Position numbers and translations under genes: made by a program. A stretch of DNA of 40,078 nt from contig JACNJU010000035.1 in NCBI GenBank assembly GCA_014382375.1, forward strand, positions 1 to 40,078, given 5' to 3'. The stretch comes from Rhodospirillaceae bacterium (lineage in GTDB: Bacteria; Pseudomonadota; Alphaproteobacteria; Rhodospirillales; JABHCV01). The notes beneath the pieces are model-generated. The model did no database searches and was not told the origin of the DNA. It worked only from the letters and a program-made list of their open reading frames with translations. Positions 1 to 40,078 of this stretch are shown here, one piece after another; positions within the stretch are counted from its first letter, which is position 1; every line of letters begins with the position of its first letter.

Positions 1-43
1 GGCCTTTCCTATAAGCCCGTCCACATTTTAAGACAGAGGCATC

Positions 44-2446
44 ATGACTTCTTCTCAACCAGGCGATCTCTATCCCGTTCTTCCTCTCCGCGACATCGTG
101 GTTTTCCCTCATATGATCGTGCCGTTGTTTGTTGGCCGTGACAAATCCGTGCGCGCCTTAGAAGACGTGATGAAGGACGATAAGCAGGTGCTTCTGCTGG
201 CCCAGAAGAACGCCGCCGAAGATGACCCGACAGTCGACGATATTTACGAAGTTGGCACGGTCGCAACCGTCCTGCAGCTATTGAAATTGCCTGACGGCAC
301 AGTCAAGGTTCTTGTTGAAGGAGCCCAGCGCGCCCAGGTTACCGGCTATGTCGAAAATAAAAACTTTTTCGAGGCCCAGGCTGTTTTACTGGAAGAACCT
401 GAAGCCGATGACCAGGAACTCGAGGCCCTGTCTCGTTCCGTCGTCACCCAGTTCGACCAATACATTAAACTGAACCGGAAAATCCCGCCCGAAGCCCTTG
501 TTTCGATCAATCAGATCGACGAGCCCAGCAAGCTGGCCGATACCATTGCTTCGCATTTGGCCCTGAAGATTTCCGAAAAGCAGGAATTGCTGGAAACTGA
601 AACCGTCGCTGAACGTCTTGAGCGCGTTTATTCCTTCATGGAATCGGAAATTGGTGTCCTTCAGGTGGAAAAGAAAATCCGCAACCGCGTCAAGCGGCAG
701 ATGGAGAAGACCCAGCGCGAGTATTATTTGAACGAGCAGCTTAAGGCCATTCAAAAGGAACTAGGCGAAGGCGAAGACGGCAAAGATGAAACCGCCGAAA
801 TCGAAGAGCGCATCGTCAAGACCAAGCTCTCAAAAGAAGCCAAGGAAAAAACCCTGGCCGAATTGAAGAAATTGAAGAACATGAGCCCGATGTCGGCCGA
901 AGCGACGGTGGTCCGTAATTATCTCGACTGGATGCTGTCGATTCCCTGGAAAAAACGCTCGCGGGTCAACAAAGACATCAAAAAGGCCCAGGATATTCTC
1001 GATGCCGATCACTATGGCCTGAAGAAGGTCAAAGAGCGGATTCTGGAATATCTTGCCGTTCAGCAGCGCACCAACAAGGTCAAGGGACCGATATTGTGTC
1101 TGGTCGGACCTCCTGGTGTCGGTAAAACCTCGCTCGGCAAATCCATCGCCAATGCGACGGGGCGTAATTTCATTCGCATGTCTTTGGGCGGGGTCCGCGA
1201 TGAGTCTGAAATTCGTGGCCATCGCCGTACCTACATTGGTTCGATGCCGGGCAAAATTGTCCAGGGCATGAAGAAGGCCAAGTCGTCCAATCCGCTGTTC
1301 TTGCTCGATGAAGTCGACAAAATGGGCCAGGACTGGCGCGGCGATCCGGCCTCTGCCTTGCTTGAAGTGCTTGATCCTGAACAGAATTCAACCTTCAACG
1401 ATCATTATCTGGAAGTTGACTATGATCTTTCGGACGTAATGTTTGTGACCACAGCCAATACCATGAACATGCCGAGCCCGCTTTTGGATCGCATGGAAAT
1501 CATTCGCCTGTCCGGTTATACCGAAGATGAAAAGGTCGAAATCGCCAAGCACCACCTGATCGAAAACCAGGTCAAAATTCATGGCCTTAAAACGGATGAA
1601 TGGTCGATTTCCGATGGCGCGGTCAGGGATATCATTCGTTACTACACCCGTGAAGCCGGGGTTCGTAATCTGGAACGCGAACTGGCCAACCTAACCCGTA
1701 AGGCGATCAAGGATATTATGATTGGCGATAAGAAAAAAATCGCCGTCACCAGCAAAAACCTTGGCAAGTATGCTGGCATCAAACGCTTCCGTTACGGCGA
1801 GATTGAATCTGATGACCTTGTCGGTGTGACCACTGGCCTGGCCTGGACCGAAGTGGGCGGTGAGTTGCTGTCCATTGAAGCGGTCATGGTGCCGGGTAAG
1901 GGAAAAATGACAATCACCGGCAAGCTGGGCGATGTCATGCAGGAATCAATCCAGGCGGCAAGGTCATTCGTTCAGTCGCGGGCTCTTGATTTCGGCATTA
2001 TCCCGCCAATGTTCACGACCAAGGATATCCACGTCCACGTACCGGAAGGGGCAACCCCGAAAGATGGCCCGTCGGCCGGTGTTGGCATGGTGACGTCGAT
2101 TGTTTCGGTGCTGACCTGTACGGCTGTTCGCAAGGATATTGCCATGACCGGTGAAATTACTCTGCGTGGCCGGATTTTGCCCATTGGTGGGCTAAAGGAA
2201 AAACTTCTTGCAGCCCTTCGTGGCGGCATCAAGACGGTGCTGATTCCAAGTGAGAATGAAAAGGACCTGGCGGAAATTCCTGACAACGTTAAAAAAGGAA
2301 TGACCATCATTCCTGTTTCTGATGTCGGCGAGGTTCTCGAGCACGCCCTGGTTTCAAAGCTGCAACCGGTCGAATGGACAAAAGAGATGGAGGCCGCTTC
2401 AATTGCCTCCGCCAAGGGTTCCGATTCCAACGACGTCGTCCATTAA
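44..2446 (+). CDS. lon: ATP-dependent protease Lon (LonA, EC 3.4.21.53)
   Basis: This is a cytoplasmic ATP-dependent serine protease that degrades misfolded and regulatory proteins. The 800 residues match the LonA length. An N-terminal substrate-binding domain (about 10-205) and a coiled-coil linker come first. The AAA+ module follows, with Walker A GPPGVGKT at 355-362 and Walker [10 protein letters not shown] further on. The C-terminal peptidase domain has the catalytic Ser677 in [10 protein letters not shown] and Lys720 in GGLKEK; their 43-residue spacing equals that of the E. coli Ser679/Lys722 dyad. The ATG start has a modest AGAGGC ribosome site just upstream. The promoter lies outside or within the 43 nt before the gene, and clpX, a common upstream neighbour, would be off the window. 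An intrinsic terminator follows at 2513-2548. Identification is secure. Confidence 0.98.
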
Positions 2447-2512
2447 GCCGCGAATCAGTGGTCAACGAATCGTAGCGGTTTTTCGCGGATTCTTTGGGTT
2501 TTTTAAATATTG

Positions 2513-2548
2513 TGCCGCCCCTTTCAAGAAGGGGCGGCATATTTTTTT
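2513..2548 (+). terminator. Intrinsic terminator downstream of lon
   Basis: A perfect 11-bp GC-rich stem (TGCCGCCCCTT at 2513-2523 with AAGGGGCGGCA at 2529-2539) and a 5-nt loop are followed by TAT and a run of seven T (2542-2548). This is a textbook rho-independent terminator about 67 nt after the lon stop codon. Confidence 0.95.
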
Positions 2549-2717
2549 GATTCTTTTTCAATCGTTGATACAGGGGGAAATCGCCAAAACCCATACGGTT
2601 TTTTTTGGATGAAGTGTTTGCAATGTGAGGCTTTCCAATGGCTTACGTGACGGGATAAAGAAAAATACAATGCAAACATAGACCCGGCGAGCGGGTAAAG
2701 GTTTCCAGAAGCCGTAA

Positions 2718-2737
2718 AAAACTGTGGAAAACTGCGG
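2718..2737 (+). repeat. Tandem 10-bp direct repeat upstream of the hupB promoter
   Basis: AAAACTGTGG (2718-2727) is followed directly by AAAACTGCGG (2728-2737), with 9 of 10 positions identical. The pair ends 8 nt before the -35 box. The period is close to one helical turn, so both copies would face the same side of the DNA. A regulator site is possible but is inference. Confidence 0.5.
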
Positions 2738-2745
2738 CTGTTCAA

Positions 2746-2773
2746 TTGACGCCCGCAAAATTTAGCATATAAA
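2746..2773 (+). promoter_or_regulatory. Putative sigma70-like promoter of hupB
   Basis: TTGACG (2746-2751) and TATAAA (2768-2773) are separated by 16 bp. Each differs from the sigma70 consensus at one base. Transcription would start near 2780 and give a leader of about 80 nt before the TTG start of hupB. Confidence 0.65.
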
Positions 2774-2861
2774 ATCCTGCATGTTTAAGCGGCTTACAGA
2801 CATGCTGAACTTAAGCATTTAACTGATTTTTTTTTACTCTCAAACAGAAGGGGGGTTTATC

Positions 2862-3134
2862 TTGAATAAGAATGACCTAGTAGCCGCCGTCGCAAACAGT
2901 ACAGGACTATCAAAAGCAGATGCCGCAAAAGCAGTTGATGGTGTTATCGATTCCATCTCCGGTGCGCTGGCCAATAAGTCAGAAGTCCGTCTCGTTGGCT
3001 TCGGTACTTTTAGCGTTGCTCATCGTAAAGCCTCCATGGGTCGTAACCCGCGGACTGGTGAAGCGATCCAGATTAAAGCCTCTAACCAGCCCAAGTTCAA
3101 AGCTGGCAAAGGCCTGAAGGAAGCTGTCAACTAG
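2862..3134 (+). CDS. hupB: DNA-binding protein HU (HU-beta type)
   Basis: This is a histone-like nucleoid protein of 90 residues that binds and bends DNA as a dimer. It has the full HU/IHF fold: an N-terminal helical part (MNKNDLVAAV...), the GFGTF turn at about 46-50, and the DNA-binding beta arm with the signature GRNPRTGEAI. Lysines near the C-terminus are typical. The start codon is TTG: no in-frame ATG lies near, and a very strong Shine-Dalgarno (AGAAGGGGGG) sits about 8 nt upstream. It is monocistronic, with its own promoter and an intrinsic terminator at 3162-3206. The lon-hupB order is common in proteobacteria. HU is favoured over IHF because of length and the lon linkage. Confidence 0.96.
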   Translation: MNKNDLVAAVANSTGLSKADAAKAVDGVIDSISGALANKSEVRLVGFGTFSVAHRKASMGRNPRTGEAIQIKASNQPKFKAGKGLKEAVN

Positions 3135-3161
3135 GCAGACTTAAAACCTTCAAAATGAATT

Positions 3162-3206
3162 GATGCCGGTTCCACCATAAAAAGTGCAACCGGCATCTTT
3201 CTTTTT
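3162..3206 (+). terminator. Intrinsic terminator downstream of hupB
   Basis: GATGCCGGTT (3162-3171) pairs perfectly with AACCGGCATC (3188-3197), closing a 16-nt loop. TTTCTTTTT (3198-3206) follows. It lies 27 nt after the hupB stop codon and isolates hupB from the tRNA genes. Confidence 0.93.
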
Positions 3207-3244
3207 AAGACCGATATGTATATTAATCAGCCGTCGCTGAATGT

Positions 3245-3320
3245 GGGCGATTAGCTCAGTTGGTAGAGCATCTCGTTTACACCGAGAATGTCGGCGGTTC
3301 GAGCCCGTCATCGCCCACCA
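3245..3320 (+). tRNA. tRNA-Val (anticodon UAC)
   Basis: This is a 76-nt cloverleaf with encoded CCA. The acceptor GGGCGAT (3245-3251) pairs fully with ATCGCCC (3310-3316). The D arm is GCTC...GAGC, and the anticodon stem TCTCG/CGAGA encloses loop TTTACAC with anticodon TAC at 3278-3280. The T arm carries GGTTCGAGCCC. The discriminator is A3317, then CCA 3318-3320. Confidence 0.97.
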
Positions 3321-3326
3321 TTTATT

Positions 3327-3343
3327 TTATGCCGGTGGCATAA
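3327..3343 (+). other. Small hairpin just after tRNA-Val
   Basis: TTATGCC (3327-3333) pairs with GGCATAA (3337-3343) around a 3-nt loop, 6 nt after the tRNA CCA. No T-run follows, so it is a poor intrinsic terminator. It could mark the 3' trailer or a processing site. Confidence 0.4.
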
Positions 3344-3388
3344 TCGGACATATTATTAAATGGACTTCGTAAAAACATCGTTCATGGC

Positions 3389-3416
3389 TTGACACACCCT
3401 TAGGGGGCCTTTACAT
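3389..3416 (+). promoter_or_regulatory. Putative sigma70-like promoter of tRNA-Asp
   Basis: A perfect -35 TTGACA (3389-3394) lies 16 bp from a -10-like TTACAT (3411-3416). The start would fall near 3423, giving a 5' leader of about 24 nt before tRNA-Asp. This suggests the two tRNAs can be transcribed separately. Confidence 0.6.
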
Positions 3417-3446
3417 GAACGCATCCTGACGATTTGAAGTCACGTT

Positions 3447-3523
<77 letters not shown>

Positions 3524-3578
3524 TTTTCCCTATTTTGTTCATATTGTTTATTTGCTTTTCAGCTTTTGTGAAGCAGCT

Positions 3579-3601
3579 TGACAAGGATCATTTTCTTGTC
3601 A
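3579..3601 (+). promoter_or_regulatory. Inverted repeat in the nuo leader region
   Basis: TGACAAG (3579-3585) and CTTGTCA (3595-3601) form a perfect 7-bp inverted repeat with a 9-nt spacer. The left arm overlaps a perfect -35-like TTGACA (3578-3583), but I see no good -10 at 16-18 bp. It lies in the 230-nt gap between tRNA-Asp and nuoA, so it may be an operator or a leader hairpin for the nuo operon. It is also possible that it has no role. Confidence 0.4.
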
Positions 3602-3753
3602 GGTTTTGCGTGTTAGATGCTTCTCGCAATAAAGTTATCGAGAATAAGAAAATAGGGTGTGCAAAGTGTGACGGATGCCGTACTTTTATGGCAACGAAAC
3701 CAATAAATCAGAGAGCCGTCGTTTGTAATGAGTGACGGGTAGGGATCACGGCC

Positions 3754-4119
3754 ATGGATGAGATACTTTTAGAGTACCTTCCCATCCTAATTTTTTTGGG
3801 TATAGCTATCGTTATTGCCGGCATTTGCGTTGGTGCATCATACGTCGTTGCCCAACAACGCCCTGATGTTGCGAAAACATCCGCCTACGAGTGCGGTTTC
3901 GACGCCTTCGACGATGCCCGTCGCCAGTTCGATGTTCGCTTCTACCTGGTCGCTATCCTTTTCATCATCTTTGATCTAGAAATCGCCTTCCTGTTTCCGT
4001 GGGCCATATCCCTTGGTGATATCGGGCTATACGGATTCTGGTCGATGATGGTTTTCCTTGGCGTTCTGACAATCGGCTTTATCTATGAATGGCGCAAAGG
4101 AGCCCTGGAATGGGAGTGA
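3754..4119 (+). CDS. nuoA: NADH-quinone oxidoreductase subunit A
   Basis: This is a small membrane subunit of respiratory complex I that helps connect the peripheral arm to the membrane arm. The 121 residues carry three predicted membrane helices (about 8-30, 65-85, 92-112) and the conserved loop with YECGFDAF (about 46-53), whose cysteine is the conserved ND3-type Cys. The ATG start has an AGGGAT ribosome site. It is the first of 14 nuo genes in canonical A-to-N order. The stop codon lies inside the start of nuoB (10-nt overlap), suggesting translational coupling. Confidence 0.97.
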
Positions 4120-4652
4120 TCATTGATCCGGGCAAACCGCTGCCGCCGGGGCCGGAACAGGACGCTGTTATTGGCCAGGTGACAGGCGAGTTGACCGACA
4201 AGGGGTTTGTCATCGCCAGTCTTGATCACGTCGTCAACTGGGCTCGTACCGGATCCTTGTGGCCAATGACTTTCGGGCTGGCCTGTTGCGCCGTTGAAAT
4301 GATCCACGCTTACATGCCGCGTTATGACCTTGATCGCTTCGGCGTTGTTCCAAGACCTTCGCCCAGGCAGTCCGACGTTATTATTGTCGCCGGCACCCTG
4401 ACCAATAAAATGGCCCCGGCTTTCCGCAAGGTTTATGACCAGATGTCCGAACCGCGCTATGTGATCTCCATGGGATCGTGCGCTAACGGTGGCGGCTATT
4501 ATCATTATTCATATTCTGTGGTCCGCGGTTGTGATCGCGTTGTGCCCGTGGATATCTATGTTCCGGGTTGCCCGCCAACAGCAGAGGCGCTGATCTACGG
4601 TATCCTGCAACTACAAAAGAAAATCAGGCGTACGGGTACACTCTGGCGTTAG
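4110..4652 (+). CDS. nuoB: NADH-quinone oxidoreductase subunit B
   Basis: This peripheral-arm subunit carries the terminal cluster N2, which reduces quinone. It has 180 residues from the chosen ATG. The N2 ligands are visible: the vicinal pair Cys59-Cys60 in LACCAVEM, Cys124 in MGSCANGGG, and Cys154 in [11 protein letters not shown] chose the ATG at 4110 because a strong AAAGGAG sits 7 nt upstream. An in-frame ATG at 4089 would add seven unlikely residues and overlap nuoA by 31 nt. Confidence 0.97.
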
Positions 4653-4690
4653 GCTAACAGCAAGACCTTGCAGAAGGTCGTCGAGGAAAC

Positions 4691-5323
4691 ATGGATCTGG
4701 CACTGAATGATTTAGGCGAATTGATCGCCACCGCTTTGCCCAACGAGGTCACGGCCACCGGGGTCGCCAATGGCGAGCTTGCCGTCAGTGTGCGTAGCGA
4801 GACCATCGTCAAGGTGCTGACGTTCCTGCGTGATGACGTCAATTGTCAATTCAAGGTGTTGATGGACGTTTGCGGCGTTGATTACCCTGACCGCGAAGAG
4901 CGTTTTGATGTTGTTTATAACTTGCTGTCCATGACCCATAACCAGCGTGTTCGGGTTAAAATCAGGACCGATGAAAAGAAGCCGGTGCCATCGGTTGTTT
5001 CCGTTTTCAGTTCGGCCAACTGGTGGGAACGCGAGGCCTGGGACTTGTTTGGGATTTATTTTTCTGGCCATCCGGACCTGCGCCGGATCATGACCGATTA
5101 CGGTTTTGAAGGGCATCCGTTGCGTAAGGACTTCCCGCTTACGGGTTACGTTGAAATTCGATACGACGATGAACAAAAGCGCGTTGTTTATGAGCCGGTG
5201 AAGATGGCCCAGGACTTCCGCAGCTTCGATTTTATCAGCCCATGGGAAGCCATGGACGCGCCGCTTCCGGGCGATGAGAAAGCCGAACAGGCCGATGATG
5301 CAGCCGGTGAGGGTGAAGGCTGA
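4691..5323 (+). CDS. nuoC: NADH-quinone oxidoreductase subunit C
   Basis: This is the 30-kDa-type peripheral subunit that packs against NuoD near the quinone site. The 210 residues include the family signature around [20 protein letters not shown] and then [15 protein letters not shown]. The C-terminus ends in an acidic, Ala/Gly-rich tail (from about residue 193), which is probably disordered. It is a separate gene, not fused to nuoD as in E. coli. The stop and the nuoD start overlap as TGATG. Confidence 0.97.
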
Positions 5324-6501
5324 TGTCAGAAAAACAAATTAAAAACTACAACCTGAACTTCGGCCCCCAGCATCCTTCTGCTCACGGTGTGCTGCGGCTG
5401 GTGCTCGAGCTTGATGGCGAAGTTATCGATCGTGCTGATCCACATGTCGGACTGCTACATCGGGGAACCGAAAAACTGATCGAACACAAAAGCTACGCCC
5501 AGGCGATGCCATACTTTGATCGTCTCGATTATGTGTCGCCGCAAAATCAGGAACACGCCTTCGTCCTGGCGACAGAGAAACTTTTGGGCATCGAGGCTCC
5601 CCCGCGTGGACAATATATTCGTGTGCTGTTCGCCGAGATCGGCCGGGAACTTAATCATATTTTCACGGTCTGCGCATTCGCCATGGACATTGGCGCGATG
5701 ACACCCATGTTGTGGGGGTTTGAGCACCGCGAAAAATTGATGGAATTCTGTGAGCGGGTGTCCGGTGCCCGTATGCACATGGCCTATTTCCGCACAGGCG
5801 GCGTTGCTTCGGATATGCCCGACGGACTTGCCGATGACATTGATGCGTGGTGCGATGAATTCCCGCAAATGATTGACGATTTCGAAACGTTGCTGACTGA
5901 AAACCGTATCTTCAAGCAACGGACGGTCGATATTGGTGGCTTGAGCGCCGAAGAGGCTATGGACTGGGGCTTCAGTGGACCCAATCTTCGGGCTTGCGGG
6001 GTTCCCTGGGATATCCGTAAAGCCCAGCCCTATGATGTTTATGACAAGATGGATTTCGACATTCCGGTCGGCAAAACCGGTGACTGTTATGATCGTTATC
6101 TGGTCCGCATTGCCGAAATGCGTCAGTCCTTGAGAATCATCAAGCAGTGTGTGGCTGATATGCCGGGCGGTCCTGTCAAAACCGACAACCACAAGATCAC
6201 GCCACCATCGCGCGGCGATATGAAGCAATCCATGGAATCGCTGATCCATCACTTCAAGCTGTTTACCGAAGGCTATCACGTGCCCGCCGGTGATACCTAC
6301 ACGGCGGTTGAAGCGCCGAAGGGCGAGTTCGGTGTTTATCTGGTTTCCGATGGATCAAACAAACCCTACCGCTGCAAGATCAGGCCCCCCGGCTTCGCCC
6401 ATCTGCAAGCCCTCGAATTAGTCTCCAAGGGTCACATGTTGGCTGATGTGGTTGCTAACATTGGTGCCCTGGATATTGTTTTTGGTGAGATCGATCGATG
6501 A
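5323..6501 (+). CDS. nuoD: NADH-quinone oxidoreductase subunit D
   Basis: This is the 49-kDa-type subunit that forms the quinone-binding pocket with NuoB and NuoH. The 392 residues show the N-terminal motif [15 protein letters not shown], with the His and Tyr-lined quinone site expected in this fold. Next come [14 protein letters not shown] and the C-terminal [11 protein letters not shown] and [11 protein letters not shown] blocks. It is related to the large subunit of NiFe hydrogenases but lacks the Ni-binding cysteines, as expected for complex I. The start overlaps the nuoC stop, and its stop overlaps the nuoE start (ATGA). Confidence 0.98.
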
Positions 6502-7106
6502 GTACGACTGTAGAGCAACCAGCAGATTTTAAGTTTTCGGCTGAAAACAAGAAAAAGCTGAAAGGCATTTTCGCCAAGTATCCCAAAGGTCGCGAGGCCA
6601 GCGCGGTGATGCCGCTGCTCGACCTGGCCCAGCGCCAGCATCAGGGCTGGCTGCCCCGGGCGGCCATGGATCATGTCGCTGAACTGGTCGGCCTGGCCCC
6701 GATGCGTGTTTATGAGGTTGCGACCTTCTACACCATGTACAATCTTGCCCCTATCGGTGAGAACCATCTACAGGTGTGTACAAACCTGCCGTGCTGGTTG
6801 CGTGGCTCCGACGAAGTTATGGGCACCTGCAAAAAGAAGCTTGGCATCGATGTTGGTGAGACAACAGAAGATGGAAAATTCAGTCTCTCTGAAATGGAAT
6901 GTCTGGGCGCTTGCGTCAATGCGCCGATGATGCAAATCAATGACGACTATTACGAAGATCTGGATGAGGCCTCGACGGCGGCTCTTCTCGATACCCTGCA
7001 ATCAGGTGGTACGCCAACACCGGGCCCACAGAATTCCCGCAAGGGCTGTGAGCCCGAGGGCGAATTGACGTCCCTTAAAGACAGTAAGGGGAAGGCTGAT
7101 GCTTAA
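6498..7106 (+). CDS. nuoE: NADH-quinone oxidoreductase subunit E
   Basis: This is the 24-kDa-type subunit of the NADH dehydrogenase module, with a thioredoxin-like [2Fe-2S] fold holding cluster N1a. The four ligands are Cys94 and Cys99 (CTNLPC) and Cys135 and Cys139 (ECLGAC). Residues from about 165 onward form a Pro/Gly/charged tail that is often variable in this family. The 202-residue length is normal for alphaproteobacteria. It is coupled to nuoF by an 8-nt overlap. Confidence 0.97.
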
Positions 7107-8388
7107 AGATTCAGATCGCATCTTCCAAAATCTTTATGGATTGAAAGATACCTCCCTTGCCGGTGCAAAGGCCATTGGTGACTGGAAAGACACCAAGAAA
7201 CTGATCGCCAAGGGCCGTGAATGGCTGGTCGATGAAGTCAAGGCTTCTGGCCTGCGGGGCCGTGGCGGTGCCGGTTTCGGTACCGGCATGAAGTGGTCCT
7301 TTATGCCCAAGGAAACCGGTGGACGTCCTGTTTTCCTGACGATCAACGCCGATGAAGGCGAACCGGGCACTTGTAAAGACCGGGAAATCATGCGCAACGA
7401 GCCTCACAAGCTGGTTGAGGGGGCGCTGCTGGCAGCTGCGGCGGTTGGCGCTTGCGCGGCCTACGTTTATGTGCGCGGCGAGTTCCTGCGCGAAGCCGAG
7501 GCTCTGCAACGGGCAATCGATGAGGCTTATGATGCGGGCCTGATTGGCAAAAACTCCTGTGGTGCCGGTATCGATTTTGACATGTACGTTCATTTGGGCG
7601 CAGGTGCCTATATATGCGGTGAAGAAAGCGCTCTTATTGAAAGCCTTGAAGGCAAGAAGGGGCAACCGCGCCTGAAACCGCCATTCCCGGCCAACGTTGG
7701 TCTCTATGGTTGCCCGACAACTGTCAACAATGTGGAATCCATTGCCGTTGTGCCGGCCATCCTCAGGCGCGGTGCCAAGTGGTTTGCCTCAATCGGTCGC
7801 GAAAATAATACCGGAACCAAGCTTTTCTGTATTTCCGGTCACGTCAACAATCCATGCACGGTCGAAGAAGCAATGGGCGTGGGAATGCGCGAGTTGATCG
7901 AGACCCATGCTGGCGGTGTTCGCGGCGGCTGGGACAACTTGCTGGCTGTCATACCCGGTGGTTCGTCGGTACCGATGATGCCCAAGGCCTTATGTGAAAA
8001 CGCGATTATGGATTTTGATGGTCTGCGTGAACATGGTAGCGGCCTTGGAACGGCTGCCGTCATGGTGATGGATAAATCAACGGATGTGGTCAAGGCGATT
8101 GCCCGGCTGTCGCGTTTCTATGCCCATGAAAGCTGTGGTCAGTGTACACCGTGCCGTGAGGGCACCGGCTGGATGTCGCGGATGATGCAACGCATGGTTA
8201 CCGGCGACATGACAATTGATGAAATTGATATGCTGCAGGAAGTCACCAAACAGATTGAAGGTCAGACGATTTGCGCATTGGGTGATGCCGCCGCATGGCC
8301 TATTCAGGGTCTGATCAGGCATTTCCGTCCCGAGATCGAGCGTCGTATTAACGATCGCCAGTCCTCGGGCACGGGCCGGGCGGCTTAG
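7099..8388 (+). CDS. nuoF: NADH-quinone oxidoreductase subunit F
   Basis: This is the 51-kDa-type subunit that binds NADH and FMN and takes hydride from NADH. The 429 residues contain the glycine-rich nucleotide loop [13 protein letters not shown] (about 51-63), an FMN-site segment [14 protein letters not shown], and the [19 protein letters not shown] block. The N3 [4Fe-4S] ligands are Cys346, Cys349 and Cys352 in [12 protein letters not shown] plus Cys392 in TICALGD. The ATG lies inside the end of nuoE. An 11-nt gap with GGGAGAGCAGG leads into nuoG. Confidence 0.98.
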
Positions 8389-8399
8389 GGAGAGCAGGA

Positions 8400-10451
8400 A
8401 TGCCGAAATTAACCATCGATGGCATTGAGGTCGACGTTGAAGCCGGACTGACCGTGCTGCAAGCGTGCGAGAGCATCGGCATTGAAATTCCGCGTTTCTG
8501 CTATCACGAGCGCCTGACCATTGCCGGTAACTGTCGTATGTGCCTGGTCGAGATGGAACGCGCCCCCAAACCGGTGGCTTCGTGCGCCATGCCGGTCGGT
8601 GAAGGCATGGTCATTACGACCAATTCCCCGGCCGTTAAAAAAATGCGCCAGGGAGTGATGGAACTGCTGCTTATCAATCATCCGCTGGATTGCCCGATTT
8701 GCGATCAGGGTGGCGAGTGTGATTTGCAGGATCAGGCCGTTGGTTACGGTCTGGACCGTAGCCGTTTCATGGAAGACAAGCGTTCGGTAAAGGACAAGAC
8801 TTTCGGGCCCCTGATCCGGGCAATGATGACGCGCTGTATCCACTGCACCCGTTGCATTCGTTTCTCAACCGAGATCGCCGGAGTTCCTGAAATGGGTGCC
8901 ACCGGTCGCGGCGAGCATATGGAAGTCGGCACTTATATTGAAAAGGCCCTGACCTCTGAACTGTCAGGCAATATGATCGATTTGTGTCCTGTCGGTGCCT
9001 TAACATCCAACCCCTATGCCTTCAACGCCCGTCCATGGGAATTGAAAAAGACCGAATCCATCGACGTTATGGACGCGGTCGGCGCGGCCATTCGCGTCGA
9101 TACCAAAGGCCCGGAAGTGATGCGCGTCCTGCCACGCCTTAACGAGGATGTGAACGAGGAATGGATTTCAGACAAAACCCGTTTCGCCTGTGACGGCCTG
9201 AAACGTCAACGTCTGGATACGCCTTATGTGCGTCGTGACGGTAAACTTGAGGCGGCAAGTTGGGATGAAGCCTTTGCCGCCATCTCCGCCAAGGTCAAGG
9301 ACATGGACGGTTCAAAGTTCGCCGCGATTGTTGGCGATATGGCTTGCGCCGAATCAATGACGGCTTTGAAAGACCTGACCGAGGCCCTTGGTTCCAGGAA
9401 TATTGAGTGCCGCCAGGATGGCGCGAAACTTGATGCTTCCTGTCGGGGGGCATACCTCTTCAACAGCACTATTGCCGGAATTGAAGAGGCCGACGCCTGC
9501 CTGATCATCGGGTCTAATCCGCGCGTTGAAGCGCCGATCATCAATGCCCGTTTGCGCAAGCGCTACCTGATGGGCGGCTTTCCAGCCGCTATGATCGGTG
9601 AAAACGTTGATCTGACCTTTAGTTGCGAAAATCTGGGGGCCGGTACGGATACTTTGAAGGAAATTGCGGCCGGCAAGCACGCGTTTTCAAAAATTTTGAA
9701 AAAAGCTGAAAGGCCGATGTTGATCCTGGGGCAGGGAGCACTGATGCGTTCCGATGGTGCCGCGGTTCTGGCAATGGCCCGACAGATTGCCGAAGACAAT
9801 GGCATGATCAGCGACGACTGGAACGGCTTTAACGTTCTGCACACTGCAGCGGCCCGTGTCGGTGGTCTTGACCTTGGTCTGGTGTCCGGTGGTGTGGATT
9901 CCATCCTGGATGGATGCTCCTCCGGGGCGATTGACACCGTTTACCTGCTCGGCGCGGACGAAATCGATACCGACAAGCTTGGTAATGCCTTCGTTATTTA
10001 TCAGGGCCACCACGGCGACGTTGGTGCCCACCGTGCCGATGTCATTTTACCAGGTGCTGCCTATACCGAAAAGAATGCCACCTACGTCAACACCGAAGGC
10101 CGTGTCCAACGTGCCCGCCTTGCCGTCTTCCCAATTGGTGAAGCGCGCGAGGACTGGACCATTATTCGCGCCTTGTCAGGCGTCCTTGGTCTGACGCTTC
10201 CCTATGACAATCTGGATCAGGTGCGCCAGCGCATGCTTGATATCAATCCTGTATTCGGTGGTGACGATCAGCAAACGGGTGGGGCCTGGGGCGATTTTGG
10301 CAAAGCCGGATCACTTGATGGCGGCGGTTTTGCATCACCGATCATCAATTTCCATATGACCGACCCCATTAGCCGGGCATCTGAAACCATGGCCCAGTGT
10401 GTCGAAGCACTACTTGGCGAGGACAAAGGGAAGACCGGCACCGATGGTTGA
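8400..10451 (+). CDS. nuoG: NADH-quinone oxidoreductase subunit G
   Basis: This is the 75-kDa-type iron-sulfur subunit that carries electrons from FMN to the quinone arm. It has 683 residues. N-terminal [2Fe-2S] N1b ligands are Cys34, Cys45, Cys48 and Cys62. N5 uses His94, Cys98, Cys101 and Cys107. N4 uses Cys146, Cys149, Cys152 and Cys196. No extra CxxCxxxC cluster (N7 of E. coli and Thermus) is seen before the molybdopterin-oxidoreductase-like domain, which fits the mitochondrial-type alphaproteobacterial enzyme. The last 8 nt overlap the start of nuoH. Confidence 0.98.
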
Positions 10452-11460
10452 ATTCTTTTATTCATATATCTGGCCTGTGTTGTGGATCGTCATCAAGATT
10501 GTCGCCATTGTGTTGCCCGTTTTGATCGGCGTTGCGTACCTCACTTACGTGGAACGCAAGGTTATCGGGGCCATGCAACTGCGCCGTGGTCCCAATGTGG
10601 TTGGACCATTCGGTCTTCTGCAACCGATGGCTGATGGCCTGAAGCTGTTCCTCAAGGAAACCATTGTTCCTTCCGGGGCCAACCCGGTGGTGTTCCTGCT
10701 GGCGCCGATGGTAACTTTTATTCTGGCGCTGTTCGCCTGGTCGGTGATCCCGTTTGATCAGGGTATGGTTCTGGCCAACATCAACGTCGGTATACTGTTC
10801 CTGTTTGCGGTGTCCTCGCTTGGCGTTTACGGAATTTTGATGGCCGGCTGGGCGTCTAATTCCAAGTATGCGTTTTTGGGGGCACTTCGTTCGGCAGCCC
10901 AAATGGTGTCCTATGAAATTTCCATGGGCTTCGTTATTGTGACGGTGCTGATGTGTGTCGGATCACTTAATCTGACCGACATCGTTATGGCCCAGAAGAA
11001 CGTCTGGTTTATTGTTCCGCTGTTCCCGATGGCTGTTATTTTCCTGATTTCGATCCTCGCTGAAACCAATCGCCACCCGTTTGACCTGCCTGAAGCGGAA
11101 GCCGAACTGGTGGCCGGTTTCAACGTCGAATATTCGGCAATGGCCTTCGCGTTGTTCTTCCTTGGTGAATACGCCAACATGATCCTGATGTCCGCTTTGA
11201 TGGCGATCCTGTTTTTGGGCGGCTGGTTGCCGCCGCTCGATATCGCGCCGTTGAATTTGATCCCGGGGCCCTTGTGGCTGGCCGCGAAGATCGCCTTCGT
11301 GCTGTTTTTCTTCCTGTGGGTGCGGGCTTCGTTCCCGCGTTATCGTTACGACCAGCTGATGCGCCTTGGCTGGAAAGTGTTTCTGCCAATTTCGTTAGCC
11401 GCCGTCATCATCGTTGCTGGCGTGCTGGTTGCTTTTGATCTCACGCCGGTATCTGGATAA
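10444..11460 (+). CDS. nuoH: NADH-quinone oxidoreductase subunit H
   Basis: This membrane subunit links the quinone cavity to the proton channels (ND1 type). The 338 residues are strongly hydrophobic with about eight helices. Conserved blocks include [20 protein letters not shown] near the first cytoplasmic loop and [17 protein letters not shown], a charged quinone-site loop. I chose the ATG at 10444 (sequence [10 protein letters not shown]) with AAAGGG upstream; the longer reading from 10399 would add 15 polar residues inside nuoG. GGGAGGG follows the stop and serves nuoI. Confidence 0.97.
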
Positions 11461-11474
11461 GGGAGGGTAAGAAA

Positions 11475-11963
11475 ATGAGTTTCATTTATCGCGGTATCAG
11501 AACCTTCCTGTTAGCCGAACTGGTTAGCGGCCTGTCGCTGACCCTGCGCTATATGTTCCGGCCCAAAGTGACGCTGAACTACCCTTACGAGAAGGGTTAT
11601 CTGAGCCCGCGTTTCAGGGGTGAACATGCGCTCAGGCGCTATGCCAACGGCGAGGAACGCTGCATCTCGTGCAAATTGTGCGAGGCCATTTGCCCGGCCC
11701 AGGCGATCACCATCGAAGGCGATGTGCGAAGCGATGGCTCGCGCCGCACGACCCGCTACGATATTGATATGACAAAGTGTATTTACTGCGGTTTTTGCGA
11801 GGAAGCCTGCCCGGTTGACGCCATCGTCGAAGGACCGAATTTTGAATACTCCACGGAAACCCGTGAAGAGTTGATGTATGACAAAACCAAATTACTGGCA
11901 AACGGCGAGCGTTGGGAAACCGAAATCGCCGAACGCCTGTCGGCAGATGCGCCGTATCGTTGA
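11475..11963 (+). CDS. nuoI: NADH-quinone oxidoreductase subunit I
   Basis: This is the TYKY-type ferredoxin subunit of the peripheral arm. The 162 residues carry two classical [4Fe-4S] motifs: Cys63, 66, 69 and 73 ([12 protein letters not shown]), and Cys102, 105, 108 and 112 ([12 protein letters not shown]), binding N6a and N6b. An N-terminal amphipathic segment (about 1-30) docks on the membrane arm. A GGGAGGG ribosome site precedes the ATG. The 46-nt gap after it is the largest inside the nuo operon. Confidence 0.98.
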
Positions 11964-12009
11964 TGCTTGAAGGGGACAGAAAGATCGTGTTGAGAGGGAC
12001 TTTGGTCAG

Positions 12010-12618
12010 ATGATTATTCAGGGGCTGACATTTTATATGTTTGCGTTCATCGCCATTGCCGCCGGGGTGATGGTGGTCAGTGCGAAGAATCCCGTGCATT
12101 CAGTACTGTTCCTGATTTTGGCCTTCTTCAATTCAGCCGGCTTGTTCGTGCTGATGGGGGCTGAATTCCTGGCCATGCTGCTGGTTGTCGTTTACGTCGG
12201 CGCGGTTGCGGTGCTGTTCATGTTCGTCGTCATGATGCTCGACATCAATTTTGTCGAATTACGCCAAGGCTTTTTAAAGTACCTGCCAGTTGGTGCTGTG
12301 GCCGGGCTTGTGCTGGTTGTTGAATTGATCGTTGTTGTCGGTGGTTGGCATTTGAGCCCCGAAGCCCTAAAGACAGCGGCCTCGCCGATCCCTGAAAATG
12401 TAACCAACACCCACGCCCTGGGTGCCATCATTTATACGGATTACATCTTCCTGTTCCAGGCAGCCGGCATGGTGCTGCTGATCGCCATGATCGGGGCCAT
12501 TGTGTTGACTCACCGCAAGCGTTCGGGTGTTAAAAAGCAGCGTATCGCCGACCAGCTGGCGCGCAAACCCGAAGACACTCTGGAAATTATCGATGTCGAG
12601 TCGGGGAGGGGCATCTGA
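12010..12618 (+). CDS. nuoJ: NADH-quinone oxidoreductase subunit J
   Basis: This is the ND6-type membrane subunit. The 202 residues have five predicted helices, including the conserved third helix with [18 protein letters not shown], whose pi-bulge region is implicated in coupling. A soluble C-terminal tail (from about 170) is charged. A GAGAGGGAC ribosome site lies upstream. The stop overlaps the nuoK start as TGATG. Confidence 0.96.
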
Positions 12619-12929
12619 TGTTTGATATCGGTCTTTCCCACTATCTGATCGTTGCCGCCATTCTGTTTTCACTGGGCATCTTCGGTATTTTCATGAACCG
12701 CAAGAATGTCATCGTCATTCTGATGTCCGTAGAATTGATGCTGCTTGCGGTGAATATTAATTTTGTCGCGTTCTCTGTTGAACTGGGCGATCTGGTTGGT
12801 CAGGTATTTGCCATGTTCGTTTTGACCGTTGCCGCCGCAGAGGCTGCTATCGGGCTTGCCATCATGGTTGTCTTTTTCCGAAATCGCGGCACCATCGCCG
12901 TCGAAGACATCAACGCGATGAAGGGGTAG
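12618..12929 (+). CDS. nuoK: NADH-quinone oxidoreductase subunit K
   Basis: This is the ND4L-type membrane subunit, part of the E-channel for protons. The 103 residues form three helices. The two conserved membrane glutamates are present: Glu39 in [11 protein letters not shown] and Glu75 in [10 protein letters not shown], matching Glu36 and Glu72 of E. coli. It is coupled to nuoJ by the TGATG overlap and separated from nuoL by 7 nt. Confidence 0.97.
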
Positions 12930-12936
12930 GGAAAAG

Positions 12937-14895
12937 ATGATTACCACAGCCGTTTTCCTGCCACTTATCGCCGCCATCATTGCCGGGGCCATGGCCTTTA
13001 CGAACACCGGCGATGACAAGGCGAAGAAGGCCCGGCTGGACATGATGGCCCAGTACGTCACCTGTGGCGGCCTGCTACTTTCAGCAATTTTTGCCATTGT
13101 CATTTTCAAGGATGTCGCCCTTGGCGGCAATGCCCAGACGGTTCAGTTATTCAGCTGGATTGAGTCAGGCTCATTAAACATTTCCTGGGCCTTGCGGGTG
13201 GATAGCCTGACGGCGGTGATGATGATCGTCGTTACCGTGGTATCAGCCATGGTTCATGTCTATTCCATCGGCTACATGTCACACGATCCGGATGTGCCGC
13301 GCTTTATGGCTTACCTGAGCCTGTTTACCTTTTTCATGTTGATGTTGGTGACGGCCGATAATCTGGTGCAGATGTTCTTTGGTTGGGAAGGGGTTGGCCT
13401 GTCGTCCTACCTGTTGATCGGTTTCTGGTATAACAAGCCATCGGCCAACGCCGCAGCCATCAAGGCCTTTGTCGTTAACCGTGTCGGCGACTTTGGCTTT
13501 GCGCTGGGCATCTTCACCGTCTTCATGATGTTTGATTCTGTCAATCTTGATGAAATCTTCACCGCCGTTCCGATGAAGGCGAACGATACGATCAGCGTCT
13601 TCGGTGGCCAGTTCCATGGCCTGACTGTCGCCTGTCTGTTGTTGTTCGTCGGCGCTATGGGTAAATCAGCCCAGTTGGGGCTGCACACGTGGCTTCCTGA
13701 TGCGATGGAAGGCCCGACACCGGTTTCGGCCCTGATCCACGCCGCAACCATGGTCACCGCCGGTGTCTTTATGGTCGCCAGGCTTTCACCGTTATTTGAA
13801 TATTCCGAGGTGGCTTTGAGCGTTGTTACCATTGTCGGCGGATCAACGGCAATTTTCGCCGCCACCATCGCCTGCACCCAAACTGATATCAAACGGGTGA
13901 TTGCCTATTCGACCTGTTCGCAGCTTGGTTATATGTTCTTCGCTTGTGGTGTTTCGGCTTATTCCGCCGGCATCTTCCATTTGATGACTCATGGCTTTTT
14001 CAAGGCTCTGCTGTTCCTGGGAGCCGGTTCGGTCATTCACGCCATGTCTGATGAGCAGGACATGCGCAAGATGGGTGGTATTCGCAAAATGATCCCGGTC
14101 ACCTACGCGCTGATGTGGGTTGGTTCGCTGGCCCTGGCCGGAATCTGGCCGTTTGCCGGTTTCTATTCCAAGGACATTATTCTTGAAGCCGCGTGGGGCG
14201 CCCATACCCTTACCGGTGGTTACGCTTTCTGGATGGGTATTCTGGCCGCCTTCCTGACTGCCTTCTATTCCTGGCGGGTTATCCTGATGACCTTCCATGG
14301 AGAATCCAGGGCCGATGAAAGGGTGCTGGCCCATGTTCATGAAAGCCCGAAGGTGATGCTGGTGCCGTTGATCGTGCTGGCCGCTGGCGCCTTGTTTGCA
14401 GGTTACATTGGTTATGAATCTTTCGTTGGCCAAAAAGGGGTTGAATTCTGGGGCAGTGCAATTTTGGTTCTGGATAGCCATCAGGCCCTTGAGGCCGCGC
14501 ACCACGCACCGTTCTGGGTCAAGTATCTTCCCCTGGGTGTTGGTGTCGCAGGTATTGGTCTGGCTTATGTCCTGTACATGTGGAAACCGGCTATTCCGGC
14601 GCTCATTGTCGATCAAATCCGGCCGCTTTATACCTTCGTTCATAACAAATGGTACTTCGACGAAGCCTACGACTTCCTGTTTGTAAAACCAGCCTTTTAT
14701 ATTGGTCGTAACCTGTGGAAAACCGGCGATGGTGCCCTTATTGACGGTCTTGGCCCTGACGGCCTTTCGGCGGTCACACTGAACCTTGCCAAGCGGGTAG
14801 CGCGTTTGCAGAGCGGCTATCTGTATCACTACGTTTTCGCCATGCTGGGCGGCATTATCGTTTTAATCACCATGTACATGTTGCTGGGTGGATAA
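12937..14895 (+). CDS. nuoL: NADH-quinone oxidoreductase subunit L
   Basis: This is the distal antiporter-like proton-pumping subunit (ND5 type), with about 16 helices and the long lateral helix at the C-terminus. It has 652 residues. The key channel residues are Glu151 in [12 protein letters not shown] and Lys243 in [10 protein letters not shown], followed by [20 protein letters not shown], the family signature. The gene is intact. A long antisense ORF inside it (13843-14829) is a composition shadow. Confidence 0.98.
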
Positions 14896-14902
14896 GAGCA
14901 TT

Positions 14903-16414
14903 ATGAATTATTTCCCCATCCTCACATTACTGATTTTCGCGCCGTTGGCGGGAGCGCTTTTCATTCTTGCCATTCGCGGTGAGCAAGAAGTCGTCAACCG
15001 CAACGCCCGCCACGTCGCCATTTGGACATCCAGTGCGGTATTCCTGCTATCGTTGATGCTGTGGGCTGGCTTTGATAACACCACGGCAGATTTCCAGTTC
15101 GTCGAGCAATGGCAATGGATGCCGGCCTTCAATATCGCCTACCATGTGGGCGTTGACGGCATTTCTGTCCTGTTCGTTCTGCTGACCACCTTATTGACGC
15201 CGATTTGTATTCTCGCCAGTTGGGAATCGATCCAGGAGCGGGTCAAGGAATACATGATCGCCTTTCTGGTTCTTGAAACCATGATGGTCGGCATGTTCGT
15301 GGCTCTCGATATCTTCGTCTTCTATATTTTCTTTGAAGCGGTGTTGCTTCCGATGTTCCTGATTATCGGTGTCTGGGGTGGCCCAAGACGCGTTTACGCG
15401 GCATTCAAGCTGTTCCTTTACACCTTGCTCGGCTCTGTCCTGATGCTGGTCGCTGTGCTGGCCATGTATGTGGACGCCGGAACAGCCGATATCCCGACGT
15501 TGCTGACGCACGACTTCCCGGCGACCATGCAGACATGGTTGTGGTTGGCGTTCTTTGCCTCGTTCGCGGTTAAAATGCCCATGTGGCCGGTTCATACGTG
15601 GCTTCCTGACGCCCACGTTGAAGCACCGACCGCCGGTTCGGTCATTCTGGCCGGTGTGTTGCTGAAATTTGGCGGCTACGGGTTCCTGCGTTTCTCGTTG
15701 CCCATGTTCCCGCTGGCGACCATGGATTTCACGCCACTGATTTATTCTTTAAGCATTATTGCTGTGATCTATACCTCGCTTGTCGCGCTGGCCCAGGAAG
15801 ACATGAAAAAGCTGATCGCCTATTCATCTGTCGCCCATATGGGGTTTGTCACCATCGGGACCTTTACACAGACGGTACAGGGGGTAGAGGGTGCGATCTA
15901 TCAGATGCTCAGCCACGGTATTGTTTCGGCGGCCCTGTTCCTGATCGTCGGGGTCGTCTACGACCGCATCCATTCGCGCGAAATCGATATGTATGGCGGG
16001 CTGGTCCATCGAATGCCAGTTTACGCTCTGGCCTTTATGGTGTTCATGTTGGCCTCTGTCGGCTTGCCGGGAACCGGCGGTTTTGTTGGTGAGTTCCTGG
16101 TCCTGCTTGGTGCCTTTCAGGTTAACCCCTGGGTTGCTGCACTGGCTTCCACGGGTGTGATCCTGGGTGCGGTTTATATGTTGTATCTATACCGTCGTAT
16201 TATCTTTGGCCAACTGACCAAAGAGCATTTGATGAAAATCACCGATTTAAGCGGACGCGAGATTATGGTCTTTGCGCCCCTTGCAGTGCTGGTTCTGTGG
16301 ATGGGGGTTTATCCGTCCTCGTTCCTGGACGTCATGCATGTCTCGGTAAACAATCTGATCGACAGGGTAGAGACCGCGCAAGCGGCTTCACAAGCCTTGC
16401 TGGCCGGGAGATAA
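14903..16414 (+). CDS. nuoM: NADH-quinone oxidoreductase subunit M
   Basis: This is the central antiporter-like proton-pumping subunit (ND4 type), with about 14 helices. It has 503 residues from the ATG at 14903. Glu145 (FFEAVLLPM) and Lys224 ([18 protein letters not shown]) are the conserved channel residues. I prefer this ATG, with AAGAG upstream, over a GTG at 14888 that would overlap nuoL. A 4-nt gap leads to nuoN. Confidence 0.97.
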
Positions 16415-16418
16415 GGGA

Positions 16419-17891
16419 ATGACCGAAATACCAAACATGGTCCCGGTGATTCCGGAAATTTTTGTCGCCGTTATCGGCATGGCATTGTTGATGCTTGGCG
16501 TTTTTCAGAAAGCCGCTGATGACGCCACCGAAGTGAAAACGGCGCATCTGGTATCTCGTCTTGGCATGATAAGTCTGGTGCTGACAATGATGCTTGTCGC
16601 CACCGTTGCCGGAAGCACGTTTAATACCTTTAGCGGCATGTTTGTCAGCGACCCGTTTGCGGTTTATTTCAAGATACTGATCCTGTTCGCGTCGGCCCTG
16701 ACCCTGGCGATTTCACACAACTACATGGAAAATCAGGGCATCGCCCGCTTTGAGTACACAGTGCTTGTTATTTTCGCGACCCTGGGCATGATGATCATGA
16801 TCTCGGCGAGCAATTTGATGTCGTTGTATCTGGGGCTGGAAATGCAATCCCTGTCCCTGTATGTGATTGCTACCTTTAACCGGGATGATGAACGATCAAC
16901 GGAAGCCGGGCTTAAATATTTCGTTCTTGGCGCTGTCGCTTCGGGCATGCTGCTGTACGGCTCGTCACTGGTTTACGGTTTTTCAGGAACCACGGATTTT
17001 CAGATGCTGGGCAACATGTTTGACGGTGACCACGCTCCCGATGCGTCGCTTGGCCTGATCGTCGGCATCGTCTTTATTCTTGCCGGTTTATCGTTCAAGG
17101 TTTCCGCAGTGCCGTTCCACATGTGGACGCCCGATGTTTATGAAGGTGCGCCAACACCTGTGACGGCGTTCTTCTCTGTCGGCCCAAAGATCGCCGCTAT
17201 CGCCCTTTTCATCCGTGTCATGGTCGGCCCGTTTGGTGATCTGGTCCAGCATTGGCAACAGATTATCGTGCTGATTTCCGTCGCCTCCATGCTGCTTGGC
17301 GCTTTCGCCGCCATTAACCAGACCAACATCAAACGGATGATGGCCTATAGCTCCATTGGTCATGTCGGTTATGCCCTGATCGGCCTTGTGGTCGCAAACG
17401 AGGCGGGTGTTCGCGGTATCATGATTTATATGGCGGTTTATCTGTTCATGAACATCGGTGCCTTCGCCTGCATTCTGACGATGCGCCGGGCTGGTCGGAT
17501 GGTCGAAAAAATCAGCGACCTTTCCGGATTGTCGAAAACCCACCCCATGGTCGCTGCTGCACTGGCGATCTTTATGTTCTCCATGGCCGGTATCCCGCCG
17601 TTGGCCGGTTTCTTTTCCAAGTTGTATATCTTCTTTGCTGCCGTGGAATCCGGCTTCTTCGCCCTGGCGATTATCGGTGTGCTCAGTAGTGTCGTTGGCG
17701 CTTTTTACTATTTACGCATTATCAAGGTTGTTTACTTTGATCCACCTGATGAGACCCTTGATACCCCCATTGACCGTAATCTGGGTTATGTAATCTTCGG
17801 CACGGCGCTGATTGTGGTTCTTTTCTTTGCCTTCCCTGGCATTATTATTGATGGAGCTTCCGCCGCTGCCGCTGCCATGTTCACGAAATGA
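16419..17891 (+). CDS. nuoN: NADH-quinone oxidoreductase subunit N
   Basis: This is the third antiporter-like proton-pumping subunit (ND2 type). The 490 residues have about 14 helices. Glu141 in YLGLEMQSLSLY and the lysine in LSFKVSAVPFHMWTPDVYEG are the conserved charged residues. A GATAAGGGA ribosome site precedes the ATG. It ends the nuo block, but its stop overlaps the birA start (ATGA), so transcription and translation probably continue into the next genes. Confidence 0.98.
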   Translation: MTEIPNMVPVIPEIFVAVIGMALLMLGVFQKAADDATEVKTAHLVSRLGMISLVLTMMLVATVAGSTFNTFSGMFVSDPFAVYFKILILFASALTLAISHNYMENQGIARFEYTVLVIFATLGMMIMISASNLMSLYLGLEMQSLSLYVIATFNRDDERSTEAGLKYFVLGAVASGMLLYGSSLVYGFSGTTDFQMLGNMFDGDHAPDASLGLIVGIVFILAGLSFKVSAVPFHMWTPDVYEGAPTPVTAFFSVGPKIAAIALFIRVMVGPFGDLVQHWQQIIVLISVASMLLGAFAAINQTNIKRMMAYSSIGHVGYALIGLVVANEAGVRGIMIYMAVYLFMNIGAFACILTMRRAGRMVEKISDLSGLSKTHPMVAAALAIFMFSMAGIPPLAGFFSKLYIFFAAVESGFFALAIIGVLSSVVGAFYYLRIIKVVYFDPPDETLDTPIDRNLGYVIFGTALIVVLFFAFPGIIIDGASAAAAAMFTK

Positions 17892-18637
17892 GCGAGAGCG
17901 CAAGTCTTCCAAGCCCCTACAAACTGATTTCTCTGGATTGTATCGACAGCACCAATGAAGAGGCTAAACGATTGGCCCAGGACGGCGCGCCTGAGGGCAC
18001 AGTCGTATGGGCCAGGGAGCAAACGGCAGGGCGCGGCAGATGGGGTCGAAGCTGGACCTCAGAGGCAGGTAACCTCTATTGTTCCATTCTGCTAAGGCCC
18101 GATTGTCATGCCTTCAAGGCCGTGCAATTAAGTTTTGTCGCCGCCCTTGGAATGGCCGAGGCTGTTTCCTCGGTGTTGCCCAAGGGTGCATTTGTCAATT
18201 GCAAATGGCCAAACGACGTGCTGGTCGAGGGGCGCAAGGTTTCCGGGATATTGCTGGAATCCCAAACCGTTCCCCTGGGTGGAATGGATTGGCTGATCAT
18301 CGGCGCGGGCCTGAATATTGCCAGCTTTCCCGAAGAGGTGGAATTCCCGGCAACCTCTCTGCTGCGCGAAGGGGCAAAGAACGTAACAGTGGAAATGATG
18401 CTTGAAACGTTCTGCCTGCGCTTTTTGGCCGGTTTCGTGACCTGGAAGAAACTCGGTTTCCAGCCGACCAGAAAGGCGTGGTTACGCCGCGCCGCCTGGA
18501 TTGGCAAGGAAATCACCGTGCGCCTTGAAAAAGAAACCCTGAAAGGGGAATTTAAGGACCTTGATAGTGACGGGGCGTTAATCCTGTTGCACAATGGCGA
18601 CGAGCGGCGTATCACCGCTGGCGATATCTTCATTTAG
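17888..18637 (+). CDS. birA: Biotin--[acetyl-CoA-carboxylase] ligase (EC 6.3.4.15)
   Basis: This enzyme activates biotin with ATP and attaches it to the carrier lysine of biotin-dependent carboxylases. The 249 residues contain the adenylation loop GRGRWGRSW (48-56), KWPNDVLV and KVSGILLE (biotin site), and a small C-terminal SH3-like domain. There is no N-terminal helix-turn-helix, so this is the monofunctional type that does not repress biotin genes. It sits after nuoN with an ATGA overlap, the usual place in Rhodospirillales. A link to methylmalonyl-CoA epimerase downstream, through biotin-dependent propionyl-CoA carboxylase, is only suggestive. Confidence 0.95.
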   Translation: MSESASLPSPYKLISLDCIDSTNEEAKRLAQDGAPEGTVVWAREQTAGRGRWGRSWTSEAGNLYCSILLRPDCHAFKAVQLSFVAALGMAEAVSSVLPKGAFVNCKWPNDVLVEGRKVSGILLESQTVPLGGMDWLIIGAGLNIASFPEEVEFPATSLLREGAKNVTVEMMLETFCLRFLAGFVTWKKLGFQPTRKAWLRRAAWIGKEITVRLEKETLKGEFKDLDSDGALILLHNGDERRITAGDIFI

Positions 18638-18646
18638 GAATTGGCA

Positions 18647-19420
18647 ATGTTACTGGCCATCGATTCAGGAAACACCAATACGGTTTTCGCCATATTTGAC
18701 GAACATGGAACCGTGCTTGGTGAATGGCGCGCTTCGAGCACGCCCGAACGAACCGCTGACGAACACGGCGTCTGGTTGATGCAACTTCTCGCGCTGTCGG
18801 GCATTGATCGCGCGTCTATTGAAAACGCCATTATCGCGACGGTCGTTCCGAGCACATTGTTCGCCCTGAAAACCCTGTGCAGGACATATTTCAATGCCGA
18901 TCCACTTGTTGTTGGTGAGGATGGTGTTGAACTTGGCATTGATGTTCTTCTCGACCAGCCCCAGGAAGTTGGTGCCGACAGGCTGGTTAATGCGATTTCA
19001 GCCCACCGGCGCTACGGGGGGCCGTTGATCATTGTCGATTTTGGCACCGCCACGACTTTTGATGTGGTTGACGGGGACGGAAATTATGCAGGCGGTGTTA
19101 TCGCGCCCGGCATCAATCTATCGCAGGAAGCCCTGCACACGGCCGCCGCCAAGTTGCCCAGGGTGGCTATCTGCAAACCTGAACGGGTTATTGGCAAGGG
19201 CACGGTTGAGGCCATGCAGTCAGGAATCTACTGGGGTTATCTATCGATGATAGAAGGCGTTACCAGGCGCATTGAAGAAGAATTCGGAACGTCCATGAAA
19301 GTAATCGCCACCGGTGGTCTGGCGCCGTTGTTCGCCCAATCGACAGACAGCATTGAATGTGCCGATGGGGAATTGACCCTGCGCGGCCTCTACACAATCT
19401 ACCAACTCAACAAACCATGA
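18647..19420 (+). CDS. coaX: Type III pantothenate kinase (EC 2.7.1.33)
   Basis: This enzyme phosphorylates pantothenate with ATP, the first committed step of coenzyme A synthesis. The 257 residues belong to the ASKHA fold. The N-terminal phosphate motif is DSGNTNT (6-12), with GADR in the middle and then DFGTATTFDVV and the GGVIAPG segment. A late TGG region (IATGGLAPLF) is also typical. I chose the ATG at 18647, with AGGA 7 nt upstream, over a TTG six bases earlier. Its stop overlaps the RNase J start (ATGA). Confidence 0.95.
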   Translation: MLLAIDSGNTNTVFAIFDEHGTVLGEWRASSTPERTADEHGVWLMQLLALSGIDRASIENAIIATVVPSTLFALKTLCRTYFNADPLVVGEDGVELGIDVLLDQPQEVGADRLVNAISAHRRYGGPLIIVDFGTATTFDVVDGDGNYAGGVIAPGINLSQEALHTAAAKLPRVAICKPERVIGKGTVEAMQSGIYWGYLSMIEGVTRRIEEEFGTSMKVIATGGLAPLFAQSTDSIECADGELTLRGLYTIYQLNKP

Positions 19421-21063
19421 CAGATCAGGAGGAGCTTCTTTTCCTGCCGCTTGGTGGTGCTGGCGAGATCGGTATGAACCTCAACCTGTATGGCTATGGT
19501 CGGCGTGGGGCCGAGCGCTGGATGATGGTTGATCTGGGTATTACTTTTGGTGACGGATCGCTTCCCGGTGTTGAAGTGATGATGCCTGACCCGGCCTTTA
19601 TCGAAGAACGACTTGATCAACTGGAAGCCCTGGTCCTGACCCATGCCCATGAAGATCATCTGGGCGCTGTCGCCCATTTGTGGCATCGCTTGCGGTGCCC
19701 CATCTACGCAACCCCGTTCACCGCCGACATTCTTGGTCATAAACTGCGAGAGGCCGGGCTTGAGGGGCAAGTCGATGTGACAATTGTTCCACTGGGAGGG
19801 ACGTTCACAATCGGCCCGTTTGAGCTTGAACTGATCACCCTGACCCATTCGATCCCCGAGCCCAACGCCATCGCCATTCGCACACCGGTAGGGACGGTCC
19901 TGCATACCGGCGACTGGAAGTTCGACCCGGACCCGGTCGTCGGTGAAGTTTCCGATGAAGAGGCCTTGCGCCAACTGGGCGAGGAAGGGACGCTGGCGAT
20001 TATCTGTGATTCAACCAATGTCTTTACAGCAGGAACCTCGGGTTCCGAAGGTGACTTGCTGGAAAGCCTGACGGATTTGATCGCGACATTGAAAAATCGC
20101 GTCGTTGTCACCTGCTTCGCGTCAAACGTTGCCCGTCTTGAAACCATCGCCGCTGCTGCCGCGGCCAATGACCGGGATGTGGTTCTTGCCGGTCGCGCGC
20201 TTTGGCGGTTTTCGGAAGTGGGGCGGGACCATGGCTGTCTTCAGGATACGCCAGCCTTTCTGGAAGAAGATCAAGCCGGTTTCCTGCCGCGAGACAAAAC
20301 GCTGATCGTTTGTACCGGATCCCAGGGTGAGCCGCGCGCCGCCCTATCGAGGATCGCCGGCGGTAGCCACCCACGTGTATCGCTGGAGGAAGGCGACACG
20401 GTGATCTTTTCCTCGCGCATTATTCCGGGCAATGAGACATCTATTGGCCGCCTGCAAAATCAACTGGTTCGCGCCGGTGTGCAGGTGATGAGCGAACGCG
20501 ATCACTTCGTTCATGTTTCGGGACATCCTGCCCGTGACGAACTGATTCGTATGTATCAACATGTGCGCCCATCCATCGCTATCCCCGTTCATGGCGAGCT
20601 GCGTCACATGGCCGAACACGCCCGTCTGGCCGTTGACTGTCAGGTCAGTCATACCATCGTCGGTGAAAATGGCTCGATGATGCGTATTGGTCCGGGCGAA
20701 CCCTGTATCGTCGATCACGTCCATTCCGGCAGGCTTGCCCTTGAAGGCAACAGGGTTGTGCCATTGCACGGCGAACTGATCAGGGGCCGCAAACGCGCCC
20801 TATGGAACGGTACGGCTGTGGTTACGGTTGTTATCGATAAAATGGGTAACCTCGCCGCCGAACCGGTGTTGACGACAACCGGGGTATTTGAAGATGGCGA
20901 TGAGGACTTGCACGATGCCGTTCTTGGTTGCGTCAAGGACGCCCTCAAGGATGAAGACAGCAAGGAAACGCGCAATGAAACCATTCGCATCGCCGTCAGG
21001 CGCCTGTTCCGTGAGCAACTGAACAAAAAGCCGATCACTCAGGTGCATTTGATCGAGATTTGA
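19417..21063 (+). CDS. rnj: Ribonuclease J
   Basis: This is a metallo-beta-lactamase/beta-CASP nuclease that matures and degrades RNA, with 5'-3' exonuclease and endonuclease activity. It has 548 residues. The zinc motif HAHEDH is at 76-81, with the further metal ligands expected at HTGDWKFD and CDSTN. The beta-CASP part contains CFASNVARLE and CTGSQGEPRAAL, and a late histidine lies in PVHGELRHM. I chose the ATG at 19417 (MTDQEELLFL); a longer reading from 19357 lies within coaX. This gene order after coaX is common in Rhodospirillales. Confidence 0.94.
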   Translation: MTDQEELLFLPLGGAGEIGMNLNLYGYGRRGAERWMMVDLGITFGDGSLPGVEVMMPDPAFIEERLDQLEALVLTHAHEDHLGAVAHLWHRLRCPIYATPFTADILGHKLREAGLEGQVDVTIVPLGGTFTIGPFELELITLTHSIPEPNAIAIRTPVGTVLHTGDWKFDPDPVVGEVSDEEALRQLGEEGTLAIICDSTNVFTAGTSGSEGDLLESLTDLIATLKNRVVVTCFASNVARLETIAAAAAANDRDVVLAGRALWRFSEVGRDHGCLQDTPAFLEEDQAGFLPRDKTLIVCTGSQGEPRAALSRIAGGSHPRVSLEEGDTVIFSSRIIPGNETSIGRLQNQLVRAGVQVMSERDHFVHVSGHPARDELIRMYQHVRPSIAIPVHGELRHMAEHARLAVDCQVSHTIVGENGSMMRIGPGEPCIVDHVHSGRLALEGNRVVPLHGELIRGRKRALWNGTAVVTVVIDKMGNLAAEPVLTTTGVFEDGDEDLHDAVLGCVKDALKDEDSKETRNETIRIAVRRLFREQLNKKPITQVHLIEI

Positions 21064-21081
21064 TTTATTTATGGAATGACC

Positions 21082-21486
21082 ATGATTGAAAAATTAAACC
21101 ACGTCGCCATTGCCGTTCCTGACCTGGAAGCCGCCTGCGCCAGTTATCGCGGTATGCTCGGTGCCAAGGTGTCGAAACCGCAGGACGAGCCTGATCACGG
21201 CGTCACGGTGGTTTTTGTCGAGCTGGCAAATTCCAAAATCGAACTACTGTTCCCGCTGGGCGATAATTCTCCAATTCAGGGATTTTTGGACAAAAATCCA
21301 AGCGGTGGCATCCACCATCTGTGCTTTGAAGTCGATGACATAATGGCCGCCCGTGATCACCTGGTTTCCGAAGGGGCGCGGATTCTGGGTAGCGGAGAGC
21401 CAAAAACCGGAGCCCACGGCAAACCGGTTTTATTCTTACATCCTAAAGACTTTCAGGGAACTCTTATCGAACTGGAAGAAGCATGA
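21082..21486 (+). CDS. mce: Methylmalonyl-CoA epimerase (EC 5.1.99.1)
   Basis: This enzyme interconverts (S)- and (R)-methylmalonyl-CoA in propionyl-CoA use. The 134 residues form a glyoxalase/VOC fold with two repeats. Visible are KLNHVAIAVPDLEAA with the first metal His near the start, the middle GGIHHLCFEVDDI with a second His, and the terminal Glu in GTLIELEE. I favour the ATG at 21082 because GGA lies about 6 nt upstream; an in-frame ATG at 21076 is possible. An 18-nt gap follows RNase J, and the stop overlaps tag (ATGA). Confidence 0.92.
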   Translation: MIEKLNHVAIAVPDLEAACASYRGMLGAKVSKPQDEPDHGVTVVFVELANSKIELLFPLGDNSPIQGFLDKNPSGGIHHLCFEVDDIMAARDHLVSEGARILGSGEPKTGAHGKPVLFLHPKDFQGTLIELEEA

Positions 21487-22040
21487 GCTGGTATTGCGAT
21501 TACGCACAAGGCAATCCCATTCACGGTCCCTATCATGATGATGAGTACGGCTTTCCGCGTCAGGATGAGGCCGTCCTTTTTGAATTGCTTTGCCTGGAGA
21601 TTTTTCAGGCCGGGTTGTCATGGGAACTGATCCTTAAAAAACGCCAGACCACCTTTAAGGCTTTCGATGGCTTTGATGTTGATACGGTTGCGGCCTACGG
21701 TGAGAAGGATATCGAACGCCTGCTTGGCGACGCTGGCATCATCCGCAACAAACTTAAAATCAATTCGATTATCGAAAATGCTAAGCGAATTCAGGCTCTG
21801 AGGGACAGTCACGGTGGCTTCGCCAATTTTATCGAGGCCCATCACCCCATGGCGAAGGTGGGCTGGGTAAAACTATTCAAGAAAACCTTTAAATTTACCG
21901 GTGGTGAAATCGTCAACGAGTTCCTGATGAGCCTGGGATATTTGCCCGGTGCGCACCGCGATGATTGCCCGGCCTACGCCCGTATCACCGCCATAAAACC
22001 GCCATGGATGAATGTTGATATCGCCATCTTTGACGGCTAA
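21483..22040 (+). CDS. tag: DNA-3-methyladenine glycosylase I (EC 3.2.2.20)
   Basis: This base-excision repair enzyme removes 3-methyladenine from alkylated DNA. The 185 residues show the zinc ligands Cys5 and His18 near the N-terminus and the HRDDC pair near the C-terminus, with the four-residue spacing of E. coli TAG His175/Cys179. The catalytic-pocket Glu lies in CLEIFQAGLSWELILKKR. The helix-hairpin-helix DNA-binding segment follows. The N-terminal motif is WYCDYAQGN instead of the more usual RCxW form. It is coupled to mce by an ATGA overlap. Confidence 0.93.
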   Translation: MSWYCDYAQGNPIHGPYHDDEYGFPRQDEAVLFELLCLEIFQAGLSWELILKKRQTTFKAFDGFDVDTVAAYGEKDIERLLGDAGIIRNKLKINSIIENAKRIQALRDSHGGFANFIEAHHPMAKVGWVKLFKKTFKFTGGEIVNEFLMSLGYLPGAHRDDCPAYARITAIKPPWMNVDIAIFDG

Positions 22041-22100
22041 TCATTCTTCCTCTACAGTCCGGCCACCTTCTCACACAAACGATTTTAAGGCCCATCATTC

Positions 22101-23414
22101 ATGCGACTTTCCACTTATTTCCTGCCGACCTTGAAGGAAACGCCGTCAGAGGCACAAATCGTCTCCCATCGCCTGATGCTGCGTGCCGGGATGATTCGCC
22201 AATCCAGCGCCGGAATTTATTCATGGCTGCCGATGGGTCTTAAGGTTTTACGCAAAATCGAGCAGATCGTCCGCGAGGAACAAAACGCCATAAATTGTCA
22301 TGAAGTGCTGATGCCGACCATTCAACCAGCCGATCTTTGGCGTCAAAGTGGCCGATATGATGATTATGGTCCTGAAATGCTTCGCATCACCGATCGCCAC
22401 GACCGCGATATGCTGTACGGCCCCACCAACGAAGAGCAAATAACCGAAATTTTCGCCAATACCGTTCGCAGCTATAAAGATGTGCCGCAGTTGCTTTATC
22501 ACATCCAGTGGAAGTTCCGCGACGAGGTCAGGCCGCGTTTTGGCATCATGCGTGGCCGTGAATTCCTGATGAAGGACGCATACTCCTTTGATCTGGATAA
22601 GGAAGGGGCGCGCAAATCCTACAACAAGATGTTCGTATCCTACCTGAAAACCTACGAAAGGCTCGGCCTTAAGGCTATCCCCATGGCCGCCGATACCGGC
22701 CCCATTGGTGGTGATATGAGCCACGAATTTTTGATCCTGGCTGACACCGGTGAGAGCGAAATCGCCTGTCACCGTGATTTCGTCGATATGTCGTGGTCTG
22801 ATTACGAGGTCGATTTTGATGGCGACCTGCAACCCGTTGTTGATCAATTCACCAATCAGTATGCGGCGACCGATGAAAAGCGCGATCCGGAGGCTGAAAA
22901 AGCCCTCGGCGATGATCTGATTACGGCCCGCGGGATTGAGGTCGGTCATATTTTTTATTTCGGTGACAAATATTCTTCAAAGCTGGGTGCCATCGTCACC
23001 GGCCCTGAAGGCGAGGACATCACTGTCGAAATGGGCTCCTACGGTATCGGTGTGTCGCGTCTGGTCGGTGCGATTATTGAAGCCTCGCACGACGATAACG
23101 GCATTATCTGGCCCGAAAGCGTGGCCCCTTACAAAGTCGGCCTGATTAACCTTAAATACGGCGACGACGAATGCACCAAAGCCTGTGACGACATGTATGG
23201 GGCTTTGAGCGAGGCCGGGATCGATGTCCTTTACGATGACCGTGACAAGAAGGCGGGTGCAAAATTCGCCGACATGGATCTGATTGGACTGCCGTGGCAG
23301 ATCGTCATCGGCCCCAGGGGGATCAAGGACGGTATTGTTGAATTCAAGAATCGCAAAACCGGTGAGCGTCAGGAAATTTCTCCTGACCAGGCCATTGAAC
23401 GGCTGAAAGGCTAG
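22101..23414 (+). CDS. proS: Prolyl-tRNA synthetase, short type (EC 6.1.1.15)
   Basis: This class II synthetase charges tRNA-Pro. At 437 residues it is the short alphaproteobacterial form: motif 2 ([17 protein letters not shown]) runs almost directly into the catalytic core, with no 180-residue YbaK-like editing insertion. Motif 3 is [16 protein letters not shown], and an anticodon-binding domain follows (about 340-437). Editing of Ala-tRNA-Pro would need a separate trans-acting protein. The gene follows tag after 60 nt with no terminator visible; AAGG lies about 10 nt before the ATG. Confidence 0.97.
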
Positions 23415-23423
23415 AATAGGGCT

Positions 23424-24665
23424 ATGTTCTCTGCCTTTGAATGGATGATGGCCATGCGCTATCTCAGGGCCCGCCGTCAGGAAGGGTTTATTTCTGTAAT
23501 TGCATGGTTTTCGTTGTTGGGCATTGCCCTTGGCGTCGCCACCCTGATCATCGTGATGTCTGTGATGAACGGTTTTCGCGAGGAATTGCTGAACCGAATC
23601 CTTGGCATCAACGGTCATTTGAGCATTTACGGACAGTCCGAAAAATTGACCGATTTTGATGCCTTTGCGGACCAAATCCGCAAACTGGATGGTGTCACCA
23701 TTGTCACCCCGATCATCGAAGGCCAGGTCATGGCCAGTTCAAAGAATGGCGCCAGCGGCGCTATCGTTCGCGGTTTTCGCCCTGATGACCTTAGGGGGCG
23801 AGCCATTATTGCCGACAATATTCAGGGTGGTTCCCTTGATAGTTTTGACAAGGACAGCGTCGTTCTTGGCGCCAGATTGGCCAGAAAACTGGGCGTTGGC
23901 ATCGGCCAGGACATCACCCTGATTTCGCCAAAAGGCAATATCACCGCCTTTGGCACTATTCCCAGAATGCGTAATTACAAGGTTGCCGCAACATTCGAGA
24001 TGGGCATGTATGAATATGATTCAGGTTTTGTCTTCATGGATCTGTCGGCGGCCCAGATTTATTTCAAACTGCCAGAGGCGATCAGCAATCTGGAAGTGTC
24101 GGTCATTCATCCTGACCGGGCTTTGGAAATTGGCCAGGAAATTCGCGCCCTTTCAAATATATCCATTCGCGTCCACGACTGGCAGCGCGCCAACGCCAGT
24201 TTCTTCAATGCCATTCAGGTTGAACGCAATGTCATGTTCCTGATCCTGACACTGATTATCGTGGTTGCCGCCTTCAACATTATTTCCTCAATGATTATGC
24301 TGGTCAAAGACAAGGGGCGCGACATCGCCATCCTGCGCACCATGGGCGCTTCAAAAGGAACGATCATGCGTATTTTCTTTCTTAGTGGCGCGTCGGTTGG
24401 TGTGATTGGCACCTTTTCAGGTGTCCTTCTCGGTCTCTCGTTCGCCAACAACATTGAAGAAATACGGCAATGGATTCAGGGGCTTACGGGAGCAGAGCTG
24501 TTCGCTGCCGAAATTTATTTCCTGTCGCAGTTGCCAGCCGTTGTTGACCCGGCGGAGGTGTTCGCCGTTGTCCTGATGGGGCTTGGCCTCTCATTCCTTG
24601 CGACCCTTTATCCTTCCTGGCGGGCTGCCCGTATCGATCCTGCGGAGGCCCTGCGATATGAGTGA
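23424..24665 (+). CDS. lolC: Lipoprotein-releasing ABC transporter permease (LolC/LolE family)
   Basis: This inner-membrane permease extracts lipoproteins destined for the outer membrane and hands them to LolA. The 413 residues show the MacB/FtsX architecture: one N-terminal helix (about 25-50) after [18 protein letters not shown], a periplasmic domain (about 50-270), and three C-terminal helices ending with [18 protein letters not shown]. Only one such gene is present next to lolD, so a homodimer is likely, as in other alphaproteobacteria. LolC and LolE cannot be told apart here. The stop overlaps the lolD start by 8 nt. Confidence 0.94.
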
Positions 24666-25332
24666 ATGTATTCTCTCCTTGAACGGTATTGAGCGCACCT
24701 TCATACAGGGAAAAAATCGGCTTGAGGTTTTGCGTGGCATTGATCTTGATTTGAATGCTGGTGAAATCGTCGCCCTTGTCGGCCCTAGCGGCGCTGGTAA
24801 GTCGACCTTGTTGCACATTGCCGGGCTGCTTGAAAAACCCGATAGCGGCACGATCTCCATTGCCGGGGATGCCTGTGCTGACATGGACGATGACAGCCGC
24901 ACCCAGGTGCGACGTCATCATGTCGGTTTCGTTTATCAGTACCACCACTTATTGCCGGAATTCACGGCTATGGAAAACATCGCCATTCCGCAAATCATTT
25001 CCGGCATCAGCCGCAAGGAAGCGCGCATTCGGGCCGGTGAGATGCTGGACTGGCTTGGTCTGACAGAGCGTTCCACCCACCGTCCAGCCCGCCTGTCAGG
25101 GGGCGAGCAGCAACGGGTCGCTATCGGCAGGGCGTTGGCAAATGCACCAAAACTGCTATTGGCCGACGAACCGACAGGTAATCTTGACCCCCATACGGCT
25201 GGTGAAGTCTTCGATGTGCTGATCCGGCTTGCACGCGGTGCCGGCCTTGCCGCCTTAATCGCCACCCACAACCCGGACCTTGCCTCGCGCATGGACAGGA
25301 TCGTCACGCTCAAAGACGGTCACCTGATCTAA
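24658..25332 (+). CDS. lolD: Lipoprotein-releasing ABC transporter ATP-binding protein
   Basis: This ATPase powers lipoprotein release by the Lol permease. The 224 residues show Walker A GPSGAGKS (42-49), a Q-loop region, the signature [15 protein letters not shown] from 146, and Walker [14 protein letters not shown] chose the ATG at 24658, which lies inside the end of the permease gene; the longer reading from 24583 is a shadow of it. The stop codon overlaps by 4 nt the stop of the convergent lipoprotein gene. The neighbouring lipoproteins could be clients of this system, but that would hold for any lipoprotein. Confidence 0.95.
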
Positions 25333-25979
25333 CAGTTCGTTGAGTCCGGGCAGTTGCTTTCTCTATTTTTATTTTTAAGAATAATCCGGAGCGGTTGGAA
25401 AAGGGTCACGGGAGTGGCGTTTGCCACGTATGGCACAGTATGGACGGGCGGCACGGTGATGCCGTGGAGAAACTGTGACACTGTTTCATCAGAGAATTCC
25501 CCTTCATTTTGATGACACACATAGCCCGTCATAAGTTGGCGGAAACGCGCCATACTATCATTGTCCGAGCGATGGCTCAGTTTGTGAAAATGGAAACAAC
25601 TGCTTCCATCAAAGGAAAAATATTCGTATTGAATATCCCCTTTTGGGGCTTTAATGCTGGCATGCCTGCCGTAGGAAAGTTGCTTTTCTTTCAGGGCGGT
25701 CCAGCCCCTGAGGGTCAATCTTTTTGCCTGCCCCTCCACAGTGATAATTCCCATTGAGTTGGCTGAGATCAGGGCAGAGTAAAGGACACCTTTCTTACCC
25801 GTTGCGGACAGCACTTCGGTTTGTCCATAGCCGTTTCGCGAGATGGTTTTCTCAACAGCGGTCGCGCCAATAATGTCAGGGGAGACCTGAAATGCTTGAT
25901 AGTCCTTGTTTACTTTTGCCTGGCAACCGGCAAGGAGAATACTGGAACTGAGTAATATTGATGCAATCTGGATATTCAT
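25329..25979 (-). CDS. Putative lipoprotein of unknown function, second of a tandem paralogous pair
   Basis: I do not recognise the family. The 216 residues begin with a short lipoprotein signal peptide, lipobox LLAGC with Cys19 as the lipidation site. The rest looks like one soluble, beta-rich domain. It shares with its upstream neighbour the blocks [14 protein letters not shown] (91-104), [13 protein letters not shown] (120-132), the GYVCH motif (152-156) and the [15 protein letters not shown] segment. Cys128 and Cys155 are 27 residues apart, as in the paralogue, and may form a disulfide. It starts 2 nt after the stop of the paralogue, so the two are co-transcribed. Its 3' end overlaps the lolD stop by 4 nt. 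Confidence 0.8.
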
Positions 25980-25981
25980 GA

Positions 25982-26635
25982 TTAATTCCGCTTGGTGTGT
26001 ACTGATCTTGTTTTTAATGCTTGAACAGGTTCGTAATAGACATTCGACGAGAGTTCACCCGGCAATTCCACGGAGTTGAATTTCGGCACCGTGATGGAAC
26101 TCAGGAATCTGGCGACGGCGGCATCGCTTAAAGGGGCGGCAATGCTATGACAGTAGTATCCGGCAATCAGTTTTGTGTACCTGCTTAGGGTATCAGAACC
26201 AGATGGTTGGTAAATACTGTGGAAGGCAAAGCAGGAGTTAGCCAGAAAAGAAAAGCGTTCAAAATCTACTTTGCCGCCGGGGGTTACAGCCCGACTCTTG
26301 ATGCCAAATTTGATTTCCTTGCCTTGCAGCGCCTTCCAGCCCTTCATGATTAATCGTGGAAATATGGCGGGATCATTGATGACGGCAGCTTGGTGTGTCT
26401 CAACAAACAAGACGGAAACCTCACGATTGGATGTGGCCGCATGAAGGACTTCCATTTTACCGGTACCGTCCCGTACCCGTGTGTGCTCAAAATCATCAGC
26501 TGAAAACAATTCTGACGTTACTGCAAAGTTGTCCTCACGATTGTAGGGCGGTCGCTGGCAGCCACTCAGTATGATCCCGGCAACAAGCAGGACGACCAGG
26601 GCGTAAAAACCAGAAAGAGTTTTTGTTGCTGACAT
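25982..26635 (-). CDS. Putative lipoprotein of unknown function, first of a tandem paralogous pair
   Basis: I do not recognise the family. The 217 residues begin with a signal peptide (hydrophobic 11-23) and lipobox ILSGC with Cys26. The shared domain has MKGWKALQGKEIKFG (97-111), RFSFLANSCFAFH (127-139), RYTKLIAGYYCH and the SDAAVARFLSSITVP block. Cys135 and Cys162 match Cys128 and Cys155 of the neighbour with identical spacing. Overall identity looks modest (roughly a quarter to a third by eye), so the duplication is old. A GGAGGAG ribosome site precedes the ATG. The gene follows the GIY-YIG gene by 28 nt on the same strand and may be in one operon with it. Confidence 0.8.
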   Translation of the reverse strand: MSATKTLSGFYALVVLLVAGIILSGCQRPPYNREDNFAVTSELFSADDFEHTRVRDGTGKMEVLHAATSNREVSVLFVETHQAAVINDPAIFPRLIMKGWKALQGKEIKFGIKSRAVTPGGKVDFERFSFLANSCFAFHSIYQPSGSDTLSRYTKLIAGYYCHSIAAPLSDAAVARFLSSITVPKFNSVELPGELSSNVYYEPVQALKTRSVHTKRN

Positions 26636-26663
26636 TGAAGGAGCTCCTCCTGACTAAGATGTG

Positions 26664-26912
26664 TCAATCGGGGATTATTTTCAACTGCACCTTGAGTTTT
26701 GTGTCCTTCTTGAGAGAAATTTCCCGACGCAAGGCATCGCCGTGCTCAAATGGGCCCTCCCTGTAGGCCATTTCCCAGGGTCCGCGCCCGCGGGTGAATT
26801 TTGCCCCGGTGCCGTTGTTGTGTTCATCAATGCGGCGCACCGTATCCTTGGATATCCCCGTATACAGGGTGCCCTTAGGGTTCCGCAGAACGTAAACAAA
26901 CCAGTCCTTCAT
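26664..26912 (-). CDS. Small GIY-YIG nuclease-superfamily protein (UPF0213/YhbQ-like)
   Basis: The 82 residues form a minimal GIY-YIG domain: WFVYVLRNPKGTLYTGIS supplies the two-strand motif as YVL...LYTGIS, then the conserved Arg in DTVRRIDEHN, and KFTRGRGPWEMAYREG. The expected Glu lies in LRREISLKK. Proteins of this size are widespread in bacteria; some have weak DNA nuclease activity and a repair role has been proposed for YhbQ, but a function here is not shown. It is divergent from dnaE (91 nt between starts) and leads the minus-strand group with the two lipoproteins. Confidence 0.88.
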   Translation of the reverse strand: MKDWFVYVLRNPKGTLYTGISKDTVRRIDEHNNGTGAKFTRGRGPWEMAYREGPFEHGDALRREISLKKDTKLKVQLKIIPD

Positions 26913-27003
26913 GCCTTTGGTTTTAGAGCATTCCAGAGTTATTGACGAGGCTGGGGATAACTTCTTGGTGCAACTTGCAGGCGCTTGTGGAATTCTTCCA
27001 TTT

Positions 27004-30000
27004 ATGAGCGATTCCTCCCCCCAGCATGCCGATTTCGTCCATCTTCGGGTACATACGGCCTATTCCCTGTCCGAAGGGGCCATTCGCATCAACGAGTTGG
27101 CAAAAGAGTGTCGGAACATGCGCATGCCGGCCGTTGCCATCACCGATACCAACAATCTTTTTGGCGGCCTTGAATTTTCCGCAGCTTGCGTAGAGCAAGG
27201 GGTGCAACCGATCATCGGCTGCCAGCTCGCGGTGCTTCGCCAGGGTAAGTCCGATAGTCCGGGACAGGTGGTTTACGATACAAGCGATCCTGTCGTTCTG
27301 CTGGTTCAGAATGATCAGGGTTACCGAAATCTTTTAAAACTTCTGGGGCTTGCCTATCTTGGTCAAGGGGACGGTGAGGATAAACCCGACCAGCCGTCCG
27401 TCACACTGGCCCAATTAAAGGATCATGGGGCCGGATTAATTGCCCTGACAGGTGGCCCTGATGGACCCGTTGGCCATCTTCTGGCTGGTGGCCAGGATGA
27501 TGATGCCGAAGCCGTTCTTTTGGCCTTGAAAGAGGCCTTCCCGGGCCAATTGTACGTGGAAATCATGCGCCATGGTCAGGACGGGGAAAAATTGACGGAA
27601 GAGAAATTCATCGATCTTGCCTACAAGCACGACCTGCCGTTGGTCGCCACCAATGAGGCCTTTTTCTCCCACCCCGATATGTACGACGCGCACGATGCGC
27701 TGATCTGTATTGCCGCCGGTGCTTATGTGTCGCAGGCCGAGCGGCGGCGGCTGACCCGTCAGCATTATTTCAAATCGGCCGAGGAAATGCGCACCCTGTT
27801 CGCTGACCTGCCAGAGGCCATCGACAATACCCTTGTTATCGCCCGGCGCTGCGCCAGCAAGATTGAAACCATTGATCCGATCCTGCCGCCCTTTGATTGC
27901 GGCGAGGGCAAAAGCGAGGAAGATGAGCTGCGCGCCCTATCGGCTGAAGGCTTACAGGAACGCCTACGAAGCCAGGTATATACGAAGGGTATGAGCGAGG
28001 AGGAAAAGAATAAAACTGCCAAACCCTATCTTGAACGCCTTGAGTACGAGTTGGGGGTGATTATCGAGATGGGGTTTCCCGGTTATTTCCTGATCGTTCA
28101 CGATTTTATTTACTGGTCAAAACAACATGACATTCCGGTCGGCCCTGGTCGTGGTTCGGGTGCCGGTTCGGTTGTCGCCTGGGCCTTGACCATTACGGAC
28201 CTGGATCCGCTTCGCTGGGGTTTGTTGTTTGAACGTTTTCTGAACCCTGAACGTGTTTCCATGCCTGATTTCGATATCGACTTTTGCCAGGATCGCCGTG
28301 ACGAGGTTATTCGTTATGTGCAGGAAAAATATGGCCGTGACCGTGTCGCCCAGATCATCACCTTCGGGAAACTGCAAGCCCGTGCTGTTCTGCGTGATGT
28401 TGGCCGGGTTCAGGAAATGCCTTACGGCCAGGTTGATCGTATTTGCAAGCTGGTCCCGAACAATCCGGCCAGCCCCACGTCATTGGGCGAAGCCATAGAA
28501 ATAGAGCCGCAATTCAGGGAAGAAATCAGGGATGATGATGCGGTCAGGCGCTTAATCGATATTGGTTTGCAGCTTGAAGGTCTTTACCGCCATGCCTCGA
28601 CCCACGCCGCCGGTGTTGTTATCGGGGACAGACCGCTTGATCAACTCATTCCGCTGTATCGCGATCCCCGGTCCGACATGCCGGTGACCGGCTTTAATAT
28701 GAAATACGTTGAGTCGGCCGGTTTGGTTAAATTTGACTTTTTGGGCCTGAAAACCCTGACCGTTTTGGCCAAGGCCATTGAATTGATTGAGCAAAGGGGG
28801 ATCAAGGTGGATCTTTCAAGCATTCCCCTTGATGACGAAAAATCTTTCCAGATGATGAGCCGTGGCGAGACGACCGGCGTGTTCCAGTTGGAAAGTACCG
28901 GTATGCGCGATGTGCTTAGGAAACTGAAGCCTGATACCTTCGAGGATATTATCGCTGTCGTCGCTCTTTATCGACCCGGCCCTATGGAAAATATTCCAAG
29001 CTACATCGCCCGAAAGCACGGTGAGGAAAAACCTGATTACCTGTATCCGACGTTGGAGGGGATTCTTAAAGAAACCTTTGGCATCATGATTTATCAGGAA
29101 CAGGTGATGCAGGTGGCCCAGGAGTTGTCGGGCTACACCCTGGGAAGCGCTGACCTTCTGCGCCGGGCCATGGGCAAGAAAATCCAGTCAGAAATGGATG
29201 AGCAACGCCAGGTCTTTGTTGACGGTGCTAAGGCCAAAGGGGTGCCTGAGGCTAAAGCCTCGCAAATTTTCGATCAGGTCAACATGTTCGCAGGCTACGG
29301 CTTTAACAAATCGCACGCCGCAGCTTATGCGCTGGTCGCTTATCAGACGGCTTATTTCAAGGCCAACTACCCTGTTGAATTTCTCGCCGCCTCGATGACC
29401 CTGGATATTAACAATACGGACAAACTGAACTTGTTCCGCCAGGAACTGCATCGTCTGGATTTTCAGGTCCTGGGCCCTGACGTTAATGCTTCCGCCGCCG
29501 ATTTCCGGGTTGAGAGTGATAAAGACGGCAAGGCCGGTGTTCGTTATGCCCTGGCGGCGGTCAAGAACGTCGGTGACGCGGCCATGCAGTTGTTGGTGAA
29601 CGAACGCACGTTAAATGGTCCGTTCAAGGATATTGCCGATTTCGCAGATCGGGTTGATGCCAAGGCGGTCAATAAACGGCTGATGGAAAATCTGGTCAGG
29701 GCAGGGGCCTTTGATCGCCTTGATGGCAACCGGCGAAAGGTTTTTGAAGGCATCGAAATCATCATGGCTCAGGCCAGCGCCGCCGCTCAGGACCGGGACA
29801 GTAACCAGATCGGCCTGTTCGGGGGCGACGCGGCGGCGATGCCCGAGATCACCTTGAAAGACGTTGCTGACTGGTCACCCATCGACCGTATGAAAGAAGA
29901 ATTTGACGCTATCGGCTTTTACCTGTCAGGCCATCCACTTGATGCTTATGGCAAAACCCTGGACAATCTGAAAGTCCGCTCTTCGGCCGATATCATCCGG

Positions 30001-30501
30001 GGAGGCCATCCAGGGCCGGTCAAAATGGCCGGAACCGTCGTTGGCCTGAAGGAACGCACTTCAGGAAAGGGCAATCGTTATGCTTTCGTTCAGTTGTCCG
30101 ATGCTTCCGGCATATACGAAATTATGGTGTTTTCTGAACTGTTATCGGTGGCGCGGGCGCTGTTCGAGGTCGGAAACTCCTTGTTCATAAAGGCATCTGT
30201 GCAGTTTGAAGGTGAAACGCCGCGCTTTACAGCAAATTCCGCCGAACCGCTTGATAAGGTCGCAGCCCGGGCCCAAAGCGGCCTTAAATTGACAATCAGT
30301 TCTGAAGCACCCCTTGCGGCCATCAAAGAAGCTCTAAAGGATGCTAACAGTGGTCGCGGGCAGGGCGAGGTTCTGGTGGTCGCCCTTTTGGATACGGGTG
30401 AGCGGGTCGGTGTTAAGCTGAAGGGTGGTTTCGCTATAACCCCGGAGGTTATGCAGCAAATTCGGACGATCCCCGGAATCGATGAAGTGCAGGAACTTTA
30501 A
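27004..30501 (+). CDS. dnaE: DNA polymerase III subunit alpha (EC 2.7.7.7)
   Basis: This is the catalytic subunit of the replicative polymerase. It has 1165 residues. The N-terminal PHP domain starts at FVHLRVHTAYSLSEGAI. The C-family polymerase core has catalytic Asp422 and Asp424 in PDFDIDF and Asp578 in VKFDFLGLKTL, matching Asp401, Asp403 and Asp555 of E. coli. The helix-hairpin-helix region and an OB domain (VKMAGTVVGLKER, about 1005-1090) follow. I chose the ATG at 27004 (MSDSSPQHAD); the upstream extension from 26911 would run through the divergent promoter region. The stop overlaps the convergent MFS gene by 4 nt. Confidence 0.98.
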   Translation: MSDSSPQHADFVHLRVHTAYSLSEGAIRINELAKECRNMRMPAVAITDTNNLFGGLEFSAACVEQGVQPIIGCQLAVLRQGKSDSPGQVVYDTSDPVVLLVQNDQGYRNLLKLLGLAYLGQGDGEDKPDQPSVTLAQLKDHGAGLIALTGGPDGPVGHLLAGGQDDDAEAVLLALKEAFPGQLYVEIMRHGQDGEKLTEEKFIDLAYKHDLPLVATNEAFFSHPDMYDAHDALICIAAGAYVSQAERRRLTRQHYFKSAEEMRTLFADLPEAIDNTLVIARRCASKIETIDPILPPFDCGEGKSEEDELRALSAEGLQERLRSQVYTKGMSEEEKNKTAKPYLERLEYELGVIIEMGFPGYFLIVHDFIYWSKQHDIPVGPGRGSGAGSVVAWALTITDLDPLRWGLLFERFLNPERVSMPDFDIDFCQDRRDEVIRYVQEKYGRDRVAQIITFGKLQARAVLRDVGRVQEMPYGQVDRICKLVPNNPASPTSLGEAIEIEPQFREEIRDDDAVRRLIDIGLQLEGLYRHASTHAAGVVIGDRPLDQLIPLYRDPRSDMPVTGFNMKYVESAGLVKFDFLGLKTLTVLAKAIELIEQRGIKVDLSSIPLDDEKSFQMMSRGETTGVFQLESTGMRDVLRKLKPDTFEDIIAVVALYRPGPMENIPSYIARKHGEEKPDYLYPTLEGILKETFGIMIYQEQVMQVAQELSGYTLGSADLLRRAMGKKIQSEMDEQRQVFVDGAKAKGVPEAKASQIFDQVNMFAGYGFNKSHAAAYALVAYQTAYFKANYPVEFLAASMTLDINNTDKLNLFRQELHRLDFQVLGPDVNASAADFRVESDKDGKAGVRYALAAVKNVGDAAMQLLVNERTLNGPFKDIADFADRVDAKAVNKRLMENLVRAGAFDRLDGNRRKVFEGIEIIMAQASAAAQDRDSNQIGLFGGDAAAMPEITLKDVADWSPIDRMKEEFDAIGFYLSGHPLDAYGKTLDNLKVRSSADIIRGGHPGPVKMAGTVVGLKERTSGKGNRYAFVQLSDASGIYEIMVFSELLSVARALFEVGNSLFIKASVQFEGETPRFTANSAEPLDKVAARAQSGLKLTISSEAPLAAIKEALKDANSGRGQGEVLVVALLDTGERVGVKLKGGFAITPEVMQQIRTIPGIDEVQEL

Positions 30502-31811
30502 ACGGCACGTCTGGCCGCCTGTCCCGAAACCAACCTGACTTTTCGGGGACTGGCCATCCAAATGCAGAATATGGAAGCCAGCGCTACGGCAATACAAAGC
30601 ATGAAGGCATACTGATAACTGCCGGTGCTATCGAAGATGTAGCCGGTCAACCACGGTCCCGCCCCGGCGCCAAAATTTCCACCAAGTCCTGTGACCGCAA
30701 AAATGGTAGCGAAACGTCGACCGCTGAAAATTTCAGCGCTGACCGCCCCGTAAATAGATGCCAGTCCGAAACCCAGCAAGCCTTGCATGATCACCATAAG
30801 GTAAAGCAAAAATGTCGACGGGGTACTGGCAAGCGCAATCAGTGCGGCGTAACAGGCGATGTAACCCAATAAGGAAATTGTCCACGCCCATTCCCGGCCA
30901 ATACGGTCTGATATGGCACCGATACCTATTTGCCCGGCGATACCAAACAAACCAACCAGCCCCAGTGCCGTTGCGGCGATGGCGCCATCAAAACCGCTTT
31001 CGATAAGATAGATCGTCTGGTGAACAAGCACCGCATACCAGACGAACAGAGCTGTAAAATATGCACCAAAAATCCACCAGAATCGGGCGGTCTTCATGGC
31101 CAATTTCAAGGTCCAGTCGGTTTCGGCCCATTTTCTGTCAACAATGGGGTCAATTGTTTGTTGTGGACCCGGGTCTGAGATATCGCCATCACCATCGGGT
31201 TTTAGGCCAAGATCGGCGGGTGACTTGCGTTGAAAGTACGCGGCCAGTGGAATGATCACGACGACGCTCGCCGCGATCATCATACAGGCCTGCCGCCAGC
31301 TTTCAGTGATAATGACATTCTGAAACCACGGCAGCAGAGTAATCGAACCGAAACCGACGCCTGAAAAAGCGATGCCGACAGCCAATCCGCATTTTCTGAT
31401 AAACCAGTGGGGCAGGAACATCGAATGGGAAATGTAGCTCATGGCGATAGAGCCGCTAATGACGAGAACGCCCAGTGTTGCGTAGACACCAAGCGGACTG
31501 GTGACGGCAGTTGCGCCCAAAAGTCCCACAATAACCATAGCCGCACCCATGGGGATGACAACCCGTGGTCCCCATCGATCCATTAACATGCCAACAACAG
31601 GGGTGAAAAAACCCGATGCCACAAAACCGATGGAAAAAGCACCGGCCGTGACGCTTCTGTTCCACTGAAATTCAGCCAGAATAGCCGGAAACAGCAGCGA
31701 GAACGATGTTCGTGCGTTGACTGCGATGGCCATGGTGACAAAGGCGACGGCGACGATAATCCAGCCATAAAACAGCGGCAGGCGGGTAAAGTAGTTCTCA
31801 GCTTTGTTCAT
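30498..31811 (-). CDS. MFS transporter, monocarboxylate/oxalate-formate antiporter-like
   Basis: This is a secondary carrier of 437 residues with 12 predicted helices in two halves and a central cytoplasmic loop rich in Pro/Asp (about 205-230). The first half starts YGWIIVAVAFVTMAIAVNAR and contains the MFS motif GMLMDRWGPR between helices 2 and 3, and the second half has GAISDRIGREW at the equivalent place. This pattern is typical of the monocarboxylate porter and oxalate/formate antiporter branches. The substrate cannot be read from sequence. Lying back to back with fdhD (56 nt between starts) makes a formate or other carboxylate link tempting, but that is inference. I chose the ATG at 31811 (MNKAENYF); the longer ORF to 31940 crosses into fdhD. 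Confidence 0.85.
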   Translation of the reverse strand: MNKAENYFTRLPLFYGWIIVAVAFVTMAIAVNARTSFSLLFPAILAEFQWNRSVTAGAFSIGFVASGFFTPVVGMLMDRWGPRVVIPMGAAMVIVGLLGATAVTSPLGVYATLGVLVISGSIAMSYISHSMFLPHWFIRKCGLAVGIAFSGVGFGSITLLPWFQNVIITESWRQACMMIAASVVVIIPLAAYFQRKSPADLGLKPDGDGDISDPGPQQTIDPIVDRKWAETDWTLKLAMKTARFWWIFGAYFTALFVWYAVLVHQTIYLIESGFDGAIAATALGLVGLFGIAGQIGIGAISDRIGREWAWTISLLGYIACYAALIALASTPSTFLLYLMVIMQGLLGFGLASIYGAVSAEIFSGRRFATIFAVTGLGGNFGAGAGPWLTGYIFDSTGSYQYAFMLCIAVALASIFCIWMASPRKVRLVSGQAARRAV

Positions 31812-31867
31812 GGCCTGATTGTTGTCAATTGGCGCTAACGTGCAACTGATAAAATATTGCACTTGAT

Positions 31868-32734
31868 ATGTTTGCTTATGATCTGAATATATACGTGATG
31901 GAATTTGACTATCTGATCGCCCCAAATCCTGATGACCCACGCCTGACCCGGCGCGTCGAGGGTATTGATCACGCGGGCAAGGAAATTGTTACCTCGGTGA
32001 CTGTGGAGCGGCCGCTGACCCTGTTCCTCAATGGTCAGGAAATCGTTACCATGATGACGATTGGTGATTATCCGGAATATCTTGCGTTGGGGTATCTGCT
32101 TAATCAGAACATGATTCACGAAGATGATCACATCACCAGCATTGATTACGATGCCGATATCGAAACCGTCGTCGTCCGCACCGCTATGAAAACGACCTTC
32201 GAAGAGAAGGTGAAGAAGAAAACCCTAACGTCGGGTTGCGCCCAGGGCACCGTCTTTGGTGATGTCATGGAAAAATTTGAAACCATATCCTTGCCAGAAG
32301 GTCATATTATTAAAACCTCGTGGCTGACGACCCTGGTCAAGAAGATCAATACGACGCCAAGCCTGTATCTTGAGGCCGGGGCCATTCACGGCTGTGTGCT
32401 GGCTCGGGAAGACCGTCCGCTTTTATACATGGAAGATGTTGGTCGCCATAACGCGGTCGATAAAATTGCCGGCTACATGTATCAAAACGACATGAGCGGT
32501 GCTGACAAGATTTTCTACACCACAGGCCGGTTGACCAGCGAAATGGTTATCAAGAGTGTGCAGATGGGTATACCCATTGTGGTTTCGCGTTCCGGTTTTA
32601 CGGCCTGGGGGGTTGAGCTTGCCAAACAGGTCGGCCTGACCCTGATCGGTCGGGCCCGTGGAAAGCGATTTGTTGCCCTGGCTGGCCAACATCGCATCGT
32701 CAGTGACATTGATCCCTTGGACGAGGATGAATAA
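31868..32734 (+). CDS. fdhD: Formate dehydrogenase accessory sulfurtransferase FdhD, variant without the second loop cysteine
   Basis: FdhD passes sulfur from the cysteine desulfurase to the bis-MGD cofactor of formate dehydrogenase. The 288 residues show family blocks RPLTLFLNGQEIVTMMTIGD, LALGYLLNQ, MEDVGRHNAVDKIAGY, and FYTTGRLTSEMVIKS near the cofactor site. The active loop reads TSGCAQGTVFGD: one cysteine is present, but the second Cys of the usual CxxC is missing. The start is uncertain; an in-frame ATG at 31898 (MEFDYLIAP) is equally plausible and neither has a good ribosome site. mobA begins directly after the stop, so they form an operon. No formate dehydrogenase structural gene is in the window. 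Confidence 0.92.
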   Translation: MFAYDLNIYVMEFDYLIAPNPDDPRLTRRVEGIDHAGKEIVTSVTVERPLTLFLNGQEIVTMMTIGDYPEYLALGYLLNQNMIHEDDHITSIDYDADIETVVVRTAMKTTFEEKVKKKTLTSGCAQGTVFGDVMEKFETISLPEGHIIKTSWLTTLVKKINTTPSLYLEAGAIHGCVLAREDRPLLYMEDVGRHNAVDKIAGYMYQNDMSGADKIFYTTGRLTSEMVIKSVQMGIPIVVSRSGFTAWGVELAKQVGLTLIGRARGKRFVALAGQHRIVSDIDPLDEDE

Positions 32735-33349
32735 GTGACCGATACAAGCAAGGTCGTCGGTGTTCTGCTCGCCGGGGGGATGGCGCGCCGTATGGGCGGG
32801 GGTGATAAGTGCCTGCAACAACTGGGCGGTCGCTCCTTACTGTCCTACAGCATTGACGTTGCAGCGCCGCAAGTCGGCCCCTTGATCATCAATGCCGCCG
32901 GTGACCCGGCCCGCTTCAATGAATTCAACCTGCCCGTCATCGCCGACGTTATTGAAGGATTCGCGGGGCCCCTGGCCGGAGTTCTGACGGGCCTTGAGTG
33001 GGCCCGCGATAATATCCCTGATACCCAGTGGGTGGTGACATTCCCGACCGACGCACCATTTTTCCCGAAGGATCTGGTGAAGCGGCTGCTTGATGAGACA
33101 GGTTCCCAGGCTGCCGACATGGCCTGCGCCCGTTCAAACGAACGCACCCATCCGGTTTTCGCCCTTTGGCCCGTCAGCCTTGCCGGTGAATTGCGGCGGG
33201 CTATGGAAGATGAGGAAATGCGCAAAATTGACCGCTGGACGGGGCGTTACAATATTGTTCACGTCGATTGGTCAGTAAACTCCAACGACCCGTTCTTCAA
33301 CATCAACTGCCCCGAAGACCTTGAACAGGCAGAGGCGTTATTGGGTTAA
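32735..33349 (+). CDS. mobA: Molybdenum cofactor guanylyltransferase (EC 2.7.7.77)
   Basis: MobA adds GMP to molybdenum cofactor to give the MGD form used by formate dehydrogenase and other DMSO-reductase family enzymes. The 204 residues form a Rossmann-like nucleotidyltransferase. The GTP-binding loop is VLLAGGMARRMGGGDK (10-25), with the conserved Asp in TFPTDAPFFP and FNINCPEDL near the C-terminus. The start is GTG, directly after the fdhD stop, with GAGGAT upstream. The pairing with fdhD supports a role in formate dehydrogenase maturation. The stop overlaps the convergent hydrolase by 4 nt. Confidence 0.95.
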   Translation: MTDTSKVVGVLLAGGMARRMGGGDKCLQQLGGRSLLSYSIDVAAPQVGPLIINAAGDPARFNEFNLPVIADVIEGFAGPLAGVLTGLEWARDNIPDTQWVVTFPTDAPFFPKDLVKRLLDETGSQAADMACARSNERTHPVFALWPVSLAGELRRAMEDEEMRKIDRWTGRYNIVHVDWSVNSNDPFFNINCPEDLEQAEALLG

Positions 33350-34137
33350 AACACAAACCCCTTCAAGGCATCGTAGATTTGATTAGGGCGTTCGGCCATC
33401 ATCATGTGGCCGCTACGTTCTATGATCACGACGTGACTGTCTTTGACCATGTCGGCAAGCGCCTGGCCTTTTTTCAAAGGCGTCATCTGGTCGTTGCGGC
33501 CAAGCACGAACTGGGTCGGACATTTGACCTTTTTGGCCATTGCCGCAGCATCCATGTAGATGTCGCAGGCATTAAGATCACTGGCAAGAATTCCTGAGGC
33601 AGAAAGTTTCAGTAAGGTTTCATTGGCGCCGTGAATCCAAAGTCCCGGTTCAGGGTGGCCGCCGACGCGCGCCTTCTCGCCCAGCCCCCAATAGATGATC
33701 AATTCAGGGGCGAGGGGCAGATCCTGGCGGGCCGCCTCCAGCAATTCCGGATGAACGGGCATTGTTTCGGCGACCCCCATCAGGACCATTTTCTCGACCC
33801 GCTTTGGATAGCGGGCGGCCATATCAAGGGCGATCAGCGAGCCCATGGAGTGTCCGATCAGGATTGCCTGCTTAACGTCTGCTGCATCCATAAAGCGGTT
33901 AAGCCAGTCGGCCATACCGGCAATGGTTTCAGGCGGCGTGCCTTCAGAGCGACCATGGCCGGGTAAATCAACGGCCAGCACCCTGATTCCGCGAAAGGCA
34001 ATATTGCGGGACTGGAATTGCCAGACGGTGCGGTCCAGGCCTGATCCGTGGATCAGGATAACCACAGGTTCGCCAGCGACCGGCTCGCGCCCGCCCGTTG
34101 CGACATGGGCCTTCAGGCCATCAACGATGATATCCAC
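33346..34137 (-). CDS. Alpha/beta hydrolase of unknown substrate
   Basis: This protein of 263 residues has the alpha/beta hydrolase fold. The oxyanion region is LIHGSGLD (28-35), followed by VDLPGHGRS. The catalytic triad is visible: Ser97 in GHSMGS, Asp216 in LGRNDQMTP and His244 in RSGHMMM. The lid region (about 125-190) is short. It begins 4 nt after the metY stop on the same strand, so the two are probably co-transcribed. It is too short and lacks the motifs of homoserine O-acetyltransferase (MetX), so a direct role in methionine synthesis is not shown. No signal peptide is seen. Confidence 0.88.
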   Translation of the reverse strand: MDIIVDGLKAHVATGGREPVAGEPVVILIHGSGLDRTVWQFQSRNIAFRGIRVLAVDLPGHGRSEGTPPETIAGMADWLNRFMDAADVKQAILIGHSMGSLIALDMAARYPKRVEKMVLMGVAETMPVHPELLEAARQDLPLAPELIIYWGLGEKARVGGHPEPGLWIHGANETLLKLSASGILASDLNACDIYMDAAAMAKKVKCPTQFVLGRNDQMTPLKKGQALADMVKDSHVVIIERSGHMMMAERPNQIYDALKGFVF

Positions 34138-34141
34138 GCCC

Positions 34142-35437
34142 TTAAACCTTCTGCGAGGCGCGTAACGCCTGTTTCAAATCAGTGATAAGATCACCGCTAT
34201 CCTCAAGGCCAACCGAAAGCCGCACCATACCCTCGCCAATTCCCGCCGTGGCAAGGGCTTCGGCGGTCATCTGCTGATGGGTGGTGCTGGCCGGATGGAT
34301 AACCAAAGTCTTGGCGTCACCGATATTTGCCAGATGCGAGGCCAGTTTGACGGATTCAATAAATTTGCTACCAGCAGCACGCCCGCCTTTCAGGCCGAAA
34401 CTGAGGACAGCACCGCAGCCTTTGGGCAACAGCTTTTGCGCCAATTCGTAATCGGTGTGGGATTTCAGCCCCGGATAGTTGACCCATTCAACTTCTTCCG
34501 AACTTTCCAGGAATTCGGCAATTATTTGGGTGTTGGCGACATGCCTTTGCATCCGCAGGGGCAGGGTTTCGACACCTTGCAGGATATAGAAGGCGTTGGC
34601 CGGGCTCATACAAGCGCCGAAGTTCATCATCCCTTCAGAGCGAGCCCGCATCAGGAAGGCCTGGGTGCCGAATTCGTCGGCAAAGTTAAGATCGTGATAA
34701 CCGGCATACGGTTCGCTTAGATTGGGAAATTTGCCAGAGGCCTTCCAGTTGAATTTACCACTATCGACAATCGCACCGCCAATGGCGACACCGTGCCCAC
34801 CCAGGAATTTGGTCAGCGAGTGCATGGCAAGATCAGCGCCGTAATCAAATGTTTTCATCAGGTAGGGTGTGGTGAACGTAGCGTCGACCATCAGGGGGAT
34901 ACCGGCTTCGTGGGCAATATCGGCGATGGCGGGCAGGTTCATGACCTCAATACCCGGATTGCCCAGGGTTTCCCCGAACAGCAATTTTGTTTCCGGTTTG
35001 ATGGCCTTTTTGAAGGCGTCCGGGTCACGTACGTCAACAAAAGTGGTTGTGATACCAAAGCGGGGCAGGGTGAAACTGAAAAGGTTATGGGTGCCGCCGT
35101 AAAGGGAGCCGGATGAAACAATATGGCCACCTTCGGTCATCAAAGTGGCGATAGCCAGAAAAATTGCCGCCATGCCACTGGCCGTGGCGATCGCGCCGAC
35201 ACCGCCTTCAAGGGCGGCTACGCGTTCCTCCAGCACCGCGACTGTCGGGTTGGTCAGGCGGGTGTAGATATGGCCTGGGCGTTCAAGATTATAAAGGGCA
35301 GCGGCATGATCCGTATCATCAAACATATACGATGTGGTCTGGTATATTGGCACCGCCCGTGCACCAGTCGTCGGGTCAGGCTGCTGACCTGCATGAAGTG
35401 AAAGGGTGTCGAAATTAAGGAATTTTGGGGTGACCAT
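34142..35437 (-). CDS. metY: O-acetylhomoserine sulfhydrylase / aminocarboxypropyltransferase (EC 2.5.1.49)
   Basis: This PLP enzyme makes homocysteine (or methionine) directly from O-acetylhomoserine and a sulfur donor. The 431 residues fit the MetY type rather than the shorter MetB/MetC/MetZ forms (about 390). It has YTRLTNPTVAVLEERVAALE, the PLP-stacking segment SGSLYGGTHNLF (109-120), and MHSLTKFLGGHG with the PLP lysine at 210. A GGAG ribosome site lies about 9 nt before the ATG. It is divergent from modA across 67 nt. No convincing SAM riboswitch was found upstream. Confidence 0.94.
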   Translation of the reverse strand: MVTPKFLNFDTLSLHAGQQPDPTTGARAVPIYQTTSYMFDDTDHAAALYNLERPGHIYTRLTNPTVAVLEERVAALEGGVGAIATASGMAAIFLAIATLMTEGGHIVSSGSLYGGTHNLFSFTLPRFGITTTFVDVRDPDAFKKAIKPETKLLFGETLGNPGIEVMNLPAIADIAHEAGIPLMVDATFTTPYLMKTFDYGADLAMHSLTKFLGGHGVAIGGAIVDSGKFNWKASGKFPNLSEPYAGYHDLNFADEFGTQAFLMRARSEGMMNFGACMSPANAFYILQGVETLPLRMQRHVANTQIIAEFLESSEEVEWVNYPGLKSHTDYELAQKLLPKGCGAVLSFGLKGGRAAGSKFIESVKLASHLANIGDAKTLVIHPASTTHQQMTAEALATAGIGEGMVRLSVGLEDSGDLITDLKQALRASQKV

Positions 35438-35480
35438 GAGAAGCTCCAGATAAAGTATTTAGGGAAAGCTTGCATGGTTT

Positions 35481-35499
35481 AATCATTAATTCAATGATT
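35481..35499. promoter_or_regulatory. Inverted repeat between metY and modA
   Basis: AATCATT (35481-35487) and AATGATT (35493-35499) form a perfect 7-bp inverted repeat around AATTC. It ends 5 nt before the first possible modA start codon, in the 67-nt divergent gap. It could be an operator for either gene. It does not resemble the E. coli ModE box (TATATA half-sites). Confidence 0.45.
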
Positions 35500-35504
35500 G
35501 GCGG

Positions 35505-36296
35505 ATGATGATCAATATGAAACTTTCATATCGGCTGAAAGGGGCTGTTTTAGGCCTTCTGCTGGCTGTGATTTGCAGTGGCCCGGTATCGGCCCAATCC
35601 GGCCCCATTATTGCCGTCGCAGCGAACCTGCGTTTTGTGATTGAGGAAGTGGCACGCTCTTTTTATGACGAGAGCGGCATAAGCGTTCGCTTCTCATTTG
35701 GATCATCAGGCAATCTGAGCCGACAGATCATTCAGGGCGCGCCGTTCGAGATGTTTATGTCTGCAGATGAAGACTATGTCTTTCGAGTGTCAGAGGCAGG
35801 GGCCAGTGCTGATCGCGGAAAAATATATGCGGTGGGCAGGATTGCTGCCTATGCACCAAAAGGATCGCCTTTGCAGCAAGTGGCTTTTCCGGCAGGTTAT
35901 GTCGGGGTTTTGAATAAACAAACGAAGCAACGTTTTGCAATCGCCAACCCTGACCTTGCACCATACGGACGGGCGGCCAAGGAGGCCCTTGAACATGCCG
36001 GTCTTTGGCAAGCCATGCGACCCCGATTGATATACGGCGAAAACATTTCCCAGACGGCTCAGTTCATCCTGTCAGGTTCGACCTTTGGCGGCATCATTGC
36101 CTACGCACAGGCGCTGTCCTCACCCTTCAAGGAAAATGGTGATTATCAGTTAATTCCTGCCTCGTGGCACAAACCCATTGCGCAGCGCATGGTTTTGCTA
36201 AACCGGTCCGGGGATACGACAAGACGTTTTTACGCTTATTTAAGTGAGGTCCAGGCCGTTGCAATTTTCCAGAAGTATGGGTTTACAGTGCCATGA
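35505..36296 (+). CDS. modA: Molybdate ABC transporter, periplasmic binding protein
   Basis: This periplasmic protein captures molybdate (or tungstate) for the ModBC importer. It has up to 263 residues. A Sec signal peptide with the hydrophobic core AVLGLLLAVICSG ends at VSA-QSG. The mature protein opens with the typical IIAVAANLRFVIEEVA. FSFGSSGNLSRQI supplies oxyanion-binding serines, and GAPFEMFMSADE follows. Three ATGs (35505, 35508, 35517) are possible; the signal peptide fits MKLSYRLKG from 35517 best, but no clear ribosome site decides it. The stop overlaps modB (ATGA). Confidence 0.94.
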   Translation: MMINMKLSYRLKGAVLGLLLAVICSGPVSAQSGPIIAVAANLRFVIEEVARSFYDESGISVRFSFGSSGNLSRQIIQGAPFEMFMSADEDYVFRVSEAGASADRGKIYAVGRIAAYAPKGSPLQQVAFPAGYVGVLNKQTKQRFAIANPDLAPYGRAAKEALEHAGLWQAMRPRLIYGENISQTAQFILSGSTFGGIIAYAQALSSPFKENGDYQLIPASWHKPIAQRMVLLNRSGDTTRRFYAYLSEVQAVAIFQKYGFTVP

Positions 36297-36961
36297 ACTG
36301 GATGGCCCTTGAACTCTCCTTGAAACTGGCAGCCTGGACAACAGTGCTGTTGTTGCCCATCGGTATTCTTGCCGGGCGGTTTTTGGCCTGGCGTACGTTC
36401 AGGGGCAAGATCTTTATCGAGGCCGGGCTCGCCCTGCCTTTGGTCCTGCCGCCAACGGTGCTTGGTTTCTATATGCTTGTCGCTTTTAGCGCCGGATCTC
36501 CATTTGGACAGTTTTACGAGTCTCTGGTTGGACGCTCGCTGGCTTTTTCGTTCGATGGGCTGGTCGTCGCGTCGGTTATTTTTAACCTACCGTTCGCCAT
36601 TCAACCCATGCAACGCGCCTTCGAGGGAATTTCAACGGAGGTTCGCGAGGCGGCAGCCTGTTGTGGCTTGTCGCGGGCGCGGATTCTGTGGCGCATTGAA
36701 TTGCCTTTGGCCTGGCCCGGTATCCTGTCGGCACTGGTGTTGACGTTTGCCCATACCATTGGCGAATTCGGTATTGTTTTGATGGTTGGCGGTAATATTC
36801 CCGGCGAAACCCAAACCATCGCCATCGCCATCTATGACCGGGTGCAGATATTCGACAACGCCTCGGCCGGGTTGATGTCAGTTGTCTTGCTGTTGATATC
36901 CATGGTCGCCATCAGTGCAACCTACCTGAGCGCATCATTTGTGGGGCGTCGCCATGACTGA
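36293..36961 (+). CDS. modB: Molybdate ABC transporter permease
   Basis: This inner-membrane channel subunit of the molybdate importer has 222 residues and about five or six predicted helices. The cytoplasmic coupling helix carries the EAA-type motif EAAACCGLSRARILWRIELP (about 118-137), followed by AWPGILSALVLTFAHTIGEFG, typical of ModB. It overlaps modA by 4 nt and modC by 8 nt, so the three are translated together. Confidence 0.95.
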   Translation: MNWMALELSLKLAAWTTVLLLPIGILAGRFLAWRTFRGKIFIEAGLALPLVLPPTVLGFYMLVAFSAGSPFGQFYESLVGRSLAFSFDGLVVASVIFNLPFAIQPMQRAFEGISTEVREAAACCGLSRARILWRIELPLAWPGILSALVLTFAHTIGEFGIVLMVGGNIPGETQTIAIAIYDRVQIFDNASAGLMSVVLLLISMVAISATYLSASFVGRRHD

Positions 36962-38036
36962 TAGTGCAGGACTGGAGGTCAACCTCGTTGATGACGGTAA
37001 CATTCCACTGGACGCCAGGATCAGTTGTCAGCCCGGTGAGCTTTTGGCTCTTGTCGGTCCGTCAGGAAGTGGAAAATCGACGATCCTGCGGACCATCGCC
37101 GGGCTTAACAAGCCGCGTAAGGGTCTTATTCACTGCAATGGCGATACCTGGCTTGATACGGATAAGGGTGTTGATGTGTCGACCCGTCAGCGCCGAGTCG
37201 GCATGGTTTTTCAGAACTACGCCCTGTTTCCCCACTTGAGCGCCCGGGATAATATTATCGAAGGGCTTGGCCATGTGGCTCCCGCAGAGCGTTCCAGGCG
37301 AGCCGAAGAGCTTTTGACCCTTGTTCACCTGTCAGGACTTGGGATGCGCAAACCCGCCGCCCTGTCAGGTGGTCAACAGCAACGGGTCGCCGTCGCCCGG
37401 GCGCTGGCCCGCGATCCAAAGGTTTTGTTGCTTGATGAACCCTTTTCGGCAGTTGACCAGGCGACCCGGCAAAGGTTGTACAGGGAACTGGTGGAGTTGC
37501 GTCAGCAATTCGGTATGCCGATGGTGCTTGTTACCCATGATCTGGATGAAGCAGCCATGCTGGCCGACCGCCTGTGCATTCTGCGTCACGGTCGCACCTT
37601 GCAAAGCGGTCAGCCATTTGATGTCCTGGCCAAGCCGACAAACAAGCAAGTCGCGCGACTGGTCGATCAGAAGAATATTTTTCAGGGAACGATCATCAAC
37701 CACGATGAGGCTCTGGGGGTTACAACGATCTCATGGGGAGAATTTACCCTTCAGGCACCCCATCAACCTGACTTTAAGATCGGCAAGGTGATCGATTGGT
37801 TGATCCCGGCTTCTCATGTCGCTGTTGGCGATGATGAAAATGTTGTTGCCGGTGTGATCGCTGGAATGGTCAGGCTTGGTGACCTGGTCACGATTTCTGT
37901 CACGATCAAAGAAGCTTCGAGCCATCCCCTGTTCATGTCGTTGAGTGTGCGCGAAGCAAAACAACGCGATCTTAAGGCCGGAGAGATAATTTCGGTTTCA
38001 TTGATTGGCGATGGCATCCATTTGATGGAACCTTAA
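36954..38036 (+). CDS. modC: Molybdate ABC transporter ATP-binding protein
   Basis: This ATPase drives molybdate import. The 360 residues show Walker A GPSGSGKS (35-42), the signature LSGGQQQRVAVARAL from 137, Walker B VLLLDEPFSAVD, and a switch His in VTHDLDEA. The last ~70 residues form a TOBE/Mop-like domain (GVIAGMVRLGDLVTISV), which can bind molybdate and regulate transport. I chose the ATG at 36954, inside the end of modB. The stop lies 2 nt from the convergent acyl-CoA synthetase stop. Confidence 0.95.
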   Translation: MTDSAGLEVNLVDDGNIPLDARISCQPGELLALVGPSGSGKSTILRTIAGLNKPRKGLIHCNGDTWLDTDKGVDVSTRQRRVGMVFQNYALFPHLSARDNIIEGLGHVAPAERSRRAEELLTLVHLSGLGMRKPAALSGGQQQRVAVARALARDPKVLLLDEPFSAVDQATRQRLYRELVELRQQFGMPMVLVTHDLDEAAMLADRLCILRHGRTLQSGQPFDVLAKPTNKQVARLVDQKNIFQGTIINHDEALGVTTISWGEFTLQAPHQPDFKIGKVIDWLIPASHVAVGDDENVVAGVIAGMVRLGDLVTISVTIKEASSHPLFMSLSVREAKQRDLKAGEIISVSLIGDGIHLMEP

Positions 38037-38038
38037 AG

Positions 38039-39685
38039 TCAGTCCCGATTTTGACTTTCTTCGGCTTTCTCGCGCAAGACGAACTTCTGAATTTTACCAG
38101 TCGACGTTTTCGGCAACGGCCCGAACACCACCTTTGTTGGCGCTTTGAAATGAGCCATGTGGTCGCGGCACCACTGGATCACATCGCTTTGCGTTAGCGT
38201 ACCTTCGCTGCCGGGGGTCGGGGTGACGAAGGCGCAGGGTGTCTCACCCCATTTCTCGTCACTCATGGCGACAACGGCGGCTTCCATGATGTGTTCGTGT
38301 TTATACAGGCAGTCCTCGATTTCAAGGGAGGAGATGTTTTCGCCGCCTGATATGATGATGTCCTTGGAACGGTCCTTGATCTCCACATAGCCATCGCTGT
38401 GCATAACGCCAAGGTCGCCGGTATGGAACCAGCCACCGGCAAAGGCCGCCTCTGTTGCGTCCGGGTTTTTAAGATAGCCCTTCATCACGGTGTTGGAGCA
38501 GAGCATCAGCTCGCCAATGGTTTCACCGTCAGCGGGAACAGGGACCATGGTCTCGGGGTTAAGGATGGCTTGCTCGAACAGAGTAGGGTAACGCACGCCC
38601 TGACGGGACATTTTGGAAACTCTTTGCTCAAGGTCCATGTCGTCCCATTCATCCTGCCAGGCGCACATGGTGGCCGGGCCGTACGATTCAGTCAGTCCGT
38701 ATAAGTGAATGACATTAAAGCCCATGGGTTCCATAGCCGAGATGACAGCGCTTGGCGGGGCCGCGCCACCGGTGGCAATTTGAACGGTTTGTTCGAATGT
38801 AACTTTTTGATCATCCGGCGCGTGGGCCAGCATATTTAGGACGATAGGGGCACCGCACATGTGGGTGACACGATGCTCTTTGATGGCTGGAAAGATCTTT
38901 GCAGGATCGCTCTGGCGCAGGCAAACATGGGTGCCGCCAACCGCTGTCACAGCCCAGGTATAAGACCAGCCGTTACAGTGAAACATGGGCAGGGTCCACA
39001 GATAGACGCTTTGGTGGTTAAGGCCAAACACCAAAGAATTGCCCATGGCGTTAAGAAACGCCCCGCGATGATGATAGACAACACCCTTCGGATTTCCCGT
39101 CGTTCCTGATGTGTAGTTCAGGGCAATGGCTTGCCATTCATCGGCAGGCGGTTGCCATTCAAATTCCGGGTCACCTTCCTTAAGGAAGGTTTCGTAGTCC
39201 ATTTCACCAATAAGCTCGCCGCCATCGGCCAGCGGATCATCGATATCAATAACGGTAATTGGTTTTTTAAGGAGCGCCACCGCTTCCTTGCTGACCGGGG
39301 AAAACTCCCTGTCCGTCAGCAGCACTTTCGCCTCGCTGTGCTCTAAGATAAAAGCGATGGTTGGCGCGTCGAGGCGGAAATTGAGGGCGTTAAGGACGGC
39401 CCCGCTCATAGGCACCCCGTAATGGGCTTCAAGCATGGCTGGGGCGTTGGGTGACATCACGGAAACGCAATCACCAAGACCGACGCCGCGTTTGTTCAGG
39501 GCGCTGGCAAGACGCTTGCAGCGCTCGTCAAACTGGCCCCAGGTATATCGCTGTGGCCCGTGAATAACGGCGGTTTTATGAGGGTAAACGTGGGCAGACC
39601 AGGCAAGAAAACTAATCGGCGACAGGGGACGAAAATTGGCCGGGCGCTGCTCGAGGCCCTTTTCAAAAATATTCTCTTGATCCAT
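38039..39685 (-). CDS. AMP-dependent acyl-CoA synthetase/ligase
   Basis: This enzyme of the ANL superfamily activates a carboxylic acid as acyl-AMP and transfers it to CoA. It has 548 residues from the chosen start. The P-loop is NYTSGTTGNPKGVVYHH, the A5-type motif is YGLTESYGPAT, and the hinge region is GWFHTGDLGV...IKDRSKDIIISGGENISS. The catalytic lysine sits in PKTSTGKIQKF near the end. It resembles the medium/long-chain group that includes plant AAE enzymes and bacterial methylmercaptopropionyl-CoA ligase (DmdB), but I cannot fix the substrate. I prefer the ATG at 39685 because GGGAG lies upstream; the ATG at 39703 has no ribosome site. Confidence 0.92.
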   Translation of the reverse strand: MDQENIFEKGLEQRPANFRPLSPISFLAWSAHVYPHKTAVIHGPQRYTWGQFDERCKRLASALNKRGVGLGDCVSVMSPNAPAMLEAHYGVPMSGAVLNALNFRLDAPTIAFILEHSEAKVLLTDREFSPVSKEAVALLKKPITVIDIDDPLADGGELIGEMDYETFLKEGDPEFEWQPPADEWQAIALNYTSGTTGNPKGVVYHHRGAFLNAMGNSLVFGLNHQSVYLWTLPMFHCNGWSYTWAVTAVGGTHVCLRQSDPAKIFPAIKEHRVTHMCGAPIVLNMLAHAPDDQKVTFEQTVQIATGGAAPPSAVISAMEPMGFNVIHLYGLTESYGPATMCAWQDEWDDMDLEQRVSKMSRQGVRYPTLFEQAILNPETMVPVPADGETIGELMLCSNTVMKGYLKNPDATEAAFAGGWFHTGDLGVMHSDGYVEIKDRSKDIIISGGENISSLEIEDCLYKHEHIMEAAVVAMSDEKWGETPCAFVTPTPGSEGTLTQSDVIQWCRDHMAHFKAPTKVVFGPLPKTSTGKIQKFVLREKAEESQNRD

Positions 39686-39755
39686 CACTTTTCGTTCTCC
39701 CATTTTGCTTTATGATTGAGCATTAACACTCTTGAGAATAAATGGAAATTTGAAA

Positions 39756-40078
39756 ATGCGCGCCGTCCTTTGCCATCAATGGGGTGAACCCGACAGTTTA
39801 AGCGTTGGCGAGGTCGAAAGCCCTGAGCCGGGACCGGACCAGGTGAAAATCCGGGTCTGTGCGGCGGCTTTGAATTTTGCCGATATTCTGATGGTTAGCG
39901 GTACCTATCAGGAAAAACCACCTTTCCCTTTTAGTCCCGGCCTTGAGGTAGCAGGCGAGATTATCGAGACCGGCGAACGGGTTATGGCGGCGGCTGACTG
40001 GGGGGGTGTTTCCGGACCTGCCCCTGGCCATAAAAAAAATTGCATGGGCCCTCCTGTCCCACATTGTTTTTGCGCACC
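39756..40078 (+). CDS. NADPH:quinone oxidoreductase-like MDR protein, partial
   Basis: This is the N-terminal part of a zinc-independent medium-chain dehydrogenase/reductase. The first ~85 residues fit the GroES-like domain: MRAVLCHQWGEPDSL, VKIRVCAAALNFADILM, and then FPFSPGLEVAGEIIETGERVMA. After ADWGG the translation (GVSGPAPGHKKN...) no longer looks like the family, which should continue with a FAE-type segment. The change coincides with a G7 run (40000-40006) and an A8 run (40032-40039), so a frameshift or poor end sequence is likely. The gene is cut by the window end. It is divergent from the acyl-CoA synthetase. Confidence 0.75.
   Translation, partial: MRAVLCHQWGEPDSLSVGEVESPEPGPDQVKIRVCAAALNFADILMVSGTYQEKPPFPFSPGLEVAGEIIETGERVMAAADWGGVSGPAPGHKKNCMGPPVPHCFCA

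Follow-up and report, generated by a model that had tools for sequence, protein, structure and literature searches.

A tandem pair of envelope lipoproteins from an uncatalogued alphaproteobacterial family with two invariant cysteines and a probable Mog1p/PsbP-like fold

Introduction

The proteins PsbP, Mog1, Eag/DcrB, LpqN, Apa, Tsi3, TplEi and RseB/MucB are taken here to form one fold class, and an invariant pair of hairpin cysteines is not known to be a feature of Mog1p/PsbP-like proteins. Among the closest described systems, the lipoprotein DcrB is assigned to the Mog1p/PsbP group in one study (PMC7716261), and another reasons from PsbP and Mog1 that DUF1795 proteins take part in protein–protein interaction (PMC4524185). 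For Tsi3, Mog1p and cyanobacterial PsbP are named among the distant structural neighbors (PMC3792639), and PsbP/MOG1-like genes are noted beside toxins of the type VI secretion system (T6SS) in a further report (PMC3482391). In the openly licensed literature, no paper was found that links PsbP-like proteins, lipoproteins, Alphaproteobacteria and immunity.

Here, we describe two adjacent lipoprotein genes, A and B, in a 40,078-nucleotide stretch of DNA from a Rhodospirillaceae bacterium; this whole stretch is called the window. The predicted models of A and B resembled the Mog1p/PsbP-like proteins DcrB, EagT6/SciW, LpqN and CyanoP in the order of strands and helices, and these proteins ranked near the top of the fold matches. 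Like A and B, DcrB is a lipoprotein of the envelope (PMC7716261). The Mog1p/PsbP-like proteins differ from A and B in that no sequence or profile similarity between them was found. What is new is an unnamed lipoprotein family, probably of known fold.

Results

Genes A and B are adjacent and share common descent

Gene A (25982..26635, minus strand), the upstream member of the pair, encodes a lipoprotein of 217 amino acids, and gene B (25329..25979, minus strand), the downstream member, encodes one of 216 amino acids. By the ORF calls, 2 nt separate them on the minus strand, and the stop of B overlaps the end of lolD by 4 nt. The lipobox cysteine of A (LSGC, Cys26) is encoded at 26558..26560 and that of B (LLAGC, Cys19) at 25923..25925, both on the minus strand, which bears out an earlier note on this DNA that had described two adjacent lipoprotein genes with these lipoboxes. 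Under the E. coli +2 rule for lipoproteins, Q at +2 leads to outer-membrane sorting; A and B carry Q at +2 and would face the periplasm, probably sorted to the outer membrane.

In a BLASTP comparison, A and B were identical at 58 of 193 positions (30%) in a gap-free alignment with an E value of 6e-37, so their likeness is not due to chance, and the two proteins share common descent. The four blocks that the earlier note had listed as common to both (GWxALxxK, FSFxxxSCFxFH, GYxCH and SDxxVxxFLxxITVP) were all present in each protein. The two core cysteines lie exactly 27 residues apart in both, again as had been noted: in A they are Cys135 (codon 26231..26233, minus strand) and Cys162 (26150..26152, minus strand), and in B they are Cys128 (25596..25598, minus strand) and Cys155 (25515..25517, minus strand), the latter within GYVC. 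Between the genomes G000 and G001, dN/dS by NG86 and by YN00, respectively, was 0.255 and 0.257 for B, 0.187 and 0.254 for A, and 0.062 and 0.092 for lolD. Selection thus seems to act on both genes, but less tightly than on lolD.

A small GIY-YIG gene lies upstream of the pair

A protein of 82 amino acids with a GIY-YIG domain (26664..26912, minus strand; PF01541, E 1.1e-15) is encoded by a gene that ends 28 nt upstream of A and is perhaps cotranscribed with A and B. Neither this gene nor the C-terminal cysteine pair of B described below had been mentioned in the earlier note. In the window, dnaE diverges from this gene (the names lolC, lolD, proS, dnaE, YdbL, VWA, TPR and SHOCT were assigned by eye throughout this work). 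The order of GIY-YIG, A and B in G001 is that of the window, and in G003 the GIY-YIG gene is directly upstream of B. The GIY-YIG gene thus adjoins the family gene or genes in all three genomes of the genus that have them, and G002 carries it alone. As a functional partner it was rejected, because G002 has it but lacks the pair. No GIY-YIG cluster appeared among the recurrent neighbors of distant members, in a survey restricted to ORFs of at least 80 amino acids in clusters spanning two families or three genera, which could miss one. The lolCD genes were likewise rejected as a partner, because B is not followed by lolD in G003 and because G004 and G005 carry lolCD-dnaE without the pair. The small GIY-YIG gene is beside dnaE in 4/4 genomes of the genus and stands between lolD and dnaE in three of them.

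The pair is patchily distributed in the genus

Among the four genomes of the genus, A and B were both present in two (G000 and G001), B was alone in one (G003), and neither was found in one (G002). The pair therefore occurs patchily, with B more widespread than A in the genus. The ortholog of B was 71% identical in G001 and 46–47% identical in G003; an ortholog of A was present in G001, and none was found in G003 or G002. In G003 (67% complete), a single contig carries the GIY-YIG gene and B side by side, A does not intervene, and lolD is not next after B. In G002 (90% complete), lolD, GIY-YIG and dnaE occupy the corresponding place, and the genome was without any family match. Two genomes of the same taxonomic family, G004 and G005, carry lolCD-dnaE and lack both the GIY-YIG gene and members of the lipoprotein family. 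The suggestion of the earlier note that a duplicated pair is kept in one operon was weakened by these results: it holds in two of the four genomes, and fails in the one with B alone and in the one with neither gene.

Two long-branch rows grouped with the five rows of the genus in the tree (98/97), and because of them no more than 10% of bootstrap trees showed the genus rows as a clade of their own. The B protein of G003 was closer to the B protein of G000 (path 0.73) than to the A protein of that genome (path 1.5). With such a weak genus clade, the timing of the A/B duplication is inferred rather than demonstrated; the pair would be the product of a tandem duplication that probably dates to the base of the genus or earlier, and A would later have been lost in G003. 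Tandem or neighboring members were also found elsewhere, in G086, in G692 (behind a DUF2927 gene) and in G293 (flanking a DUF2927 gene on either side). The copies grouped by genome in G086 (100/96) and G293 (99/85), and less firmly in G692 (88/85), indicating that in-place duplication is recurrent and lineage-specific.

A and B belong to an uncatalogued family

At E <=0.1, profile A1, built from the five genus sequences, retrieved relatives from 32 of 317 genomes of the order, the weakest of these being chance matches. Profile A5, built from 31 core sequences, matched in 80/317 genomes of the order at E <=0.001. At E 0.01, the intermediate profile A2 matched in at least 16 of 385 genomes of the class, a lower bound since at most six candidates were scored per genome. 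In a draw of genomes from the phylum, 4/398 matched, all from the same order. The family is defined by a profile match together with a C-x(16-39)-C core, and A and B have both; their E values against the family profile, 1.6e-38 and 2.5e-38, come from a profile that contains both sequences. An independent link is provided by A1, which holds genus members only and finds the relatives in G077 at 1.1e-11 and in G094 at 6.5e-8.

Over the common domain, no significant match to Pfam or NCBIfam was obtained for the window proteins and ten relatives, nor to PHROGs for the window proteins and eight, and membership in a catalogued family was rejected for this domain. The best of the weak matches were DUF7650 (E 0.05, the best in the genus) and lipo_EMYY (E 0.14), and the profile searches of PDB sequences returned chance-level matches only. 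These HMM searches retrieved no characterised family, in agreement with the earlier description of the family as unrecognised. The family is without a model in the searched databases, and its cysteine signature makes it searchable. B had no match in plasmids, phages or viral contigs, and two distant members had none in plasmids; a phage or plasmid origin was rejected on the result for B. Some relatives carry additional parts: L008 is a fusion with pentapeptide repeats, and, as judged by eye, L047 and L050 have a TPR-like and a SHOCT-like tail, respectively, and L014, L034 and L043 have a second cysteine-bearing domain at the C terminus.

The two core cysteines are conserved and the flanking histidines are not

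In the alignment of 23 A2 sequences, which are profile matches with redundant and partial ones omitted and include five genus rows, C128, G152 and C155 were the only invariant columns (23/23). The 31 cores of A5 also keep these three residues, which adds nothing, because the cutting motif required the cysteines. Seven further distinct matches from the class, which had not been picked by motif, were read singly, and both cysteines were kept in 7/7. Among the family ORF records found with A5, which include some truncated duplicates, the first cysteine was present in 75/75 and the second in 74/74 (one record being cut). The loss of cysteines among homologues, which the earlier note had named as a refuting outcome, was not seen, with the reservation that the profiles contain the cysteines, so that relatives lacking them could be under-detected.

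The distance between the two cysteines ranged from 17 to 40, with a mode of 27 (43/74). The fixed cysteines, the variable loop and the absence of any fixed histidine are consistent with a disulfide bridging a β hairpin, and C128 and C155 likely form such a structural bond. The earlier note had offered this together with a second option, a redox or metal site made up of the cysteines and the adjacent histidines; the first option gained from the retention of both cysteines in distant relatives, and the second lost ground. In A and B, a histidine does stand four residues past the first cysteine and directly past the second, as such a site would have it, but these columns hold histidine in only 15/75 and 10/75 records, the cysteine spacing varies, and the core is without CxxC. 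A redox or metal site was therefore rejected, and we regard it as very improbable.

Predicted models point to a Mog1p/PsbP-like fold

AlphaFold2 models of A and B were built from three-row alignments and were of low confidence (pLDDT 43.9 for A and 41.0 for B; pTM 0.38 and 0.40, respectively). Both models had the same order of elements, with the cysteines in two successive strands. The domain would consist of three strands, a helix, four strands and a helix, an arrangement that is probably Mog1p/PsbP-like. This type of fold had been proposed from the strand order ahead of the search and was written down after the first result. The structure prediction suggested in the earlier note thus yielded a common element order with the cysteines in successive strands, at pLDDT values that leave the models themselves of low confidence.

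The Foldseek search with the model of B returned DcrB (E 0.013) and SciW first, with PsbP at rank 35, and that with the model of A returned PsbP first (E 0.024); no match at E <=0.001 was found for either low-confidence model. PYL and PR-10, ligand-binding proteins of unrelated folds, were also high in the fold lists. In VIA-align, the model of B matched cyanobacterial PsbP (Z 8.6, 134 residues, 4.0 Å), Mog1 (Z 8.0, 138 residues, 3.6 Å), EagT6 (Z 7.8, 122 residues, 4.1 Å) and DcrB (Z 7.5, 108 residues, 3.9 Å), and the model of A matched CyanoP, TplEi and SciW (Z 6.8 each) and DcrB (Z 6.7), where a Z below 8 may reflect only a common arrangement and low-confidence models can give meaningless matches. 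The VIA-align rows were mostly PsbP, Mog1, Eag/DcrB, LpqN, Apa, Tsi3, TplEi and RseB/MucB. On the basis of these low-confidence models, a Mog1p/PsbP-like fold is likely for A and B, as a prediction. At the level of profiles, no match to PF08786 (DUF1795/DcrB), LpqN, PsbP or Mog1 was obtained in the Pfam scans or among PDB sequences, and an hhalign comparison of A5 with six DUF1795 proteins gave a probability of 0.2%. With this value and without a PF08786 match, a relationship to DUF1795 by profile was unsupported.

Some relatives adjoin DUF2927 or mipZ genes

The neighborhood survey covered 54 neighborhoods of relatives and the genus locus L066. A gene of DUF2927 (PF11150), a separate protein family, was found directly upstream of a distant member, on the same strand, in 10 genomes of seven families (G043, G058, G302, G293, G317, G614, G692, G092, G034 and G010), and none adjoins the window pair. 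Seven of the loci were read with start codons, and in these the DUF2927 gene overlapped the member or ended at most 15 nt before it. Five of these DUF2927 proteins were scanned against Pfam, and all five scored above the PF11150 cut-off; those of G302, G058 and G010 were confirmed by family search, and those of G317 and G614 rest on a custom profile. Counted per member, the arrangement occurred in 9/60 distinct cores with at least 600 nt upstream; 11 rows had been flagged, a trpE artefact and a truncated duplicate were dropped, and the core of G302 is the same as that of G043. No paper naming DUF2927 was found in the openly licensed literature. An HExxH DUF2927 gene followed by a member was located at L150:4171-5879, L142:5060-6357, L137:4636-6490, L058:4164-6749, L059:5894-8530, L060:5349-6992, L067:3194-4935 and L143:3552-5622.

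The motif HExxHxxG was present in 10/10 member-linked DUF2927 proteins, which are putative metallopeptidases, and several had another H behind it and a segment resembling a Met-turn. Both features belong to the metzincin motif; the matrixin/astacin matches of the member-linked DUF2927 proteins were below the cut-off. Elsewhere, in a non-random part of the DUF2927 places made up of 30 returned loci, 20 regions chosen mostly from the weak end and the loci beside members, 33 DUF2927 ORFs had EExxQ, and the loci fetched for them contained no family member. Three HExxH ORFs in two loci were without an adjoining member, and their genomes, G032 and G034, have a member elsewhere. Ten more DUF2927 ORFs were without a readable motif, and eight loci were without an ORF readable with the custom profile (L189, L195, L196, L198-L200, L202 and L207). 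As judged from these motifs, DUF2927 seems to contain an active-type (HExxH) and an altered-type (EExxQ) branch. At L206:2382-4914, two consecutive HExxH DUF2927 genes lie behind a lipoprotein-like gene that is dissimilar to the family.

In other relatives, mipZ was the recurrent neighbor. It was present in 6/6 fetched neighborhoods of the taxonomic family f29 and in 3/4 of those of f135, named by Pfam in L071 only, and where read closely (G033, G420 and the second copy of G614) it was divergent from and adjacent to the member. At L065:5527-7710, L071:3862-5692 and L060:14307-15896, from two taxonomic families, a member is divergent to mipZ, and it is mipZ that is followed by a VWA-like and a DnaJ-domain gene. 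Other lineages had other neighbors. In f27 (L068:3617-6441 and L070:4063-9715), members are near DUF2141 (by Pfam, in L070) and YdbL-like genes (by eye), perhaps only through the synteny of related genomes.

The survey of neighborhoods, of the kind called for in the earlier note, revealed a partner that recurs beside some distant members, and it did not extend this partner to the window, where the pair is without a DUF2927 or mipZ neighbor, no partner gene is visible, and the only DUF2927 match of the genome is of the EExxQ type on another contig; the neighbors vary by lineage. The ancestral partner of the family, going by the DUF2927 operon, may be a periplasmic peptidase, and this does not extend directly to the window. 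The recurrent operon ties the family to a putative peptidase of unassigned function, which makes both functions testable, and the window pair represents such a lipoprotein duplicating and diverging outside the DUF2927 operon.

A protein-binding role is tentatively preferred

As a tentative reading, which we prefer among those considered here, A and B would be disulfide-stapled, non-enzymatic, protein-binding envelope lipoproteins of Mog1p/PsbP-like fold that were duplicated in tandem. The two invariant cysteines, placed in successive predicted strands, would bond and staple that hairpin, and the proteins would act without catalysis by binding another envelope protein, by analogy with other proteins of this fold; that a partner gene recurs beside distant members speaks for this reading. 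An unlikely reading takes the family to be ancestrally a dedicated regulator (an inhibitor, a propeptide-like protein or an adaptor) of a periplasmic HExxH DUF2927 peptidase, with A and B as orphaned duplicates whose partner was lost or is another protease. The HExxHxxG DUF2927 genes directly upstream of members in 10 genomes of seven families speak for it, as does the finding that standalone DUF2927 ORFs read mostly EExxQ and have no member in the fetched locus; it is weakened by the low share of cores with this arrangement, by the three HExxH ORFs without an adjoining member, by the altered type and distant place of the sole DUF2927 match in the window genome, and by the peptidase activity of DUF2927 being only putative. 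Slightly less credible again is a reading in which the two proteins evolve fast, are specific to their lineage, serve in the envelope without a dedicated partner and were paired by chance duplication. The presence of any copy in only three of the four genus genomes, the neighborhoods that differ by lineage and the dN/dS values above that of lolD speak for it; against it, both copies look to be under purifying selection and keep both cysteines, and G000 and G001 have each retained A alongside B at a mutual identity of 30%.

The better fold matches of the low-confidence models include Tsi3 and TplEi, and A and B could by this likeness be orphan immunity or neutraliser lipoproteins directed against incoming periplasmic toxins. 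The tandem or flanking copies in G086, G293 and G692, as in an immunity array, the patchy occurrence, and the GC contents of the two genes (0.478 and 0.486, against a window mean of 0.532 with a standard deviation of 0.026 over 650-base segments) would agree with this role. VipB (PF05943), the sole T6SS marker tried, gave 0 matches in the genome, which on this one marker makes an immunity role less likely. The pair also differs from Tsi3 and TplEi in the lack of an effector neighbor, there being no recognisable toxin among the adjacent GIY-YIG, lolC, lolD and dnaE genes, and each of the f29 relatives is a single copy at a shared syntenic position near mipZ. An adjoining cognate effector together with a T6SS, the hallmark of T6SS immunity, was thus not found, with VipB as the T6SS marker, and an orphan immunity protein would need neither. 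On balance, we consider an immunity role improbable.

B carries a second, C-terminal cysteine pair

Returning to the preferred reading of A and B as protein-binding lipoproteins, the two copies differ at the C terminus. B ends in CPDSTNC, with Cys210 encoded at 25350..25352 and Cys216, the last residue, at 25332..25334 (both minus strand), and A is without this pair. The terminal pair was found in 3/3 B sequences of the genus, as CPDSTNC in G001 and CGLTNC in G003. Because only B has it, the two proteins have probably divided their roles or partners. A broader and quite speculative proposal, for which we claim little probability, is a module found across the class Alphaproteobacteria, in which an HExxHxxG DUF2927 lipoprotein peptidase is controlled by a disulfide-stapled PsbP-like lipoprotein; the peptidase would have been lost and the regulator duplicated several times, the window pair would be an orphaned duplicate, and the tail of B would mark a subtype with a second redox-sensitive clamp.

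In the whole set of family ORF records, a C-terminal C-x(2,6)-C was present in 13/75, and 12 of these end in the cysteine itself, with Asn or Asp before it in every case. The 13 records come from genera g1, g29, g51, g54 and g59 of two taxonomic families, that is, from four genera besides that of B. This recurrent terminal cysteine pair was observed at 25332-25352 of the window and in L003, L004, L017, L117, L119, L120, L122, L123, L132, L133, L135 and L139.
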